Positions 1-64,000 of a stretch of DNA of 64,000 nt are shown here, in pieces. The notes below the pieces were generated by a model. That model had not been told where the DNA came from, made no database searches, and was given only the letters and a program-made list of their open reading frames with translations. The position numbers and the translations under genes are program-made. Location of the stretch: NCBI GenBank assembly GCA_025062325.1, contig JANXAL010000117.1:1-64000 (forward strand). The letters are read 5' to 3'. This stretch comes from Roseiflexus sp. (GTDB taxonomy: Bacteria > Chloroflexota > Chloroflexia > Chloroflexales > Roseiflexaceae). Every line of letters begins with the position of its first letter. Position 1 is the stretch's first letter.

Positions 1-1
1 A

Positions 2-142
2 AGGGATGTCTATGCTCTTGCGATGAGCGGCAACCGTCTGTACGTCGGCGGCGACTTCACGAATGCTGGCGGTAACATATATGCTGACCGGATCGCCGCC
101 CGTTTGATCGCCAGGGTGTACCTGCCGCTCGTGACCCGCTAG
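2..142 (+). CDS. C-terminal end of a secreted beta-propeller/delta-60-type repeat protein (partial)
   Basis: Only the last 46 residues are inside the window; the 5' part lies upstream. The readable part has the pattern YALAMSGNRLYVGGDFTNAGG, typical of extracellular delta-60 or kelch-like beta-propeller repeats in which each blade has a V-x-ALA...YVGG-FT-AGG core. The protein ends in RVYLPLVTR, a short hydrophobic-basic tail of a kind I associate with exported Chloroflexi proteins (family knowledge, not proven here). A surface location is inferred from these features; the substrate or partner cannot be told from this fragment. Confidence 0.6.
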   Translation, partial: RDVYALAMSGNRLYVGGDFTNAGGNIYADRIAARLIARVYLPLVTR

Positions 143-422
143 AGCGGTTCTCTCAACACTGGTCTCTCATCGCTCGTCTCGCGTTTGGCGCTGGCTTCGA
201 CAGGCTCAGCCAGCGCCGAATGCCAGAGCTGGAAATACTCCGGCATTCGCGCTGCGCCTGGCGCCTGAAGTCGCAGGCTACGGTTGCGAAGCCCGCCTGC
301 GCGGGCCAGATCCGGCGATACCGGATTATTTCTCAAACTCCACGAGCGGTTCTCTCAACACTGGTCTCTCACCGCTCGTCTCGCGTTTGGCGCTGGCTTC
401 GACAGGCTCAGCCAGCACCGAA
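142..422. repeat. Pair of 79-bp direct repeats with a palindromic-element fragment between them
   Basis: Positions 142-220 and 344-422 are near-identical 79-bp copies starting GAGCGGTTCTCTCAACACTG and ending in CAGC(G/A)CCGAA. Between them, 236-340 carries a sequence whose inverted, diverged copy is at about 6147-6292. No coding potential was seen. This is intergenic repeat DNA between two gene remnants or ends. Confidence 0.75.
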
Positions 423-477
423 CGCTGGAATCAGGCGTTATGCACAAGACCGTCGATGGTTTCTCATAGAGCAATCA

Positions 478-601
478 TCTCTTCCTGGTTCTCGGTTCTC
501 AATTCTTGGTTCTCGGTTCTCGGCTTTCGGCTCCTGGTTCTCGGTTTTCAGTCCTGGTTCTCCTAACCCCTAACCCCTAACCCTTAACCCCTAACCCCCT
601 A
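478..601. repeat. Degenerate GGTTCTC-type repeat followed by telomere-like CCCCTAA heptamers
   Basis: From about 485 to 560 the DNA is built from variants of GGTTCTC and TCGG. From about 561 to 601 it becomes tandem heptamers of the form CCCCTAA with one CCCTTAA variant. The same GAGAACC family, inverted, occurs at about 7277-7330. No gene is seen. Confidence 0.7.
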
Positions 602-1032
602 CCCCTGCGCCCACGGATACACCCACCCATGCACAAACGCATGTCCCTTCAGCGCCTCCAGTTCGGCGTCGCTCAGGAGGATGCCGTCAGATACGGCGCA
701 GTTCGCTTCGACCCGCGCAACGCTGCGCATCCCCGGAATGACGGTCGAGACTGCCGGATGGCTCAGGCAGAACTTCAGCGTCAGCGCCGCCAGGGTTGGT
801 CGATCCGGCGCCAGGAACGGTTTGAGCGCCTCGACACGCGGCGCCGCCGTCGCCAGACGCTCGGGGGTCAGCCATTCGGCGCGCCAGTCGCCAGGCGCAA
901 AGCGGTAACCCGGCGTCAACTCGCCGGTCAGTAATCCTTCCTCGAACGGAACCCGCACAATGATGCCGACATTGTGCGTCTGCGCGGCGGGCAACAACCG
1001 TTCCGCCGGTCGCTGCTCAAAGATGTTGTAGA
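599..1032 (-). pseudogene. Aldo/keto reductase, C-terminal half only (remnant)
   Basis: The minus strand encodes about 145 residues matching the C-terminal half of an aldo/keto reductase barrel: IYNIFEQRPAERLLP, then GIIVRVPFEEGLLTG, then a cofactor-site-like segment VSTVIPGMRSVARVEANCA. The N-terminal half, which would carry the catalytic Asp, Tyr, Lys and His, is missing. The open frame continues upstream only into the last codons of the Lon-type gene (stop at 1033-1035), with no start signal of its own. This is best read as a gene decapitated by a rearrangement that placed the protease gene next to it. A complete paralogue of the superfamily is at 13205-14206. Confidence 0.7.
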
Positions 1033-3465
1033 TTATTCGTCGTTGCGCTTCTTTTCGGCTTCGTTGCCCCTCCCGACGTCGCGCAAACGTTCAGCAAAGG
1101 CGCGCAGCCGCGCCATCACCCGACCGTTGACGCTATCCGGCGGGTATTCACCATTTGCGCCGCGCTCGCCAGCTGGCACGCCGGTCAGCAGGGCGATGCC
1201 TTCATCAACCGTGGCCGCTGCCCAGACGTGGAACCGTCCTTGACGCACCGCCTCCACCACATCGCTGCGCAGCATCAGGTTCTGCACATTTGCCTGCGGT
1301 ATGAGCACGCCCTGCTCACCCGTGAGACCGCGCAGGCGGCAAACATCGAAGAACCCTTCAATCTTCTGGTTCACTCCGCCGACCGCCTGGATCTCACCGC
1401 GCTGATTGACCGAGCCAGTCACAGCGATGCTCTGGCGCAACGGCAGTTCGGCGAGCGCCGAAAGGAGCGCGAATAGCTCCGCTGCCGAAGCGCTGTCCCC
1501 CTCGACCCATTCGTAACTCTGCTCGAAGACCAGCCGCGCCGAGAGAGTTAGCGGACGCTCCTGTCCGTACCGTTCCGCCAGGTAGCCGCTGAGAATAAGC
1601 ACCCCCTTGCTGTGGATCGGTCCGCCCAGCTTCACTTCACGTTCAATGTCAAGAATGGATCCGCGCCCCGGTCCTACGCTGACACTGATGCGGCTTGGTT
1701 TGCCAAACACATAATCTCCCAGGCTCAACACCGACAGGGCGTTGATCTGACCGATCTTTGCACCTTCAGTATCAATCAGAATGATGCCGCGGTCGATCAA
1801 TTCCTGAATACGCGCCTGGATCATGTTTGAACGATACACCTTCTCGTCCAATGCACGGATCACATGTCGTCCCAGGATAGCGTCGCACTGCTCCTGAGTC
1901 GCCCAATAATTCGCCTCCCGCACCACATCAGTCAGCGCGCCGAAGTGAGTCGAGAGGCGCTCCTGGTCCTCGGCGAGGCGCAACGAGTGCTCCAGCAGAC
2001 GCGCTGCCGCCTCTTCGGTGATCGGGAGGAGTTTCTCACGCTCGCAGAAACGGCGGAACAGATGCAGCGAACCGCGCAGGTTCTCCTCATTCAGCGGCAT
2101 GCTGATGTCGAAATCGGCTTTGACCTTGAAAAGGGTCGAAAACTCGTCGTCGTAGGCGGCAAGGAGATAGTACGGCGGCGGCGGCCCAACCAGCACAACT
2201 TTGAGTTCGAGCGGAATAGGTTGCGGACGGAGGCTCTTCACCGTCGTCAGCCCCAGGCGGTCAGCCAGTTCTTCGATCTGAATTTCGCGGGTGCGCAGGG
2301 CGCGCTTGAGACCGTCCCAACTGAAATAATCACGCAGCAAATCCTCAGCTTCGATGACAAGGAAGCCGCCATTGGCGCGGTGCAGACTACCGGGCTTGAT
2401 CATCAGGAAGTCAGTGTACAGCGCGCCAAAGTGCGTTTCCTTCTCAATACGCCCAAACAGGTTGGGGTAGGTCGGATTGTACTCAACGACCACCGGCGCA
2501 CCCTGCTGACGGCTGTTATCGATCAGGACATTCACCTGATACTTGCGGAACGGCAGCTCTTTGAGCCAGGGGATCGACGCCAGATCGACCTGCGCCTCGC
2601 CGGAAGGCTGTTGCTGCCCGCCGGAGCGAAAGGGGTCCGGGTTCTCCTGGATGTCCTTCTGCATCGCCTCGAGAAACGCCACAACATCGGGCAGGTCGGC
2701 GTACTGTTCCTGCAAGTCATCGATCAGTCCGCCGACGATATACTCGACGACCTGACGATCAATTTCTTCCATGCGCTGACGGGCAACCCGTTCTGCAGCG
2801 CGCACCTGCTTCATAACATTTTTGAGTTCGTCCTGCAGCATAGCGCGACGACGCAACAATTCTTCGCGCTGTTCAGGGGTCATGGCCTGGAATGCAGCGT
2901 CACTGAGCGGTTCACCATTCGCGACGGGGATAATCATGATGCCGACTGGACCAGCCTGGAGCATGAATCCCTGTTGCGCGGCACGTTCGCTAATCTGGCT
3001 GAGCAAGGCTTCACGGCGGGAGTTAAGCTCGTGCAGCACCTCGTCGCGCCGCGCCGCATACTCATCGCTCTCGAAGGCGCGCGGCAGTTCGGCGCGCAGG
3101 TGTGCAATCATCAGATTCACATCCTGCTGCAAACGTCGCCCGCGTCCAGGAGGGAGGCGCAGCGCCTTCGGCTGGTACGGGTCATCGAAATCGTTGACGT
3201 AGCACCAGTCCGACGGTGTCGGACGGCGCTGCGCCAGTTCTTCGATAAACGCCTGAACGGCAGTCATTTTGCCAATGCCAGGCGGACCGGCAGCATAAAT
3301 GTTAAAGCCGCCGTCTACCATATTGAGACCGAAACGCAATGCTGCGACCGCGCGTTGCTGACCGATAATGCCGCCATCTCCTGGCGGCGCTTCGGTTGAA
3401 GGGAAGACGATCTGCGCAGGATCGAAGGTGCGGCGCAACCGTTCGGGAGGAAGTTCTGTAGCCAT
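1033..3465 (-). CDS. ATP-dependent Lon-family protease (LonB-like, AAA_32 type)
   Basis: This is an 810-residue AAA+ protease that unfolds and degrades cytosolic proteins. The Walker A motif GPPGIGKMT is at residues 60-68. A long insert with coiled-coil character fills about 120-280. The Lon proteolytic domain is at the C-terminus, with the Ser-Lys dyad at S658 (in EGDSAS) and K701 (in GGVNQKIEG). The 43-residue Ser-Lys spacing equals that of E. coli Lon. The family resembles the bacterial LonB/AAA_32 group rather than LonA because there is no N-terminal LON substrate domain. ATG is preceded by GAGGATGCTCC. The stop codon abuts the aldo/keto reductase remnant. The agmatinase-family gene lies 52 bp upstream on the same strand and may share its transcript. 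Confidence 0.92.
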   Translation of the reverse strand: MATELPPERLRRTFDPAQIVFPSTEAPPGDGGIIGQQRAVAALRFGLNMVDGGFNIYAAGPPGIGKMTAVQAFIEELAQRRPTPSDWCYVNDFDDPYQPKALRLPPGRGRRLQQDVNLMIAHLRAELPRAFESDEYAARRDEVLHELNSRREALLSQISERAAQQGFMLQAGPVGIMIIPVANGEPLSDAAFQAMTPEQREELLRRRAMLQDELKNVMKQVRAAERVARQRMEEIDRQVVEYIVGGLIDDLQEQYADLPDVVAFLEAMQKDIQENPDPFRSGGQQQPSGEAQVDLASIPWLKELPFRKYQVNVLIDNSRQQGAPVVVEYNPTYPNLFGRIEKETHFGALYTDFLMIKPGSLHRANGGFLVIEAEDLLRDYFSWDGLKRALRTREIQIEELADRLGLTTVKSLRPQPIPLELKVVLVGPPPPYYLLAAYDDEFSTLFKVKADFDISMPLNEENLRGSLHLFRRFCEREKLLPITEEAAARLLEHSLRLAEDQERLSTHFGALTDVVREANYWATQEQCDAILGRHVIRALDEKVYRSNMIQARIQELIDRGIILIDTEGAKIGQINALSVLSLGDYVFGKPSRISVSVGPGRGSILDIEREVKLGGPIHSKGVLILSGYLAERYGQERPLTLSARLVFEQSYEWVEGDSASAAELFALLSALAELPLRQSIAVTGSVNQRGEIQAVGGVNQKIEGFFDVCRLRGLTGEQGVLIPQANVQNLMLRSDVVEAVRQGRFHVWAAATVDEGIALLTGVPAGERGANGEYPPDSVNGRVMARLRAFAERLRDVGRGNEAEKKRNDE

Positions 3466-3517
3466 GGAGCATCCTCATCACTTGTGCTGACAGATGCCAG
3501 CCATCGGAGACATTGTA

Positions 3518-4468
3518 CTACGATCCCTGGCGCGCAAGTGCGACGAGTGACAAAAACTCGTAGCCGATCTGCGCTGCCAGATGTGCGGTGATCTGCCCAT
3601 GATCGAGAGCCGGGAGCACTTCCACCACATCGCCGCCAACCCAGCGCACGCCGGTGCAGGCGCGCAAATACGCTAGGCCCTGGAAACTGGTCGGGCCGCC
3701 AACTTCCGGTGTGCCGGTTCCGGGCGCGTATGCAGGATCGAAGAAATCGATGTCGAACGATAGAAACGCCGGACGGTCGCCGACGCGCGCGCGCACCAGG
3801 TCGCCAATCTCCTGCGGTGAGCGGCTGAGGAGTTCGGTGGTTGTCAACACGGCGAACCCCATATCACGCGCCATCTGCAAGTCCTCGCGCCCGTAGAGCG
3901 ATCCGCGCATGCCGAGTTGCACAGAGCGTTCAGGAAGGATCAGCCCCTCCTCGACGGCGCGGCGAAACGGGGTGCCATGGGTATACTTCTGCCCGCCGTA
4001 GTAAGTGTCCCACAGATCGCCGTGCGCGTCGAACTGCACGAGCGCGAGAGGACCGTACACTGCCGCCAGAGCGCGGAGTTCCGGCAGCGCCACGCTATGA
4101 TCACCGCCTAGACAGAGGGTCACGACCCTGGCTTCTGCTAGCGGACGCAGCGTTGCGGCGATAGCAGCGTGGCTTTCCTGAACAAAGCCGGGAACGACGG
4201 GTGCATCGCCGTAGTCGATGCACGACAGCGTCGTGAACACATGCACATCGAGTTCCGGGTTGTATGGTCGCAGCAGCACCGAGGCGCTGCGGATCGCCTC
4301 TGGTCCGAAACGCGCGCCGACCTTGAACGTCGCGCCGGTGTCGAACGGCAAACCGACGACGGCAACATCCACGTCCTCGGTCGTCTGAACGCAGGGGAGA
4401 CGCGCAAAGGTGCGCACGCCAGCAAAACGCGGCGAGGCAAGCGAGTCAGCAGGTTGATAGCGAGGCAT
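3518..4468 (-). CDS. Agmatinase/arginase-family ureohydrolase
   Basis: The product is a 316-residue Mn-dependent ureohydrolase that hydrolyses a guanidino compound (agmatine or a related substrate) to urea plus an amine. Metal-binding motifs are GGDHS (H124), FDAHGDLWD (D147, H149, D151) and SFDIDFFDPAYAPGTG near residue 229. The reading frame stays open for another 140 codons upstream, but that extension is low-complexity repeat DNA. The ATG at 4468 has AGGAG seven bases before it and begins with the family-like N-terminus. The substrate (agmatine, guanidinobutyrate or formiminoglutamate) cannot be fixed from sequence. The next gene group upstream imports Mn/Zn-type metals, which fits a Mn enzyme, though co-regulation is inference. 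Confidence 0.88.
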   Translation of the reverse strand: MPRYQPADSLASPRFAGVRTFARLPCVQTTEDVDVAVVGLPFDTGATFKVGARFGPEAIRSASVLLRPYNPELDVHVFTTLSCIDYGDAPVVPGFVQESHAAIAATLRPLAEARVVTLCLGGDHSVALPELRALAAVYGPLALVQFDAHGDLWDTYYGGQKYTHGTPFRRAVEEGLILPERSVQLGMRGSLYGREDLQMARDMGFAVLTTTELLSRSPQEIGDLVRARVGDRPAFLSFDIDFFDPAYAPGTGTPEVGGPTSFQGLAYLRACTGVRWVGGDVVEVLPALDHGQITAHLAAQIGYEFLSLVALARQGS

Positions 4469-4510
4469 GACGCACTCCTGGAGTACAGTGGTGACATTTC
4501 GTGCACAGGC

Positions 4511-4516
4511 AGTATA
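4511..4516 (-). promoter_or_regulatory. Possible -10 element upstream of the ureohydrolase gene
   Basis: The minus strand reads TATACT here, 43 bp before the ureohydrolase ATG. No convincing -35 box was found at the right spacing, so this is weak. Confidence 0.3.
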
Positions 4517-4529
4517 GCGCGGTTTGAGG

Positions 4530-4866
4530 TGTAAGGCGAGAGGCGAGTGGTGAGTGATCAGTGACGAGTGATGAGTGACGAAGGGATGAGGGGCGAGTGA
4601 CGAGAGGCAAGGGGCGAGGGGCGAGGGGCAAAGGGAAGTGTTTTGGCATCCTGATGCCTCAAACGAGCAATTTGACGAGGGCTTGCCGAAAAATCTACCC
4701 CTGCGAGCGCCCACGCAACACAGCAATGCCGTGGTCGGACGCCCACAGAGGGACGCCTGTATGGCACGCTCCTCTTGCCTCTCGCCTCTGGGTCCCATGC
4801 TCAGAATGGGCATGGGGGGGACGCCTGTATGACACGCTCCTCTTGCCTTCGCCTCTCGTCTCCCGC
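4530..4866. repeat. Degenerate purine repeat, half MITE-like element and a duplicated 36-bp segment
   Basis: 4540-4625 is built of GTGACGAGTGAT- and GGCGAGAGG-type units. About 4635-4712 is a half copy of the MITE-like family in minus orientation (GAGGGCTTGCCGAAAAATCT, then ACCCCTGCGAG). A segment beginning ACGCCTGTATGGCACGCTCC occurs at about 4751 and again at about 4821. No gene is seen. Confidence 0.65.
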
Positions 4867-4871
4867 CTCGA

Positions 4872-5996
4872 TCATCCCTCTCCGCCAAGCGTCTGCGCCG
4901 CGAGGCGCCGACCGCTCTCGGTGAGCACGATCAGGTCTTTCTGTCGCACCAGCAAGCCGCGCTGCTCGGCACGACGCAGGGTCTGCGCAGTGAATGCTGC
5001 ATCCCAGCGCAGATGCTCGTTGAGGTGCGACGGATCGCACTCAACCGCTTCCTGCGGCGTCGCCTCGTGATGGAGCAGGTGCACCAGCAGCATCGCCTGG
5101 GCAAATTCCTGACGCTGACGGGCATGGCGCAGCGCCTGCGCCAGCAGGCCGCGTTCGGGTGCAAACACCCACGCTGCGCCGAAGATCAGCCCGGTGACGA
5201 CCGCCATTGCACCGGCGAGCGATGCATCGAGCGCAAATGCAGCCAGGCATCCCGAAATCGCTGCCAGCACGCCGAACGCGGCGCTCAACACCAGCATGTG
5301 CGACAGGCGATCCGTCAGCAGATAGGCGGCGGCTGGCGGCGCAACCATCAGCGCAACTACCAGCACTGAACCAACAGCATTGAACGCGCCAACAGCCGTC
5401 AGTGATACGACGCTCATCAGACCGTAGTGCAACACCGCAGGCGCAAAACCTAGCGCAGCCGCCAGCGCCGCATCGAACGTCGCCAGTTTCAGTTCTTTGT
5501 AGAACAGAATGAGCAACAGCAGCGACAGGAGAAGAATGCCGCTCATCAACCAGAGCGCCCGGGGTCCCAGGTCAACATCCCCCAGGGTGTATCGGTCGAG
5601 CGGCGCAAACGCCAGTTCTCCGAGCAGCACGGCATCGACATCGAGATGGACATTCCCGGCATGCCGTGCGATCAGAATGACCGCGATGCTGAACAGGAAC
5701 GGAAACACCAGCCCGATGGCAGCGTCTTCGCGTATCCGCTCCGTCCGGTGCAACAGTTCGATCAGCGCAACCGTCGCCACGCCAGCCGCCGCCGCCGCAA
5801 TCGCAAGCGTCGGCGAGGTGATGTCGCGCACCACGAAGAACGCCAGGACAATGCCCAGCAGCACCGTGTGCGTGATAGCGTCGCTGACCATCGCCACCCG
5901 ACGCAGCACCAGAAAGACGCCGGGCAAGGCGCAGGCAACTGCAGTCACACTGGCGATAAGAATGATTTCTGTCAACGGACTCATATGAACCAGCAT
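4872..5996 (-). CDS. Metal (Mn/Zn/Fe) ABC transporter permease with C-terminal winged-helix-like domain
   Basis: This ABC-3 family membrane subunit of a divalent-metal importer has about eight hydrophobic segments over residues 5-285, including the conserved region GAFNAVGSVLVVALMVAPPAAAYL. The last 85-90 residues form a soluble, helical tail ending in LRRAEQRGLLVRQKD, then LIVLTESGRRLAAQTL, which looks like a winged-helix (DtxR/MntR-type) module. Most ABC-3 permeases stop before this, so it is an unusual fusion. The start is uncertain: ATG at 5996 (chosen), GTG at 6017 and ATG at 5984 are in frame. It is the last gene of the minus-strand importer group, 400 bp downstream of the second permease. 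Confidence 0.85.
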   Translation of the reverse strand: MLVHMSPLTEIILIASVTAVACALPGVFLVLRRVAMVSDAITHTVLLGIVLAFFVVRDITSPTLAIAAAAAGVATVALIELLHRTERIREDAAIGLVFPFLFSIAVILIARHAGNVHLDVDAVLLGELAFAPLDRYTLGDVDLGPRALWLMSGILLLSLLLLILFYKELKLATFDAALAAALGFAPAVLHYGLMSVVSLTAVGAFNAVGSVLVVALMVAPPAAAYLLTDRLSHMLVLSAAFGVLAAISGCLAAFALDASLAGAMAVVTGLIFGAAWVFAPERGLLAQALRHARQRQEFAQAMLLVHLLHHEATPQEAVECDPSHLNEHLRWDAAFTAQTLRRAEQRGLLVRQKDLIVLTESGRRLAAQTLGGEG

Positions 5997-6019
5997 ACCT
6001 TTGCCACTATGTCGCACAT

Positions 6020-6300
6020 CCTCTGCGCTGCGGGCTACAGCCCTCGCTCAGGATGGGGAAGCCCCACAGGGGCTTTCACAATCTCAGCCAGGGCTCATAA
6101 AGCCTGCGAAGCAGGCTTCGCATCCTGGCCTGCGGCTTATGGCGTGTGAGAAAATAATCCGGTATCGCCGGATCGAGCCCGCGAAGGCAGGCTTCGCAAT
6201 CGTAGCCCGCGACTTCAGACGCCGGGCGGGTGGGCGGATAGCGGAATAATTTTTCAAAAACCATCAGCCGCCGGGCGCAGCGCGAATGCCGGATTATCTA
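6020..6300. repeat. Intergenic palindromic repeats between the two permease genes
   Basis: About 6025-6140 is an imperfect palindrome (GGGCTACAGCCC..., GGAAGCCCC..GGGGCTTTC, TCAGCCAGGGCT) related to about 8545-8625. About 6147-6292 is an inverted diverged copy of 236-340 (TAATCCGGTATCGCCGGATC, and GCGCAGCGCGAATGCCGG). The remaining bases to 6393 show no gene. On the minus-strand transcript these would fold into hairpins between the permease cistrons. Confidence 0.65.
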
Positions 6301-6393
6301 GTGAATGTTTATTAGCCCGCAGCAATTCGGCAATCCCGAACTATTTTCCATCGGTCGTCAGGCGAAGCACGGATAGCGAGATACGTATCCGCA

Positions 6394-7275
6394 TCATCGC
6401 ATAACCGACAGTCGACCATTCCGCAGCCATGCCCAGACCACGCCACGGCGCGGCGCCAGCAGGAGCGATACGAACGCCAGTGCGCTGATACACACAATGA
6501 TCAGCGGTCCGGTCGGAAGGCGCGTGGCTGTGCTGCTCAACAGCGCTCCGATAACGCCAGCGGCAGCGCCAAAGATACCGGAGAGCGCAACCATGACGCC
6601 GAGCCGATCCGTCCACTGACGCGCTGCTGCTGCTGGCGCAACGAGCATAGCGCTCATCAGCACTGCACCCACGGTCTGGAGACCGATGATGATCGCCACA
6701 GCCAGCAGCGATGTCAGCAGCACATCGAGCAGGCGCACCGGCAACCCGATGCTGGTGGCGAAATCCGGGTCAAACGCCAGGATCGCACATTCTTTCCAGA
6801 AGAGCGCCAGGATTAGCAATGCTGGCAGACCAATCGCCGCCATTGTGATGACATCCCGTTCAAGCAGGGTCGCCGCCTGACCGAAGAGGTATCTGTCGAG
6901 CCCTGCCTGCGCTGCAGTGGGCCATTGCTGCACCCACGTCAGCAGCACCAGACCGGCGCCGAAGAAGGTCGCCAGGATCAGGCCGAGGGCGCTATCGCTC
7001 TTGAGGCGCGTTGTACGCACAATCGCTGCAACGAACATCGCGCCGATCCAGCAGGCGAAGGCAGCGCCGATCATGAGCGCAACCGGCTCCCGGCTGCCCG
7101 TCACGACGAACGCCAGCACGATGCCCGGCAGCGCCGCGTGTGACATGGCATCGCCAAGCAGACTCTGCCGGCGCAGAACGGCAAACGCGCCGATCACGCC
7201 GCTCACGATGCCCAGCAGCGCCGAGCCCAGCGCGACAGTGCGCAGGGTGTAGTCAGCAAACAGATCGTTGAGCAT
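6394..7275 (-). CDS. Metal (Mn/Zn/Fe) ABC transporter permease
   Basis: A 293-residue ABC-3 permease with about eight membrane segments. Hallmarks are LRRQSLLGDAMSHAALPGIV near the N-terminus, the coupling region LGLILATFFGAGLVLLTW, and GLQTVGAVLMSAMLVAPAAA. It partners with the other permease (4872-5996) and the ATPase just upstream, suggesting a heteromeric channel. The chosen ATG gives MLNDLF; an in-frame ATG seven codons upstream lies inside low-complexity GAGAACC repeat DNA and is less likely. The ATPase gene ends about 110 bp upstream. Confidence 0.88.
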   Translation of the reverse strand: MLNDLFADYTLRTVALGSALLGIVSGVIGAFAVLRRQSLLGDAMSHAALPGIVLAFVVTGSREPVALMIGAAFACWIGAMFVAAIVRTTRLKSDSALGLILATFFGAGLVLLTWVQQWPTAAQAGLDRYLFGQAATLLERDVITMAAIGLPALLILALFWKECAILAFDPDFATSIGLPVRLLDVLLTSLLAVAIIIGLQTVGAVLMSAMLVAPAAAARQWTDRLGVMVALSGIFGAAAGVIGALLSSTATRLPTGPLIIVCISALAFVSLLLAPRRGVVWAWLRNGRLSVMR

Positions 7276-7276
7276 A

Positions 7277-7387
7277 GAGAACTGAGAACCGAGCACTGAG
7301 AACCAAGAACCGAGAACTGAGAACCGACAGGCGCAAAGCCTGATCCGTAAGCATCCGTCTCAATCCGTCTCAATCCGTGTTCCATTC
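7277..7387. repeat. GAGAACC-type degenerate repeat between permease and ATPase
   Basis: About 7277-7330 consists of variants of AGAACTGAGAACC. A short CAATCCGTCT direct duplication follows at about 7355-7376. It is related, inverted, to 485-560. No gene. Confidence 0.6.
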
Positions 7388-8179
7388 TCAAGAAGATACG
7401 ACAATCCCAGCGCGCGGCTCACCAGCGCCTGCGCCGGAGCACCGCCCTTCGAGAAACGCAATCCGTCCGCCATACGTGGCGCGCAGAGCGGATTCGGTAA
7501 ACGCCTCTGCAACCGGACCACTGGCGACCAGCCGGACATTGAGCAGCGCGACCCAGTCGAAGTATTCGGCGACCGTCTGCAGATCATGATGCACAACGAC
7601 GACTGTTTTCCCGGCGGCGCGCAGATCTTGCAGTAACCCGACGATGGCCCGCTCCGTGGTTGCGTCGACCCCCTGAAATGGCTCGTCCATGAAGTACACC
7701 TGCGCATCCTGCACCAGCGCGCGCGCCAGAAAGACGCGCTGCTGCTGACCGCCGGAAAGCTGGCTGATCTGGCGATGGGCAAACTCCTGCATCCCGACGC
7801 GCGCGAGCGCCTCGAACGCCAGCTCGCGTTCGCGCTTCCCTGGTCGGCGGAACCAGCCGAGTGCGCCATACCGCCCCATCATCACCACATCGAGCACGCT
7901 GGCCGGAAAATCCCAGTCGACGCTGCTGCGCTGCGGCACATACGCCACCAGACGGCGCTGCTCGGCATAGGGTTTGCCGTAGATCAGCACCTGCCCGGCA
8001 GCCGGACGGATAAGACCCAGGATCGTCTTGATCAGCGTCGTCTTGCCAGCGCCGTTCGGTCCGATGATCCCCATCAACACACCGCCGGGCACCGTCAGGT
8101 CAATATCCCACAGCACCGGCTTATCACGGTACGCGACGGTCAGATCAGTCACCTGGATTGCGGGTTGTTCGTTGGTCAT
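7388..8179 (-). CDS. Metal (Mn/Zn/Fe) ABC transporter ATP-binding protein
   Basis: A 263-residue ABC ATPase that powers metal import. Walker [10 protein letters not shown] is at residues 40-48, the Q-loop region reads [14 protein letters not shown] (the sequence style of Mn/Zn importers), the signature LSGGQQQR is at 141-148, Walker B VYFMDEP at 161-167 and the H-loop VVHHD at about 195-199. The start ATG is preceded by GAGGAAACATCT. It lies between the permease genes and the binding-protein gene, all on the minus strand. The 1.1-kb repeat-filled gap separating it from the binding protein is unusual for such an operon. Confidence 0.93.
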
Positions 8180-8284
8180 AGATGTTTCCTCACAGGGATG
8201 TTTACCTCGTCCTGACGCCCCTTCCCCTCATCGCTCGCTTCATCCCTTCTTGCTCCCTGCCGCTCGCCTCGCGCCTCCTGCTTC

Positions 8285-8480
8285 TGTGCTGTCAGCGAAT
8301 GAGCGAATGGGTCAGCGAATGAGCGAATGGGTCAACGAATGAGTCAACGAATAAACGAATAGGGTCAACGAATGGGAAACGAATAAACGAATAGTCAACG
8401 AATGAGTCAACGAATAAACGAATAGTCAACGAATGAGTCAGCGAATAAGCGAATGGATTAGCGAATGAGCGAATAGGTCA
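8285..8480. repeat. Degenerate minisatellite of CGAATGAG/TCAACGAATAA units
   Basis: Roughly 190 bp made of variants of GAATGAGTCAACGAATAAAC. Inverted relatives occur at about 8640-8900, 12865-13190 and 51910-51990. No reading frame of interest. Confidence 0.75.
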
Positions 8481-8539
8481 ATGAAATGAAGATTGAGAAA
8501 TAAATCCAGTAGAACTCGTGCTGCCAGGTCGCGCGTTCT

Positions 8540-8632
8540 CTGAGCTGCGGTCTAAAGCCCTCGCTCAGGACGTGGAAGCCCCAAGGGGGCTTTCGTGACT
8601 CAGCCAGGGCTTCAGCCCACAGCGCCTATTTT
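8540..8632. repeat. Imperfect palindromic intergenic element
   Basis: GCTGCGGTCTAAAGCCCTCG and TCAGGACGTGGAAGCCCC pair with GGGGGCTTTCGTGACTCAG and CCAGGGCTTCAGCCCACAGC, giving a long hairpin. A related copy is at about 6025-6140. Confidence 0.6.
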
Positions 8633-8639
8633 CTTCATC

Positions 8640-8898
8640 ATAGGGCAGCGAATAAGCGAATAGGTTAGCGAACAGGGCAGCGAATAACGAATGCGCATAT
8701 CTTGCCTTTCCCCTCACTCGCACAAAGGTGCAAGGGCCTAGCGTTCTCCCCATTCGCTTATTCGTTTCCCATTCGTTGACCCCATTCGTTCGCGCCCAAC
8801 CGTGCAAGGGCCCAGGGTTCTCCCCGTTCGCTTATTCGTGTCCCATTCGTTGACCCCATTCGTTCGCGCCCAACCGTGCAAGGGCCCAGGGTTCTCCT
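8640..8898. repeat. CATTCGCTTATTCG repeat with a 74-bp tandem duplication
   Basis: 8751-8824 and 8825-8898 are two copies of a 74-bp unit (CATTCGCTTATTCGTTTCCC ... GCAAGGGCCCAGGGTTCTCC) differing at few positions. The preceding 8640-8750 contains degenerate partial units. No gene. Confidence 0.75.
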
Positions 8899-8934
8899 CA
8901 TCCCTCGTATCCCGCCTCTCCCCCTTCCCTTCCT

Positions 8935-9094
8935 CTCAAGTGTAGGCTTTTTGGGGGCGAAGCAGGTTTGCCTCATCCTGACGCCCTTTTCCCCTCATCC
9001 CCCCCGCCCCCTTCTCCCACAAGGGGAGAAGGGGGATTTAGGGCATCCTGATGCCTGAAACAGACAGTCAGCACGGAAAAACCTACCCTTGTGA
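8935..9094 (-). mobile_element. MITE-like element, shortened copy (about 160 bp, minus orientation)
   Basis: It has the family's terminal arms (CTCAAGTGTAGGCTTTTTGG at the left, GGAAAAACCTACCCTTGTGA at the right) and the internal CCCCCTTCTCCC/GGGAGAAGGGGG palindrome. It is about 16 bp shorter than the 176-bp copies. Confidence 0.6.
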
Positions 9095-9325
9095 TCCTCT
9101 CCCCTCTCCCCCCTTCCCCTCTCGCCTCTCCCCTCTCCTCTCTCCTCTCTTCTCTCACCTCTCCCCTTTCACCCCTCGCCTCTCCCCTCTCGCCTCTCTC
9201 TCTTCTCTCCTCTCTTCTCTCACCTCTCCCCTTTCACCCCTCGCCTCTCCCCTTTCACCCCTCGCCTCTCCCCGCTCCTCTCTCCTCTCTTCTCTCTCCT
9301 CTCCCCTCTCGCCTCTCACCTCCCA
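9091..9325. repeat. Near-pure polypyrimidine tract (about 230 bp)
   Basis: The plus strand is almost only C and T, in variants of CCTCTCCCCTCTCG, interrupted by few A or G bases. The minus-strand transcript of the importer operon would be purine-rich here. Such mirror-like purine/pyrimidine tracts can form triplex DNA. It abuts the stop of the binding-protein gene. Confidence 0.8.
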
Positions 9326-10296
9326 CGCATCGCACTCACGATTGTATCGACATTGTGGCGCACCATGCCGATGTAGGTTCCCTCCGGCGTATCGGGCGAA
9401 CCCAGCGAGTCGGAGAAGAGCTCGCCGCCGATTGTCACCTCAAAACCGCGCGCCCGCACTGCTGCCTGAACTGCTTCGATGGCGCGTGGCGGTACGGAGG
9501 TCTCGACGAAGATCGCCGGAATGCGGCGCGCAACGATGAACTCCGCCAGGTTCTGCACATCAGCCGCGCCCGCCTCGGTCGCCGTGCTGATGCCCTGCAA
9601 CCCGCGCACCTCGAACCCGTAGGCGCGCCCGAAGTAGCGGAAGGCGTCGTGCGCGGTGATCAGCACCCGCTGCTCTGCGGGAATGGTCGCCGACTGCTCC
9701 AGCACATAGGCATGCACCTCGTCGAGCTGGCGCAGATAGGCGTCGGCATTCGCGCGATACACCGGCGCGCTGGAGGGATCGAGATCGATGAGCGCATCGC
9801 GCACATACGTCGCTGCCTGCTTCCACAGAGTCACGTCAAACCAGACGTGCGGATCGTACTGGTTTTCGTACTCATCCGACGGCAACAGCGCCTCGCGCGG
9901 AATGCCAGCCGTCACCGCAACTGTTCTGATCTGCCCCTGCATGCGTTCGAGCACCTCACCCATCGCGGCTTCGAGGTGCAGCCCGTTATAAAAGATGATG
10001 TCCGCCTCCTGCAGGCGGATCACATCGCCAGCGCTCGCTTTGTACAGGTGCGGATCGATCCCCGGACCCATCAGGCTGACGACGCTAACCTGCTCGCCAC
10101 CGATGTTCCGCACCAGATCGCCAACAATGCCGGTGGTCGTCACCACGCGGATCGGACGATTGGACAGATTGTTGTCATCCGTTGCGGGCGACGTACACGC
10201 AACCAGCGCCAGCGCCAGCATTGCGAGCAAAACCAGAGCTTTTGAGGGCGCCTTTGAACGGTTGACGCAACGGCGCGAAGACGCAAAGGTGTGCAT
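9316..10296 (-). CDS. Metal (Mn/Zn) ABC transporter substrate-binding lipoprotein
   Basis: A 326-residue cluster A-I (ZnuA/MntA-type) solute-binding protein. A signal peptide with hydrophobic core (residues 19-33) ends at lipobox LVAC with C34 as lipid anchor. Likely metal ligands are H83 in GIDPHLYK, H150 in YDPHVWFD, a Glu/His around TAHDAF, and the Asp in GELFSDSLG. There is no long His-rich loop, which in this family favours Mn over Zn, but specificity is an inference. A perfect -35/-10 promoter and a palindromic operator lie directly upstream, so transcription of the importer probably starts here. The translation start is preceded by TGGAG. Confidence 0.9.
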   Translation of the reverse strand: MHTFASSRRCVNRSKAPSKALVLLAMLALALVACTSPATDDNNLSNRPIRVVTTTGIVGDLVRNIGGEQVSVVSLMGPGIDPHLYKASAGDVIRLQEADIIFYNGLHLEAAMGEVLERMQGQIRTVAVTAGIPREALLPSDEYENQYDPHVWFDVTLWKQAATYVRDALIDLDPSSAPVYRANADAYLRQLDEVHAYVLEQSATIPAEQRVLITAHDAFRYFGRAYGFEVRGLQGISTATEAGAADVQNLAEFIVARRIPAIFVETSVPPRAIEAVQAAVRARGFEVTIGGELFSDSLGSPDTPEGTYIGMVRHNVDTIVSAMRGR

Positions 10297-10315
10297 TCAA
10301 TGCTCCAAAAAGATA

Positions 10316-10333
10316 ATTTTGGATTACCTAAAT
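10316..10333 (-). promoter_or_regulatory. Palindromic operator candidate (DtxR/MntR-like) of the metal importer
   Basis: The minus strand reads ATTTAGGTAATCCAAAAT, an 18-bp imperfect palindrome (ATTT-GG...CC-AAAT). It sits 10-27 bases downstream of the -10 box, where a repressor would block transcription. Size and AT-rich arms with GG/CC resemble operators of DtxR/MntR-type regulators. Identity of the regulator is inference; no regulator gene of this family is in the window. Confidence 0.55.
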
Positions 10334-10343
10334 CTTGTAGAGG

Positions 10344-10371
10344 ATTATACCGAAATTGCAGCGGTTGTCAA
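10344..10371 (-). promoter_or_regulatory. Sigma70-type promoter of the metal importer
   Basis: The minus strand has TTGACA (10366-10371) and TATAAT (10344-10349) separated by 16 bp, both perfect consensus hexamers, 48 bp before the binding-protein ATG. Confidence 0.85.
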
Positions 10372-10805
10372 GGAGGGCGCCGAGGCAACCTGCGCTGCCC
10401 CCCATCGGTGACGGTCACATCGAGACACCCCTAGCACGGTGACGGTCACACCGAGACGCCCCTACCACGCCGACACCGCCAGGGACGCTGACGGCACCCT
10501 GGCACGCGGGGCGCCGCCAGGTGTGACCGTCACCTCCCCCAAGACCCTTGAGGTCGGGAGACGCGCAAACCGGGCGCCGGGATCGTTCCCCCGGCAGGGT
10601 TTCAGCGCGGCACGCGATCATCGGCAAAGACCTCAAGGGTTCGGGGACGTCTTTGACCGGCAACCTGAGGATGCGCCCTACCCCGCGCTGCCGTACCACT
10701 GCCATCGCCAGGGACGCTGACGACACCCGGCACGTGGGGCGCCGCCAGGTGTGACTGTCACCTGCCCACCTGCAACCTTCAACCTTCCTACCTTCGCACC
10801 GGCCA
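10372..10805. repeat. Gene-free GC-rich region with diverged repeat copies
   Basis: A segment starting GCCAGGGACGCTGACG is present at about 10479-10537 and again at about 10706-10763 (GGGGCGCCGCCAGGTGTGA core). GTGACGGTCACA palindromes occur at about 10408 and 10439. CCCTTGAGGTC (about 10554) has an inverted partner GACCTCAAGGG (about 10629). No gene is supported. Confidence 0.6.
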
Positions 10806-12530
10806 TCACCTCCGCAACGTCAGGCGCAGCAGTTGCGCCAGGCGCCACGGCGACGGCGCCTGCTCCAGCCGGGTGACAGCTTTGCAGATCTCAATGTTGT
10901 GCTGCGGGTCAACCGAGAGGAACATTCGGGGAATACGGAACGGACCGCGCAGGATTGACTTTTGCGGACGGGGGAGCATCAGCGGATTGGAGACTTTGCC
11001 ACTGGACCAGCCGCTGCTTTCGGCAGTGAATGCGCCCCACGGCAGCACGCCAGCCAGGATTGCCTGCTGCGCCACTGCGTTGATCGCCACCGTCCCGTAC
11101 CGCAGATCGTTCAGCGCCCGCTCGAACGCCGCACGCACCCGCCGGTCGCGCAGGGCGCGCGGATGGATGAGGATCGTCGCCGCCAGCGTGCCCCGCACGC
11201 GCTGATTGAGAAACTCGACCGCCGCATCGAGGAACGCCGCAGCGTCCTTCGCATCAAGCGCCAGTTCGCCGACCGCCGGGCAGAACATCGTGCGCACGAA
11301 GCAGTCCGCCTCGAGCGCCGATGGCGCCAGGTCAGGGATGACAGTCCAGGGCAGATGATCCATATCCGCCTGCCCAATGCGATGCGCGCGCGCATGCGCG
11401 TTCAGCAGTGCATCGAGTTGACGGCGCGCCTCGGGAGATGGCGCTTGCCTGGTTGGAATGCGTGCCAGCACCTGCTCGAACGTCGCCAGGAACGAATCGC
11501 GCTGCCGCCAGCCGCGGTTCTGCACAATCAGGCGCGGAGCGGCAGAAACATAGGCGGCATTGCATACAAATGCGCGCACCAAAAGAATGGCGTGATTATT
11601 CAGATCATCGTCACTCCAGGGTCCTGGAACCACTACCACCGGCGTGACGTTACCTACCTCGCCGCTGAACGGCTTTGTCAGCAGCGGCTGATTGCGCGCC
11701 CGGCGCTCCGTGCCCTCCTGCCCCTCGCCGAAGACTAGCGCATCAAAAGCGGCGTCGGCGCCGCTGAAATGGATGGTATCGACGAGCGAATGGGTGCAGA
11801 GATACGCATCGAGGTCGCGGTCGCCGTAGATCAGTCGGACCACGCCATATTCCAGGAGCGGGCGGAAGGCTTCTTCGAAGAGCGACGTAAGCGCTGCCTG
11901 AGTCGGGTGCAGTTTCAGCGCAACGACTTCATTGGCAACGAACAGTTTGTGCAGAACGTCGGTGACCGGCAGAAAACTCGACGCGCTGGCATTCAGCACC
12001 AGCGCTACGCGCCCATGCTCGGCAGGGGTTCGATAAACGCTCGCCTGCTGTTGCAGCACATCATCGGCGGTCAGTCCCGGCTCGATCCAGACCTCGCCAG
12101 TCATCCGGGGAAAGACAGCGGCGTCGTAGCGGTTCGCCGGCAGCACCGGCACAACTACTTGCCCATTGGAGCGGGCGGTCAACCCCCTGGGAAGCTGCGG
12201 ACGCCCGTGGTCGCGGATATCGATCAGCGCCTGGTGCAGCAACCGCAGCGCACGGGTGAGAATGGTGAACCAGGTGCGTTCCTCCCCTTCGCCATACCCG
12301 CCCGGCGCCAGCCCTTTGGCTTCCAGGCTCATGGCGATCCAGCGCTCTTCCGCTTCCGTGAGAGTACGGCGCAGAGTAGCAAGGAGTGTGATCCGCTCGT
12401 CGAGGCTGACCTGCACCCAGAAGTCCTTGCGCGCATGTAAATCGGCGAGCACCCGATCAACATCCGCCCACATTGGCGGCGTTTTGGACGTGGTCAGCGC
12501 AGCCCGATGATCTGGTACAACGGCTGTCAT
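10806..12530 (-). CDS. Divergent aldehyde dehydrogenase-superfamily protein
   Basis: A 574-residue protein with the aldehyde dehydrogenase fold. An SGADAAFDAL segment stands where the NAD-binding GST motif lies. SGEVGN is in the position of the catalytic-Glu ELGG motif. VRAFVCNAAYVSAAPRLIV is in the position of the catalytic Cys loop. The usual FFNQGQ-C wording is lost, so the substrate is unknown and the enzyme may belong to the uncharacterised 'aldehyde dehydrogenase family' branch. AAGGAG lies six bases before the ATG. It stands alone between two repeat regions. Confidence 0.75.
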   Translation of the reverse strand: MTAVVPDHRAALTTSKTPPMWADVDRVLADLHARKDFWVQVSLDERITLLATLRRTLTEAEERWIAMSLEAKGLAPGGYGEGEERTWFTILTRALRLLHQALIDIRDHGRPQLPRGLTARSNGQVVVPVLPANRYDAAVFPRMTGEVWIEPGLTADDVLQQQASVYRTPAEHGRVALVLNASASSFLPVTDVLHKLFVANEVVALKLHPTQAALTSLFEEAFRPLLEYGVVRLIYGDRDLDAYLCTHSLVDTIHFSGADAAFDALVFGEGQEGTERRARNQPLLTKPFSGEVGNVTPVVVVPGPWSDDDLNNHAILLVRAFVCNAAYVSAAPRLIVQNRGWRQRDSFLATFEQVLARIPTRQAPSPEARRQLDALLNAHARAHRIGQADMDHLPWTVIPDLAPSALEADCFVRTMFCPAVGELALDAKDAAAFLDAAVEFLNQRVRGTLAATILIHPRALRDRRVRAAFERALNDLRYGTVAINAVAQQAILAGVLPWGAFTAESSGWSSGKVSNPLMLPRPQKSILRGPFRIPRMFLSVDPQHNIEICKAVTRLEQAPSPWRLAQLLRLTLRR

Positions 12531-12696
12531 GACAGTCTCCTTAGCTTAGCCTCTTCCTCAAGGCTTCTGTCACCCGCCCCGGCTCCTCCAGCAACAGCAC
12601 GATCAAACCTGGGTGCTGACTGGCAGTCTCATCCTCGACATTGTAGCATAACACCATGCACCATGGCGGGAAGAGGCGCTGCGTCATGCTGAATGA

Positions 12697-12727
12697 TTGA
12701 CAACTCGCGCCGGAAGTGTGGTACTAT
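12697..12727 (+). promoter_or_regulatory. Possible promoter upstream of the aldo/keto reductase
   Basis: TTGACA (12697-12702) and TACTAT (12722-12727) are 19 bp apart, about 480 bp before the aldo/keto reductase start. The spacing is long and the leader is repeat DNA, so this is uncertain. Confidence 0.3.
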
Positions 12728-12734
12728 TGCGCGG

Positions 12735-13200
12735 CGAGAGGTAAGAGGCGCGAGGCGCGCGGCGCGGGGCGAGTGATGAGGGACGAGTGATGAGGGACAA
12801 GTAGTGGGGAGAACCCTGCGCCCCTGCACCTTTGTGCGAGCAAGAGGAGAGTCACGGGGCGCGCATTCGCTATTCGCTCCCATTCGCTTATTCGTTTCCC
12901 TATTCGTTGACCGCTGCGAGGCGCGAGGCAAGAGACAAGAGGCAAGAGGCAAGAGGCAAGGGGGTGAAAGGCGCGGGACGCGCATCTGGTCATTCGCTTC
13001 CATTCGTTTATTCGCTTCCCTATTCGTTGACCGCAACGAGGCGCGAGGCACGAGATGCGAGTCACGAGGGGCGCATTCGCTATTCGCTCCCATTCGCTTA
13101 TTCGTTTCCCTATTCGTTGATCGCTGCGAGGCACGAGGCGCGAGAGCGCATTCGTTTATTCGTTTCCCTATTCATTGACCACAACGAGGCGCAAGGCAAG
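12735..13200. repeat. Degenerate minisatellite (CATTCGCTTATTCG/GAGGCGCGAGGC) between 10806-12530 and 13205
   Basis: Three to four copies of a roughly 100-bp composite occur at about 12865-12925, 12985-13045, 13075-13130 and 13150-13185. Each has CATTCGCTTATTCGTTTCCC followed by TATTCGTTGACC and GCGAGGCGCGAGGC. The region reads open in several frames only because of its simple composition. No gene. Confidence 0.75.
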
Positions 13201-13204
13201 GACC

Positions 13205-14206
13205 ATGGAATACCGTCTCTTCGGACGCACTGGTGTGCGTGTGGCGCCGTTGTGCATTGGCGCGATGAATTTCGGCAATCCGACCGACGAAGCCGAGGCA
13301 GTGCGGATCATTGACCGGGCCCTCGATGCTGGGATCAACCTGATCGACACCGCTAACAGCTACAACAACGGCGAGAGCGAGCGGATCATTGGGCGCGCGC
13401 TGGCGCGCGACGGCAAGCGCAACCAGGTCTTCCTGGCAACAAAGGGTCACTTTCCGGTGGGACCTGGTCCCAACGACCGGGGCAACTCGCGTCTGCACCT
13501 GATGCGCGCCTGTGAAGACAGCCTGCGCCGGTTACAAACTGATTACATCGATCTCTACCAGATCCATCGTCCCGACCCGCATACGCCGGTTGACGAAACC
13601 CTCGCGGCGCTGACCGACCTGGTACGCCAGGGGAAGGTGCGCTACATTGGCTGTTCGACCCACCCGGCGTGGCGCGTGATGGAAGCGATTATGGTCAGCG
13701 AGTTGAAGGGGTATGCGCGCTACGTGTCGGAGCAACCACCCTACAACTTGCTCGACCGGCGCATCGAGAATGAACTGCTGCCTCTCTGCCAGGCGTACGG
13801 GCTGGCGGTCATTCCGTGGGCGCCGCTGGCGCAGGGGGTGCTGGCGGGGCGCTACACCGACATTCACACGCCGCCGCCAGACTCGCGCGTTGCGCTACGC
13901 GGCGGCATCTATGCCGAACGGGTCACCCCGCGCGGCATCGAGATCGGTCGCCTCTTCGCCGCGCTTGCACGCGAGCACGGTCTGACGCCAGCTCAACTTG
14001 CTCTTCTGTGGGTCAAGGATCAACCGGGGATTACTGCGCCAATCTTCGGCGTGCGCACCCTGGCGCAACTGGAGGAAGCGTTGCCGGTTCTGGAGATGAC
14101 GCTAAGCGATGAACTGCGCGCCGCGTGCGACACACTCGTGCCGCCGGGAAGCGCCGTGGTCGATTTCCATAACACGTCGGGCTGGATGAAAATGCGCATC
14201 ATCTAA
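13205..14206 (+). CDS. Aldo/keto reductase
   Basis: A 333-residue NADPH-dependent aldo/keto reductase of the YghZ/Kv-beta-like branch. It has the catalytic tetrad: Asp in [17 protein letters not shown], Tyr in SYNNG, Lys in FLATKGH, His in [12 protein letters not shown]-terminal cofactor site lies around [16 protein letters not shown]. The start ATG ([13 protein letters not shown]) matches the family N-terminus; a longer frame upstream is repeat-derived. The downstream glycosyltransferase starts 40 bp after its stop, but base composition changes sharply there, so they are probably not an old operon. Confidence 0.9.
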
Positions 14207-14246
14207 CTTGTGTGTGCCCAATCTAGCAATCAGGCTGGAAGGGAAA

Positions 14247-16670
14247 ATGGTTAAACTATCGCAACGGCAGCAAATTCTCACAACAATCTTGCTTCAAGGC
14301 ATGCTCGCCTTCCTGATTGCACTTACAATCTGGTATGTCCCGGCGTATACCACTGCTACTTTCCTCTTCGATTATCTCTACGAATCTGAGTTCAATGGAG
14401 TCGACACCTACTCCTGGACGCCTCCTTCACTCTCATTAACTATACCTCTCGAACGAATCACCGATCACGTCGTCATAAAGCAACGATTGACAGCGGGACC
14501 GAATTACGAAGACACCCGCCAACTGAAAGTATCAGTGGATTTCGCGCTCAATTTACGTCCTTCTCATGATCTACGGTTTGACATAAAGGGCAGGGAACCT
14601 CGCATATATACCTATCTGCTACCCGCCTTCGGACATACACTTTCTATCGATTATCTTATCGATCCTCTGAAGAATAACCTCGAGAGCGATCGGAGACGCT
14701 TGGGCTTCGTTATATTTAATACGGCGGTAGACTATCCTGAAGAGTCAAAATTTCCATCGTGGAGTGCAATAACACTTCTTGGACTCCCCTCTTTATCTTT
14801 TCTGGCCAGTGTAGCATGGTTCGGGAATAGAAGCAATCTCTGGGTTTTATCCGTAATAGTAACCGGTATCGTTATCTGGATGTACATTTACTCCCCTAAA
14901 GACATATTACTCCCCAGCTTCCCCATCTTCGCAAGCTTGCTCACATTAACCGTTTTTGGCATAATAATCTATCGAATGTCGCACCAATATCGCAATTGGG
15001 AAAAATTAACAATTTACAGTTTAGCTATTACTATAGTTCCGTGGATATACATAGTATCAGGAGCGAGCAAGAATATAGGTCAGCACTGGCAATACTATCA
15101 ACCGACCCTGTGGATTTTACTAACTATACCCCTGATGGCCGGAACACTGATCATTGTACTGAAACCGAGAAAAAATATAGCTTTCGCTATCGGGTTCCTA
15201 TCGCTTTGCAGTGTCACTATATGGGGTTATACCAATTTTTATCATTACTTTCTCACTTACGGTCACGACTTTACTGCATACTATAATGCAGCGCTAAGAT
15301 TTCAGAGCAACCAGCCTATATATGACCTCGAAAGAGCGCAACTAGAATATTTCTCGCCATACATTTATAAATACCCGACCTTTTTTCTGTTCTTTATCTT
15401 ACCTGCGATAAGATTACCGCTCGAGGGCGCTACATTAGTATTTAGAACATTTATCGCAGCAGCAACCGTATCTGCAATCCTTATAATTATTCTTTCCCGC
15501 AATCCCCTAAGAACCTCCTTCGCCGTCTTATCGATTTTGACCGCAATCAACTTCTCCCCTCTCCAATGGTCAATACACCTCGGACAGGTAGACCCAATAC
15601 TTCTCTTAGGAATATCATTCGCAATAGTTCTATGGAATCGATACTACGGAATAATATCGTCGATAGTTTTAGGCGTTTTAGGATTGATCAAGATCTACCC
15701 TCTGTTTACTCTCTTAATCCCTATAATCGAACGTAAGTGGACACGTGTGGTTATCGTAATAGTAACTGTTAGCTTATGCTGGATATGTTCGACATTATAC
15801 TTTGGTTGGGAAAACGAGCGCAACTTCTGGCAATTAACCACGATGATTCCTGGCGCAAGAACTGCTCGCCTGAGCAATCAATCAATCTATGCAGTCATCG
15901 CTCGACTACGAGATCCAGCGTCCGCTCATGCCCGAGGTGAAAATATCGTGTCTTTTATTGGTAATATAGGACATTTCTCCTTTTCTTTGCTAATACTTAG
16001 CGTAACTATCTATACTATCTGGCGATTACGCCGCATATTACATCATATTCGATGGGAAGCACACAGCCTTTTGATATGCTGTATGCTGCTCCTTATTCCT
16101 GTCGCATGGGATCACTATCAAGTCCTCCTGCTCATTCCACTACTGATTGGTCTTGATTATACATTCAAATATCATCGCCACTCCGTTACGATGATTTTTA
16201 TCATTGCACATACTCTGCTTACCTTTGGCACATTCAAAAACATCGCCGTTAACATTATGCCAAGTTCCATCGTTCTGTTCTTTGCCTCTTATCGCACATT
16301 TGGTCTCCTCATTCTGTGGGCATGGTGGGTCTACGTCTTGTTGCACTGGCAGTCCCGTGAGGAGACCTCGCCAACTGTCCAGTTGCCAGAAACGCCGTCT
16401 AGTGGTACGATCAGCGCAACCCTACCCCGGTCGGGGGCGGTGCGTTGTTTCGAGCCAACACAGTTTCGAAGGGAGTCGCGCTCCGAAATTATGGGCTATG
16501 CGGCGGGCCGCAGATACCCACGGGCCGACACCCACCTGCCTTGTGCAGGTTCGAAACCTCTCCGTCTCGCGCCGGAGGTGGGGTTTTCTCCTGTTTCAGA
16601 TCTAGCGCTATGCTGTTCCTCATTTACGGTCCAGATGAATACGGGCGGAGCGAGACGCTTGCGGCGCTGA
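14247..16670 (+). CDS. GT87-like (DUF2029) polytopic membrane glycosyltransferase
   Basis: The protein has about a dozen membrane segments. After the first one comes a soluble extracytoplasmic stretch (about residues 40-165), then a second block beginning with the loop HDFTAYYNAALRFQSNQPIYD, characteristic of GT87/DUF2029 polyprenyl-phosphate-mannose-dependent transferases. The gene is clearly AT-richer than its neighbours, with many ATA, TTA and AAT codons, which suggests transfer. Beyond about residue 715 (16390) the frame runs through a structured, GC-rich element and overlaps holA by 61 bp. That Arg/Pro/Cys-rich tail does not look like the enzyme, so the true stop was probably lost. The chosen ATG (MVKLSQRQQ) avoids a 13-codon non-membrane extension. 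Confidence 0.75.
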   Translation: MVKLSQRQQILTTILLQGMLAFLIALTIWYVPAYTTATFLFDYLYESEFNGVDTYSWTPPSLSLTIPLERITDHVVIKQRLTAGPNYEDTRQLKVSVDFALNLRPSHDLRFDIKGREPRIYTYLLPAFGHTLSIDYLIDPLKNNLESDRRRLGFVIFNTAVDYPEESKFPSWSAITLLGLPSLSFLASVAWFGNRSNLWVLSVIVTGIVIWMYIYSPKDILLPSFPIFASLLTLTVFGIIIYRMSHQYRNWEKLTIYSLAITIVPWIYIVSGASKNIGQHWQYYQPTLWILLTIPLMAGTLIIVLKPRKNIAFAIGFLSLCSVTIWGYTNFYHYFLTYGHDFTAYYNAALRFQSNQPIYDLERAQLEYFSPYIYKYPTFFLFFILPAIRLPLEGATLVFRTFIAAATVSAILIIILSRNPLRTSFAVLSILTAINFSPLQWSIHLGQVDPILLLGISFAIVLWNRYYGIISSIVLGVLGLIKIYPLFTLLIPIIERKWTRVVIVIVTVSLCWICSTLYFGWENERNFWQLTTMIPGARTARLSNQSIYAVIARLRDPASAHARGENIVSFIGNIGHFSFSLLILSVTIYTIWRLRRILHHIRWEAHSLLICCMLLLIPVAWDHYQVLLLIPLLIGLDYTFKYHRHSVTMIFIIAHTLLTFGTFKNIAVNIMPSSIVLFFASYRTFGLLILWAWWVYVLLHWQSREETSPTVQLPETPSSGTISATLPRSGAVRCFEPTQFRRESRSEIMGYAAGRRYPRADTHLPCAGSKPLRLAPEVGFSPVSDLALCCSSFTVQMNTGGARRLRR
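16420..16605 (+). other. Highly structured element between the glycosyltransferase and holA (possible structured RNA)
   Basis: Successive hairpins can be drawn. 16444-16459: GTTG/CAAC. 16464-16488: TTTCG-GGAG with CTCCGAAA. 16493-16519: TATGCGGC-GG-GCCGCA-ATA closed by GGG/CCC. 16530-16584: a closing helix ACCCACC/GGTGGGGT enclosing CCTGC/GCAGG, AGGTT-CGA-AACCT and CTCCG/CGGAG stems. It ends in GGGGTTTTCTCC just before the holA start. It matches no RNA family I recognise. It could be a holA leader, a separate RNA or a palindromic repeat. Confidence 0.45.
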
Positions 16671-17557
16671 AGGCGCGCGTGCCCGCTGAGGTCGCTGATC
16701 TGAACATTACAACCCTCGATGGACGGTGGACGACGCTCGATAACCTGGTGGCGGCATGCGAGGCAATGCCGTTCCTCGCCGACCGGCGGCTGGTCATCGT
16801 TCATGACCTGCTGAAACATCAGAAAGCCGGGAAGGATCGCGACGAACTGCGCGCATATCTGGAGCGCGTGCCGGACGCTTGTGATCTTATTTTTGTCGAA
16901 AGCGACGATTTCGACAAGCGCAGCAGTCTCTTTACGTTTCTGAAGAAGCACGCTGAGGTGCACGAATGCGTCCCGCTCGAAGGCGCCGATCTGCTGCGCT
17001 GGCTGCATGACCGCGCCAGAACGCTCGGCGTGACGCTTGACAAAGATGCTGCACAACGGCTGACTCTGCTAGCGGGGAACGACCGGCGATTGCTGGTCAC
17101 CGAACTGACCAAGCTGGCTACGTTCGTCGGGTGCGGCGGGCGCATTACTGTCCGTGAGGTCGATCTGCTGGTCGCCGACACGCAAGAGCAGAACCTGTTC
17201 GCCTTTATTGATGAACTCAGTGCGCGTCGTCGGAGTGCAGCGCTAACTGCCCTGCGCCGCCTGCTCGACGATGGTCAGGCGGCACAGTATATTCTGTTCA
17301 TGATGGCGCGTCAGGTGCGTATTCTGTTGGGGGTCAAGGATCTCACTGCCCAGCGCTTGCGCCCTGATGATATTGCAGCTCAACTGGGGCAGAAGCCGTT
17401 TGTGGTGCGTAAAGCTCTTGATCAGGCGCGAGGTTTCAGCCATGCCGATCTGCGGCGGCTGCACCAGCGCCTGCTCGAACTCGATCACGCCTCAAAGACG
17501 GGCCGCGCCGAGATTGAAGCCGGTCTGGAACTGATTGTCGCTGAAATGTGCTCCTGA
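16610..17557 (+). CDS. holA: DNA polymerase III delta subunit
   Basis: A 315-residue clamp-loader delta subunit that opens the beta clamp during loading. The N-terminus MLFLIYGPDEYGRSETLAAL is typical of HolA: a P-loop-like fold without functional Walker A. The C-terminal helical collar domain includes NLFAFIDELSARRRSAALTAL and ILFMMARQVRILLGVKDL. The length is that of the family. It converges with rpsT (6 bp between stops), a frequent holA-rpsT neighbourhood. No clear Shine-Dalgarno is seen; the start lies directly after the structured element. Confidence 0.9.
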   Translation: MLFLIYGPDEYGRSETLAALKARVPAEVADLNITTLDGRWTTLDNLVAACEAMPFLADRRLVIVHDLLKHQKAGKDRDELRAYLERVPDACDLIFVESDDFDKRSSLFTFLKKHAEVHECVPLEGADLLRWLHDRARTLGVTLDKDAAQRLTLLAGNDRRLLVTELTKLATFVGCGGRITVREVDLLVADTQEQNLFAFIDELSARRRSAALTALRRLLDDGQAAQYILFMMARQVRILLGVKDLTAQRLRPDDIAAQLGQKPFVVRKALDQARGFSHADLRRLHQRLLELDHASKTGRAEIEAGLELIVAEMCS

Positions 17558-17563
17558 TGCGAT

Positions 17564-17836
17564 TCAGGATGTTGAAGCCGACATTGCTTTGGCAAGTTTC
17601 TTTGCCAGCCGCGACTTCCGGCGAGCGGCATTGTTTTTGTGGATTATTCCCTTGACAGCAGCACGATCCAGCAGGCTTATCGCCTGACGGACCAGCTCAG
17701 GGTCGGGAGTGCCCGCGAGAATGGCGCGCTCCGCTTTCTTGATCGCCGTTTTGACCCGCGAGCGGTACATTTTGTTGCGCAAAGCACGGCGCGCATTCGC
17801 GCGAATCCGTTTTTCAGCAGACTTTGTGTTTGCCAA
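17564..17836 (-). CDS. rpsT: 30S ribosomal protein S20
   Basis: A 90-residue basic protein, [20 protein letters not shown] at the N-terminus with the helical bundle of S20 and its [20 protein letters not shown] core. The start codon is TTG (minus strand, 17834-17836), set by AAGGAG about ten bases upstream and by the conserved second residues ANTKSA; no in-frame ATG precedes it. S20 binds 16S rRNA early in 30S assembly. In E. coli a UUG start on rpsT is part of autoregulation, so its presence here is notable. Confidence 0.96.
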
Positions 17837-17914
17837 GACTCACACGCTCCTTGAAACTACAGGCGCTTCTCACAACGAAAGCGGCTGCAGACGCGCCGCT
17901 TGTTCTAGCGCAGC

Positions 17915-17943
17915 ATTATACCAGGAAGCGATGATCTGCGCAA
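17915..17943 (-). promoter_or_regulatory. Promoter of rpsT
   Basis: The minus strand has TTGCGC (17938-17943) and TATAAT (17915-17920) with a 17-bp spacer, 79 bp upstream of the TTG start. Confidence 0.7.
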
Positions 17944-18105
17944 CCGGATCGCGCCAGAGACGCGAGGGGATCGTCACTGCCTGCGCAGGGGCTGTTGCTG
18001 GCTCACCGCCAGTGCTCTCGGCAATCTCGGAGGGGCGCCCTGGCAGGCATCCGGATGCGATCGCTAATCACAGTCCCGCGCCATCCGTTCCTGGCGCCTT
18101 ATATG

Positions 18106-18193
18106 CGTAGATTTTCTGGCAAGCTCTTATGTTGCATCGCCCGTTTTGAGCATCAGGACGTACAAACTCCCCCTTCTCCCCTGGTGGGAGAAG
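18106..18193 (+). mobile_element. Half copy of the MITE-like element
   Basis: It begins at GTAGATTTTCTGGCAAGCTC and runs to the central palindrome ACTCCCCCTTCTCCCC...GGGAGAAG, where it is cut off and directly followed by the complete copy at 18194. The rest of the rpsT-murJ gap (17944-18105, 18370-18575) shows no gene. Confidence 0.6.
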
Positions 18194-18369
18194 CTCACAA
18201 GTGTAGATTTTTTAGCAAGCTCTTACGTTGCATCGCCAGCTGCATGCAACAGAACGCCCAAACTCCCCCTTCTCCCCTGGTGGGAGAAGGGGGCTGGGGG
18301 GATGAGGGGCAAAAGGGCGTCCGGACGAGGCAAACATCCATCTCAACTCAAAAACTCTACACTTGTGAG
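18194..18369 (+). mobile_element. MITE-like element, complete 176-bp copy
   Basis: The terminal inverted repeats are CTCACAAGTGTAGATTTTTT (left) and AAAAACTCTACACTTGTGAG (right). The interior has the palindrome CCCCCTTCTCCCC/GGGAGAAGGGGG and a GATGAGGGG-AAAGGGCGTC block. There is no reading frame for a transposase, so it would need one in trans. Confidence 0.75.
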
Positions 18370-18575
18370 GGTGACGGGTCACCTGGGATGGGGCAACGAC
18401 GCGGAGCGCCATGAATCTCTCACGCCAGCGCGTCGCCTGCACTTCCGGGTGCGGCGCCACCAGCGACAGACAGGCACTCGTCACCCGTCACTCATCACTC
18501 GTCACTTACTGGCGCGTCACCCGCACTCTCAGGAGCAGTATGCATAGCGTCTAGTGCTCAATTCTCAGTTCTCTG

Positions 18576-20297
18576 ATGAAACGCGCTCTCCTCAACACTA
18601 TCGTTGTCGCAACTGGATATCTGGCAAGCCGGATGCTTGGTCTGGCGCGCGATGTGCTGATCTCGCACCAGTTTGGCACCAGCGCCGAACTTGCAGCATT
18701 CCGCGCATCGTTTGGCATTCTCGACCTGATCTACCTGGTGGTTGCCGGGGGCGCACTGGGTTCGGCATTCATCCCGGTGTTTTCAGAGGCGCTCGAGCAG
18801 CGACGCGATGCCTGGCGGCTGGCATCCGCCGTGCTGAACCTGACCCTGCTGGCGCTGACAGTGGCGTGCACGCTCGTCTGGGTCCTTGCCGCACCGCTGG
18901 TGGCGCTGACCGTCGGGCGCGGGTTGAGTGAGGCAGAACGCGCACTCACGGTGGATGTGCTGCGCTTGATGCTGATCCAGCCGTTCTTGCTCGGTATTGG
19001 CGGCCTCGCCAAGGCGACGCTCGAATCGTTCAACCGCTTTACACTGCCCGCCATTGGCTCGAACCTCTACAACCTGGGAATCATCGGCGGCGCATTGCTC
19101 GGACCCTGGCTCGGCGTCTATGGGCTGGTTTGGGGCGTCAACATCGGCGCAGCGTTCTTCGTGCTCATCCAGTTGCCAGGGTTGCGCGCCATCGGCGCGA
19201 CGTATCGGATCAGAGACAAGCCGGATGCTCCTGGTGAGGGCGCACAGCCGTGCATCCCTACGAAGGCTGACTCAACATACGGGGAGGGGCGAGAGACTGG
19301 CGGCGTCCGCGCGGCGTCCTTCTCCTTTCTGAACCTGTTCTACACCGAAGGCGTCGGGCGGATGCTGCGGTTGCTTGGACCGCGCATCTTCGGGCAATCC
19401 GCCTGGCAGATCAACATGATTGCCATCGTCAGCCTGGCGTCGACGCTGGGCAGCGCGGCGCTGGCAGCAAACGCCTATGCGCTGCAGTTGATGATGCTGC
19501 CGCACGGGCTGATCGCGCTGAGCCTGGCGACCGTCCTCTTCCCTGAGATGGCGCGCCAGTATGCTGCTGGCGACCGCGCAACGCTCCGCGCAACGGCGCT
19601 TGGCGGAGTGCGCGCCGTGTTGTTCCTGGCGCTGCCCGCATCGGCAATTCTTGGCGTGCTGGCGCTCCCGGTGCTGCGCGCTCTCTTCCAGCGCGGCGCA
19701 TTCGATGCGGCGTCGGCGGCGCTGACCACCGAGGCGCTGTCAGCGTATGCGCTGGGGCTTGCCGGATTTGCCGCCGCCGAGATCATTGTGCGCACCTTCT
19801 TTGCTATGCAGGACACCCGCACGCCGGTGATCGTCGGCATCGTGGCAGTGGCGCTCAACATTAGCCTGGGATGGTCGTTGCTGCGCCTGGGGATGGGGTT
19901 GAGCGGGCTGGGGCTGGCATTCAGCTTGGCCAACCTGTTTGAAGCCGTCCTGCTCCTCGTACTGCTAGGACGGCGACTGGGCGGGCTGGAGCGCAACTTC
20001 TTTCGCGCAACCGGCGCCATGATCCTGGCGACCCTGGTGTGCGCATTCATCCTCGCTCTCCTGCATCGTGCTTCATTTGCGGCATTGCCCCTTGTTGCTC
20101 CTGGCGACACCTACCGCTGGCCCGGCGACTTTCTGCCGCTGCTAGCGTGGCTGGCTGGTACGACAGCCGCTGGCATCTTCGCATACGCCGGGGTCGCCGC
20201 CCTGTTCCGAGTGCCTGAACTTGGCGCTGCCATCGCGCGCGGGCAGCGCGCGCTGACACAGGTGCGGCTCAGGTTCGCCGCCGGGGATGGACGGTAA
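18576..20297 (+). CDS. murJ: MurJ/MviN-family lipid II flippase
   Basis: A 573-residue polytopic protein of the MOP superfamily with about 14 membrane helices. It flips lipid II for cell-wall synthesis. Family marks are ASRMLGLARDVLISHQFG near the N-terminus, LRLMLIQPFLLGIGGLAKA, and the second-half motif AYALQLMMLPHGLIALSLAT. Residues about 210-250 (19205-19325) form an unusual hydrophilic insert whose DNA resembles the surrounding intergenic repeats (GGGGAGGGGCGAGAGACTGG). The frame is kept, so the insert is probably an extended loop. Its upstream neighbour is repeat DNA; the ATG has no clear Shine-Dalgarno. Confidence 0.9.
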   Translation: MKRALLNTIVVATGYLASRMLGLARDVLISHQFGTSAELAAFRASFGILDLIYLVVAGGALGSAFIPVFSEALEQRRDAWRLASAVLNLTLLALTVACTLVWVLAAPLVALTVGRGLSEAERALTVDVLRLMLIQPFLLGIGGLAKATLESFNRFTLPAIGSNLYNLGIIGGALLGPWLGVYGLVWGVNIGAAFFVLIQLPGLRAIGATYRIRDKPDAPGEGAQPCIPTKADSTYGEGRETGGVRAASFSFLNLFYTEGVGRMLRLLGPRIFGQSAWQINMIAIVSLASTLGSAALAANAYALQLMMLPHGLIALSLATVLFPEMARQYAAGDRATLRATALGGVRAVLFLALPASAILGVLALPVLRALFQRGAFDAASAALTTEALSAYALGLAGFAAAEIIVRTFFAMQDTRTPVIVGIVAVALNISLGWSLLRLGMGLSGLGLAFSLANLFEAVLLLVLLGRRLGGLERNFFRATGAMILATLVCAFILALLHRASFAALPLVAPGDTYRWPGDFLPLLAWLAGTTAAGIFAYAGVAALFRVPELGAAIARGQRALTQVRLRFAAGDGR

Positions 20298-20318
20298 GAC
20301 CTGGAACCAAACCCAACG

Positions 20319-21162
20319 CTATTTTACTGCCCACAGATACGCCACTGCCGAACGATGCACTCCCTGGCGCGCTTCGACGAGCGGGCGCAGGCGTGCAACA
20401 AAACGCGCGGTCTCTTCCGGCGTCAGAACCTGGCGCATTGCTTCTTCGAGCGTCGGGATTTTAGGGTTCCCGGCAGCGCGAAGGAACGCCTCCCAGTCGC
20501 CATCTTTGGGAGATGTCACTTTTGCCTGCAACTCGAGGTGGATCTCCTTGAACCCCGCCTGTTCGGCATAGGCGATCAGATCGCGCTCGTCGAAGTTGAG
20601 CATCGGATTGCTATCCCGTGGTTGCAACTGTTGATAAAGCGCCTTGACCTTTTGCGCGATGTCCATCACCGGCGTCACATCGAATCCAGCAAAGCAGTGT
20701 GGTTGTTCGGAGATCTCTATGCTGAACCGGTTGATCGGCTCGAAGATCGACAGGCGCCCGCCAGACTTGAGCACCCGGTAGAATTCCTTGAACGCCTGCT
20801 GCTTCGCCGCAACGTAGATCAGGACCGACCGCGTGGTGACCACATCCACCGAAGCGTCTTCCAGCGCCGAGAGATCCTCCGCCGGAGCAAGCAGGAACCG
20901 GCAGCGATCCAGCAGCCCCATCTCCTGTGCCAGGGACTGCGCGTGATCGAGTAATTCCTGGGAAATGTCACTGAAGATCACCGTACCGCTGGCGATCCGT
21001 TCCAGCGCGCCAAAGGCGATCAACCCGTCGCCGCAGCCGACGTCGAGCACTGTATCACCTTCGGCGAGGCCCGCGTTATCCAGCACCTTGTCCCGCACCG
21101 GCCGCAAAAAAATCCAGCACTGACCGCATCCGCTGCGCATCGCCGCCAAAACGCCGGCGCAA
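20319..21162 (-). CDS. SAM-dependent methyltransferase with an apparent frameshift near the N-terminus
   Basis: This is a class I methyltransferase: motif I is VLDVGCGDGLIAFGALE, motif II/III region VIFSDISQELLDHAQSLA, then VDVVTTRSVLIYV and the C-terminal domain FDERDLIAYAEQAGFKEI. The family's usual N-terminus, RRFGGDAQRMRSVLDFLRPV, is present but split between two frames at a run of seven T (minus strand; 21106-21112). Six T would join them. In the annotated intact frame the first residues are an unlikely Cys/Gly-rich string. With the frameshift repaired, the only start before an in-frame stop is TTG at 21162. Possible causes are a sequencing error, a recent inactivation or transcript slippage. 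The substrate is unknown. Confidence 0.75.
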
Positions 21163-21182
21163 CAGCTACTCACTCCGCACAT

Positions 21183-21340
21183 CGCGGCCTATCGGCGCCT
21201 CCTGATGAGGCTCTTCTGACCTCTAATCCCTACAGTATTCAAGGGTCGATGCAAAGACGCGAAAGCGCAAAGTCGCCCCAACGTGCAGCTTCGCGTCTCC
21301 GCGCCTTTGCACCCATCGTTCCGAGAAACCCTCTCGCCTC
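21183..21340. repeat. Intergenic GACGCAAAGACGCGAAAG-type palindrome
   Basis: ATGCAAAGACGCGAAAGCGC is followed by the inverted GCTTCGCGTCTCCGCGCCTT at about 21250-21312. Relatives occur at about 44312-44392 and, partially, at 10261-10294. No gene. Confidence 0.5.
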
Positions 21341-22399
21341 TCACGACACAATCCCGCTCGCCACGAGCAGTTCGGCATTGAGAATAGCGCCGCCAGCCGC
21401 GCCGCGGATGGTGTTGTGCGACAACGCGACCATACGCAGGTCTAGCACCGGGCAGGCGCGCACCCGTCCGACGCTGGCGCTCATCCCGCGCCCGGCGTTG
21501 CGGTCGCGTCGCGGTTGCGGTCGGTCGCCAGCGCGGTGAACGATCAGGGCGCGTTCTGGCGACGTGGGCAGGTGGCGCACGATCTCAGGCGGCGTGAACG
21601 CCTCCAGCACGGCGAGCGCCTCTTCAGGCGTCGGTTTCTGCGCGAAGGACGCGGCAATCAGCGCCGTATGACCATCCAGGATCGGTACGCGCGTCACCTG
21701 TGCGCTGATGGCGATCTGCGCCTCGACCACCTGACCATCCACGACCTTCCCCAGCAGTTTGCGCGGCTCCGTCTCGATCTTGGCTTCCTCGCCGCCATCG
21801 GCGATATTCGGGATAATATTGTCGATGATGTCGAGCGACGCCACGCCCGGATACCCGGCGCCGGAGACCGCCTGAAGCGTGCTGATGTGCGCCTTTTGCA
21901 GACCAAACGCATCGTGGAGCGGCTTGAGCGGCATTACTGCACTGATCGTCGCGCAGTTCGGGTTGGTCACCAGGCACCCTTTCCAGCCGCGTTGCGCGCG
22001 CTGACGCTCGATCAGCGCCAGTTGGTCAGGGTTGACTTCCGGGATGATCAGCGGCACATCGGCAACGGCGCGATATGCTGAGGCATTTGAGCACACTGCG
22101 GTGCGCTCTGCCCAGTGCGGTTCCATCTCACGCGCCACATCCGTCGGCAACGCCGAGAGCGCAATGGCGACATCGGCAACCTCTTCAGTCGGCTGCACAA
22201 TCATCTTCGCCGCTCGCTCCGGGATGGGCGTGTCAAGAATCCAGCGCACCAGCTCGCCGTAGGGACGCCCAATCGTCCGGTCTGAACCAGTCAACACGGC
22301 GATCTCAAACCATGGATGGTTCTCCAGCAACTGCACCATCCGCTGACCGACGGCGCCTGTGGCGCCAAGGATAGCAACCGGGATTCGTTTGCCTGTCAT
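21341..22399 (-). CDS. asd: Aspartate-semialdehyde dehydrogenase
   Basis: A 352-residue NADPH enzyme reducing aspartyl phosphate to aspartate semialdehyde, the branch point to Lys, Met, Thr and Ile. The nucleotide-binding motif GATGAVGQ is at residues 12-19, the catalytic Cys149 lies in TNPNCATI, and the catalytic His and substrate Arg lie in QVTRVPILDGHTA. Sequence style (short N-terminal loop, NPNCATI) is that of the archaeal/fungal-type Asd. GAAGGAG lies before the ATG. It lies near lysC and thrC, which supply its substrate and use its product, but a 650-bp repeat region separates them. Confidence 0.94.
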   Translation of the reverse strand: MTGKRIPVAILGATGAVGQRMVQLLENHPWFEIAVLTGSDRTIGRPYGELVRWILDTPIPERAAKMIVQPTEEVADVAIALSALPTDVAREMEPHWAERTAVCSNASAYRAVADVPLIIPEVNPDQLALIERQRAQRGWKGCLVTNPNCATISAVMPLKPLHDAFGLQKAHISTLQAVSGAGYPGVASLDIIDNIIPNIADGGEEAKIETEPRKLLGKVVDGQVVEAQIAISAQVTRVPILDGHTALIAASFAQKPTPEEALAVLEAFTPPEIVRHLPTSPERALIVHRAGDRPQPRRDRNAGRGMSASVGRVRACPVLDLRMVALSHNTIRGAAGGAILNAELLVASGIVS

Positions 22400-22427
22400 G
22401 TGTCTCTCCTTCGCTTACAATCTACAA

Positions 22428-22563
22428 TCACCTTCTTAGCACATATGAGGTCTTAACACCGGTCAGATTGCTGAACCTGGCGGTCACCTTGCGCTCTGCC
22501 CCCGCCCCAGTGACCGTGACCCTGGTCGTGCTTACAACCACACCCGGGCGCGTACGTGGGCGC
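22428..22563 (-). pseudogene. Possible 3' remnant of a gene, cut by a MITE-like element
   Basis: The minus strand encodes VVVSTTRVTVTGAGAERKVT then ARFSNLTGVKTSYVLRR before a stop. This coding-like, alternating hydrophobic pattern resembles the end of an extracellular beta-sandwich domain. It begins abruptly at the terminal repeat of the element at 22564-22739 and has no start of its own. The family is not identified. Confidence 0.3.
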
Positions 22564-22739
22564 CTCACAAGCGGAGCGTCTTTGGGTGCGATGGATGTTT
22601 TCCGCGTCCTGACGCCCTTGTCCCCCTCATCCCCCTTACCCCTTTTCTCCCACAGGGGGAGAAGGGGGAGGGTGCACATCCTAACGCTCAGCACGGGCGA
22701 TGCAACGGAAGGGCTCGCCAAAAATCTACACTCGTGAAA
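22564..22739 (-). mobile_element. MITE-like element, complete 176-bp copy (minus orientation)
   Basis: On the minus strand it reads TTCACGAGTGTAGATTTTTG at one end and ends in CGCTCCGCTTGTGAG, with the internal CCCCCTTCTCCC/GGGAGAAAAGGGG palindrome. Its length equals that of the other complete copies. Confidence 0.75.
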
Positions 22740-22975
22740 CGGCAGGGCGTCCTGATGCCCAGAGCGGGCGATACGACGCGAGGGCTTGCCGAAAAACGCT
22801 CCACTTGTGAGCATCCCCCTGCTCCCTTCTCCCACCCTCTGCGCCCCCTGCTCCCCCCGCTTGCGAGGGGCAGGGGGTCGGGAAGAGAAGGAGGAGTTCG
22901 CGCATCCTAACGCTCAACACGGGCGATGCGACATAAGGGTCTGCCAAACATCTACACTTGCGAGACGGAGGGCGC
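22740..22975 (-). mobile_element. Two partial MITE-like copies in tandem
   Basis: About 22745-22810 is a half element ending in AAAAACGCTCCACTTGTGAG. About 22811-22971 is a second, longer variant with an extra CCCGCTTGCGAGGGGCAGGG hairpin in its middle, ending in CATCTACACTTGCGAG. The remaining bases to 23048 show no gene. Confidence 0.55.
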
Positions 22976-23048
22976 CACTCCGAGATTGCCAGAGGCGCTG
23001 GCAGTGAACCGGCAATTGTCCTCGCCCAGGCAATGGCGATTACCTCAT

Positions 23049-24452
23049 TCAGCTCTGCGTTAGCCGATGCACAGCGCGCACAGCAGCGTCGCAATCCGAC
23101 GCCGCGACAACCGTGCTGATCGAGCACTCTGATGAACCCTGGGCAATCGCAATTACGTTAATGTGGCTCTCGGCAAGCGCGCCGAAGACCCGCGCAGCAA
23201 CTCCGGGCGTGTCGCGCATTCCCGCACCGACTGCGGTGACGATCGCCACATCGTCGCGCGCCCAGATGCGGTCGATGTCGCGCCGTGCCAGCTCCATCGC
23301 CAGATTATGCTCCAGCGCATAGGTCACCTGTGGCACAGTATTGGATGGCACGACGAAGCAGATGCTCTGCTCCGACGACGCCTGCGAGATCATTAGCACA
23401 TTCGCGCCAACACTGGCGACTGCGCCAAAAGTGCGCGCCGCAATGCCAGGAACGCCGATCATGCCTCGTCCCTCAACGGTGACCAGGCTCAGATTGCGAA
23501 CAGCAGTTACAGCTTTGACTGTCTGCCCTTTTGGATCGACCTCCTGCACGACCAGCGTACCGGGGTGGGACGGATTGAAAGTGTTGCGCACCCGCAGCGG
23601 AATGCCGCGCTCGACGACCGGGCGAATAGTGCGTGGGTGGAGCACTTTCGCGCCAAAATATGCCAGTTCCCCCATTTCAGCGTAGGAGAGGACCGGGATG
23701 ACGCGGGCATCGGGCGCTAGCCGCGGATCAGTGGTCATCACGCCATCGACGTCGGTGTAGATATCGACTTCGTCGGCATCAAGCGCCGCACCGATGATCG
23801 CGCCGCTGTAATCGCTGCCGCCGCGCCCCAGGGTGGTCGTTACGCCCTGCTCGGTTGCGCCGATGAAACCGGTGACTACCGGCACAATCCCGCGTTCGAG
23901 CAGCGGCAACAGCCGCGCGCGGGTTCGTTCGCGCGTCACATCCTGCAACGGACGCGCATCACCGAAATGCGCCGTTGTGATCACGAACTCAGTTGCGTCA
24001 AGCGCCTCGGCGGAGATGCCGCGCGCGCGCAGCGCTGCAGCGACCACGCGCACGCTCATGCGCTCGCCAAGACTCGAGATGGCGTCAATGGCGCGCGGCG
24101 ACAGCTCATTCAGTACAGCGACGCTGTGACACAACAGGCTGAACTCGTCGATCAGACGGAAGACCTGATCGCTGACATCTGCGCGCTCACGCTCATCGGG
24201 CACGAGTTCCGCCAGCGCAGCGGCGTGCTTCTCGCGCAGCAGACGATCCACCTCACGAAACGTTTGCTGATCACCGGACGCAGCCGTCGTTGCGCCACGG
24301 ATCAGCATGTCGGTGACACCGCTCATTGCCGAGACGACCAGCACAACCTTCCCCCATGCCGCACGCTGCGCCTCAGTAATTGCGGCGACCGCTCGAATGG
24401 CGGCAGCATCGCCAACTGACGTTCCACCGAATTTCATGACCAGTAAAGGCAT
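23049..24452 (-). CDS. lysC: Aspartate kinase, monofunctional
   Basis: A 467-residue enzyme phosphorylating aspartate, the first step to Lys/Thr/Met. The kinase domain has KFGGTSVG at residues 7-14 and GRGGSDYSGAIIGAALDADE. Two C-terminal ACT domains follow (GVPGIAARTFGAVASVGANV and DTPGVAARVFGALAESHINV), indicating feedback control by amino acids. No homoserine dehydrogenase domain is present. GAGGAGG lies eight bases before the chosen ATG; a 26-codon extension upstream overlaps thrC and is rejected. It follows thrC with 19 bp between them, so both are probably read from the attenuated thr promoter. Confidence 0.95.
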   Translation of the reverse strand: MPLLVMKFGGTSVGDAAAIRAVAAITEAQRAAWGKVVLVVSAMSGVTDMLIRGATTAASGDQQTFREVDRLLREKHAAALAELVPDERERADVSDQVFRLIDEFSLLCHSVAVLNELSPRAIDAISSLGERMSVRVVAAALRARGISAEALDATEFVITTAHFGDARPLQDVTRERTRARLLPLLERGIVPVVTGFIGATEQGVTTTLGRGGSDYSGAIIGAALDADEVDIYTDVDGVMTTDPRLAPDARVIPVLSYAEMGELAYFGAKVLHPRTIRPVVERGIPLRVRNTFNPSHPGTLVVQEVDPKGQTVKAVTAVRNLSLVTVEGRGMIGVPGIAARTFGAVASVGANVLMISQASSEQSICFVVPSNTVPQVTYALEHNLAMELARRDIDRIWARDDVAIVTAVGAGMRDTPGVAARVFGALAESHINVIAIAQGSSECSISTVVAASDCDAAVRAVHRLTQS

Positions 24453-24471
24453 CGGCGTCCTCCTCGTTGTT

Positions 24472-25512
24472 CTACCAGCCCAACCATCGACGAATAGCGT
24501 CCATATCTGCTGGAACCGGTTCAGGCGCATCGAACTGTTCCACTGCCAGTCCGGGGTCTTTCAAACCGTGACCGGTAAGCACTGCCACATAACGCGCGTC
24601 CGGGTCGGCGCGCCCTTCGGCGATCACCTTGCGCAACCCGGCAACGCCAGCCGCCGACGCCGGTTCGACGAACACCCCCTCCAGGCGCGCCAGATCGCGC
24701 CAGCTCTGCAGGATCTGAGCGTCGCTCACGCAGTCAATCAGCCCGTCCGACTGATCGCGCGCCTCGAGCGCATAGCGCCAGCTTGCCGGGTTGCCGATGC
24801 GGATCGCAGTTGCGATAGTTTCCGGGTGTTCGACCGGATGCCCGCGCACGATCGGGGCAGCGCCTTCCGCCTGAAAGCCGAGCATTTTTGGCAGCCGGTC
24901 AATGCGCCCCGCTTCGTAGTAGCGGCGAAACCCCATCCAGTAGGCAGTGATGTTCCCAGCATTGCCGACCGGCAGGCAGAGTGCGTCCGGCGGACCTCCG
25001 AGCGCATCGCAGATTTCGTAAGCGGCGGTCGCCTGCCCATCGAGACGGTAGGGATTTACCGAGTTGACAATAGTGACTGGATACGTCTGCGCCAGATCAC
25101 GCACAATGTGCAACGCCCGGTCGAAGTTGCCCTCGATCACCAGCAGCCGCGCACCGTACATAAGCGCCTGCGCCAGTTTGCCGAGCGCAATCTTCCCGGC
25201 AGGCACCACAACTATCGACTCGATGCCGGCGTGCGCTGCATAGGCTGCCGCGCTGGCGGAGGTGTTGCCGGTCGAGGCGCAGATCACCGAGGTTGCGCCC
25301 GCTTCCAGGGCTTTGGCGACCGCCACAACCATGCCGCGATCCTTGAACGAGCCGGTCGGGTTGGCGCCTTCATATTTCAAAAACAACTCGCGCACACCAA
25401 TGGCGCGCGCCAGCCGTGGCGCGTAGATCAGCGGCGTATCGCCCTCGCCGAGGGTGAGGCGCGGCGTTTGTTCCGTGAGCGGCAAAAATGCGCCATACCG
25501 GTCGAAGAGCAT
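24472..25512 (-). CDS. thrC: Threonine synthase
   Basis: A PLP enzyme converting phosphohomoserine to threonine. Its PLP lysine is in NPTGSFKDRG (about residue 57), the phosphate-binding loop in VICASTGNTSASAAAYAAHA, and LPVGNAGNITAYWMGFRR is typical of class II ThrC. The ATG at 25512 is preceded by GGAGGAAGGC. An ATG four codons earlier (25524) is also in frame but would overlap that ribosome-binding site. It is first gene after a Thr-codon-rich leader peptide and a rho-independent terminator, so its expression is probably attenuated by charged tRNA-Thr. lysC follows 19 bp downstream. Confidence 0.95.
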   Translation of the reverse strand: MLFDRYGAFLPLTEQTPRLTLGEGDTPLIYAPRLARAIGVRELFLKYEGANPTGSFKDRGMVVAVAKALEAGATSVICASTGNTSASAAAYAAHAGIESIVVVPAGKIALGKLAQALMYGARLLVIEGNFDRALHIVRDLAQTYPVTIVNSVNPYRLDGQATAAYEICDALGGPPDALCLPVGNAGNITAYWMGFRRYYEAGRIDRLPKMLGFQAEGAAPIVRGHPVEHPETIATAIRIGNPASWRYALEARDQSDGLIDCVSDAQILQSWRDLARLEGVFVEPASAAGVAGLRKVIAEGRADPDARYVAVLTGHGLKDPGLAVEQFDAPEPVPADMDAIRRWLGW

Positions 25513-25530
25513 GCCTTCCTCCATTGCCGA

Positions 25531-25567
25531 AATAGAAACGCCCCCATCCTTTGCAGGAGGGGGCGTT
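25531..25567 (-). terminator. Rho-independent terminator of the thr attenuator
   Basis: On the minus strand AACGCCCCCTCCTG-CAAAGGATGGGGGCGTT forms a strong stem (arms at 25555-25567 and 25536-25550), followed by TTTCTATTT. It sits between the leader peptide stop and thrC. A segment GGAGGGG (complement of 25598-25604) just upstream can pair with the 5' arm CCCCTCC as antiterminator. Confidence 0.85.
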
Positions 25568-25583
25568 CATCGCATCCGGGCTA

Positions 25584-25676
25584 TCAGCGCCCAAAAACCC
25601 CTCCACGACAAACTAGCCCGGCGGTAGTGGCCAGGGTAGTCGTCGTGGCGGTAGTTGTACAAATAATTGCACACAT
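25584..25676 (-). CDS. Threonine-rich leader peptide (thrL-like) of the thrC-lysC operon
   Basis: A 30-codon reading frame starts with ATG at 25676 and ends with TGA at 25584. Residues 4-18 read IICTTTATTTTLATT: nine of the 30 codons are Thr and two adjacent ones Ile. This is the arrangement of the E. coli thr leader (Thr and Ile codons sensed by the ribosome). It begins 27 nt after the predicted transcription start and ends 17 bp before the terminator stem. No good Shine-Dalgarno is visible. Ribosome stalling on Thr codons would leave GGAGGGG free to disrupt the terminator. The function is inferred from architecture; codon content is seen directly. Confidence 0.8.
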   Translation of the reverse strand: MCAIICTTTATTTTLATTAGLVCRGGVFGR

Positions 25677-25709
25677 ACCGGGCTGCTGGCGTCTGTTGCT
25701 TACGCCGCT

Positions 25710-25738
25710 ACTATACCCGGGTTACGTCGGTATGTCAA
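25710..25738 (-). promoter_or_regulatory. Promoter of the thr leader-thrC-lysC operon
   Basis: The minus strand has TTGACA (25733-25738) and TATAGT (25710-25715) with a 17-bp spacer, directly upstream of the leader peptide. Confidence 0.85.
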
Positions 25739-25744
25739 GTTGGG

Positions 25745-26010
25745 TTAAGAGAACCAAGAGCTGAGCGCTGAGATGCGCACCTTGCACCGCTCCCGTCACT
25801 CATGCAAAGGTGCAAATGCACAGGGTTCTCGTTATCACTCGTCACTTGTTACTCACCATACTCGTCCCACCCTACGCCAATCCCCGCACACTTGCAAAGG
25901 TGCAAAGGCGCTGTACTCGTCACTCGTCACCCATCACTCGTCACTCGTCACTTGCCACTCATCACCGATCACTCGTCACTCATCACTCACCGCTCGCTTC
26001 CCTCCTCACT
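25745..26010. repeat. Degenerate CACTCGTCACTCATCA repeat and GCAAAGGTGCAAA pair
   Basis: TGCAAAGGTGCAAA occurs at about 25803 and 25894. From about 25915 to 25995 the DNA is an octamer-like repeat of variants of CACTCGTCACTCATCA. No gene. Confidence 0.7.
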
Positions 26011-26014
26011 GTGC

Positions 26015-26020
26015 TATAAT
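26015..26020 (+). promoter_or_regulatory. Extended -10 element upstream of the 637-aa protein
   Basis: TGCTATAAT (TATAAT at 26015-26020) lies 39 bp before the ATG. No -35 consensus is seen; the upstream DNA is repeat. Confidence 0.5.
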
Positions 26021-26058
26021 TGCAGCCAGACAACCTCAGAACAAGGAGCATCCCAACC

Positions 26059-27972
26059 ATGGCGCAGCGCGAACCGACCATTGCCAGCATTCTTCTGGAA
26101 CTGGCAGAGGAATATGACGATGTTGTCGCTGAACGTGAGATTTACGAACGTGTGCTGCACCGCCGCCCGAGCCGGGCGCGCGATCCCTTCGCCAGCATTC
26201 GTGTCCGTCTCCGTCTCGGCGCGAATGAGGTCGGGTGGGTGCGCCTTGGTGAGGGAAAGTTAATGCCACTGCGCGTGGCATTAACCGGATTGCGCTTCCG
26301 GGTAGCGCCGGGTCCGCACGAACTGGCGACTGGCCTTCTGTTGCGAACGCACCTGTTCCCGTTCGTTTCGTTGCGGCAGAACGATTTCATTTTGAAAGAC
26401 GCTGCTGGGACAATCATCCCTTACCGACTTGACTCAATCGACGTCATCGACGATCTCTTCGGTCCTTTCACACAACCGGCAATTGATGTCGGCGACTGGA
26501 TGCATCGCGAGGGGATGTTTGACGGAGATACGATTCTGGTGACAATTGAGCAGACCGCGCCGTTGACGCTCCGCCTGCAGTGCGACCACGCGCCGCTCCC
26601 TCGATCAGCGGACGTGATGCGTCAGGAGCAGGAGTTGCTCGAAGGCATCGCCGAGCGCGTGACAACCAGTCGGTCGCTCCCGATCAGCGCTGCTGACGTC
26701 GTGCTGGCCGTTTATGCACGCGCCCCCTGGCGCACGACGTATGCCGGTCGTCCGTGGCAGACGCTGGTGCAGCGTGATCCGCGGCTGCGCCTTATCAATG
26801 GGATGCTGCTGACTGATCGCATACATACGAACCTGGCAGACATCGTTGAAGAACAGAATTCCGGCACGTGGGAAGTGCATGACGCCGAATTGCTGGCTGC
26901 AATCGAGGCGCTTCAGCGTCAACTCCTGGAGAGTCGCCGAGAAGCCGCAGCGCAGGAGTTGTGGAATGGCATTGCGCCACGCGCTTCGACAGCTCGCGTC
27001 GTGTTCGATACCCGCACCGGCGAAGCAATGGTCGTGCAGCCGGATCCAATCGATGCGCTTCAGGACTACTCCGAGCAGATTGAAGAGCGATTGCGCAAGG
27101 GGGAGTATGATTACGACGAGTGGGGGCTGCTGGACGACGAGGACGGTCTGTTTGCGGACATCGGCATCGATGACGATGATCTGCCGCTATTTGGCAATCT
27201 GCGCGAATTTATCGCCGAGCGTCCTGAGCTGCTTGCTGCAGCCCGCCGTCTGATGGCGGCGCTGAGCCCGGAGGAGATTGAACGTCTGCACCATGCCGAG
27301 AGCGCTGAAGAGATCCAGCATATCTTGGCAGCTCGATTCCACCGAATGCTCCCCGATAACCCCCAACTCTTCGCCACACTTGTCCCCTATGTCGCTTCTG
27401 AGACAATATTGCCTGATTTCAACGGGGGACCGCCGGAACTCGAAGATATTGCCGATGATGAGTCAGCGTTGCTCGATGAAGGGTGGGACGAGGACGCGGA
27501 GGCATGGGACGAGGACTCAGATGACCAGCCAACCCCGAACGACAAGGCGCTGGCTATTAGTCATGGACTGATGGAAGACTTCTACAGATTTCTGCTGGAG
27601 CAGGGCAAGAGTGAGGCGACAGCCGCCAGCCGCGCCGGTGATCTATGGATCTACGCTGACTTTCTCGCCAGCTATTATGCACAGACGCTGGCCGAGGGCA
27701 ACTACGCCACCCTCGATGAGTGCCTGTTCTTCTTCTATCCGCGGCGTGTCGCCAACAGCTCGCCGCGGGGCGCGCGCGAGCTCTGCACGTCGCTCAAGCA
27801 GTTCTATGCCTTCCTGCGCACCAAATACAACATCGATGATCGCTTTGCGCGTGAGATGTGGCGTCGCCGGGATCAGGTTGCGCGTGTTGTCGATCTCTAC
27901 GAGCAGATCGACGCCGACTCGCCGCAGTTCGAGCGGTTGTTTGTTCGGCTGTTCGCCCCATATACTGTGTGA
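26059..27972 (+). CDS. Unknown 637-residue acidic protein with winged-helix-like N-terminus and integrase-SAM-like C-terminus
   Basis: I do not recognise this family with certainty. The N-terminus (ILLELAEEYDDVVAEREIYERVLHR is the core, residues about 10-35, followed by RARDPFASIRVRLR and GWVRLGEGKLMPL) looks like a winged-helix module. Residues about 95-180 form a beta-rich domain. About 345-375 and 465-497 are runs of Asp/Glu. The last 130 residues (FLLEQGKSEATAASRAGDLW; LKQFYAFLRTKYNID) resemble the core-binding SAM-like domain of tyrosine recombinases, without the catalytic domain. AAGGAG precedes the ATG by eight bases. A DNA-binding role is possible but is inference. Confidence 0.8.
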   Translation: MAQREPTIASILLELAEEYDDVVAEREIYERVLHRRPSRARDPFASIRVRLRLGANEVGWVRLGEGKLMPLRVALTGLRFRVAPGPHELATGLLLRTHLFPFVSLRQNDFILKDAAGTIIPYRLDSIDVIDDLFGPFTQPAIDVGDWMHREGMFDGDTILVTIEQTAPLTLRLQCDHAPLPRSADVMRQEQELLEGIAERVTTSRSLPISAADVVLAVYARAPWRTTYAGRPWQTLVQRDPRLRLINGMLLTDRIHTNLADIVEEQNSGTWEVHDAELLAAIEALQRQLLESRREAAAQELWNGIAPRASTARVVFDTRTGEAMVVQPDPIDALQDYSEQIEERLRKGEYDYDEWGLLDDEDGLFADIGIDDDDLPLFGNLREFIAERPELLAAARRLMAALSPEEIERLHHAESAEEIQHILAARFHRMLPDNPQLFATLVPYVASETILPDFNGGPPELEDIADDESALLDEGWDEDAEAWDEDSDDQPTPNDKALAISHGLMEDFYRFLLEQGKSEATAASRAGDLWIYADFLASYYAQTLAEGNYATLDECLFFFYPRRVANSSPRGARELCTSLKQFYAFLRTKYNIDDRFAREMWRRRDQVARVVDLYEQIDADSPQFERLFVRLFAPYTV

Positions 27973-28044
27973 TAGCGCTCGAATGCCTTGTGCAACACGC
28001 CTGCGACTGGACGCTCCCAATTGCTCAGCGGTGAAGCAGCGCCC

Positions 28045-29883
28045 ATGACTGTGACCTACTCCATCTCGATGCTGCGTCCCCATACCCACCTGTATGATGT
28101 GACGCTCGATATTGACCTCGTTGAAGATCCAACCCTCGACCTGGCGTTGCCAGCCTGGACGCCGGGATCGTACCTGATCCGCGATTATGCCCGGCATGTC
28201 CAGCGGTTTGCTGCAACCGATGATCACGGCGAACCATTGCCCTGGCGGAAAGTGGACAAGACTACATGGCGCATCGCAACGGGCAATGCCAGCAAAGTGC
28301 GCGTCACGTACCAGGTATACGCCTTCGACCTCAGTGTGCGCACCAGCCATCTCGACGGTACGCACGGCTATTTCAACCCGTCCAATATCTTTATGTATCG
28401 TTGCGGTCATACCCACGAGCCATGCATCGTCAACGTCCAGACCCCGCCCGAGTGGCAGGTGACAACCGGACTGGAACGGATCGACGGAGCGGAAAAGCGC
28501 CGCGGTTGGGCGGCCTTCCGCGCTCACGATTATGACGAATTGGCCGACTCGCCGTTTGAGTGCGGCACGCATCGCCTGCTGAGCTTCGAGGTCGACGGCA
28601 TTCCCCACGAGATCGCGCTCTGGGGACATGGCAATGAAGATGAGCGGCAGATCCTCGCCGACACGCGCGCCATCGTCGAAACGACACGCGCGATGTTTGA
28701 CAGGTTGCCCTACCGTCGATTCGTATTTATCGTTCATCTGGTTGATGGCGGGTACGGCGGTCTCGAACATCGCAACAGCGCCTCGATCATCGTAGATCGC
28801 TGGGGTTTTCGCCCTGCGCGCTCGTATGAGAAGTTCCTGGCGCTGACTGCCCACGAGTTCTTCCACGTCTGGAATGTCAAGCGCATCCGTCCTGCGCCGC
28901 TCGGACCATTCGATTACACGCGCGAGAATTACACCCGTCAACTGTGGGTGATGGAAGGCATTACCAGCTATTACGACCACCTGATCCTGCTGCGCGCCGG
29001 ATTGATCAGCCGGGAGCGCTACCTCGAAACGCTCGCCGACGACATCAAGCTGTTGCAGAGCCAGCCAGGACGGGCGCTCCAGACGCTTGAGCAGAGCAGT
29101 TTCGATGCCTGGATCAAGTTCTACCGTCCTGATGAGAATGGACCAAACAGCAGTGTATCGTACTATCTGAAAGGCAGTCTGGTGGCGCTGCTGCTCGATC
29201 TGGAGATCCGGCGACGCACCGGCGGCGTGCGGTCGCTCGACGATGTGATGCGTTATCTGTATGAGCGCTACGGTAGCGACCACGTCCACGATCTCTACAG
29301 TGGCGAGTTTGCCAGACGTCCCGGTTTCGATGACGACGATGGGTTCTGCCAGGCGGTGGAAGCGGTTGCTGGCGAGGAAGGCGGGGCGTACCGTGCATTC
29401 CTGAAGCGCGCCGTTGCGAGCACAGACGAACTGGACTATGATCGGGCATTCGAAGCCGTCGGGCTACGTCTGGTCTGGGGGTATTCACCCGAACAAGAGA
29501 ACGATCATCCGCCTGCGTGGCACGGATTGCGCCTCAAAACCGAGCACGGTCGCCTCAAAGTGTCCGTAACGCTGGCGGGCGGACCCGGTGAGGCTGCCGG
29601 GATTTATGCTGGCGATGAATTGATCGCGCTCGATGGCGTGCGTATCGACGAAGAACGCCTCAAGGCGCGGTTGGCGGAACGCAAACCGGGAGACACCGTA
29701 GTGTTCAGCCTGTTCCGCCGCGACGATCTGCTCCACATTCCGCTGCAACTTGCCGAAGCTCCGCCCGATACCCTGACAATCACGCCAGTCGAATCGCCGA
29801 CAGACGAGCAGCAGCGGTTGATGGAGGGTTGGCTAAGGGTCGAAGGTGGGAAAGTTGAAAATCGGGGCGCCCTCTCCTCATAG
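28045..29883 (+). CDS. M61-family glycyl aminopeptidase-like metalloprotease with PDZ domain
   Basis: A 612-residue M61 peptidase. An N-terminal beta domain (PAWTPGSYLIRDYARHVQ) precedes the zinc site HEFFH (H270, E271, H274, followed by VWNVKRIRP) and the third ligand Glu304 in LWVMEGITSYY. A C-terminal PDZ domain lies around GGPGEAAGIYAGDELIALDG. No signal peptide is seen, so it is probably cytosolic. The chosen ATG gives MTVTYSIS. The last codons (after about 29840) enter intergenic repeat sequence, so the C-terminus may have been altered by the neighbouring element. It lies 72 bp after the unknown 637-aa gene. Confidence 0.9.
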   Translation: MTVTYSISMLRPHTHLYDVTLDIDLVEDPTLDLALPAWTPGSYLIRDYARHVQRFAATDDHGEPLPWRKVDKTTWRIATGNASKVRVTYQVYAFDLSVRTSHLDGTHGYFNPSNIFMYRCGHTHEPCIVNVQTPPEWQVTTGLERIDGAEKRRGWAAFRAHDYDELADSPFECGTHRLLSFEVDGIPHEIALWGHGNEDERQILADTRAIVETTRAMFDRLPYRRFVFIVHLVDGGYGGLEHRNSASIIVDRWGFRPARSYEKFLALTAHEFFHVWNVKRIRPAPLGPFDYTRENYTRQLWVMEGITSYYDHLILLRAGLISRERYLETLADDIKLLQSQPGRALQTLEQSSFDAWIKFYRPDENGPNSSVSYYLKGSLVALLLDLEIRRRTGGVRSLDDVMRYLYERYGSDHVHDLYSGEFARRPGFDDDDGFCQAVEAVAGEEGGAYRAFLKRAVASTDELDYDRAFEAVGLRLVWGYSPEQENDHPPAWHGLRLKTEHGRLKVSVTLAGGPGEAAGIYAGDELIALDGVRIDEERLKARLAERKPGDTVVFSLFRRDDLLHIPLQLAEAPPDTLTITPVESPTDEQQRLMEGWLRVEGGKVENRGALSS

Positions 29884-30002
29884 GCTTAGAGTTCTGCCAG
29901 CAAGCCCTCACGTCGCATCTCTCGCTCTGGGCGCCAGGACGCTCCACCTCCCCCTTCTCCCCCCAACCTCCCGCATGCGGGGGCGCAGGGGGGTAGGAGA
30001 AG
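29875..30002 (+). mobile_element. Half MITE-like element with inserted CCGCATGCGGG hairpin
   Basis: It begins CTCCTCATAGGCTTAGAGTT, continues with AGCAAGCCCTCACGTCGCAT, and ends in the central palindrome, here enlarged by CCTCCCGCATGCGGGGGCGC. The complete copy at 30003 follows directly. It overlaps the last codons of the M61 gene. Confidence 0.55.
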
Positions 30003-30178
30003 CTCACAAGTGCAGATTTTTTGGGCAAGCCCTTATGGCGCATCACCCGTTTTGAGCGTCAGGATGCGCAAACTCTCCCTTCTCCCCTTGTGGGGGAAAG
30101 GGGCAGGGGGGATGAGGGGACCAAGGGCGTCGGAACGCAGAAAACGTCTCTCGTCTCTGAAAAACTCTACACTATGAA
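30003..30178 (+). mobile_element. MITE-like element, complete 176-bp copy
   Basis: It starts CTCACAAGTGCAGATTTTTT and ends AAAAACTCTACACTATGAAG, with the internal TCTCCCCTTGTGGGGGAAAG palindrome. It lies between the M61 peptidase and the amidase. The remaining bases to 30267 show nothing else but a ribosome-binding site. Confidence 0.75.
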
Positions 30179-30267
30179 GGCCTGCGGGCGTTCCCCCACG
30201 GGCGCCTAGAGAGAGTTGGAGGGTACCTAAGTGTAGTCGCACATAGTTGTACGAAGGAACTGCTGCC

Positions 30268-31659
30268 ATGCTCGATCTCCTGAGACTGACGATTGCCGAC
30301 GCCGCCGATCTGCTGGCGCAACGTGAAATTTCGGCAGTCGAGCTGACAGAGGCGTACCTGAACCGCATCGCTGTTCATGATGCCCGGCTCAATAGCTTCA
30401 TCACCGTCACTGCCGATCATGCGCTAGCGCAGGCGCGCATCGCCGACGATGAACTGGCGCGCGGCGTGCGGCGCGGTCCCCTGCACGGCATTCCCGTCGC
30501 CCTGAAGGATCTGTACGATACCGCAGGCATCCGCACTACTGCCGGTTCGACCTTCTTTGCTGATCGTGTGCCAGATACCGACGCGCGTGCGGTAACGCTC
30601 CTCTATCAGGCGGGCGCCGTACTGCTTGGCAAACTGAATATGCACGAATGGGCGCTGGGGGTGACAAATATCAACCCGCACTACGGTCCTTCCCGCAACC
30701 CCTGGGATACCTCACGCATCACCGGAGGTTCATCCGGCGGCGCGGCTGCAGCAGTGGCGGCTGGTCTCTGCCTGGGAGCGCTGGGCAGCGACACCGGCGG
30801 CAGCATTCGCATCCCGGCATCGCTCTGCGGCATCGTCGGGTTCAAACCGACATTCGGCAGGGTTAGCTTACAGGGGGTCGTGCCGCTGAGCTGGAACCTC
30901 GATCATGCTGGTCCGATGGCGCGCACGGTGACTGATGCAGCGCTGCTGTTGCAGGCACTCGCCGGGTACGACCCGGATGACCCGGCGAGTGTTGCGGCGC
31001 CGGTTGACGACCTGCTTGCCGATATCAACGCAGGTGTGGCCGGATGGCGCATCGCACTGGCGGACGATGCCCACTTTGGTCAGGCTGACCCTGATGTGCT
31101 TGCTGCAGTGCATCGGGCTGCCGCCGTCTTCGAGGAATTGGGGGCGCGCATTGAGCGAGTCGATCTAGGGCGCGGGCAAGAAGCGGCACAAATGAATGCA
31201 CTGATGACCACGAGCGACGCAGCGGCGTTCCACCGCGACCGGCTGCGCAGTCACCCGGAGAAATTCGGCGCCGACGTGCTGGCGCGCATGGAACGCGGCG
31301 CCATGTTCACTTCCACTGAATACATCCTAGCGCGCCGCTTCCAGAGCGAGTGGCGCCGTCAACTGGAACGTTTCTTCGAGCAGTTCGACCTGTTGCTGAC
31401 TCCCACAACGCCGATCACAGCGCCAGTTATCGAGGGACTTGATTCAGTCGAGGCGGCACGGCAACTAACCCGCTGTACGGCGCCGTTCAATCTCGCCGGT
31501 CTGCCAGCATTGTCGCTGCCGTGCGGTGTGAGCGCCGCGGGGCTGCCAATCGGATTGCAGATCGTCGCCGCGCCATGGCGCGAAGCGCGCGCACTGCGCG
31601 CTGGCAGGGCGTTCGAGCAGGCAACCGCGTGGCACCACCAGACGCCGCCAGGATGGTAA
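30268..31659 (+). CDS. Amidase-signature enzyme (GatA-like)
   Basis: A 463-residue amidase-signature hydrolase with the Ser-cisSer-Lys triad K80 (PVALKDL), S155 (GGSSGG) and S179 (SDTGGSIRIP). It is close to GatA in length and wording, but no gatB or gatC is adjacent, so it may be a stand-alone amidase rather than the tRNA amidotransferase subunit. GAAGGA about ten bases before the chosen ATG supports that start over one seven codons upstream. DUF72 protein gene follows after 3 bp, indicating co-transcription. Confidence 0.88.
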   Translation: MLDLLRLTIADAADLLAQREISAVELTEAYLNRIAVHDARLNSFITVTADHALAQARIADDELARGVRRGPLHGIPVALKDLYDTAGIRTTAGSTFFADRVPDTDARAVTLLYQAGAVLLGKLNMHEWALGVTNINPHYGPSRNPWDTSRITGGSSGGAAAAVAAGLCLGALGSDTGGSIRIPASLCGIVGFKPTFGRVSLQGVVPLSWNLDHAGPMARTVTDAALLLQALAGYDPDDPASVAAPVDDLLADINAGVAGWRIALADDAHFGQADPDVLAAVHRAAAVFEELGARIERVDLGRGQEAAQMNALMTTSDAAAFHRDRLRSHPEKFGADVLARMERGAMFTSTEYILARRFQSEWRRQLERFFEQFDLLLTPTTPITAPVIEGLDSVEAARQLTRCTAPFNLAGLPALSLPCGVSAAGLPIGLQIVAAPWREARALRAGRAFEQATAWHHQTPPGW

Positions 31660-31662
31660 GCT

Positions 31663-32544
31663 ATGACCTCTGTTGCCGATCAACCGCTGTTCTATCTGGG
31701 ATGTGCCGTCTGGGCGCACCCCTCCTGGTCCGGCGTTCTCTTCCCGCGCAGCAGCCGCAGCGCCGATTACCTGCGCCTCTACAGCCGTCGCCTGACGACC
31801 GTCGAGGGCAACACAACCTTCTACGCCACCCCGTCGGCTGAGACGGTGCAACGGTGGGCGGATGAAACGCCGCCATCGTTCCGTTTTTGCTTCAAGCTCC
31901 CACGTGACATCAGCCACCAGGGTCCGCTGGCGGCGCGGCTACGCGAGACCGAAGCCTTCGTGCAGCGCATGGCGCCGCTCGGCGAACGGCTGGGACCGTT
32001 CTTTCTCCAGTTGCCGCCAGCGTATTCGCCGCATCAAAAGGACGACCTCGCTGCCTGGCTGACGGCATGGAACCCCGTGTATCGCCTGGCAGTCGAAGTG
32101 CGCCACCCGGACTGGTATGCGCCTCACGAAGAAGCGGCGCTGATGACGCTGCTGGAGCAGTACGGCGTCGGGCGAGTGCTCATGGATGTGCGTCCGCTCG
32201 ATCTGGGACCATTGCCGGGTGCGGAGGAGGACCTGCGCCGTGCGCGCGACAACAAGCCCGACGTGCCGCTCCATCCGCTGCGCAGCGCATCCTTCACCCT
32301 GGTGCGCTACATCGGTCACCCGGACGTGGCGCGGAACGCCCCGCTGCTCGACGAGTGGGCGGCGCGGGTGCGTGCGTGGATTGCCGAAGGTACGACCGTG
32401 TTCTTCTTCATGCACTGCCCCGTGGAGCGTGAGTCGCCGCTGCTCTGCCGCGCACTGCAACGCCGACTCGATGGAACGCCTGGCGTACCGCCGCTGCCAT
32501 GGGACAGCGCTGTCGACGAGGGCGAGCAACTGACCCTATTTTGA
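31663..32544 (+). CDS. DUF72-family protein
   Basis: A 293-residue TIM-barrel-like protein of the DUF72 (YecE) family. Family marks are GCAVWAHPSWSGVLFP, VEGNTTFYATPSAETV, FCFKLPRDISH, FFLQLPPAY and VEVRHPDWY. Catalytic function of the family is not established. It starts 3 bp after the amidase stop. Its 3' end overlaps, tail to tail, the last codons of the degraded PIN-domain gene on the other strand. Confidence 0.9.
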   Translation: MTSVADQPLFYLGCAVWAHPSWSGVLFPRSSRSADYLRLYSRRLTTVEGNTTFYATPSAETVQRWADETPPSFRFCFKLPRDISHQGPLAARLRETEAFVQRMAPLGERLGPFFLQLPPAYSPHQKDDLAAWLTAWNPVYRLAVEVRHPDWYAPHEEAALMTLLEQYGVGRVLMDVRPLDLGPLPGAEEDLRRARDNKPDVPLHPLRSASFTLVRYIGHPDVARNAPLLDEWAARVRAWIAEGTTVFFFMHCPVERESPLLCRALQRRLDGTPGVPPLPWDSAVDEGEQLTLF

Positions 32545-32925
32545 CCCCTTTATCGGGGATAATGACTCGTCGACCGGCAGACCCTCGACCAGTGCAGCAT
32601 CGAGCGACTGGTCATCGGCAGCCAAATAAGTGACAGCAATCCAGCGCTCATGAGACGCATATGCACTGCTAGCGCCGAAGCCAGATGGAGTGCATCATAC
32701 AAGCGCAGAGAGTGATATCCTCCAATAATGAGCTTGTATGCCATAGCGCTGGTTCTGTCACCGACACAGAGCGATAGCAGATCGGCCCAGTGACAGGAAG
32801 TCATCGCGCGGGAGAGCATAATCGGTTGCTGCAATTTCGCAGCGCCAGCGGTTCAGTGCGCTGATGACTTCTACAACACTCAACTGACAGGTCATAGTTT
32901 CAGGCAGGAGAACATCCAGACTCCT
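32536..32925 (-). pseudogene. Broken PIN-domain (VapC-type) nuclease gene
   Basis: The minus strand carries the parts of a PIN protein in different frames. CQLSVVEVISALNRW and TDYALPRDDFL lie in one frame, LRLYDALHLASALAV in a second, and WIAVTYLAADDQSLDAALVE back in the first. At least two compensating frameshifts are therefore needed. The first ~40 residues with the leading catalytic Asp are missing; upstream of MTCQ the sequence becomes a MITE-like element (from about 32930). No antitoxin gene is seen next to it. Confidence 0.7.
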
Positions 32926-32929
32926 CCCT

Positions 32930-33263
32930 CCTTGCGAGGGTAATTTTCCGGCAAGCCCTTTCGTTGCATCGCCCATTGTGAGCGTTGCGATGCGCACGCT
33001 CCCCCTTCTCCCCCCAACCCCCTCACAGGTGTAGATTTTTTCGCAAGTCTCCTGGTTGCATTGCTGATTTCAGGCATCGGAATGCCTCGACTCCCCCTTC
33101 TCCCCTTGTGGGAGAAGGGGGCAAGGGGGGATGAGGAAAAAAGGGCGTCTGGACGCGGCAAACATCTATCGCGCTCCAAAAACTCTACACTTGTGAGCCC
33201 CCAACCTCCCCCGCACGCGGGGAGCACAGGAGGGGTGGGAGAAGAGGGCAGGAGGATGAGGAG
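32930..33263 (+). mobile_element. Outer MITE-like element variant, split by an inner copy
   Basis: The left part (about 32930-33021: TTCCGGCAAGCCCTTTCGTT to CTCCCCCCAACCCC) and right part (33198-33263: CCCCCAACCTCCCCCGCACG ...) match one hairpin-enlarged element. Its middle is interrupted by the complete copy at 33022-33197. CCCCAACC appears on both sides, consistent with a target duplication of about 8-9 bp. Confidence 0.6.
33022..33197 (+). mobile_element. MITE-like element, complete 176-bp copy nested in another
   Basis: It starts CTCACAGGTGTAGATTTTTT and ends AAAAACTCTACACTTGTGAG. The interior palindrome is CCCCCTTCTCCCCTTGTGGG followed by AGAAGGGGG. It shares length and both ends with the copies at 18194, 22564 and 30003. 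Confidence 0.78.
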
Positions 33264-33425
33264 CACACGGGCGTCGGGACGCCCTAACTCCCCCTTCTCC
33301 CTGCGTGGGAGAAGGGAGCGGTGGCGATGAGGGGCACACAGGCATCAGGGCGCCCTAACTCCCCCCTCTCCCTGCGTGGGAGAAGGGGGCAGGGGGGATG
33401 AGGGGCACACAGGCATCAGGGCGCT
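33264..33425 (+). repeat. 71-bp tandem repeat, 2.3 units
   Basis: Units at 33264-33334, 33335-33405 and a partial unit 33406-33425 each start CACAC(G/A)GGC and contain the CTCCC..CTGCGTGGGAGAAGG hairpin and GATGAGGGG. They are the right half of the MITE-like family amplified in tandem. Confidence 0.75.
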
Positions 33426-33452
33426 GACGATGTTCCTCGCACCTAACAACGC

Positions 33453-34415
33453 CTACCCTAGAGAACTGGCCGACCCCTCAGTCGGCGGCGCCATCGGTGC
33501 TGCAGGAGGCATTCCAGGCGGGATAGGCGCCTGCAGCTTCTTTCTGCCTCGCACAACTTTAAGCCAGACCCAGCGCAGGAACAGCGCAACTGGCAGCCAG
33601 ACCGGCGACCAGATCGCCAGGACGATCGCCAGGTTCACCACTCCCTGACCAAATTCGATCAGGCCGCGCAGCGCCTCACGTGCTACGTGCTCCGGTTGCC
33701 AGGCGTCCTCTTCGATGATCACCGGCGGCGGCGGCACCGGGCGCAGCTCAGCAGTGATCGTAGACATTGCCGCGTTCTGCTTCAGATACTGCATCCGTCC
33801 CTTGATCTGCTCGATCTGTCCCTGAATGTCGGTCAACGCCTCATTGACCCGCAGCGCATCCTCAACCTTTTCAGCGCGCGCCAGCAGATCAAGCAAGCGA
33901 TCACGCGTCGCCTCCAAATTGCGCAGCCGCGACTCGAGATCGACATATTCTTCGGTCACATCATCGCCGCTGACACTGCGACTGAGCACTTTCCTCGCCA
34001 GCCCCTCCACGCCGCTCAGCGCCTCCTCGAAGCGCGCTGCCGGTACGCGGAAGGTGATCGTCGATTGCATCGAATCGCCAGAGCCGTAGGTTTGCACGCC
34101 GACGACGAAGCCGCCAAGTTGCTCCGCCTTCTGGCGAATGGCCGCTTCGGCTTCAGTCACGCTGGCAACTTCCAGTGATACCGAAGCGTTCTTAATGACC
34201 AGACGCTCAGAAAAGGGAGGCAGCCGCTGATCGGGCGCGACGCTGCCATCCCGCTCCAGTGACGGCGCTCCTACAGCAGGCGCTGCTGGCGCCACGGTCG
34301 GCATTGCCACTAATTCAGGTTGTGCTGGCGCGTTCGCTGGCGCCGCCACTACACCACACGAGACCAACACGAGCGCTGATACGATACCGATGATGAGGAG
34401 TCTGACGGAAGCCAT
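33453..34415 (-). CDS. DUF4349 lipoprotein
   Basis: A 320-residue predicted lipoprotein: signal peptide and lipobox LVSC with C20, a Pro/Ala-rich linker (25-55), the DUF4349 region (IKNASVSLEVASVTEAEAAI; FVVGVQTYGSGDSMQSTITF), a coiled coil around residues 155-220 (LRNLEATRDRLLDLLARAEK) and a C-terminal membrane helix (VVNLAIVLAIWSPVWLPVAL) followed by a basic, Pro-rich tail. It may bridge outer leaflet and membrane. The family's role is unknown. AGGAGG lies eight bases before the ATG. The neighbours do not suggest a pathway. Confidence 0.85.
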   Translation of the reverse strand: MASVRLLIIGIVSALVLVSCGVVAAPANAPAQPELVAMPTVAPAAPAVGAPSLERDGSVAPDQRLPPFSERLVIKNASVSLEVASVTEAEAAIRQKAEQLGGFVVGVQTYGSGDSMQSTITFRVPAARFEEALSGVEGLARKVLSRSVSGDDVTEEYVDLESRLRNLEATRDRLLDLLARAEKVEDALRVNEALTDIQGQIEQIKGRMQYLKQNAAMSTITAELRPVPPPPVIIEEDAWQPEHVAREALRGLIEFGQGVVNLAIVLAIWSPVWLPVALFLRWVWLKVVRGRKKLQAPIPPGMPPAAPMAPPTEGSASSLG

Positions 34416-34849
34416 CGTGATATCCTCCTGGTGTGTTTGATTGATGCCGCAACGAGGGAGAGGGGCATTCGAGTGGATGAGTAGCTGCTCTCATGCGCTT
34501 CGCCCTTCGTCATGGAAACGTGCAACTGGGGGAAGTTGTTCCCTCATAAGTGTAGATTTTTCCCAACAAGCCCTTCCGTTGCATCGCCCGTCTCGGGCAA
34601 CAGGACGTCCCAAGGTTTGGCTATGATGAGTTCAGTTTCGATAGTCTCCTCAGCGTAACACTCCGCATCATCGACCTGCTCGCTGATATGCCTGGTCCAA
34701 CCCTACAGCAGGCTTCACAAAAGGCGAACACAAAAGTGCATATACTAAAATCTGCTGTTTTTGCGGCACATGTTCCGTGTTATACTTGGATCCAATGTGA
34801 ACGCGCATCGTGTCTTTATGTCAAATCACATCCGTGAAATGTTACGCTG
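34416..34849. other. Gene-free region with a half MITE-like element and AT-rich leader
   Basis: About 34543-34613 is a half element (CTCATAAGTGTAGATTTTTC ... CGTTGCATCGCCCG). From about 34700 the DNA is AT-rich with TTATACT at about 34780, a possible -10 box for the Uma2 gene at 34850. No other gene is seen. Confidence 0.5.
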
Positions 34850-35662
34850 ATGACCCACATTACCGTCCATCCCCCACCTGCATCTGACACACCGCCAGTC
34901 GACGATCCCTTCCGCTACGGCTGGCGCTTTGTGCCGCGCCCCACTCCTGACGATCCCCATCACTTCGAACAGGTGCCGCTCACGCTGGAGGACGTCCTGC
35001 ACCCGGAAGTGGGAGATTTCATTGTGCACAGCGACCGCCACGAGACCGACCGGATGTACCTGACTGCAGTGCTGCGCGCTCGTCTCGAGGAGTCTGGCGC
35101 AGCGGTTGTCCTCAGCGATGTGCGCATCGCCTGGGACGTGCCCGATCTGCGCCCGCACGGACCGGATGTGATGGTCATTCCTGGAGTCCGCGAACGCCAG
35201 AATTGGAGCACCTTCGAGGTGGCGGTTGAGGGAGCGCGTCCGGCGTTGATCATCGAAATCACGTCCCCGGAGACGCGCGAGAACGACCTGGAGCGCAAAG
35301 TGGAGCACTATGCGCGGGCTGGTGTGGCGCAGTATGTCATCGTGGATGATCTGGGTCGCGGCAGGGAGCGGCGACTGCGTTTGCTCGACTACCGCCTGGA
35401 GGCAGGAGAATATCGGCTGAGTCCCTTGGACGCAACGGGTCGAGTGCATCTGGCAATTGCCAACCTTTGGCTGGGGATCGAGGGCGATCATGTCGTCTGC
35501 TACGACGAGCGCGGTATGGCATTCGGCGACTATGCAACGGTGGTGCGTCAAGCGGCAGAGGCCGAAGAACAGGCGCGCCGCGAAGCCGCCGCGCGCGCCG
35601 CCGCCGAAGAGCGGTTGCGCGCACTCGAGGAAGAATTGCGCCGACTGCGCGGCGAGGAGTAA
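34850..35662 (+). CDS. Uma2-family (DUF820) PD-(D/E)xK nuclease-like protein with coiled-coil tail
   Basis: The 270-residue protein has the Uma2 fold. Putative catalytic residues are Asp in HGPDVMVIPGV, Glu in LIIEITSPET and Lys in LERKVEHYARAGVAQYVIVD. The C-terminal 45 residues (RQAAEAEEQARREAAARAAA then EERLRALEEELRRLR) form a coiled coil, often seen as a tail in cyanobacterial and Chloroflexi members. Endonuclease activity is inferred from structure-based family assignment. It is a solitary gene in repeat DNA. A second, shorter member is at 54535-55119. Confidence 0.85.
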   Translation: MTHITVHPPPASDTPPVDDPFRYGWRFVPRPTPDDPHHFEQVPLTLEDVLHPEVGDFIVHSDRHETDRMYLTAVLRARLEESGAAVVLSDVRIAWDVPDLRPHGPDVMVIPGVRERQNWSTFEVAVEGARPALIIEITSPETRENDLERKVEHYARAGVAQYVIVDDLGRGRERRLRLLDYRLEAGEYRLSPLDATGRVHLAIANLWLGIEGDHVVCYDERGMAFGDYATVVRQAAEAEEQARREAAARAAAEERLRALEEELRRLRGEE

Positions 35663-35699
35663 CAGGCTCGCCTCTACAGTTGTTTGCTCGACCCCGCAG

Positions 35700-35885
35700 G
35701 TTTGCGTCACAAGCGTAGATGTTTCGGTAAACCCTTCCGTCGCATCGCCCGTTTTGAGCGTTAGGACGTGCAAACTCCCCCTTCTCACGAGTGTAGATGT
35801 TCGGCAAGCCCTTCCGTCGCATCGCCCGTTTCAAGTGTCGGGACGCCCTAACTCCCCCTTCTCCTCTTGCGAGAGAAGGTGGTCG
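35700..35885 (+). mobile_element. Two half MITE-like elements in tandem
   Basis: About 35707-35787 and 35787-35885 each start (TCACAAGCGTAGATG and CACGAGTGTAGATGTTCGGC), continue with AAGCCCTTCCGTCGCATCGC-type sequence, and stop at the central CTCCCCCTTCTC palindrome. Confidence 0.55.
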
Positions 35886-36151
35886 CTCACAAGGGTAGAT
35901 TTTTGGCAAGCTCTTATGTTACATTGCCCATTGTGAGCATCAGGACGCGCAAACTCCCCCTTCTCCCCCAACCCCCCGCATGCGAGGGGCGCAGGAACGT
36001 GCTGACGCCGGATCGCGCGCTGTTCCTCCCAGCCCCCCGCATGCGAGGGGCGCAGGGGGGGGTAGGAGAAGGGGACAGGGGAGATGAGGGGACCAAGGGC
36101 GTCAGGATGCGGCAAAGCCGCTTCGCACGCCAAAAAGCCTCCGCTTGAGAG
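35886..36151 (+). mobile_element. Enlarged MITE-like element (about 266 bp)
   Basis: It starts CTCACAAGGGTAGATTTTTG and ends near CCAAAAAGCCTCCGCTTGAG. The middle is expanded by two CCCCCGCATGCGAGGGGCGC hairpins about 60 bp apart. A further half copy follows to about 36260 (CTCCCTCTTCTCCCCTTGTG ... CGCCCCACTTGTGAG). Confidence 0.55.
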
Positions 36152-36264
36152 ACTCCCTCTTCTCCCCTTGTGGGAGAAGGGGATCGAGGGGATGAGGGGA
36201 AACCAGGCGCCAGGACGCAGAAAATTTCCATCGCGTCCTAAAACGCCCCACTTGTGAGGCAAGT

Positions 36265-36293
36265 TTGCCCCGCCGCATTGTCTCAGGTATAAT
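36265..36293 (+). promoter_or_regulatory. Promoter of dnaX-ybaB-recR
   Basis: TTGCCC (36265-36270) and TATAAT (36288-36293) are 17 bp apart, 33 bp before the dnaX ATG. The -35 box lies directly next to the terminal arm of a MITE-like copy. Confidence 0.75.
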
Positions 36294-36326
36294 GCCCACA
36301 GAGACGACAACGCGGAGCACACAAGC

Positions 36327-38261
36327 ATGACCGTCCAGGCGCTCTACCGACGCTATCGTTCGCAGACGTTCGATGAACTGATTGGACAGGAGCACGTCGT
36401 TCGCACCCTGCGCAACGCAATTGCAGAAGGGCGGGTTGCGCACGCTTACCTGTTCACCGGTCCGCGCGGCGTTGGCAAAACAACCGTGGCGCGTCTGCTG
36501 GCGAAGGCGGTCAATTGCACCGCGCCGCTAGCGGAACGCCCCTGCGGTGTGTGCGAATCGTGCCGTTCGATTGCTGAGGGGCGAGCCGTCGATGTGATTG
36601 AAATGGACGCCGCCTCGCATACCAGCGTCGAGGACGCGCGCGAAATCATCGAGCGGGTGCAGTTTCGTCCGGCAGTTGCCCGCACGAAGGTCTATATCAT
36701 CGACGAAGTGCACATGCTTTCGACAGCGGCGTTCAACGCGCTCCTAAAGACGCTCGAAGAGCCGCCGCCGCACGCACTCTTCATTCTGGCGACAACCGAA
36801 GTTCACAAAGTCCCGGCAACGATCCTGTCGCGTTGCCAGCGCTTCGTCTTCAACCGCCACACGGTCGCGTCGATTGCGGCGCACCTGCGCTGGATCGCTG
36901 ATCAGGAGGGCGTGAAACTTGAACCGGGGGCAGCGGAGGCGATCGCGCGCGCCGCAACCGGTAGTATGCGCGATGCGCTGAGTGTGCTCGACCAGTTGAT
37001 GGCGTATGGTAACGGCTCCGTGACGCTTGAACAGGTGCGCAATCTGTTGGGCGCCAGCGAAATGCAGGAAGTGACGGCGCTGGTGGACGCATTGATCGCT
37101 GCTGATCTGCCCCGTGCGCTGCGAGTTGTCGCCGACGTTGCCGCCGCGGGCGCCGACCTGCGCCAATTCACCCGTGATCTGGTCGAGCGGCTGCGGGCGC
37201 TTATGCTAGTCTGTGCTGGCGCCGACCGTTCGCTGCTCGATGTAGCAGAAGAAGAAGTCGCACAGATTGAACGCCAGGCGCGTACTGCCAGCCTTGGCGC
37301 GCTGATGCGCTGGGTCAAACTGTTCAGTGAACTCGACCCTCAGTTACGCATCAGTTCCTATGGGCAACTCCCGCTCGAACTGGCGGTCATCGAGGCGGTG
37401 ATCGCCTCTGCACCAGTTGCAACACGGGATGGCGCCGTTGCTGCACCTTCGTCTTCGTCAGCGCATCTGGCTGCCATTTCTGTCCGCGACGATGCGCCTC
37501 CATCTTCTGCAGTGCGTCCGGTTGCCGCGTCCACCCATGATGTTGCACTGCCGCAGCACACGCCAGCGCAGCAAGCGCCTGCGTCCGCTCGCGCTACAGC
37601 ACCGCTGCAGCACACTCCGGCGCAACCGGCCGCAACGCCTGTCTCCTACGATACGTCGAACGCTCCAGCACCGCGTTCGGAAGGGACTGAGACTGACGAT
37701 GCGCCGGCGCCTTCTGCTGATGTCGCGCACAAAGCGCAAGCGACTGTCTCGATGTCCGCGACGCGCCAACCGGAGTCAAGCGCGGATCCGTCCGTTCGGC
37801 ATCAGGAGCATATCCGGCGCCCAAGCGGCTCTGCAGTATCGGCAGAGTCCGCTGAGGGTGCGGCAGCCGCCAATGCCGACGCTGCTGCACTCGAACGAAT
37901 TGAGAGCATCTGGCCCGCTGTCGTGCGTGATGTGCGCGTCCGCAATAAAACGCTCCAGGCGCTGCTCAATAGCGGCGCGCGTCCCGTTGATGTCAAGGGC
38001 GACACGCTCATCCTGGAAGCGCCTACCGAATGGCTGATGAACCGGCTCGAACATCCCGATATGCGCCAGATTATTGAGGAGGTGCTTAGCAAGCACATGG
38101 GGGCGCGATTCTCCGTTCGCTGCGTGGTCGAGACTCAACGACGCGAAAATCCAGGCGCGCTGCGCGAGCAGATCCGCACCCTGCGCAAAGATCCGCTCGT
38201 TCGCGCTGCGATCAATATTTTTGACGCCGATATTATTGCGGTGGAAGACCCGAATGACTGA
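36327..38261 (+). CDS. dnaX: DNA polymerase III gamma/tau subunit
   Basis: A 644-residue clamp-loader ATPase. Walker A GPRGVGKTT is at residues 45-53; the zinc site is C64, C73, C76, C79; Walker B DEVH is at 126-129; the SRC motif is in ATILSRCQRF. After the collar domain, residues about 360-520 are a low-complexity Ala/Pro/Thr/Ser linker. A C-terminal tau-like domain follows (LERIESIWPAVVRDVRVRNK; LEAPTEWLMNRL). No obvious A-run frameshift site for a gamma form was noticed. ybaB follows 15 bp downstream, giving the common dnaX-ybaB-recR arrangement. Confidence 0.95.
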   Translation: MTVQALYRRYRSQTFDELIGQEHVVRTLRNAIAEGRVAHAYLFTGPRGVGKTTVARLLAKAVNCTAPLAERPCGVCESCRSIAEGRAVDVIEMDAASHTSVEDAREIIERVQFRPAVARTKVYIIDEVHMLSTAAFNALLKTLEEPPPHALFILATTEVHKVPATILSRCQRFVFNRHTVASIAAHLRWIADQEGVKLEPGAAEAIARAATGSMRDALSVLDQLMAYGNGSVTLEQVRNLLGASEMQEVTALVDALIAADLPRALRVVADVAAAGADLRQFTRDLVERLRALMLVCAGADRSLLDVAEEEVAQIERQARTASLGALMRWVKLFSELDPQLRISSYGQLPLELAVIEAVIASAPVATRDGAVAAPSSSSAHLAAISVRDDAPPSSAVRPVAASTHDVALPQHTPAQQAPASARATAPLQHTPAQPAATPVSYDTSNAPAPRSEGTETDDAPAPSADVAHKAQATVSMSATRQPESSADPSVRHQEHIRRPSGSAVSAESAEGAAAANADAAALERIESIWPAVVRDVRVRNKTLQALLNSGARPVDVKGDTLILEAPTEWLMNRLEHPDMRQIIEEVLSKHMGARFSVRCVVETQRRENPGALREQIRTLRKDPLVRAAINIFDADIIAVEDPND

Positions 38262-38276
38262 AGGAGGAACACCGGC

Positions 38277-38579
38277 ATGAACCCGCGACAGCTTGAACAG
38301 ATGGCTCGCCAGATGCAGAAGGAAGTAATGCGCATCCAGGAGGAGCTGGCGAACGCAACTGTCGAAGGAACTGCAGGCAGTTACGTTACCGTGACGATGA
38401 ATGGTCACCGTGAAGTCAAATCGATCAGGATCGCTCCGGAAGTCGTCGACCCGAATGATGTCGAAACCCTGCAGGACCTGATCGTCGCTGCGATTGCGGA
38501 TGCCAGCAAGAAGGCGCAGGAATTAGCGGAACAGCGGCTCGGTCCTCTGGCTGGCGGGATGAAATTGCCGGGGTTCTAG
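38277..38579 (+). CDS. ybaB: YbaB/EbfC-family nucleoid-associated protein
   Basis: A 100-residue DNA-binding dimer. The N-terminal coiled coil ([20 protein letters not shown]) is followed by the beta core ([20 protein letters not shown]) and [19 protein letters not shown], ending in the common MKLPGF-type tail. GAAGGAGGA is placed just before the ATG. It lies between dnaX and recR, its usual position. Confidence 0.94.
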
Positions 38580-38711
38580 AAGGAGTGGGGCTTAGACCTG
38601 CCCTCGGACGGATAGGGCAGAGCTTAGGCCTGCCTACGCAGACAGAAGGGCGGTCTCAGACCCGCTACCCACAGACGGAAGGGGCAAAGCTCAACGTGCA
38701 CCAGCCAACCG
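38579..38711 (+). repeat. Degenerate 33-34-bp tandem repeat before and into recR
   Basis: Units begin GACGGATAGGGCAGAGCTTA, GACAGAAGGGCGGTCTCAGA and GACGGAAGGGGCAAAGCTCA; a diverged unit precedes them. Each has an internal hairpin (for example GCGGTCTCAGACCCGC). The period keeps the frame open, adding a spurious 37-codon extension to recR. Confidence 0.65.
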
Positions 38712-39313
38712 ACATTCAGATCTTGCCTGCGCCGGTCGTTCGCCTGATCGAGGAGTTGAGCCGGCTGCCCGGCGTGGGTCCTAAAACGGCATCACGCCTG
38801 ACGTTCTTCCTGCTGCGCGCGCCGGATGACCTGCCGCGCGCCCTGGCAGATGCGCTGACTGCGCTGAAGGAACAGGTGCACTTCTGCTCGCGCTGCTATT
38901 TCATCACCCAGAGCGATCTCTGCGCCATCTGTACCAACCCAGCACGCGATCAGCGAACAATCTGCGTCGTTGAAGAGCCGCTCGATGTGGTTGCCATTGA
39001 GCGCACTGGCGTCTATCGCGGGCTGTATCACGTGTTGCACGGGCGTATTGCGCCGCTGGAAGGGATGAACCGCGAGGATATCTACTTCGATGAACTGCTT
39101 GACCGCGTGCGCGTAGAGCCGGTCGATGAAGTTATTATCGCTACCAATCCGAATCTGGAGGGCGAAGCGACTGCATTTCACCTTCAGCGGGCGCTGGCGC
39201 CGCTCGGCGTGCGGGTGACCCGCTTAGCGCGCGGGTTGCCTACCGGTAGCGATCTCGAGTGGGCCGACCCTGGCACCCTCGGTTCGGCGCTCGAAGGCCG
39301 CCGCGAAATGTAA
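38696..39313 (+). CDS. recR: Recombination mediator RecR
   Basis: A 205-residue RecR from a GTG start. The HhH segment is LSRLPGVGPKTASRLTFFLL. The zinc finger has C64, C67, C76 and C79 (FCSRCYF...LCAIC), and the Toprim domain starts CVVEEPLDVVAIERTG and includes ATNPNLEGEATAFHL. GTG at 38696 is preferred because GGAAGGGG lies upstream and the resulting length equals the family's; a frame starting at 38585 translates tandem repeat DNA. RecR acts with RecF/RecO in gap repair. It is third gene in the dnaX operon. Confidence 0.93.
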   Translation: MHQPTDIQILPAPVVRLIEELSRLPGVGPKTASRLTFFLLRAPDDLPRALADALTALKEQVHFCSRCYFITQSDLCAICTNPARDQRTICVVEEPLDVVAIERTGVYRGLYHVLHGRIAPLEGMNREDIYFDELLDRVRVEPVDEVIIATNPNLEGEATAFHLQRALAPLGVRVTRLARGLPTGSDLEWADPGTLGSALEGRREM

Positions 39314-39318
39314 CCTGC

Positions 39319-40527
39319 CTACGAAACGGTCAGATTCTCAAGCGATGGGAGCGCTACGATCCAGATCTGACCGGGGTTAAATGCAATTTCATTGCCCGAA
39401 GCGTCTAGAAACATGAGGCGCCCCTCAGGCGAGTCCTTACGCCACATCACTTCACGCTCGACGCCATCAAGGAACACGCGCGCCCGTCCGCTACCGATCA
39501 CCTTCTGTTCGATTCGGCCCTTATCATCGTCTGGAATAGGCGCTTCCGGCACCTCCATCACCACTACGTTCTTTGCCCGTAGTTGCTGTCCGGTCACAGC
39601 ATCAATTGCCGGACGACCGCGGCGTAGTCGAAGATAGCTATTCGTCGCCGGGTCGTAGGTCCATCCGGCGGGATCTTCGCGGTAGATGAAGAAATACTCA
39701 ATTCGCTTGGAAGGCGGACGCGCATCAGGCGGCGCATCGGTTTTGAACAGAAAGCCAATAGTCGGGTCAGTGAACGGTTCCGGCGCTAGATCGCGCAATG
39801 CCCGTTCGAGCGCAGCGCTGTCGGTGTACAGGTTGTGCGGGGCATTGCGCTGACTGACGCGGGTAAAATAGGCGCTCTTGTTGCGGAACAGCGCATCGAC
39901 ATCCACCAGGCTTGTCGTTTGCTGCAACGCCTCGAGCGCCTGCGGCGCACCGCCAGCGTGGACGTAGAGACCGCGAAACTCCATGGCCCACTGAACGAAA
40001 TAGAGCCGCGCGCTGCGCACCGGACCAATTGCGGTTGCGTTGGGTATGATGCCGGGGACGTAGATGGCCATAAAGCGAGTCAGGCCGAACTCTGCCAGCG
40101 CCTCGAAAACGACGGCGGCTTTGTCAAGACCCGATTGCGGGTACGAACTTGGATGATTGTCAATCATAACAACAATCGGGCGTTGCCGGAGCGCTCCCCG
40201 CACCAGCGCGGGCGCACCAGTGATTGGGTCGCTTGTCACAACGGGCGGCGCCGGGGCTGGCGCAGTAGTTGGGGCGATGGTTGGAACAGGGGTTGGCGGT
40301 GTATCGGTTGGTGCGATTGTCGGCGCCACCGTGGGCGGCAGCGCAGTTGGTGCAGTTGTCGGCACTCTTGTTGGTGCGGTCGTTGGCGCTATCGTCGGCG
40401 GCTCAGAGGGAGCGACGACAGGACTAGGCGCACCACATGCACTGATGATCAGCATCCAGGCCAAACTAAACAGAATAATCGCATAACGAGAAGAGGAAAT
40501 CCCGGTCAAGCGTTTTCTTGATTTCAT
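39319..40527 (-). CDS. DUF3048 lipoprotein
   Basis: A 402-residue predicted lipoprotein: basic N-terminus, hydrophobic stretch, lipobox ISAC with C31, then a Thr/Pro-repeat stalk (PTTAPTRVPTTAPTALPPTV and more, to about residue 95). The DUF3048 domain follows (PIVVMIDNHPSSYPQSGLDK; ATAIGPVRSARLYFVQWAME; NKSAYFTRVS). DUF3048 proteins (YerB-like) are extracytoplasmic; their biochemical role is not known. The ATG chosen gives MKSRKRLTG; upstream in-frame codons overlap the next gene's intergenic space. It converges with recR with 5 bp between stops. Confidence 0.88.
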   Translation of the reverse strand: MKSRKRLTGISSSRYAIILFSLAWMLIISACGAPSPVVAPSEPPTIAPTTAPTRVPTTAPTALPPTVAPTIAPTDTPPTPVPTIAPTTAPAPAPPVVTSDPITGAPALVRGALRQRPIVVMIDNHPSSYPQSGLDKAAVVFEALAEFGLTRFMAIYVPGIIPNATAIGPVRSARLYFVQWAMEFRGLYVHAGGAPQALEALQQTTSLVDVDALFRNKSAYFTRVSQRNAPHNLYTDSAALERALRDLAPEPFTDPTIGFLFKTDAPPDARPPSKRIEYFFIYREDPAGWTYDPATNSYLRLRRGRPAIDAVTGQQLRAKNVVVMEVPEAPIPDDDKGRIEQKVIGSGRARVFLDGVEREVMWRKDSPEGRLMFLDASGNEIAFNPGQIWIVALPSLENLTVS

Positions 40528-40571
40528 CGAATATCCCCAAAACATCGGCGCGACGATGGCCGTATGGGCTT

Positions 40572-41708
40572 TCATTCGGCGCGTGGTATTGTACCATACC
40601 TGCACCCCTCAACGACATCAGCAAAAGCGGAGTCATAGCGCGCTGCCATCCGTGACCAGTCATACTGCGCCGCTATGGAGCGAAAGTCAATCGTTTTCAA
40701 TGACGGCAGCGCTGCAATCGTCTCACTCAGGCGATCAGCAAGCTGCGAGTCATCATCGTAGAGACAGAACGGGTGGAGATGGGACGGGATCAGTTCCGGA
40801 TAACTCAAACGGCGCGGCAGCAGCGGCACGCATCCGCAGAAGATCGCCTCGACCACGGCGATGCCGAAGAATTCCTGAATGGCAGTGCTGACAACGATAT
40901 CAGCCTGGTGGAGCAACCGGCGATAGGTCTCCAGATCGGGAGCGTATCCCCATGCCAATGTGCGATCTGCAAATTCCTCACGCGCAGCGACGAACGTCGG
41001 GTGCTGCGGATCGATGTGCTCGCCAATCACGATGAGACGAAAGTCAATCCGACGTCGTTTCAATTCGGCCAATGCGCCAAAGAACGTTTCTGGACCCTTG
41101 TCGTACTCCCAGCGACTGTTCCACAGCAGGATCGGCGCCTCCCCGGCGGATGCACGGGCAGGAGGCGACGGCAGATCAAGGCGTGCAAGGTCAATACCGG
41201 GCGGCAACACGTGCGACCGCGCTACAAGTGTATCGATCAGATCAAGTTCTTGGTGATCGTGGTACCGGCCAGGCAACTCCGGCAACGCCGCGAAGAACGA
41301 GTCGCGGTGGAACGCTGAGTTGAAGAAGATCGCGTCGGCTGCCAGCGCAGAGGTATAGTTGATCCAGGGGAATGCCAGGTCGCGGGGGCGGCCCGGCGGC
41401 AGCGGATACGTCAACTGGTTTTCGTGCATGTAGAGCGCAACGGCGGACTTTCCCAGCAGATCGCGCGTCAGCCCCAGGAACGTCGCCAGGTCGAGCATAT
41501 CGGTGGCAACGACCAGATCGATAGGGGGCAGGGCGCGGCGGCGCACTTCGCGCGCGAAGGTGATCGCCGCGCCGCGCATACGCCAGCGCCATCCGCCAGC
41601 TGGCGACAGTGTCAGAAGGGTAACGGTATGCTGGCTATGACGTGCAAATCCCTGCGATACTGCGGCGTGTGAACCTCCATGAAAGGCGTCGAGCCAGAGA
41701 ACATGCAT
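40572..41708 (-). CDS. DUF3524/GT4 glycosyltransferase, queuosine-tRNA mannosyltransferase (QTMAN/GTDC1)-like
   Basis: The N-terminal half has the DUF3524 signature LWLDAFHGGSHAAVSQGFAR then RWRMRGAAITFA. Also present are MHENQLTYPL and FPWINYTSALAADAIFFNS. The C-terminal half is a GT4 domain (LLWNSRWEYDKGPETFFGAL; STAIQEFFGIAVVEAIFCGC). This architecture is that of vertebrate GTDC1, the enzyme that mannosylates queuosine of tRNA-Asp. Whether the bacterial homologue uses the same substrate is inference. The ATG chosen is at 41708; an alternative is seven codons upstream. It follows the Ser/Thr kinase gene by about 50 bp. Confidence 0.82.
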   Translation of the reverse strand: MHVLWLDAFHGGSHAAVSQGFARHSQHTVTLLTLSPAGGWRWRMRGAAITFAREVRRRALPPIDLVVATDMLDLATFLGLTRDLLGKSAVALYMHENQLTYPLPPGRPRDLAFPWINYTSALAADAIFFNSAFHRDSFFAALPELPGRYHDHQELDLIDTLVARSHVLPPGIDLARLDLPSPPARASAGEAPILLWNSRWEYDKGPETFFGALAELKRRRIDFRLIVIGEHIDPQHPTFVAAREEFADRTLAWGYAPDLETYRRLLHQADIVVSTAIQEFFGIAVVEAIFCGCVPLLPRRLSYPELIPSHLHPFCLYDDDSQLADRLSETIAALPSLKTIDFRSIAAQYDWSRMAARYDSAFADVVEGCRYGTIPRAE

Positions 41709-41760
41709 AGGGCGTAGAACGCTGCACAATCAGAGGTGACAGCGCAGCGGCGCCTTAAGC

Positions 41761-44067
41761 TTACTTCCGCGCGCTCCAGGTGGCATTCGCGCATGGCACG
41801 CCATCGAGTTGCGCAGACAATGATCCATTGGCTAGCGACCCCGACACAAACGTGCCACTCACGCTGATGATATGGTTCGGATTGCCGCCGGTGATCGGAT
41901 TGAAGACGCTGCCGCTTACTGCAAAGGCATTACCGCTGATGCGAATGCCATTCGGGAAGTTCGGATAGGTCTCGAATGGACACGACGGACCATCGACCGA
42001 CACACGGTAGATAGCGCCGTTGCGCACCTCGATCTCGAAGCGTCCCGGCGGATAATTGCCTGTCGTTGTCGTGCCAGCGTTGGTGCCACGCCAGATGCCG
42101 TCATACGGGCTGGATTCAGGGGTTGGCGTCGGCGGCTCGGGCGTCGGCGTCGGAACCTCGGTTGGCACGACAAGGTCCTGACGCGCAGTGAAATCAACGT
42201 AAAAGATCTCGCCCGGCTGCCCACTCAGGCGCACCCGCACCTGATGACCGGCCTGCTCAGCCGGTGTGGTTGGCTTATTGTTGACCGCATACACGGCAAC
42301 GCCCCACTCGCCTTCGCCAAGCCCGCAAATGCGGTAGTTGCCGGTGTCGTAGAAATGCTTCGCCGGGATTGTCCTGCCACGATTGTCCACCTGCACATAG
42401 AAGCTCTGGAATAGACTGCCATTCGCTTGAGTCACGCGCCCCTGGATGCACGATCCGCCCTCGCTGTTCGCTGGATCAATCGTTCCACGCCGGGCAGTGC
42501 CACGAAAGAGGTCGCCACTGCCACCAATGCCAAGCACGACGCCGGTCGGACCGGCGGGGGCGGTCGTGGGACCGGACGGAAGGGGCGTTGGGGTCTGCGC
42601 TGGCAGGTTGGGATCGGGCGTATCCGTCGGACGCGGTGTATTCGTCGGTCGAGGAGTATTGGTTGGGCGCGGCGTATTGGTCGGCGCGGGGGTATCGGTC
42701 GGCGCAGGCGTGTTGGTTGGCGGCAGGGCAGTTGGCGAGGGCTGAAGCGCGATCGCCGTCTGCGTATTGGCACTATCGACCTGATTAACAATTGCGCGCG
42801 CGGTAGCAACCTCTGCCGTGCGCCGTTCCGCTTCCGCCGTTTGCAGCACGACGGCTGTTTGCAAGAGCTGCTCATTGTCGAGCGGCGCCGCCGTAGGCAG
42901 AGGCGTCATGGTTGGCAGGTTGGTCGTATCAATTGCCGCTGCACCCCCCGGCGTCGCCTGCGCTGGCGGTTGAGGCGTTCTGCCGCCGCCAAAGGCAAAG
43001 AAGCCGCCAACTGCCACAAGTGCCAGGACCACACCGCCAAGCAAGGGCCACAGCCAACCGGGACGGGCGGCAGGCACTGGCGGTGCAGAAGCAGGCTTAT
43101 TTTGCGTTGTACTGGTGACTGCCCGCGGTGCGCTGGCTACTGCACCGGCCTCAACATACGCCGCCTGCTGGTACGGCGCGTCGGCAAGGCGCACGACCGT
43201 CGGCGGTTCATCGAGGAGCACTGTCGCGGCAGTGCTGCCACGTGCCGCATCGCGCAGCGCTACCCGCATTGCTGTTGCCGACTGGTATCGCTGGTCGGGT
43301 CGCTGCGCCATGGCACGCATCAGAACGGCTGCAATCGCAGGGTTGACGGCAGGATTCTGCTGATTGGCAGGGACGAGCGGATCCGGCTCGCCATTGATAA
43401 TGGCGGCAGCGCGAGTGAGTGCGTCTGGCGGTGGTGCGCCGGTCAGCAGATGATAGAGCGTCGCGCCAAGCGAGTAGAGATCGCTGCGTGGATCGGTTCC
43501 CGTGCCCTTAATCTGTTCGAGCGGCGCGTAGTGTGGCGTATAGCCGAAGACGCTGGCGGCGGACGCCGGACGGGTCATTGCCGCAGCGGCGCCCTTCGCC
43601 AGCCCGAAGTCCAGCAGAATGATCTCGCCGCGATTGGTGAGTTTCAAATTTTGCGGTTTGATATCGCGGTGAATAATCGGCGGAGTGTGACCGTGAAGAT
43701 ATTCCAGTGCATCAAGCAGGGTATCCGCCCAACGCAGCACTTCGGCGACTGGGAAAGGACCTTCGCGCTTGCTCAGGAGCACACCCAGGTCGTCGCCAGG
43801 AATGAACTCCATAACAAGGAACTGCCCATCATCCTCAACAAAGTGATCGCTGACTCTGGGCAATGCCGCGTGGCGGAGCCCGGCAAGCAACTGCGCTTCG
43901 CGCTCGAATGCTCGCCGCAGCGCATCGCCGGAGACTAGCGTCTGTTTAAGTGCGACAATGGTGTGCAGGCGCAAATCCATTGCCTTGTACACGGCGCCCA
44001 TGCCGCCGCGCCCAATCGGTTCGATGATCTGATATCGTCCTTGCAAGATGTGGTTAGCCGCTAGCAT
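41761..44067 (-). CDS. Membrane-anchored Ser/Thr protein kinase with Thr/Pro-rich extracellular stalk
   Basis: A 768-residue PknB-type kinase. It has the glycine loop GRGGMG (19-24), K41, HRD (133-135) and DFG (153-155). A membrane helix ([20 protein letters not shown]) lies near 350. Beyond it is an extracellular stalk with [20 protein letters not shown]-type repeats (about 460-510). A carboxypeptidase-regulatory-like beta domain ([20 protein letters not shown]) and a final beta-rich domain follow. There are no PASTA repeats, so the ligand is unknown. The ATG at 44067 follows GGAGAGGG. It is a close paralogue of the kinase at 55929-58232, with key residues at identical positions. It is divergent from the HEAT-repeat gene. 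Confidence 0.92.
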
Positions 44068-44423
44068 AGCGAACACCCTCTCCGGCACACGCTAACGCAT
44101 TGTGATGACAAGCGCGAACGTGCATGGCCGCCTGATGCCGACTCAAGTATAGCATGGGGCGCTGACCAGTCGATTTCCAGATTGATGACATTCCTGTTAG
44201 AGATTGCACACACGACCTCGTGAACTGACTGTAATGTTCGGAGGCTTATCGTAAGCGTCCAAACGGCGTATAACCAAACTGTGAAACCTGGGAAGCTATG
44301 CAGAGAGGCTGACGCAAAAGACGCGAAAGCTAAGGGTATGTCATATCGATTGCGAAGCTCTGCTTCCGTGCACCTTCGCGTCAACCGTTCTGAGCATGCC
44401 GGAGTGAGTCTTCTGGCGCCTGT
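44068..44423. other. Divergent intergenic region of kinase and HEAT-repeat genes
   Basis: A candidate minus-strand promoter has TCGACT (44168-44173) and TATACT (44146-44151) with a 16-bp spacer. About 44312-44392 holds a GACGCAAAAGACGCGAAAG-type imperfect palindrome. No clear promoter for the HEAT gene was found, and no other gene. Confidence 0.5.
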
Positions 44424-47378
44424 ATGATTGTTATTGATCCGCTCCGCTGGTTGAAGCGACGTCGCACGACAGCGGCGGTTTCTGCGCCGCATCGTGATGC
44501 GCTTGCCAGCATTGTGCACGAGATCGCTCAGACGAATCGTCTGACGCTGCTGGACGACCTGCCAGCGTCGGATCGTGATGCTGCGGCAGTCCGACTGGCA
44601 GCGCAGGTCGATGATCCGCGCGCGTTGTTGCTCTTTTTGTGGTGGCGTGCCACAGTATCGCCAGAGTACCTGCTGACCCTGGTCCACTGCTTGAAGGTTG
44701 TCAATCACCCTAGCGCGCTCTGGATCATTCGCGTAACGACTGCACTGGCAGAGGGTCGCGCAGGCGATCTCGCCGCCGGTCCGGTCCTTCAGGCGCTGCT
44801 CGACTGCCTGCCCATGCTCGATGCGGCGCTGGATCAGGTTGTGCATCGTAAACGCTCACCGATCCGCGTGTTGCGCCGCCTCTTCAGGGCGCTGGCGCTA
44901 GAGCTTGCAGCGCCGCGCTTAATGCGACTGGCATTCGATGAGGCGACGCCTGCCACCCTGGCATGGGCTGCGGCAGATTGGCTGGTGGAACGCCTCCCAG
45001 ACGGAGCAGCGCTGGTTGACCCTCCAACGACACCTGCAGCGCATTCCCGCTGGATCTATGTCGATGGGCTAAAGGGCGCGATTGGCGTACAGCAGCAGGG
45101 TGCAGCGGCGCTGGCATCGTTTCCCGACGCTGCTGCTGGCGCTACGCGATGTGAACGCCTGGGACGCGCACTGCTGACGAATACTGCGCTTCCACCCGAC
45201 ATCCGACTCGCCGCTGTCGATCTCCTGCTGCGGCAGGAGTCGCCGCCCTGGGCGCTGATTGCCGACGCCTGCACTGATGAGTGTGAGACGGTGCGGCGGG
45301 GAGCGCTGGCACGGATTGGGTCGTCTTCGGCGCGCGAAGCGATCGCTACACTGGTTCGTCTGACGCTCCATAGCGATATGCCGGTTGATGTGCGTCTGAT
45401 GACCGTGATCCGTCTGAGCGCCGAAACCCAGTGGGACATGGCGCCCGTTCTGCAGCGGTGCGCCCTTGACACCTCTCTGCCGTTGACGGGGCGACTGCGC
45501 GCGGCGGCAGCGCTGGGACGTCGTTCTGCCAATCTGCCGCGCCTTCTGGCGCTGATCCGCGACCCGCAGGCATGCGTCGAAGTGCGCGCTGCCGCCGCGC
45601 GCGCAGCAGCGTTCCCTGCCGCCGTTTCCCATCTGATCCGCGCGATCCTCGACCCGTCGACCCCTGCACTCGTGGTGACGGCTATCTGTGAAGCGCTGGC
45701 AACCCCTGCCTGTCGCGCTGCTGCCCAAGGTGCACAGCCCGTGCTTATTCGGCTGCTTTCTGTCACTCACGCTGATGTGTCACTGACACTGGCGCTGATC
45801 AGGACGTTAGGCATCCTTGGCAGCGATGAAGCAGCGGCAGCGCTGGCGCCGCTGGCAGGAGCCGGTGCAGCAGCGCGACTCCAGCGCACCGTTTCAACCG
45901 ACCTTCTCGATCTGCCAGTTGAGACATGCCTGGAACGCGCCATGCTTCCGGCACCAATGATGACGCGTCTGCTGCACGCTCTTGCAGCCGCGCCGACTGA
46001 GGCGGAACAACCAACAACGCTGGCACAGTTCCTGGCGCACGAGACCGATCAGGTGCGCTGCGCTGCAATTGAAGCGTTGACCAGATGCGGCGGCGTCCGG
46101 GCGCGCGAGGCGATCCTGGCTGCTGTGCGTCACACGGCATCTCCCGCTGTTGCTGCCGTGCTCGCTGACGCAATCAACACACTCGGCAGTCTTAACGACT
46201 TGCTCAATGCTCTGGCCAATCCTGGCCTTGATCCCTCGGTGCGCTGGCATGTCGCTGATCGGCTGGCGCAGCGCGCTGATGGACCAGCAGCGATGCGCGA
46301 GGCGTGGATACGCGCAGATCTCGATGCATTCGGACGCGAACTGATCATCGATGCACTGGCGCGCCACGATGCAGAAGCGTCTGCACCGTTCCTGGCGCAC
46401 CTGGCGAGTGATGCTGCACTATCGCCAGTGTTGCGCGAACGCGCACTGGCAGCGCTTGAAGGAGGAGCCGACTCCGCGTTTGAGGGATTGCTGATGCGCC
46501 TGGTGAACAACGCGCAACTCGCCCCTGAGCTGCGCGGCAGAGCGGCGGCAAGTCTGCCAGCCTCGCTCAGCCCAGCGACGCGCGGCATATTGCGCGATCT
46601 GCTACGCACAGACTCACTGCCCGCACCGCTGCTTACAGGAATCCTGCGGGCGCTTGGGCGCGCCCAGGACCCTGTCGCATTGCCTCTCCTGCTCCGTTAC
46701 AGTTTTGATGCAGACCCTAGCATAGCGCAGGCAGCCATCGCAGCGCTAGCTGCCACCGGCGATGCCACTATCAGCCCGACGCTGGTGCGCGTTGCGCTGA
46801 GTCCCCTGGCTGACGCTGCAGTGAAGTTAACTGCCATCGAGTCGCTGCTGCGGCTTGGCGAACCTGATGCCGTCCGGTTGCTGCGTCCTTATCTGCAGCA
46901 TCGTTCGATCATCGTCCAGATGCGCGCGTTCCGTTTACTGGCGGATGCCGGACAGATCGGGAGCGAAGCGGAACGATTGGTGCGCAATCGGCTCTGCCCA
47001 GCGCCACTGCGTTTATGTGCGCTCGATTATCTTTCCAATGATGCGGCTGCTGGATCGCTGCTTGCGACGCTGCTCAGCGATCCTGCCGAGGACCGAGCGG
47101 TGCGTGTCGCTGCTGCTGCCCGATTGCCCGCACGCGATCACGTGATGACGCTGGCTGAAGTGGCGCTCGACACGACAGCGCCGCTCCTGGTGCGCGCCGC
47201 ATGTATTGCCGGTCTCGGCGCCAGCGGCGAGACCGACGCGCTGTTGGCGCTTAGCGCGCTGATTGACCGTGACCACGATCCCCCTGGCCGCACATGGGCA
47301 TGGCGCGAACTCTGGTCCTTAACGGTGCAACTGTTGAACGAGAGGGCCTCCATGTCACCCCCAGTCGCCGAGCAATAG
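44424..47378 (+). CDS. Large HEAT-repeat protein
   Basis: A 984-residue, almost entirely alpha-helical, Ala/Leu/Arg-rich protein. Helical pairs of roughly 30-35 residues recur from about residue 230 to the end, e.g. DIRLAAVDLLLRQESPPWAL, DVRLMTVIRLSAETQWDMAP and AVKLTAIESLLRLGEPDAVR, each with the D-x-R-x-x-A-x-x-x-L core of HEAT/PBS-lyase repeats. No catalytic domain, signal peptide or membrane helix was seen. It is probably a protein-binding scaffold. The response regulator starts 8 bp after its stop, so both are likely made together; a link to the divergent kinase is inferred. Confidence 0.85.
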   Translation: MIVIDPLRWLKRRRTTAAVSAPHRDALASIVHEIAQTNRLTLLDDLPASDRDAAAVRLAAQVDDPRALLLFLWWRATVSPEYLLTLVHCLKVVNHPSALWIIRVTTALAEGRAGDLAAGPVLQALLDCLPMLDAALDQVVHRKRSPIRVLRRLFRALALELAAPRLMRLAFDEATPATLAWAAADWLVERLPDGAALVDPPTTPAAHSRWIYVDGLKGAIGVQQQGAAALASFPDAAAGATRCERLGRALLTNTALPPDIRLAAVDLLLRQESPPWALIADACTDECETVRRGALARIGSSSAREAIATLVRLTLHSDMPVDVRLMTVIRLSAETQWDMAPVLQRCALDTSLPLTGRLRAAAALGRRSANLPRLLALIRDPQACVEVRAAAARAAAFPAAVSHLIRAILDPSTPALVVTAICEALATPACRAAAQGAQPVLIRLLSVTHADVSLTLALIRTLGILGSDEAAAALAPLAGAGAAARLQRTVSTDLLDLPVETCLERAMLPAPMMTRLLHALAAAPTEAEQPTTLAQFLAHETDQVRCAAIEALTRCGGVRAREAILAAVRHTASPAVAAVLADAINTLGSLNDLLNALANPGLDPSVRWHVADRLAQRADGPAAMREAWIRADLDAFGRELIIDALARHDAEASAPFLAHLASDAALSPVLRERALAALEGGADSAFEGLLMRLVNNAQLAPELRGRAAASLPASLSPATRGILRDLLRTDSLPAPLLTGILRALGRAQDPVALPLLLRYSFDADPSIAQAAIAALAATGDATISPTLVRVALSPLADAAVKLTAIESLLRLGEPDAVRLLRPYLQHRSIIVQMRAFRLLADAGQIGSEAERLVRNRLCPAPLRLCALDYLSNDAAAGSLLATLLSDPAEDRAVRVAAAARLPARDHVMTLAEVALDTTAPLLVRAACIAGLGASGETDALLALSALIDRDHDPPGRTWAWRELWSLTVQLLNERASMSPPVAEQ

Positions 47379-47386
47379 GGTATGCC

Positions 47387-48181
47387 ATGGGCACCACACG
47401 CGCCACGATCATGGTCGTTGATGACGATCTTGCAACCAGCACCCTGATCAGCCATCAACTTCGCAGCCTCGGATATCGCACAGTGTGTCTGGGCGACGGC
47501 ATTCAGGCGCTCCAGCAGATGGCGATCGTTCAGCCGGATCTGGTGTTGCTGGATGTTATGATGCCGCATATGAGCGGTTGGGATATATGTCGTCAGATCC
47601 GTACATCTTTCGATGCGCCAATTATTCTTCTGACCGCCAAGGACGCGGATGCTGACATTGCCGCCGGCCTGAGCGCAGGCGCGGATGACTATGTTACGAA
47701 ACCGTATCGAATTGCACAGTTGCATGCGCGTATCGAGGCGGTGCTGCGGCGGTCGCAGCAGCGTGCGCGACTACGCCCTGCCGCGCGTACCGGGACGGCA
47801 TCCGCTGCAGGCAGTCGTTCATCCTCAGCGGCAACGACAGCAGCGCAGACGCCAGAGGTTGTACCGCCGACAACGCTGGCGACAACGCCGCGCCCTCGAC
47901 TCGGCGCGACACTGCGCGAAGCGCGATTGCGACGGGGAGTATCGCTCTACCAGGCGGAACAGGTCTGCCGTGTGCGGTGGGACTACCTGCAGGCCATTGA
48001 ACAGGAGCAGTGGGAGTACGTGCCACGAGCGCGTCGGCGGTCTGCTATTCAGGCATACGCCGCATACCTGGGCATTCCCCTGCGCTATCCCCAACCAAGG
48101 CGATCATCGTTCGCCTCGGTCGCCGCGCCACTGGTTGCGGTTGCGTTGATGCTGGTCGCGGCAGTGATCTACTTCTTCTAA
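47387..48181 (+). CDS. Response regulator: REC domain, RodZ-type HTH and C-terminal membrane anchor
   Basis: A 264-residue protein. The REC domain (1-120) has acidic pocket D12/D13, phospho-acceptor D56 in LLDVMMP, T83 and K105 in TKPY. A Ser/Ala/Thr linker follows. The helix-turn-helix HTH_25 module has GATLREARLRRGVSLYQAEQ then VRWDYLQAIEQEQWEYVPRA and AIQAYAAYLGI. The protein ends in one membrane helix (VAAPLVAVALMLVAAVIYFF) with no extracellular domain. REC fused to a RodZ-like HTH and a tail anchor is unusual. No histidine kinase gene is adjacent. The ATG (MGTTRATIMVVDDD) is eight bases after the HEAT gene stop. Confidence 0.88.
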   Translation: MGTTRATIMVVDDDLATSTLISHQLRSLGYRTVCLGDGIQALQQMAIVQPDLVLLDVMMPHMSGWDICRQIRTSFDAPIILLTAKDADADIAAGLSAGADDYVTKPYRIAQLHARIEAVLRRSQQRARLRPAARTGTASAAGSRSSSAATTAAQTPEVVPPTTLATTPRPRLGATLREARLRRGVSLYQAEQVCRVRWDYLQAIEQEQWEYVPRARRRSAIQAYAAYLGIPLRYPQPRRSSFASVAAPLVAVALMLVAAVIYFF

Positions 48182-48283
48182 CGCCTGCGCGAGCTCGCAC
48201 AAAGGCGCAAAGGTACACCGATCTGCATCAGGAAGCCATCGATGATAGCGTGTGCATCATTCGTTAGAAATTAGCAGATATGG

Positions 48284-48289
48284 TATACT
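48284..48289 (+). promoter_or_regulatory. Extended -10 of the glycine cleavage operon
   Basis: TGGTATACT (TATACT at 48284-48289) lies about 30 bp before the riboswitch. The -35 region is poor, so an extended -10 promoter is proposed. Confidence 0.5.
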
Positions 48290-48317
48290 GAAATGCAGAA
48301 TTCCATATTGTCGGATG

Positions 48318-48500
48318 ACGGGCGTGGGAGAGTACCGCATAAGCGGTCGCCGAAGGAGCAAGCCAGGGAAGCCGGACCCTGCGCGAATCTCTCAGGCTAA
48401 AGGACTGCGCCCCGACGACCCTCTGGAGAGCCCGTTCATTCGGGCGCCGACGGAGAAACCCGCCATGCGGGGCATCTCACAGGTCAGCGGACAGAGGTCA
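48318..48500 (+). ncRNA. Tandem glycine riboswitch, second aptamer diverged
   Basis: The first aptamer has the conserved blocks GGGAGAG, GCCGAAGGAGCAA and AATCTCTCAGGCTAAAGGAC. A second copy follows: CTCTGGAGAGCCCG, GCGCCGACGGAGAAAC (consensus GCCGAAGGAGCAA altered) and ATCTCACAGG...GGACAGAGG (consensus CTCAGGCAAAAGGACAGAGG altered). The arrangement (aptamer 1, short linker, aptamer 2, terminator, gcvT) is that of glycine-activated ON switches. The changes in the binding core of aptamer 2 suggest it may bind poorly or serve as structural partner. Confidence 0.92.
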
Positions 48501-48533
48501 GGCGCACCGTCTGACTCTGTCCTTATTTATTTG
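48490..48533 (+). terminator. Intrinsic terminator of the glycine riboswitch expression platform
   Basis: GGACAGAGGTCAG (48490-48502) pairs with CTGACTCTGTCC (48512-48523), followed by TTATTTATTT. The 5' arm is also the conserved 3' block of aptamer 2, so the aptamer fold and the terminator are mutually exclusive. Confidence 0.85.
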
Positions 48534-48549
48534 ACGAGGAGGTCGCCTG

Positions 48550-49662
48550 ATGAGTGATCGAAGCGGGCTGCGCCGCACGCCGTTATACGAGCGGCACCTG
48601 GCGCTCGGCGCGCGGATGGTGGGGTTCAGCGGCTGGGAGATGCCAGTCCAGTATAGCGGAATTATTGATGAGCACCGCGCAGTTCGTGAAGCCGCCGGTC
48701 TGTTTGACATCAGCCACATGGGCCAGGTTGAAGTGCACGGACCGGACGCGCTGCCATTTCTCCAGCATCTGGTCACCTGCGATGTCGCCGCCATTCAACC
48801 GGGACGGGCAAACTACGCCCTGATGTGTCTCCCCAACGGCGGGATCATTGATGATGCATTCATCTACAACCTCGATGATTACTATTTGGTCGTGGTCAAT
48901 GCCGCCAACACCGCGAAAGACGTCGCCTGGATGCACGAATGTGCAAAAGACTTCGATGTGATAGTGGTTGATGTGTCAGACCGCACTGGCATGCTGGCGC
49001 TTCAGGGTCCGGCGGCAGAGGCGCTGCTGGCGCAGGTTGCGGGCGCTGACCTGGCAGCGCTGCCGTTCCACGGAGTCGCACGAGGGATGGTGTTGGGCAT
49101 ACCGGCGATTGTGGCGCGCACTGGATACACCGGTGAAGACGGATTTGAACTCTTCGTTGCGGCGGAAGATACTGTGCGATTGTGGGATGAACTGCTCGAC
49201 GCCGGGCGCAATGCGGGGTTGAAGCCATGCGGGTTAGGCGCGCGCGACAGCCTGCGCTTCGAGGCGTGTCTGGCGCTCTATGGCCACGAGATCACTGAAG
49301 AAACCAATCCGTATGAAGCGCGTCTCGGATGGGTCGTCAAACTCGAGAAGGGCGACTTCATCGGACGTGACGCATTGCGGCGCATCAAACAGGAAGGAGT
49401 GCAGCGGCGTCTGACGGGCTTTGAGATGGTGGGTCGCGGTATTGCTCGCAGTGAGTACGAAATCCGCGATCTAGAAGGTTCGCCCGTTGGTCGAGTGACG
49501 AGCGGCATGCCATCGCCGACGCTGGGGAAAAATCTTGGCATGGGGTATGTACCGGTCGCGCTCTCGACCGAGGGGAGCGAGTTCGATGTCGTCGTGCGCG
49601 ACCGACCGGTGCGCGCCCGCGCGGTGAAGATGCCGTTCTACCGTCCCCGTTACAAGAAGTGA
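48550..49662 (+). CDS. gcvT: Glycine cleavage system T protein (aminomethyltransferase)
   Basis: A 370-residue folate-dependent enzyme that releases ammonia from the lipoyl-bound aminomethyl group and forms methylene-THF. Family motifs are GFSGWEMPVQYSGIIDEHRA, LFDISHMGQVEV, ARTGYTGEDGFELF (folate site) and CGLGARDSLRFEACL. GAGGAGG lies before the ATG. It is first gene of the operon and lies 16 bp after the riboswitch terminator. Confidence 0.96.
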   Translation: MSDRSGLRRTPLYERHLALGARMVGFSGWEMPVQYSGIIDEHRAVREAAGLFDISHMGQVEVHGPDALPFLQHLVTCDVAAIQPGRANYALMCLPNGGIIDDAFIYNLDDYYLVVVNAANTAKDVAWMHECAKDFDVIVVDVSDRTGMLALQGPAAEALLAQVAGADLAALPFHGVARGMVLGIPAIVARTGYTGEDGFELFVAAEDTVRLWDELLDAGRNAGLKPCGLGARDSLRFEACLALYGHEITEETNPYEARLGWVVKLEKGDFIGRDALRRIKQEGVQRRLTGFEMVGRGIARSEYEIRDLEGSPVGRVTSGMPSPTLGKNLGMGYVPVALSTEGSEFDVVVRDRPVRARAVKMPFYRPRYKK

Positions 49663-49703
49663 TGAACTGCTAACGTTCGCTCTGTGCTTTACAGGAGGAA
49701 CCC

Positions 49704-50096
49704 ATGGCTTTCAACACTCCCGCCGATCTGCAGTACACCAGAACGCATGAGTGGATCCGAATTGAGGGCGATGAAGCGACGGTTGGAATTACCGATTATG
49801 CCCAGCATGCGCTCGGTGATGTGGTCTACGTTGACCTGCCAGAAGTCGGCGCGCGCTTCGAGGCGGACGGCGTGTTCGGCGCAGTCGAGTCGGTCAAGGC
49901 GGCATCGGACCTGTATCTGCCGGTCGCCGGAGAGATCATCGCCATCAACGAGGCGCTGGTGAATAGTCCCGAGTTGATCAATAAAGACCCGTATGGCGAG
50001 GGTTGGATCGTGAAGATCAGGGTTGCGCCCGGCGTCGGCGCGTTGATGAGCGCAGAGGCATATGCAGCATTTGTGGAGTCGATCACGCACCAGTAG
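49704..50096 (+). CDS. gcvH: Glycine cleavage system H protein
   Basis: A 130-residue lipoyl carrier that shuttles the aminomethyl group between P, T and L proteins. Lipoylated Lys is K65 in FGAVESVKAASDL. The family N-terminus YTRTHEWIRIEGDEATVGIT is present. AGGAGG lies close before the ATG. The gap of 160 bp to gcvPA is GC-rich and contains a hairpin GGCAGG/CCTGCC (about 50221-50240) just before the gcvPA start, possibly tuning translation. Confidence 0.97.
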   Translation: MAFNTPADLQYTRTHEWIRIEGDEATVGITDYAQHALGDVVYVDLPEVGARFEADGVFGAVESVKAASDLYLPVAGEIIAINEALVNSPELINKDPYGEGWIVKIRVAPGVGALMSAEAYAAFVESITHQ

Positions 50097-50256
50097 GGTC
50101 GCAGCGCCGCCGCGCCCGGCAGCCCCGCCCGCCAGACCGGGGCCATCCCGCCGTGGGGACGCGCCGCCGCGCCCGCTCCAACGTCGAACAATCGGAACAA
50201 AGAATTCAGGTATTGGTAGTGGCAGGTTTTATGCCTGCCCGATAACGGAGTGACGC

Positions 50257-51594
50257 ATGACCCATTACATTCCAATTACAGACGCAGATCGCGTTGAGAT
50301 GCTCAAAACGATTGGCGTCGAGCGTCTCGAGGATCTATTCGAGGCAGTGCCAGCGGAACACCGCTTTCCGCCGCTAACCTTGCCCGAACCGCTCTCTGAA
50401 CCAGAACTGCGCCGGGAGTTGAGTCGGCTGGAGCGCCTGAATGCGCACGCGGGCAGCCACCTCATTTTTCTCGGGGCTGGCGCGTACAACCATTTTGTGC
50501 CTGCCGCCGTCGATCAGATTCTGCGACGCGGCGAGTTCTACACCGCGTACACTCCCTATCAACCGGAAGTCAGCCAAGGCACGCTCCAGGCAATCTTTGA
50601 ATACCAGAGCTTAATTTGCGCGCTGACTGGCATGGACGTTGCGAACGCGTCGCACTACGATGGCGGAACGGCGCTGGCAGAAGCGGTGATTATGGCGATC
50701 AACGTGGTGCGCGGACGGCGAAAGATTGTCGTTGCGCCAGGGGTGAATCCGCAATACCGTGCAGTAATGCGCACGTTGCTGCAGGGTATTGACCTTGAGA
50801 TTGTCGGTGATGAGAACCCGGAAGCATCGCTGGCGGACGTTGCGGCGCTGGTGGATCAGAAGACGGCAGCGCTGGTGGTACAGAGTCCGGATTTCTTTGG
50901 CGTGCTGCACGATCTTCGTCCGCTGACAGCGGCAGCGCACGCGGCAGGCGCGCTGATGGTCGCGCATTTCGATCCGATCGCGCTGGGTCTGTTCCAGACG
51001 CCGGGCGAAGCTGGCGCCGACATTGCCACTGCCGAAGGTCAACCCTTGGGGGTCGGGCTCTCGTTTGGAGGTCCATATTTGGGCATTTTCACCTGCCGTC
51101 AGCAGTACGTCCACAAAATCGCCGGTCGGCTGGTCGGCGTAACGCGCGACGTAGATGGGCGGCTAGCGTATGTGTTAACCCTGCGCGCCCGCGAGCAGGA
51201 CATTCGCCGTGAGCGTGCGACAAGCAATATCTGCACCAACCAGGGATTGATGGCGCTGGCGGCTGCCGTCTACCTGAGCCTGGTCGGACGGCAGGGGCTG
51301 CGGCGGGTGGCAGAGTTGTGCTACCACCGTGCGCACTACGCTGCAGCGCAGATCGCACAGTTGCCGGGGTATCAGGTGCTAGATCGCGGACCGTTCTTCA
51401 AAGAATTCGTCGTCAAAACGCCGCGACCGGTTGGCGCGATCAACGCGGCGCTGCGCGAGCAGGGCATTATCGGCGGCTACGATCTCTCGGTCGATTATCC
51501 GCACCTCGGCGATGCGATGTTGCTGTGCGTCACTGAGATGAATTCGCGCGCCGATATTGATGCGCTCGTGGCGGCGCTGCGGGCGGTTGTGTGA
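50257..51594 (+). CDS. gcvPA: Glycine dehydrogenase (decarboxylating) subunit 1
   Basis: The N-terminal-half P subunit (445 residues) of a two-subunit glycine decarboxylase. Signatures are the ending of the first conserved block FLGAGAYNHFVPAAVDQILR, YTPYQPEVSQGTLQAIFEYQ, ALTGMDVANASHYDGGTALA, and RRERATSNICTNQGLMALAA. It pairs with GcvPB to bind PLP and glycine. Its partner gene lies 1.36 kb downstream, beyond 430 bp of repeat DNA and a phosphotransferase-like gene, whereas the two are usually adjacent. Confidence 0.96.
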   Translation: MTHYIPITDADRVEMLKTIGVERLEDLFEAVPAEHRFPPLTLPEPLSEPELRRELSRLERLNAHAGSHLIFLGAGAYNHFVPAAVDQILRRGEFYTAYTPYQPEVSQGTLQAIFEYQSLICALTGMDVANASHYDGGTALAEAVIMAINVVRGRRKIVVAPGVNPQYRAVMRTLLQGIDLEIVGDENPEASLADVAALVDQKTAALVVQSPDFFGVLHDLRPLTAAAHAAGALMVAHFDPIALGLFQTPGEAGADIATAEGQPLGVGLSFGGPYLGIFTCRQQYVHKIAGRLVGVTRDVDGRLAYVLTLRAREQDIRRERATSNICTNQGLMALAAAVYLSLVGRQGLRRVAELCYHRAHYAAAQIAQLPGYQVLDRGPFFKEFVVKTPRPVGAINAALREQGIIGGYDLSVDYPHLGDAMLLCVTEMNSRADIDALVAALRAVV

Positions 51595-52020
51595 GGAGGC
51601 GAGAGGCGAGAGGCAAGAGGCGAGAGGGTGGCGCATCGCGTGGTGCGCGTTGAATGTGGGAACCCTTTGCGGCTCAGAGGCGCGGACCAGCGACGAGAGG
51701 CGAGAGGTGTAAGATACGAGGCGAGCAGTGCAAAGTGCGAGGTGCGAGCGAACCCTAGCGCCTTTGTGCCTTTGGGTGAGGACAGTAGGAGGCGAGAGGC
51801 AAGGAGCGAGAGGGTAGAAACGCGCGGCGAACGGGGTATTCGCTTCCGCATTCGCTGACTGCGCCAGACAAGAGGCGCGGGACGCGAGACGCGAGGGGAG
51901 CGGCAAACAGCGCATTCGCTCATTTGTTTTCATTTACTTGCTCTCCTTAGTTCGCTTATTCGCTGACCGTATATTCGCTAACAGCAGCGCAGTGCGCGGC
52001 GCAAGTCAAAAAGCGTGGCG
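51595..52020. repeat. Degenerate GAGGCGAGAGGC and CATTCGCT repeats inside the gcv operon
   Basis: 51595-51630 and 51780-51830 are variants of GGCGAGAGGCAAGAGG. About 51755-51775 holds GCGCCTTTGTGCCTTTGGG. About 51835-51990 holds TTCGCTTCCGCATTCGCTGA-type units related to the other minisatellites. No gene is supported. Confidence 0.7.
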
Positions 52021-52034
52021 GCGTGAGGTCAGCA

Positions 52035-52940
52035 ATGGAGCTGCAACGGGAACCAATCGAGGCAGCGCTTGGCGTGCGCATTCGGGAAATAGTATCGCTG
52101 GGATGCGACCGCTGGACGCTTGCGCTTGCTGGCGGGGATCGCGTGATCGTGCAGCGATACGCTTCCGCCGATGCGCTCACGACAGCGGAGGTGGCGCTGG
52201 ATCGGCTGCGCGGCGAGATCGATCTGCCAGTTCCACAGATCCGCCGTCTGAAAGTTGTCGATGCCACTTCTGAAGATCACTGGGCGCTGTTCACCGGGGT
52301 AAGCGGCGACCCGCTGGCGCAGAAGCTGCCACAGATCGCCGACGAAGCCCTCTATCAGATCGGCGTGCGGCTGGGGCAGGCGGTCTATCGCGTCCACCGC
52401 GTGGCAGGCGGACGATACGGCGCGCTGACCGGCAACGACCCGTGTGCCGCCGACGAGGAAAGGCAATACATCCTAGCACGGCTCGAACATGATCTCGCCG
52501 AAGCGATCGCCTTGAATGCTATGAGTACTGAGGAAGCCGCCGATGTGCGTCGCACGCTGCAGGCGTTCATCCCGCCTGGTCGCCAGGCGGCGCTGCTGAA
52601 TAGCGGATTGTCGCCGGAGACGTTGCTGGTGACGCAGCGCGATGGGCGCTGGACGCTCAGCGGCATTCTGGGATGGGAACATGCGTTGAGCTGGTGCCCT
52701 GCGTGGGAACACGTGACATTCCTTGAGGCATGTGAAGGGCAACGGTGCTTTGGTCTGCGAGTTGGCTACGGCAACGGCTACGACAATGAGACGCAGCGCG
52801 CCTACGAGCAGGTGCGCGAACCGGCGCTCCGTCCGTATCGCGCGTTGCTGGCGCTTCGCCGCGCTGTGGAACGCGCTAGGCGCGGCGCGCATGACGATGC
52901 CCGCCGGTATGTGAATGTTCTGCTGCGGTTGGTGACATAG
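52035..52940 (+). CDS. Aminoglycoside-phosphotransferase-fold protein lacking catalytic Asp (pseudokinase-like)
   Basis: A 301-residue protein resembling APH/fructosamine-kinase enzymes: [20 protein letters not shown] as an N-lobe with possible ATP lysine replaced, and [16 protein letters not shown] as a hinge-like segment. In the catalytic loop the expected HGD-x-x-P-x-N reads NSGLSPET, and the following metal-binding IDWE-like motif reads ILGWEHAL. Both catalytic Asp residues are therefore absent. C-terminal residues ([40 protein letters not shown]) fit the family's helical lobe. It lies 14 bp before gcvPB, translationally close, so a role tied to glycine cleavage or a passenger are both possible. 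Confidence 0.7.
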
Positions 52941-52954
52941 AGGAGAAGCAAGCT

Positions 52955-54511
52955 ATGCACAATCACGAACCTCCTATCTTCGAATTATCAGGTCGAGGCA
53001 AGATTGGCGTCAATCTGCCGCAGATCGATGTGCCGCAGAGCGAACTTCCGGCTGATCTGTTACGCACCGACGATCTTGCCGGGCTGCCTGAACTGACCGA
53101 ACCTGAGGTCATCCGACACTATACGCGCATTAGCCAGCGCAACTTTGCCATCGACACGACAATGGTCAGCCTCGGGTCGTGTACGATGAAGTACAACAGC
53201 AAACTCCACGAGGAGGCGGCGCGTTTGCCCGGCTTTGCGGCGGCGCACCCGTTGCAGGGTGAGGAACTGTCGCAAGGTGCGCTGCAACTGATGTATGAAT
53301 TGCAAGCGTACCTCGGCGAAATCTCCGGCTTCGACGCCGTGTCGCTGCAACCGGCCGCCGGAGCGCAGGGCGAGTTGACCGGCATTCTGGTGTTCCGCGC
53401 CTATCACCTCGACCGTGGTGATCGCAATCGGGTAGAAGTTCTGGTGCCCGATTCGGCGCACGGCACCAACCCGGCGACGGCGGCTATGGCAGGCTACAAA
53501 GTGATCGAGGTGAAGAGCGACTCGCGCGGGAATGTCGATCTCGAGGACCTGAAGCGCAAGTTGTCGCCGCGCACGGCTGCGCTTATGCTGACGAACCCGA
53601 ACACGCTAGGGTTGTTCGAGGAGCACGTCGTCGAGGTGGCGCGCCTGGTCCACGAGGCAGGCGGTCTGGTGTACGGCGACGGCGCCAATTTCAACGCTAT
53701 TCTTGGAATAGCCAAGCCGGGTGAGTTGGGGTTCGACTTCATGCATTATAACCTGCATAAGACGTTCACCACGCCGCATGGCGGCGGTGGTCCTGGCTCG
53801 GGCGCAGTGGGATGTACGGCAACACTAGCGCCCTTCCTGCCAGCGCCGCGGGTGCGTCGCGTGCCAAAGGCCGGTCAGGCGCTGCCGCCAACCGAACGCG
53901 GCGTGAGCCTGCGCCCTGCCAACGCTGCGCCGCTGCCCGAGGGGGCGTATGAGTTCTTTGCGCCGGAGAAGTCCATCGGACGAGTGAAGACCTTCCACGG
54001 CAATTTCGGCATGCTGGTGCGCGCCTGGACATACATTCGCTCAATCGGCGCCGCTGGGCTGCGCAAAGTCAGCGAAACGGCAGTGTTGAACGCGAACTAC
54101 GTGCAGGCGCGGCTAAAGCACGTGTACCCGCCTGCAGTCAATCGCACCTGTATGCACGAGACAGTGTTGCAAGGAAAACTGGCTGCCGCGCCTGAGATCC
54201 GTACATTTGACATCGCCAAGCGATTGATCGACTATGGATTCCATCCGCCAACAGTCTACTTTCCGCTGATCGTTCCCGAAGCATTGATGATCGAGCCGAC
54301 CGAGACCGAATCGAAGCGCACGCTGGACGCCTTCTGCGATGCGCTGCTGGCAATCGCTGAGGAAGCGGCGCGCGACCCAGAGATCTTGAAACGTGCGCCC
54401 ACGACGACGCCGGTGCGTCGGCTCGACGAGGTGCGCGCCGCACGCCAGCCGATCCTGCGTTACGACCCGGCAGTGTTCGCGCGACTGCGGGAGGAGGGCT
54501 TTCAGTTCTGA
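52955..54511 (+). CDS. gcvPB: Glycine dehydrogenase (decarboxylating) subunit 2
   Basis: A 518-residue PLP-binding P subunit. The PLP lysine is K269 in [17 protein letters not shown]. Other marks are [35 protein letters not shown] and [17 protein letters not shown]. After the Gly-rich loop there is an insert of about 60 residues ([20 protein letters not shown]...) of Pro/Arg character before [19 protein letters not shown]. The downstream Uma2 gene begins 23 bp after its stop and may share the transcript. No lpd (L protein) gene is in the window. Confidence 0.96.
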
Positions 54512-54534
54512 GCGTTTCGCTGAAGGAGCGGGAT

Positions 54535-55119
54535 ATGACCGTATCGGCTGAACCGCGTATGCACCTCTGGACGCGCGAGGAATATTATCGCATGGCGCAG
54601 GTGGGGCTTTTCCAGGGGAAGCGCGTAGAGTTGATTGAGGGTCAGATCATCGTTATGAGTCCTATGGGCAGCCTGCACGCTGCTGCCATGACGCTTGCCG
54701 CTCGCGCTGTTGAGAAGAGTTTCGGCGAAGGATACTTTGTGCGCTGGCAGATGCCGCTGGCGCTCGGAGAACGCTCTGAACCGGAACCGGATGTTGCAGT
54801 CATTGCTGGTGATGTGCGCGATTACGTGCACGATCATCCAGCGACAGCGGTGTTGATCATCGAGGTGGCAGATACGTCGCTGGCGTATGATCGCACAACA
54901 AAGGGAAGCCTCTACGCGCGAGCCGGTATTCCGGACTACTGGATCAGGATCATCAATTTGATTGACAGCCAGGTAGAAGTCTATCGTGATCCGCTTCCCG
55001 ATCCCGCCGCCGAATATCGCTTCGCCTATGCTCGACAGTTCGTTGTTCGCGGCGAAGAAACCATTACGCCGCTAAGTCAACCGTCCAACGCCATTCGTGC
55101 GGTGGATCTGCTGCCGTGA
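54535..55119 (+). CDS. Uma2-family (DUF820) nuclease-like protein
   Basis: A 194-residue Uma2 protein without a coiled-coil tail. Core: VELIEGQIIVMSPMGSLHAA, then Asp in SEPEPDVAVIAG, Glu in AVLIIEVADTSLAYDRTTK and Lys in TTKGSLYARAGIPDYWI, matching the PD-(D/E)xK layout. Start ATG follows GAAGGAGCGGGAT. It trails gcvPB closely. Chloroflexi and cyanobacteria carry many such genes; a function tied to glycine metabolism is not implied. Confidence 0.88.
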   Translation: MTVSAEPRMHLWTREEYYRMAQVGLFQGKRVELIEGQIIVMSPMGSLHAAAMTLAARAVEKSFGEGYFVRWQMPLALGERSEPEPDVAVIAGDVRDYVHDHPATAVLIIEVADTSLAYDRTTKGSLYARAGIPDYWIRIINLIDSQVEVYRDPLPDPAAEYRFAYARQFVVRGEETITPLSQPSNAIRAVDLLP

Positions 55120-55279
55120 CGGCATGTACGCTACAGCGCAACGCCGGTCTCGCCTGCGACGCCGTGCCCGAATGGTAGGAGCCGCCAGCGGCGACGAATT
55201 CGGCGGCATTGCCAAAGCGTTGCATCAACGCAGACATATATTCGGAGTGGAACAGTCGCGCTAGCGCAATGTGAAGTCC

Positions 55280-55921
55280 ATGACTCAACAGATACGCCCA
55301 CATATCGGACGACAGGTGATACTCGGATTGTTCCTGGCGCTGATCGCTGGATGCGGCGCTCCGTCACAGCCGTCGGGACCGACAACGCCTGCGCTAACCG
55401 ATGCACACCAGGCGACGCCTTCGATTCCATCGGCGCCAGGGGTGCAGCCGATGCCAGCGTCACCGACGCGGCGGATAGTAACTCGCCCAACGCCTGCCGG
55501 TTTAGCCGCGCTCGAGCAGGGCGATCCGACCCGGTTCGTGTACCAGTGGCCCTCATTCTTGCCGGAAGGAATGCGACCATCGCCTAATGAAACGCGCATT
55601 GCCCGCGAAGACGAGGTCGGCGACGGCGACATCGGGTTCTATCTGGTAACCTTCAATGGCAACACCAGCAAGATCGTCATCGGCGGCGGGGCAGTCGAAC
55701 CATTCAGTCTGAGCGGACCAATCGAGCGCGTCAACCTGGGGGCATACACCGCTCGTATTGTCACACAGGGCAATCAGGTATTGATCGTCATTGACGATGG
55801 CGCGCCGGGAACGTTATTTGTGTTTGGCGCGGGCGTCGCACGTGATGATCTGCTGCAAGTCGCAGCATCGCTGAAACCAATCGATCCGCGGGAAATGCGA
55901 CAACGCGCTGGCGTCGAATAG
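55280..55921 (+). CDS. Small predicted lipoprotein, DUF4367-like
   Basis: A 213-residue lipoprotein: signal peptide, lipobox LIAGC (C about residue 25), Pro/Thr-rich linker, then a beta-rich domain (YQWPSFLPEGMRPSPNETRI; FYLVTFNGNTSKIVIGGG; LGAYTARIVTQGNQVLIVID; GVARDDLLQVAASLKPID) in the style of DUF4367. A GTG three codons upstream (55271) is an alternative start. It converges on the second kinase gene with 7 bp between stops. Function unknown. Confidence 0.75.
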   Translation: MTQQIRPHIGRQVILGLFLALIAGCGAPSQPSGPTTPALTDAHQATPSIPSAPGVQPMPASPTRRIVTRPTPAGLAALEQGDPTRFVYQWPSFLPEGMRPSPNETRIAREDEVGDGDIGFYLVTFNGNTSKIVIGGGAVEPFSLSGPIERVNLGAYTARIVTQGNQVLIVIDDGAPGTLFVFGAGVARDDLLQVAASLKPIDPREMRQRAGVE

Positions 55922-55928
55922 ATGGCGG

Positions 55929-58232
55929 TTATGGCCGCTGGCGAAACCGCACTTCTGCTGCCGTGTACCTGCCGCCGTTGAGGTTAGTGACCCGCACTTC
56001 ATTCGCCTGAAACGAGGGAAAGTCAGACACGGCAATCAGGCGCACAATCCAGGTTGTGCATCCAAGCCCGCCAATCTCGTAGGTTCCGTTTGAGCGGGTA
56101 CGCACTGTAAACTGGTTGCGCCCATCGGCGCTTGTGATGGTCAGCACAGCGCTGGCGATCCCCTGTCTATTCCAATCCTCGACGCTGCCATAGATGCTCG
56201 ACCTGAACTGTGTACCGCACCGCACTGCGAGGTCGGTTGGCGTTTGCCCTAGAATGCCGACAAAGACCAGCGGCGGCACGTTCTGGTCATCGATCAGCCA
56301 GCGTTCGATCCAGCCGACGGCGCCAATATGCAACGCACTGGCGCTCCTGCTGATCCGTACCTGATACCACCCGGGCGTATCAGCGCGCAAGACCTCAACG
56401 ACATCATCGTTACGCAGCACGGCGAAGCGGTCGCTAGCCGATGCCGGAGCCGCGTGAAGACTGGTGTACGCGCCAGCCTCGTCCACGCCGATCTGCGGCA
56501 TATACCGGTATTCCCGGCGCACCCCTGCTACTGTCTTGCGCTCCAGGAAATCACGAACAACAATGGCAACGTCGGGCTGCGGCACACCGTCAATGATGAG
56601 CGTCAGCGTCACTACGCCAGCAAAAGACGATGGAAGCGCGTTGAGCAGGAGCATAACCTGCTCGGTGCTTCTCTCGCCGATCTCCAGCGGTATTACATCA
56701 GCGTCTGGCGACTCCAGCGCAAAGGATTGCGCCTGATCAAGCGATCGACCCTCCACGCGCAGCGCAATTGGCAGATTGCCAGAATACGCCTCATCGGGCG
56801 TTATCCGCAGCGCGACCGGCCGCACCTGTGCCGCGACTCCAGTAGTGGCTACCGTACGGGTCTTGGAGGTCCGGGAAAATTCAGATGTCGTCGGCGGTGT
56901 CAGAGGCGCAGCCGAAGCGTCAGGCGGCGCGGCAATCGACAAAGGAGGAGACAGCGCCGTGTCTTGAACGGTTGAGACCGGCGCTGTGGTTGAGTGTGAC
57001 GAGCGAATCGCCAGCAGCATGCCAAAGGTAATGAGGGTCATGACGACAATGCCAGACATCGGAATGGCATATCGGTTCCACGGATGCGGCAATCTGGAGA
57101 TGGATCCTCCAAGTGTGAGCGCAGTCCATACGCGCACACTGATTGTACGCATCCACTGCCCCATGGCGTCGGGGCGTCTGGCAACCTGGTTCGCGTCGCT
57201 GGACCGAACCTCTATTGTCGTCCGCGTTAGCGCACTGAACGATGATTGAGACGCAGTTGATGCGTCTGGAAGCGAGGTCGTCGGCAAAAGAGGTTGAGCG
57301 TCTGCACCGTGATGGCGGACCGTGCCGGATGCCTGAGCAGCAGGAAGCGTATTGGCATCAGCCGGGTAGACTGGCGTTGCGACGGGAGCAGTCGTATCAG
57401 CCTTAGTGCAGGCCTTTGCCAGCGCAGAGCGCATCGCCGCTGCGTTGGCCGGGCGTTCATTCGGATCCAGGGCAAGCGCCTGTAGCAGAATGGCGCTGAC
57501 ATCATCGGGTACAGCGGCATTCAACCGCCTGGGCGGGATCAGTGGATCGGGCATACGGCGCAGCACTGCAGTGGCGCGGGTGAGCGCATCCGGCGGTTGC
57601 ACACCGGTCAGCAGATGATACAACGTCGCTGCCAGGCTGTAGAGATCACTGCGCGGTTCAGTGCCAGCGTTGTTGATCTGCTCCAGGGAGGCGTAATGCG
57701 GCGTGTAGCCAAAAATGCTCTCGTTGGCCCGGTGGATGGTATGCCCGCCCGATCCGCCTTTTGCCAGTCCAAAGTCGAGCAGAACAATATCGCCCTCAGC
57801 CGTCAGTTTCAGGTTTTGCGGCTTGATATCACGATGGAGAACCGGCGGATTCTGGCGGTGAAGATATTCGAGCGCACCCAGAAGCTGATCGGCCCACATC
57901 AGCACCTGCTGCAGATCGAAGGGACGATTTCGGCGGATCAGGACAGTTCCTAGATCATCCCCGTCAATAAATTCCATCACCAGGTACTGATGGCGCCCAT
58001 CAACAAAATGGTCGATAACCCTCGGTAGCGCTGGATGCCGTAACCTGGCAAGCAAACGCGCCTCGCGCTCCAGCAGGTTAAGCGTCTGTTCGGCATGAAT
58101 GGCCGTCTGTTTAAGGGCAACCGCGTTGCCCAGGCGCAGGTCGATCGCTTCATAGACTGCGCCCGAGCCTCCTTTCCCGATCAGCCGGACAATCTGGTAC
58201 CGGTGTTGAATGATCTCACCTGGTGCAGGCAT
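55929..58232 (-). CDS. Membrane-anchored Ser/Thr protein kinase with SH3-like and beta-sandwich ectodomain
   Basis: A 767-residue PknB-type kinase: glycine loop GKGGSG, K41, HRD 133-135, DFG 153-155, all at the same positions as in the kinase at 41761. A membrane helix lies near 415 (SGIVVMTLITFGMLLAI). The extracytoplasmic part has an Ig-like region (PVALRITPDEAYSGNLPIAL), an SH3-like segment (FAVLRNDDVVEVLRADTPGW) and a carboxypeptidase-regulatory-like end (SADGRNQFTVRTRSNGTYEI). The ATG at 58232 is followed by the family-like MPAPGEIIQHRYQIVRLIGK. A possible -10 (TATAAT, minus strand, 58266-58271) lies 34 bp upstream. The FHA-clostripain gene upstream on the same strand could be its partner. 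Confidence 0.92.
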   Translation of the reverse strand: MPAPGEIIQHRYQIVRLIGKGGSGAVYEAIDLRLGNAVALKQTAIHAEQTLNLLEREARLLARLRHPALPRVIDHFVDGRHQYLVMEFIDGDDLGTVLIRRNRPFDLQQVLMWADQLLGALEYLHRQNPPVLHRDIKPQNLKLTAEGDIVLLDFGLAKGGSGGHTIHRANESIFGYTPHYASLEQINNAGTEPRSDLYSLAATLYHLLTGVQPPDALTRATAVLRRMPDPLIPPRRLNAAVPDDVSAILLQALALDPNERPANAAAMRSALAKACTKADTTAPVATPVYPADANTLPAAQASGTVRHHGADAQPLLPTTSLPDASTASQSSFSALTRTTIEVRSSDANQVARRPDAMGQWMRTISVRVWTALTLGGSISRLPHPWNRYAIPMSGIVVMTLITFGMLLAIRSSHSTTAPVSTVQDTALSPPLSIAAPPDASAAPLTPPTTSEFSRTSKTRTVATTGVAAQVRPVALRITPDEAYSGNLPIALRVEGRSLDQAQSFALESPDADVIPLEIGERSTEQVMLLLNALPSSFAGVVTLTLIIDGVPQPDVAIVVRDFLERKTVAGVRREYRYMPQIGVDEAGAYTSLHAAPASASDRFAVLRNDDVVEVLRADTPGWYQVRISRSASALHIGAVGWIERWLIDDQNVPPLVFVGILGQTPTDLAVRCGTQFRSSIYGSVEDWNRQGIASAVLTITSADGRNQFTVRTRSNGTYEIGGLGCTTWIVRLIAVSDFPSFQANEVRVTNLNGGRYTAAEVRFRQRP

Positions 58233-58265
58233 AGATGGTTTGGTGCGGTGGCGCTTTATACCAAT

Positions 58266-58271
58266 ATTATA
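58266..58271 (-). promoter_or_regulatory. -10 element upstream of the second kinase gene
   Basis: The minus strand reads AGGTATAATATTGG here; the -35 region is weak. The rest of the gap to 58520 shows no gene. Confidence 0.5.
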
Positions 58272-58520
58272 CCTATTCACACAAGTATCGAAAAGCGTTG
58301 CCGATTGTCCAGCCGCCTGATCTGGTCATGAACGTCACCCCCACAAGCACCCGTACTGCCGAGGGAACGCCAACGACGCCAGTGACTGCCTGGCAGAGGC
58401 ATCGCTATCCAAGAGATGACCGTCGCCTCTTCCCTCGCCGCGCTGCCCGGTGAACATGTGCAGCGTCGGTTGCTCTCTGGTTGTGGCGCTACACGCACAG
58501 GCGACGGTCATCTACGCCGC

Positions 58521-61500
58521 TTACTTGATCTTCATCGAGTCAACAATTGCGCTAAGCGTCTCCACGTGTCGGTTGGCATCAGCAGTAGGCGCCTGCAGCG
58601 CTACCAAGTAACTCAGCCCCGTCCGCGGACTGGTGACGACCGCGACGAAACCATTGAACGCGACGCCGTTCTGATCAGTGTACTGGTAGCTCGCCGATGG
58701 TCCGACTTCTCCGCCGAGCAGTACCGGATTGCCCGGTCGTTGCTGGAAGTTTTGCTGCGTCTGGAGCGACTCGAGGAAGAACTGCAACAACCGCTGGTTG
58801 GCTTCTGACGGCGTCAGCCCAGTCTGGTACACATCAACGCTGACGAACACATTCCCATTCTCGGCTGGATCGTAGAAGTAAATCTGATCGTTGCCGGTAT
58901 CAAGCGTCTTCCAGGTGGTCGGATATTCAATCGAGAAACCGAGTTTCGGATTCTCGTACAACTGGTATCCTGCCTGCGTGCCCGGCGATGTCTGCACCGG
59001 AGGCGGAACGTTTGCGCTGGCGCCGGTGTTGCGCACGTTGATGTCGGCGTACTGGTAGCTGAAGCGTCCAGCAATGTCGCGCACCAGGAAGCCGGTGACA
59101 TAGGCGCCGCTCTGCATCGGGATACGTTGCACGGCGAGCGGTTGGTTGCTGATCGTCAGCGTATCGCCTTCAACAAATCCAGGTTCCAGGCGATCACCCT
59201 TCACGGTATAGGTGCGGATGACCGCAGTGAAGGTATCGCCTGGCACTGGCATGATCTCGAAAGGCTGCGCTTCCTGCTTCTGATTCTTCGGGAAGCCATA
59301 GATCGCAATCAGCTCCGGCGTGCCGCTTTCGACGGTGAACACCAGGGCAGCGGCAATCCGCTCGTTTGATCGCTTGACAGTGTAAATCCCCTCGACGCCG
59401 TACAGTGGCGTCCCATACTTCGCCGGACCGAGCAACACGGGGATGGTATCCTGACCATTGGTCAATCCCCACTGCGTACCGTTGTAATTGACATTGAGCC
59501 GCGTACTGCCGCCGGTCCATGGCGGAATGCTGCTGCCCGGCACGCTTCCCGGCGGATAGAGGAAATCGATGCTAGTGAGCAGCACGCCGCTACGATCGTT
59601 ATTCGGGATACCGGCGAAGAAGAAGACATACGCAATATCATCGCCGGTGACGACTCCCTCGACCGTGATTGGATTGTCAACGCTCACTATTGTATTCGAG
59701 ACGGTCAGCGAACCGATCCTCGCAGCGCTTCGCAGACCGGCATTAGCCGTGTGAAAGGCTTTCAGGAAATCGCCCCACGAGGTCTGTTGCGGCAGCGGCG
59801 ACCCCTGACCATAGATCGGCGGGTAGAGTTGCGCGTACTGCGGGAAGAAGATCGACAGACCGGTGGAGTTGGCGTGGAAGCCGCCGTTCCACTCGGCGAT
59901 GCGCGCCTGATCGATCGCCTCATACAGCGCGCGCGCCGGTTCCGCCACGGCAGGACGCGCCCCCCGATCAACGACGAGACGTGCGAAGTGCCCCAGGTCG
60001 ACAGCGCTGAACTCTTCAGGAGCAGGCTGACTGTACACGTCGACGAACGACCGCGCCTCGGCAATCGCTGTGTACGACTCGCCCAGGCCAGCGAGCATCG
60101 CGTCAGACAGGGCGTTCAACTTCTGGCGCAGGTCATTGGCGCGCTTCAAATCGAACGCTGCGAGCGTCACCGTCGGATCATCACGCGACTCATAGAACTC
60201 GCGGTAAGTCTCAACAATCGCTGTGCCGAACGCTGCGGCGTTCTGCTGCGGGTTATCGACCAGACGGCGCAACAGCAGGTCCCAGGGCCAGCCAGTGTTT
60301 GGCTCGAGCTCGGCGGAAGCGACGAACACATCGGCATACGGCGCAGTGACCAGCGCTACATCGATCTGCCCCATCAGGCAGGCATCGAAGCCGATCAGAT
60401 CGATACGCCTGCCGGTCTGCTGCTGAATTGTACGTAGCGCCGCGTCGAGTTCTGGCATATTGATACCATCTTCGCCGTTGGTCTCGTCGAATGCGATGCC
60501 GACCCATGATGCGCCGTGATCCCACAGAATAAGGGCGTACCGCTCAGCGGGGTAGGTCTGCATCCCCCACACCGCAAAATCGACCAGAGTCTGCGGATCA
60601 CCCATATTCATCTCACCCAGGTCTGCCAGTTCCTGTGATCGGATAGCGTCCGGGTCGTCATCGCGGGTCACCAGGAAGCGTTTGGTCGTTTCCCAGTTTC
60701 CGTTCGAGTCATCGTCCCACGGTGCGACGGCGCCAATCCGGTCAAACTGCACCACAATCTTGACCTTGTCGCTGGAGCCGACCAGCTCCATTTCATTGAA
60801 ATCGACAACGGAGTCGCCCTCTAGGTTATTGTCGCCATCGAGATAGACCAGGACAGTCCAGGCGGCTCTGTCGCCTGCCGGTTGCGCAACCGGCGTCGAG
60901 GGGCGGATGGGTGTGGCATCTGCGCTGCCGTTCTGAGGCGTTGCGTCGGCTGCGCTGCCGCTCTGCGGCGTGACATTGCCGCTCTGTGATTCCGCTGGAC
61001 CAAGCCGCGTGATGGCGTTGGTCACAAAAAGGGCGCCAATGCAGCCAGCCACGAACACAACGCTTACCAGCGCCAGAATGAGCGCCCAGGTCGGCAGGCC
61101 TCCTTTCCGGGCAGGCTTCGCAGCGGCGGGTTGCACCGATGGCTGATACTGCGGCTGTGCCGGAGGAATCTGAACCCCCTGCGGTTGTGCTGGCGGCGGT
61201 TGGTATTGCGGTTGGGCGGGTGGAACCGGGAACCCCTGCAGTTGCGCGGGCGGCGGTTGATACTGCGGCTGTGCTGGCGGAACTTGAAACCCCTGCGGTT
61301 GTGGCGACGGCGGCGTCCCCTGGGGTGGCTGAGACGGCGGCTGTGGTTGCGCCGGGGGCAACCGAAATCCCTGCGCCGATGGCGGCGGCGGGGTCGCCGG
61401 AGCAGTCGGCGGCGCAGGCGTGGCTGCTGGCGCAGCGATAAGCGTGGCATCGACTGCGGGCTGCGGTTGCTCGAAACGAAACGTCTCATCGCCGATCTCG

Positions 61501-61754
61501 ATGAGGTCGCCGTTGCGCAGGCGATGCGGCGCCGCGATGCGCTGGCCGTTCACCAGCGTACCGTTGGCGCTTCCCAGATCATACAGAACGAACCCATCTC
61601 CTTCACGGCGGATTTCGGCGTGGCGGCGCGACGCGCGGGGGCTGGCGACGACGACTGTGTTCTCCGGGTTGCGCCCAAACGAGCACGGTGCGTCGGTCAG
61701 CGGAATTTGTCTGCCTGCCTGAGCGCCGCTGACCGCAGTAAGGTATGCTGTCAT
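58521..61754 (-). CDS. FHA domain - membrane helix - clostripain (C11, caspase-like) protease fusion
   Basis: A 1077-residue protein. Residues 1-97 form an FHA phosphothreonine-binding domain with R28, S42-R43-H45 and N64-G65 conserved. A Pro/Gln-rich stretch (about 100-215, PPAQPQYQPPPAQ repeats) and a membrane helix (WALILALVSVVFVAGCIGAL) follow. The C11 peptidase domain starts at WTVLVYLDGDNNLEGDSVVD and has the His-Cys dyad H413 (ILWDHGASW) and C459 (IGFDACLMG). Beta-rich domains and a PsbP/lipoprotein-like end (YENPKLGFSIEYPTTWKTLD) complete it. The FHA domain would sit inside the cell and the protease outside. FHA proteins read phosphorylation by Ser/Thr kinases, and one is encoded next door. 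Confidence 0.9.
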   Translation of the reverse strand: MTAYLTAVSGAQAGRQIPLTDAPCSFGRNPENTVVVASPRASRRHAEIRREGDGFVLYDLGSANGTLVNGQRIAAPHRLRNGDLIEIGDETFRFEQPQPAVDATLIAAPAATPAPPTAPATPPPPSAQGFRLPPAQPQPPSQPPQGTPPSPQPQGFQVPPAQPQYQPPPAQLQGFPVPPAQPQYQPPPAQPQGVQIPPAQPQYQPSVQPAAAKPARKGGLPTWALILALVSVVFVAGCIGALFVTNAITRLGPAESQSGNVTPQSGSAADATPQNGSADATPIRPSTPVAQPAGDRAAWTVLVYLDGDNNLEGDSVVDFNEMELVGSSDKVKIVVQFDRIGAVAPWDDDSNGNWETTKRFLVTRDDDPDAIRSQELADLGEMNMGDPQTLVDFAVWGMQTYPAERYALILWDHGASWVGIAFDETNGEDGINMPELDAALRTIQQQTGRRIDLIGFDACLMGQIDVALVTAPYADVFVASAELEPNTGWPWDLLLRRLVDNPQQNAAAFGTAIVETYREFYESRDDPTVTLAAFDLKRANDLRQKLNALSDAMLAGLGESYTAIAEARSFVDVYSQPAPEEFSAVDLGHFARLVVDRGARPAVAEPARALYEAIDQARIAEWNGGFHANSTGLSIFFPQYAQLYPPIYGQGSPLPQQTSWGDFLKAFHTANAGLRSAARIGSLTVSNTIVSVDNPITVEGVVTGDDIAYVFFFAGIPNNDRSGVLLTSIDFLYPPGSVPGSSIPPWTGGSTRLNVNYNGTQWGLTNGQDTIPVLLGPAKYGTPLYGVEGIYTVKRSNERIAAALVFTVESGTPELIAIYGFPKNQKQEAQPFEIMPVPGDTFTAVIRTYTVKGDRLEPGFVEGDTLTISNQPLAVQRIPMQSGAYVTGFLVRDIAGRFSYQYADINVRNTGASANVPPPVQTSPGTQAGYQLYENPKLGFSIEYPTTWKTLDTGNDQIYFYDPAENGNVFVSVDVYQTGLTPSEANQRLLQFFLESLQTQQNFQQRPGNPVLLGGEVGPSASYQYTDQNGVAFNGFVAVVTSPRTGLSYLVALQAPTADANRHVETLSAIVDSMKIK

Positions 61755-61769
61755 TGTTCCTCCGATATT

Positions 61770-62191
61770 GGGTGCCGGTGATGAGTGACGAGTGATCAGT
61801 GACGAGTGATCAGTGACGAGTGATCAGTGACAAACGACGAGTGATCAGGAACCGGTGAAGGGGCGTATTGTGCTCATCAGGGTGCAGAGCAGGACCGATG
61901 TTGAGTCATACTATTTTCCTCCAGCACTGACGCGACTCACCGCCTCATGAGCGCCACGCTGACCGTGCGTAGCGCCGTGACCGGGTCCGACACGATAATC
62001 CTCTCGATTGTCTCATACGAATGACTATTTGTCGAGGTTGCGCGGAGTGTCTCATGCAACCTTCTCCCTATAAGAACGCAGGAAAGAGGGGAGTTGTGAT
62101 GGTTGTAGCAGTGGAAGGTGCGACAGTTCGTGCATAATAATCGGAGTTTACGGGTTGACATTGAGGCGGTAAACGCGGACGACTGAAACGA
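61770..62191. repeat. Gene-free region with a GTGACGAGTGATCA tandem repeat
   Basis: About 61785-61850 holds four variants of the 16-bp unit GTGACGAGTGATCAGT. The remaining bases show no convincing gene; a minus-strand frame at 61937-62242 has no recognisable features. Confidence 0.6.
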
Positions 62192-62222
62192 CAGACTGCT
62201 GAAGCCAGGCTTCAGCAGTCTG
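62192..62222 (-). terminator. Hairpin downstream of the subtilase gene
   Basis: CAGACTGCTGAAGC and GCTTCAGCAGTCTG form a perfect 14-bp stem around a CAG loop, 48 bp after the subtilase stop. The following T-tract on the minus strand is weak (TCGTTTC). Confidence 0.55.
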
Positions 62223-62269
62223 CAACACAACATTGCCATCACCCCCGGCTAAGGGAGCGATACTGGTTA

Positions 62270-64000
62270 CTACTCCTTCGTAATCGCTTGCCAGAACTCG
62301 GACACGCTCTGTCCGATGAAGGTCTCGGCACGATCAACAATATTTGCTGCTTTAGGTAGATCGCGCCTGAGTTCTTCGCTGCCACGCGCATTCAACTGTT
62401 CGAGGATTGTTCGGGCGGCCTGAATATGCTCAGAGCGTATCGTTGCAGCATCAGTTGAATGCCCATTCGTTAGAGCGTCGAAGAGCGGCATCCAGATCTC
62501 CAGCGCAGATCGCACCTCTTTGCGAAGGTGCGGATCACTGGCCAGGAGCATCGCCAACTCGAGGCGATGCCGCTCGTAGATATCAATCCACTGCTGACCG
62601 ACGGGACTGGATGCCAGCTTTTCGTCGCGAAAGCGCCGAAGCGTATGCAGACCAGGCGTTGCTGCAGGGGAGCTCGACAGCGCCACCTCTGCCCCACACC
62701 CTGGCGTACACGACGGCTCGCCGGAACATGTGTCCACCGGGGCAAACATTTGCCCCGGATCCTGGAATTTGAGCGCTCGCTCTGCATTGAGACGGCCCGC
62801 AACGGTCCGCGTGCGTGAGATAAAGGGTAAGAAGATACGTGCAGTCACGGATGCCGGATCGAGAGCTGCTACGCTTACTGCTTCTTCAGCAGCCTGGCGT
62901 GGATTGGAAGTCGGAAAATCATCAGCCGATTGATAGATTCGCCACCAAAGCTGGACATTGGTCATGTTGGGGTTGGCTGCCAGGATCAATCCGGCGACGC
63001 CTGCAACAAAAGGCGCTGCAGCAGATGTGCCACTAGCCGTATCGTAGCCACCATCGAAATGGAGACTGCGAATATCCTTTCCCGGCGCTAGCACATCAAG
63101 ATAGCTATCACGATTGGAGAAACCAGTCTCCTTATCTGTATGGTCAGTCGCTCCGACTGCCATGACACGCGGCGAAGAGGCAGGATAGCTCGTGCGCCGC
63201 TTATCGGAGTCGTTTCCTGACGCAGCTATCAAGAGACTGCCCTTCTCATGTGCAAAATTGATCGTGCGGGCCACGGTTTGTGAACATCCGCAATGCGAGG
63301 GGAAGCCCAGGCTCATATTGATGATTCGAGCACCCGATTGCGCTGCGTGCTGGATGCCTTGCGCAACCCATTCGGCTTTGCCTTTCCCCTCCTTGTTCAA
63401 GACCTTGATGGGAATCAACTGACATTCAGGACAAACGCCTGCTATACCAATTTTATTGTTGGTATTCGCGGCGATAATCCCGGCAACAAACGTTCCATGC
63501 CCATGATCGTCCATCGCATCACGATCGTTGTTGACAAAGTCGAAGCCAAGGTCAGTGCGCACGCGATCGCCTTGCAGGTCGGGGTGCTTGTAATTGACGC
63601 CGGTATCTATGACCGCAATGAGGATAGAAGACGATCCCTTGGTGATAGTCCAGGCTTCCGGAGCATCGATGTCGGCGTCAACCCGTCCCCCCGTCTGACC
63701 CGTGTTGTGCAGTCCCCACTGCTTGGGAAACTCAGGATCGTTCGGAGGTTCCGCGGTTTGCATGATCTGGTAGATATGATGTGGTTCTGCATACTCGATG
63801 GCTGGATTGCTCCGGTAATCCGCCATTGCGGTGAAGATATCGACTTCCGGCGGAAAAACCACTTTATAGATTCTATCCAGGCCATGCTGTCTCTCCAATG
63901 CATCGATGACCGCATTTCGATCAAAAAGCGGCGTTACTTCCTTCACGGAGTGCCGTTGATTGATGTAATTTAGCGATGAAAGCATCTCAAAGGATGCCGT
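62270..64000 (-). CDS. Subtilisin-like (S8) serine protease, N-terminus beyond the window
   Basis: The open frame continues past the window edge, so the 5' end is missing. Visible parts are an I9-like prodomain (HGLDRIYKVVFPPEVDIFTA; AIEYAEPHHIYQ) and the S8 domain with Asp in AVIDTGVNYKHPDL, His in DDHGHGTFVAGI, oxyanion Asn in AASGND and Ser in SGTSAAAPFVAG. After it comes RIFLPFISRTR, then a Cys-rich patch (DTCSGEPSCTPGCG). The C-terminal helical region (LRRFRDEKLASSPVGQQWID; LELAMLLASDPHLRKEV) resembles the CFI-box-CTERM type tail seen in secreted proteins. It is probably exported and self-processed. No Shine-Dalgarno can be judged. Confidence 0.92.
   Translation of the reverse strand, partial: TASFEMLSSLNYINQRHSVKEVTPLFDRNAVIDALERQHGLDRIYKVVFPPEVDIFTAMADYRSNPAIEYAEPHHIYQIMQTAEPPNDPEFPKQWGLHNTGQTGGRVDADIDAPEAWTITKGSSSILIAVIDTGVNYKHPDLQGDRVRTDLGFDFVNNDRDAMDDHGHGTFVAGIIAANTNNKIGIAGVCPECQLIPIKVLNKEGKGKAEWVAQGIQHAAQSGARIINMSLGFPSHCGCSQTVARTINFAHEKGSLLIAASGNDSDKRRTSYPASSPRVMAVGATDHTDKETGFSNRDSYLDVLAPGKDIRSLHFDGGYDTASGTSAAAPFVAGVAGLILAANPNMTNVQLWWRIYQSADDFPTSNPRQAAEEAVSVAALDPASVTARIFLPFISRTRTVAGRLNAERALKFQDPGQMFAPVDTCSGEPSCTPGCGAEVALSSSPAATPGLHTLRRFRDEKLASSPVGQQWIDIYERHRLELAMLLASDPHLRKEVRSALEIWMPLFDALTNGHSTDAATIRSEHIQAARTILEQLNARGSEELRRDLPKAANIVDRAETFIGQSVSEFWQAITKE

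Follow-up and report, generated by a model that had tools for sequence, protein, structure and literature searches.

Introduction

Leader-peptide attenuators are documented in Proteobacteria, Actinobacteria and some Firmicutes (PMC2965389, PMC1262725, PMC9413887). The enterobacterial thr leader thrL (Rfam RF00506, Thr_leader) is the closest in kind to the locus described here, with a Thr-rich leader peptide, mutually exclusive hairpins and an intrinsic terminator placed before the threonine genes thrABC; the E. coli thr leader uses eight ACC codons (PMC1183508). The leader-peptide attenuators of trp, leu, ilv and his genes in Actinobacteria and Firmicutes are likewise ribosome-mediated and lie outside the Proteobacteria, those cited for Firmicutes being histidine attenuators (PMC2965389, PMC9413887), and in a survey of Actinobacteria threonine operons yielded no conserved RNA element (PMC1262725). 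The accessible portion of an Rfam RNA motif survey that included five Chloroflexi genomes makes no mention of a Thr leader there (PMC3766115), and we found no thr attenuator reported for Chloroflexota in the searchable literature; the survey of Lopatovskaya et al. 2010, which lies outside that scope, could have predicted one.

We describe here a leader in a 64,000-nucleotide stretch of Roseiflexus DNA (the window) that is very probably a classical ribosome-mediated transcription attenuator, sensing threonyl-tRNA and controlling the thrC-lysC operon. It has the same parts as the enterobacterial thr leader, but it precedes thrC-lysC rather than thrABC, its Ile codons are not conserved, and across Roseiflexaceae leaders Thr is written with all four of its codons. 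Against Thr_leader it scores 18.9 bits, where the gathering score is 55, and the match is lost in a narrower search; the leader at locus L022 scores 22.1 bits. Membership of that Rfam family was rejected because the score is so far under threshold, and the origin of the Roseiflexus leader is most likely independent of the enterobacterial one. Classical attenuation would thereby extend to a deep phylum of thermophilic, phototrophic bacteria.

The leader region upstream of thrC-lysC

The whole attenuator region occupies 25738-25541 of the minus strand and comprises a promoter, a leader frame, a GGAGGGG segment and an intrinsic terminator. Its features, and those of the genes behind it, are as follows.

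25733..25738, minus strand: -35 hexamer TTGACA (TTGACA in 16/16 family leaders)
25710..25715, minus strand: -10 hexamer TATAGT (TATAGT or a near variant in relatives)
25584..25676, minus strand: leader peptide ORF, MCAIICTTTATTTTLATTAGLVCRGGVFGR plus stop, 30 codons with 9 Thr codons and 2 Ile (Thr-rich frame in 16/16 family loci)
25623..25658, minus strand: putative regulatory Thr codons, codons 7-18 of the leader ORF (from comparison of family leaders)
25640..25648, minus strand: segment 1, CCACGACGA, within the Thr codons, pairing with segment 2 (from folding; in 7 relatives 95% of cells are paired, with one change that affects both sides)
25598..25611, minus strand: segment 2, TTGTCGTGGAGGGG (95-98% paired)
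25604-25598, minus strand: GGAGGGG, antiterminator 5' strand and part of segment 2 (from the sequence)
25577..25593, minus strand: small hairpin TGGGCGCTGATAGCCCG, overlapping the stop codon, within the antiterminator loop (86% paired, one G-C to C-G change)
25556..25563, minus strand: segment 3, CCCCCTCC, terminator 5' arm and antiterminator 3' strand (from pairing counts in relatives)
25541..25549, minus strand: segment 4, GGATGGGGG, terminator 3' arm, then CGTTTCTATTT (from pairing counts in relatives)
25522-25513, minus strand: thrC ribosome-binding site GGAGGAAGGC, directly before the preferred thrC start
24472..25512, minus strand: thrC, threonine synthase (TIGR00260, 320.8 bits against a cut-off of 167.1)
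23049..24452, minus strand: lysC, aspartate kinase (NF004938, 534.6 bits against a cut-off of 528)

The promoter is of the sigma-70 type, with TTGACA (25738-25733) and TATAGT (25715-25710) set apart by a 17-nt spacer and 11 of 12 positions matching the consensus, and transcription would presumably start from it. No clear Shine-Dalgarno sequence precedes the leader ATG. In genus g8 (L017-L019, L022, L023 and L027) the ATG mostly lies 6-7 nt past the -10 hexamer, which implies an attenuator transcript that is probably leaderless there. Across the 64-kb window, no short ORF but the leader ORF has seven or more Thr within 12 residues (random windows have a mean of 0.025), the leader RNA folds with a z of -6.5 against dinucleotide shuffles, and a pattern search for a second copy in the same genome matched only the site upstream of thrC.

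A preliminary description had drawn attention to a minus-strand consensus promoter, a frame of 30 codons that includes nine for Thr and two for Ile, and a GGAGGGG able to pair with the terminator 5' arm. The promoter is there, the frame lies at 25676-25584, and the two complementary strands are at 25604-25598 and 25563-25556. The Ile codons did not hold up, as their number varies from 0 to 3 per leader across the family, and dual sensing of Thr and Ile was rejected on that ground.

Conservation among relatives

ThrC orthologs were drawn from 40 relatives and then from the family and the class, and the family count covers the 16 Roseiflexaceae loci, in 5 genera, that have upstream DNA. All 16 carry a Thr-rich leader of equal layout, in which the TTGACA promoter is followed by the Thr-rich frame, a terminator with a C-rich 5' arm, and thrC. 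The alignment upstream of thrC that had been put forward as a check of the thrL-like reading thus recovers the Thr frame, the promoter and the terminator/antiterminator pair throughout, and together with the folding described below this agrees with a threonine attenuator before thrC-lysC. The frames have 24-31 codons with 7-12 Thr codons in one frame, although the leader frame at L013 may begin 8 codons before the counted start.

The leader peptide itself is poorly conserved apart from its Thr residues. In-frame Thr averages 9.3 over the 16 leaders, compared to 0.9 and 0.5 for the two remaining frames, and pairs of the 7 closest leaders differ by 68 Thr-to-Thr synonymous codon changes, from which we conclude that Thr content is kept while the peptide varies. 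The retained feature is a supply of Thr codons rather than a peptide, as expected of a sensor. We regard it as highly improbable that the ORF encodes a functional small protein next to an unrelated or constitutive terminator: a length of exactly 30 codons, shared by 8 of 16 species, speaks for such a protein, but positions not occupied by Thr vary freely (of the single-base codon differences, 130 are nonsynonymous and 91 synonymous), the genus g8 peptides have no evident resemblance beyond their Thr runs, and the end of the ORF carries the antiterminator.

The leader is absent at 10 thrC loci from two sister families and at 46 thrC loci of other bacteria, the two loci with a leader in that wider set, L032 and L033, both being Roseiflexaceae; thrC of L032, an uncultured Roseiflexus MAG, is 96% identical to that of the window. 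Where Roseiflexaceae members with a different thrC type were tested, that thrC had no Thr leader, and no convincing Thr leader precedes homoserine dehydrogenase in Roseiflexaceae and the sister families.

In Herpetosiphon-like relatives (L021 and L024-L026) the thrC promoter is closely followed by the short hairpin CCCTTTTCC...GGGAAGGGG and its T-tract, but by no Thr-rich frame, which is perhaps another kind of leader control.

A leader that binds a protein or a metabolite, such as a T-box or riboswitch, with a fortuitous Thr-rich frame would also contain a terminator, and thrC of the Herpetosiphon-like relatives is indeed preceded by a terminator but not by a Thr frame. We nonetheless find this explanation scarcely credible, as neither the window leader nor its relatives match any Rfam riboswitch or T-box, and the Thr richness recurs in 16 leaders, in a single frame each time.

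Alternative helices and modelled switching

The G/C-rich intrinsic terminator spans 25563-25541 of the minus strand, between the leader ORF and thrC. Its T-tract in the window, GTTTCTATTT, is imperfect, and one could propose that the alternative hairpins govern access to the thrC ribosome-binding site instead of transcription, as is known for some leader-peptide systems (PMC9413887). Such translational control is very unlikely here, given that the ribosome-binding site (25522-25513) lies approximately 18 nt past the hairpin and outside it, and that the genus g8 terminator consists of a G/C-rich stem followed by TTTTTG, typical of intrinsic termination.

Helix pairing was scored in the seven closest leaders, which align almost gap-free. 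Cells are paired in 95% of cases for helix 1:2, 97.6% for the antiterminator and 100% for the terminator, while in slid controls the first set reaches approximately 40-60% and the G/C-rich antiterminator 67-86%. Double-sided changes are few, and covariation is weak evidence here; the compensatory stem changes sought in the preliminary description are present in small number, covariation being slight because the G/C-rich arms hardly vary. Stronger sequence evidence comes from complementarity that recurs in leaders too divergent to align well, and GGGAGGG or GGAGGGG is present in all leaders of 4 genera. The predicted switching segments are the Thr-codon arm CCACGACGA, UUGUCGUGG-AGGGG and the terminator 5' arm.

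In the folded window leader the antiterminator GGAGGGG:CCCCUCC encloses two small hairpins, one of which pairs TAGCCCGG with the GGGC that closes the frame rather than with CCGGGCTA. The switch originally proposed, in which AGCCCGG, CCGGGCTA and TAGCCCGG alternate between 1:2 and 2:3 pairing, was rejected: the segments exist, but only 68-70% of cells are paired in the seven closest relatives.

The following course of events is very probable. When charged Thr-tRNA is scarce, a ribosome would stall at the leader Thr codons, which hold segment 1, leaving segment 2 (GGAGGGG) free to capture CCCCUCC before the terminator 3' arm is made; with the antiterminator formed, RNA polymerase would continue into thrC-lysC. 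With ample Thr, the ribosome would reach the UGA, 11 nt past GGAGGGG, and cover segment 2, such that the terminator forms and transcription ends. Modelling has identified a stop codon far down segment 2 as one of two designs for low basal read-through (PMC1183508). In many relatives, segment 2 of an untranslated leader would be masked by segment 1.

Folding restricted to the RNA downstream of the leading edge of a modelled ribosome is consistent with this scheme. With the ribosome stalled on Thr codons (mean of three Thr positions), upstream binding of the terminator 5' arm has a probability of 0.66-1.00, and with the ribosome at the stop codon it is 0.01-0.47. The stalled minus stop-codon difference has a mean of 0.65 compared to 0.18 in dinucleotide shuffles, a combined z of approximately 8.7 that is uncorrected for the relatedness of the leaders, and the shuffle tests on single leaders are modest, with 0 to 21% of shuffles reaching the observed value. 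The antiterminator is exclusive with the terminator and, in these folds, favored by stalling on Thr codons. When the complete transcript is folded at equilibrium, the terminator prevails in almost all ribosome states, and the choice between the two structures must on this model be kinetic, as in known attenuators. Folded without a ribosome, the terminator arm of the window is still paired upstream (0.93), and the fold thus gives no support for masking by segment 1 in this species. Under these conditions about 9 of 16 species show clearly low capture of segment 3, the window not being among them.

Downstream genes

The thrC start is most likely at 25512, behind GGAGGAAGGC, rather than at 25524, and the corrected lysC start at 24452 lies 19 nt past the thrC stop codon. 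The two genes are adjacent at 19/19 Roseiflexaceae loci, in keeping with the early suggestion that lysC falls under the same leader. In the Herpetosiphon-like relatives, which are without the Thr leader, lysC also lies 3' of thrC. Aspartate kinase, the entry to Lys, Met and Thr synthesis, would in this way be put under threonine control in Roseiflexaceae. We detected no thrB of the TIGR00191 type in 26 Roseiflexaceae genomes; their homoserine kinase must belong to a different type or have been replaced.

Branched-chain leaders before ilvB

The same genomes contain an apparent branched-chain attenuator before ilvB, encoding for example MNRRNASLLLSLILVALIIITGL. The Roseiflexaceae ilvB leaders have GGGAGG and a CCCCTCCC-type terminator (L165-L170 and L226-L245 are the regions upstream of ilvB in Chloroflexales), and they resemble the Thr leader in their TTGACA promoter, the position of GGGAGG near the stop codon, the terminator type and a similar modelled response to stalling. 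They differ from it in being Leu/Ile/Val-rich, in preceding another gene and in their wider spread. Short Leu/Ile/Val-rich frames precede ilvB at 10 of 14 loci of a Chloroflexaceae-like family (f4) and at 3 of 4 loci in one other family of the order, compared to 2 of 300 random control stretches, and several more families within the class also have them; family names other than Roseiflexaceae are inferred, partly from gene content. The ilvB leader has no Rfam match, and a scan upstream of trpE and hisG found no Trp or His leaders.

Leader-peptide attenuation thus looks native to the class; its Thr version was seen in Roseiflexaceae alone. We think it reasonably likely that Chloroflexia has its own independently evolved set of ribosome-mediated attenuators, undescribed for the phylum and of one shared design, in which the leader ORF ends in a G-rich antiterminator segment and the terminator has a C-rich arm, with thr attenuators in Roseiflexaceae, ilv attenuators much more widely, and leaderless forms in some genera. 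Together the Thr and ilvB leaders suggest that Chloroflexota use transcription-translation coupling in amino-acid control, and that attenuators of this type evolve repeatedly.

Other features in the window

A tandem glycine riboswitch lies at 48315-48497 of the plus strand (71 and 37.6 bits) and a 6S RNA at 16416-16588 of the same strand (54.9 bits). Dispersed intergenic repeats of 64-84 nt, direct and inverted and 75-81% alike, occur at 22589-22968 and 29900-30153, and short GTGACGAGTGATGA-like repeats are present near 25820-26000, upstream of the thrC promoter.
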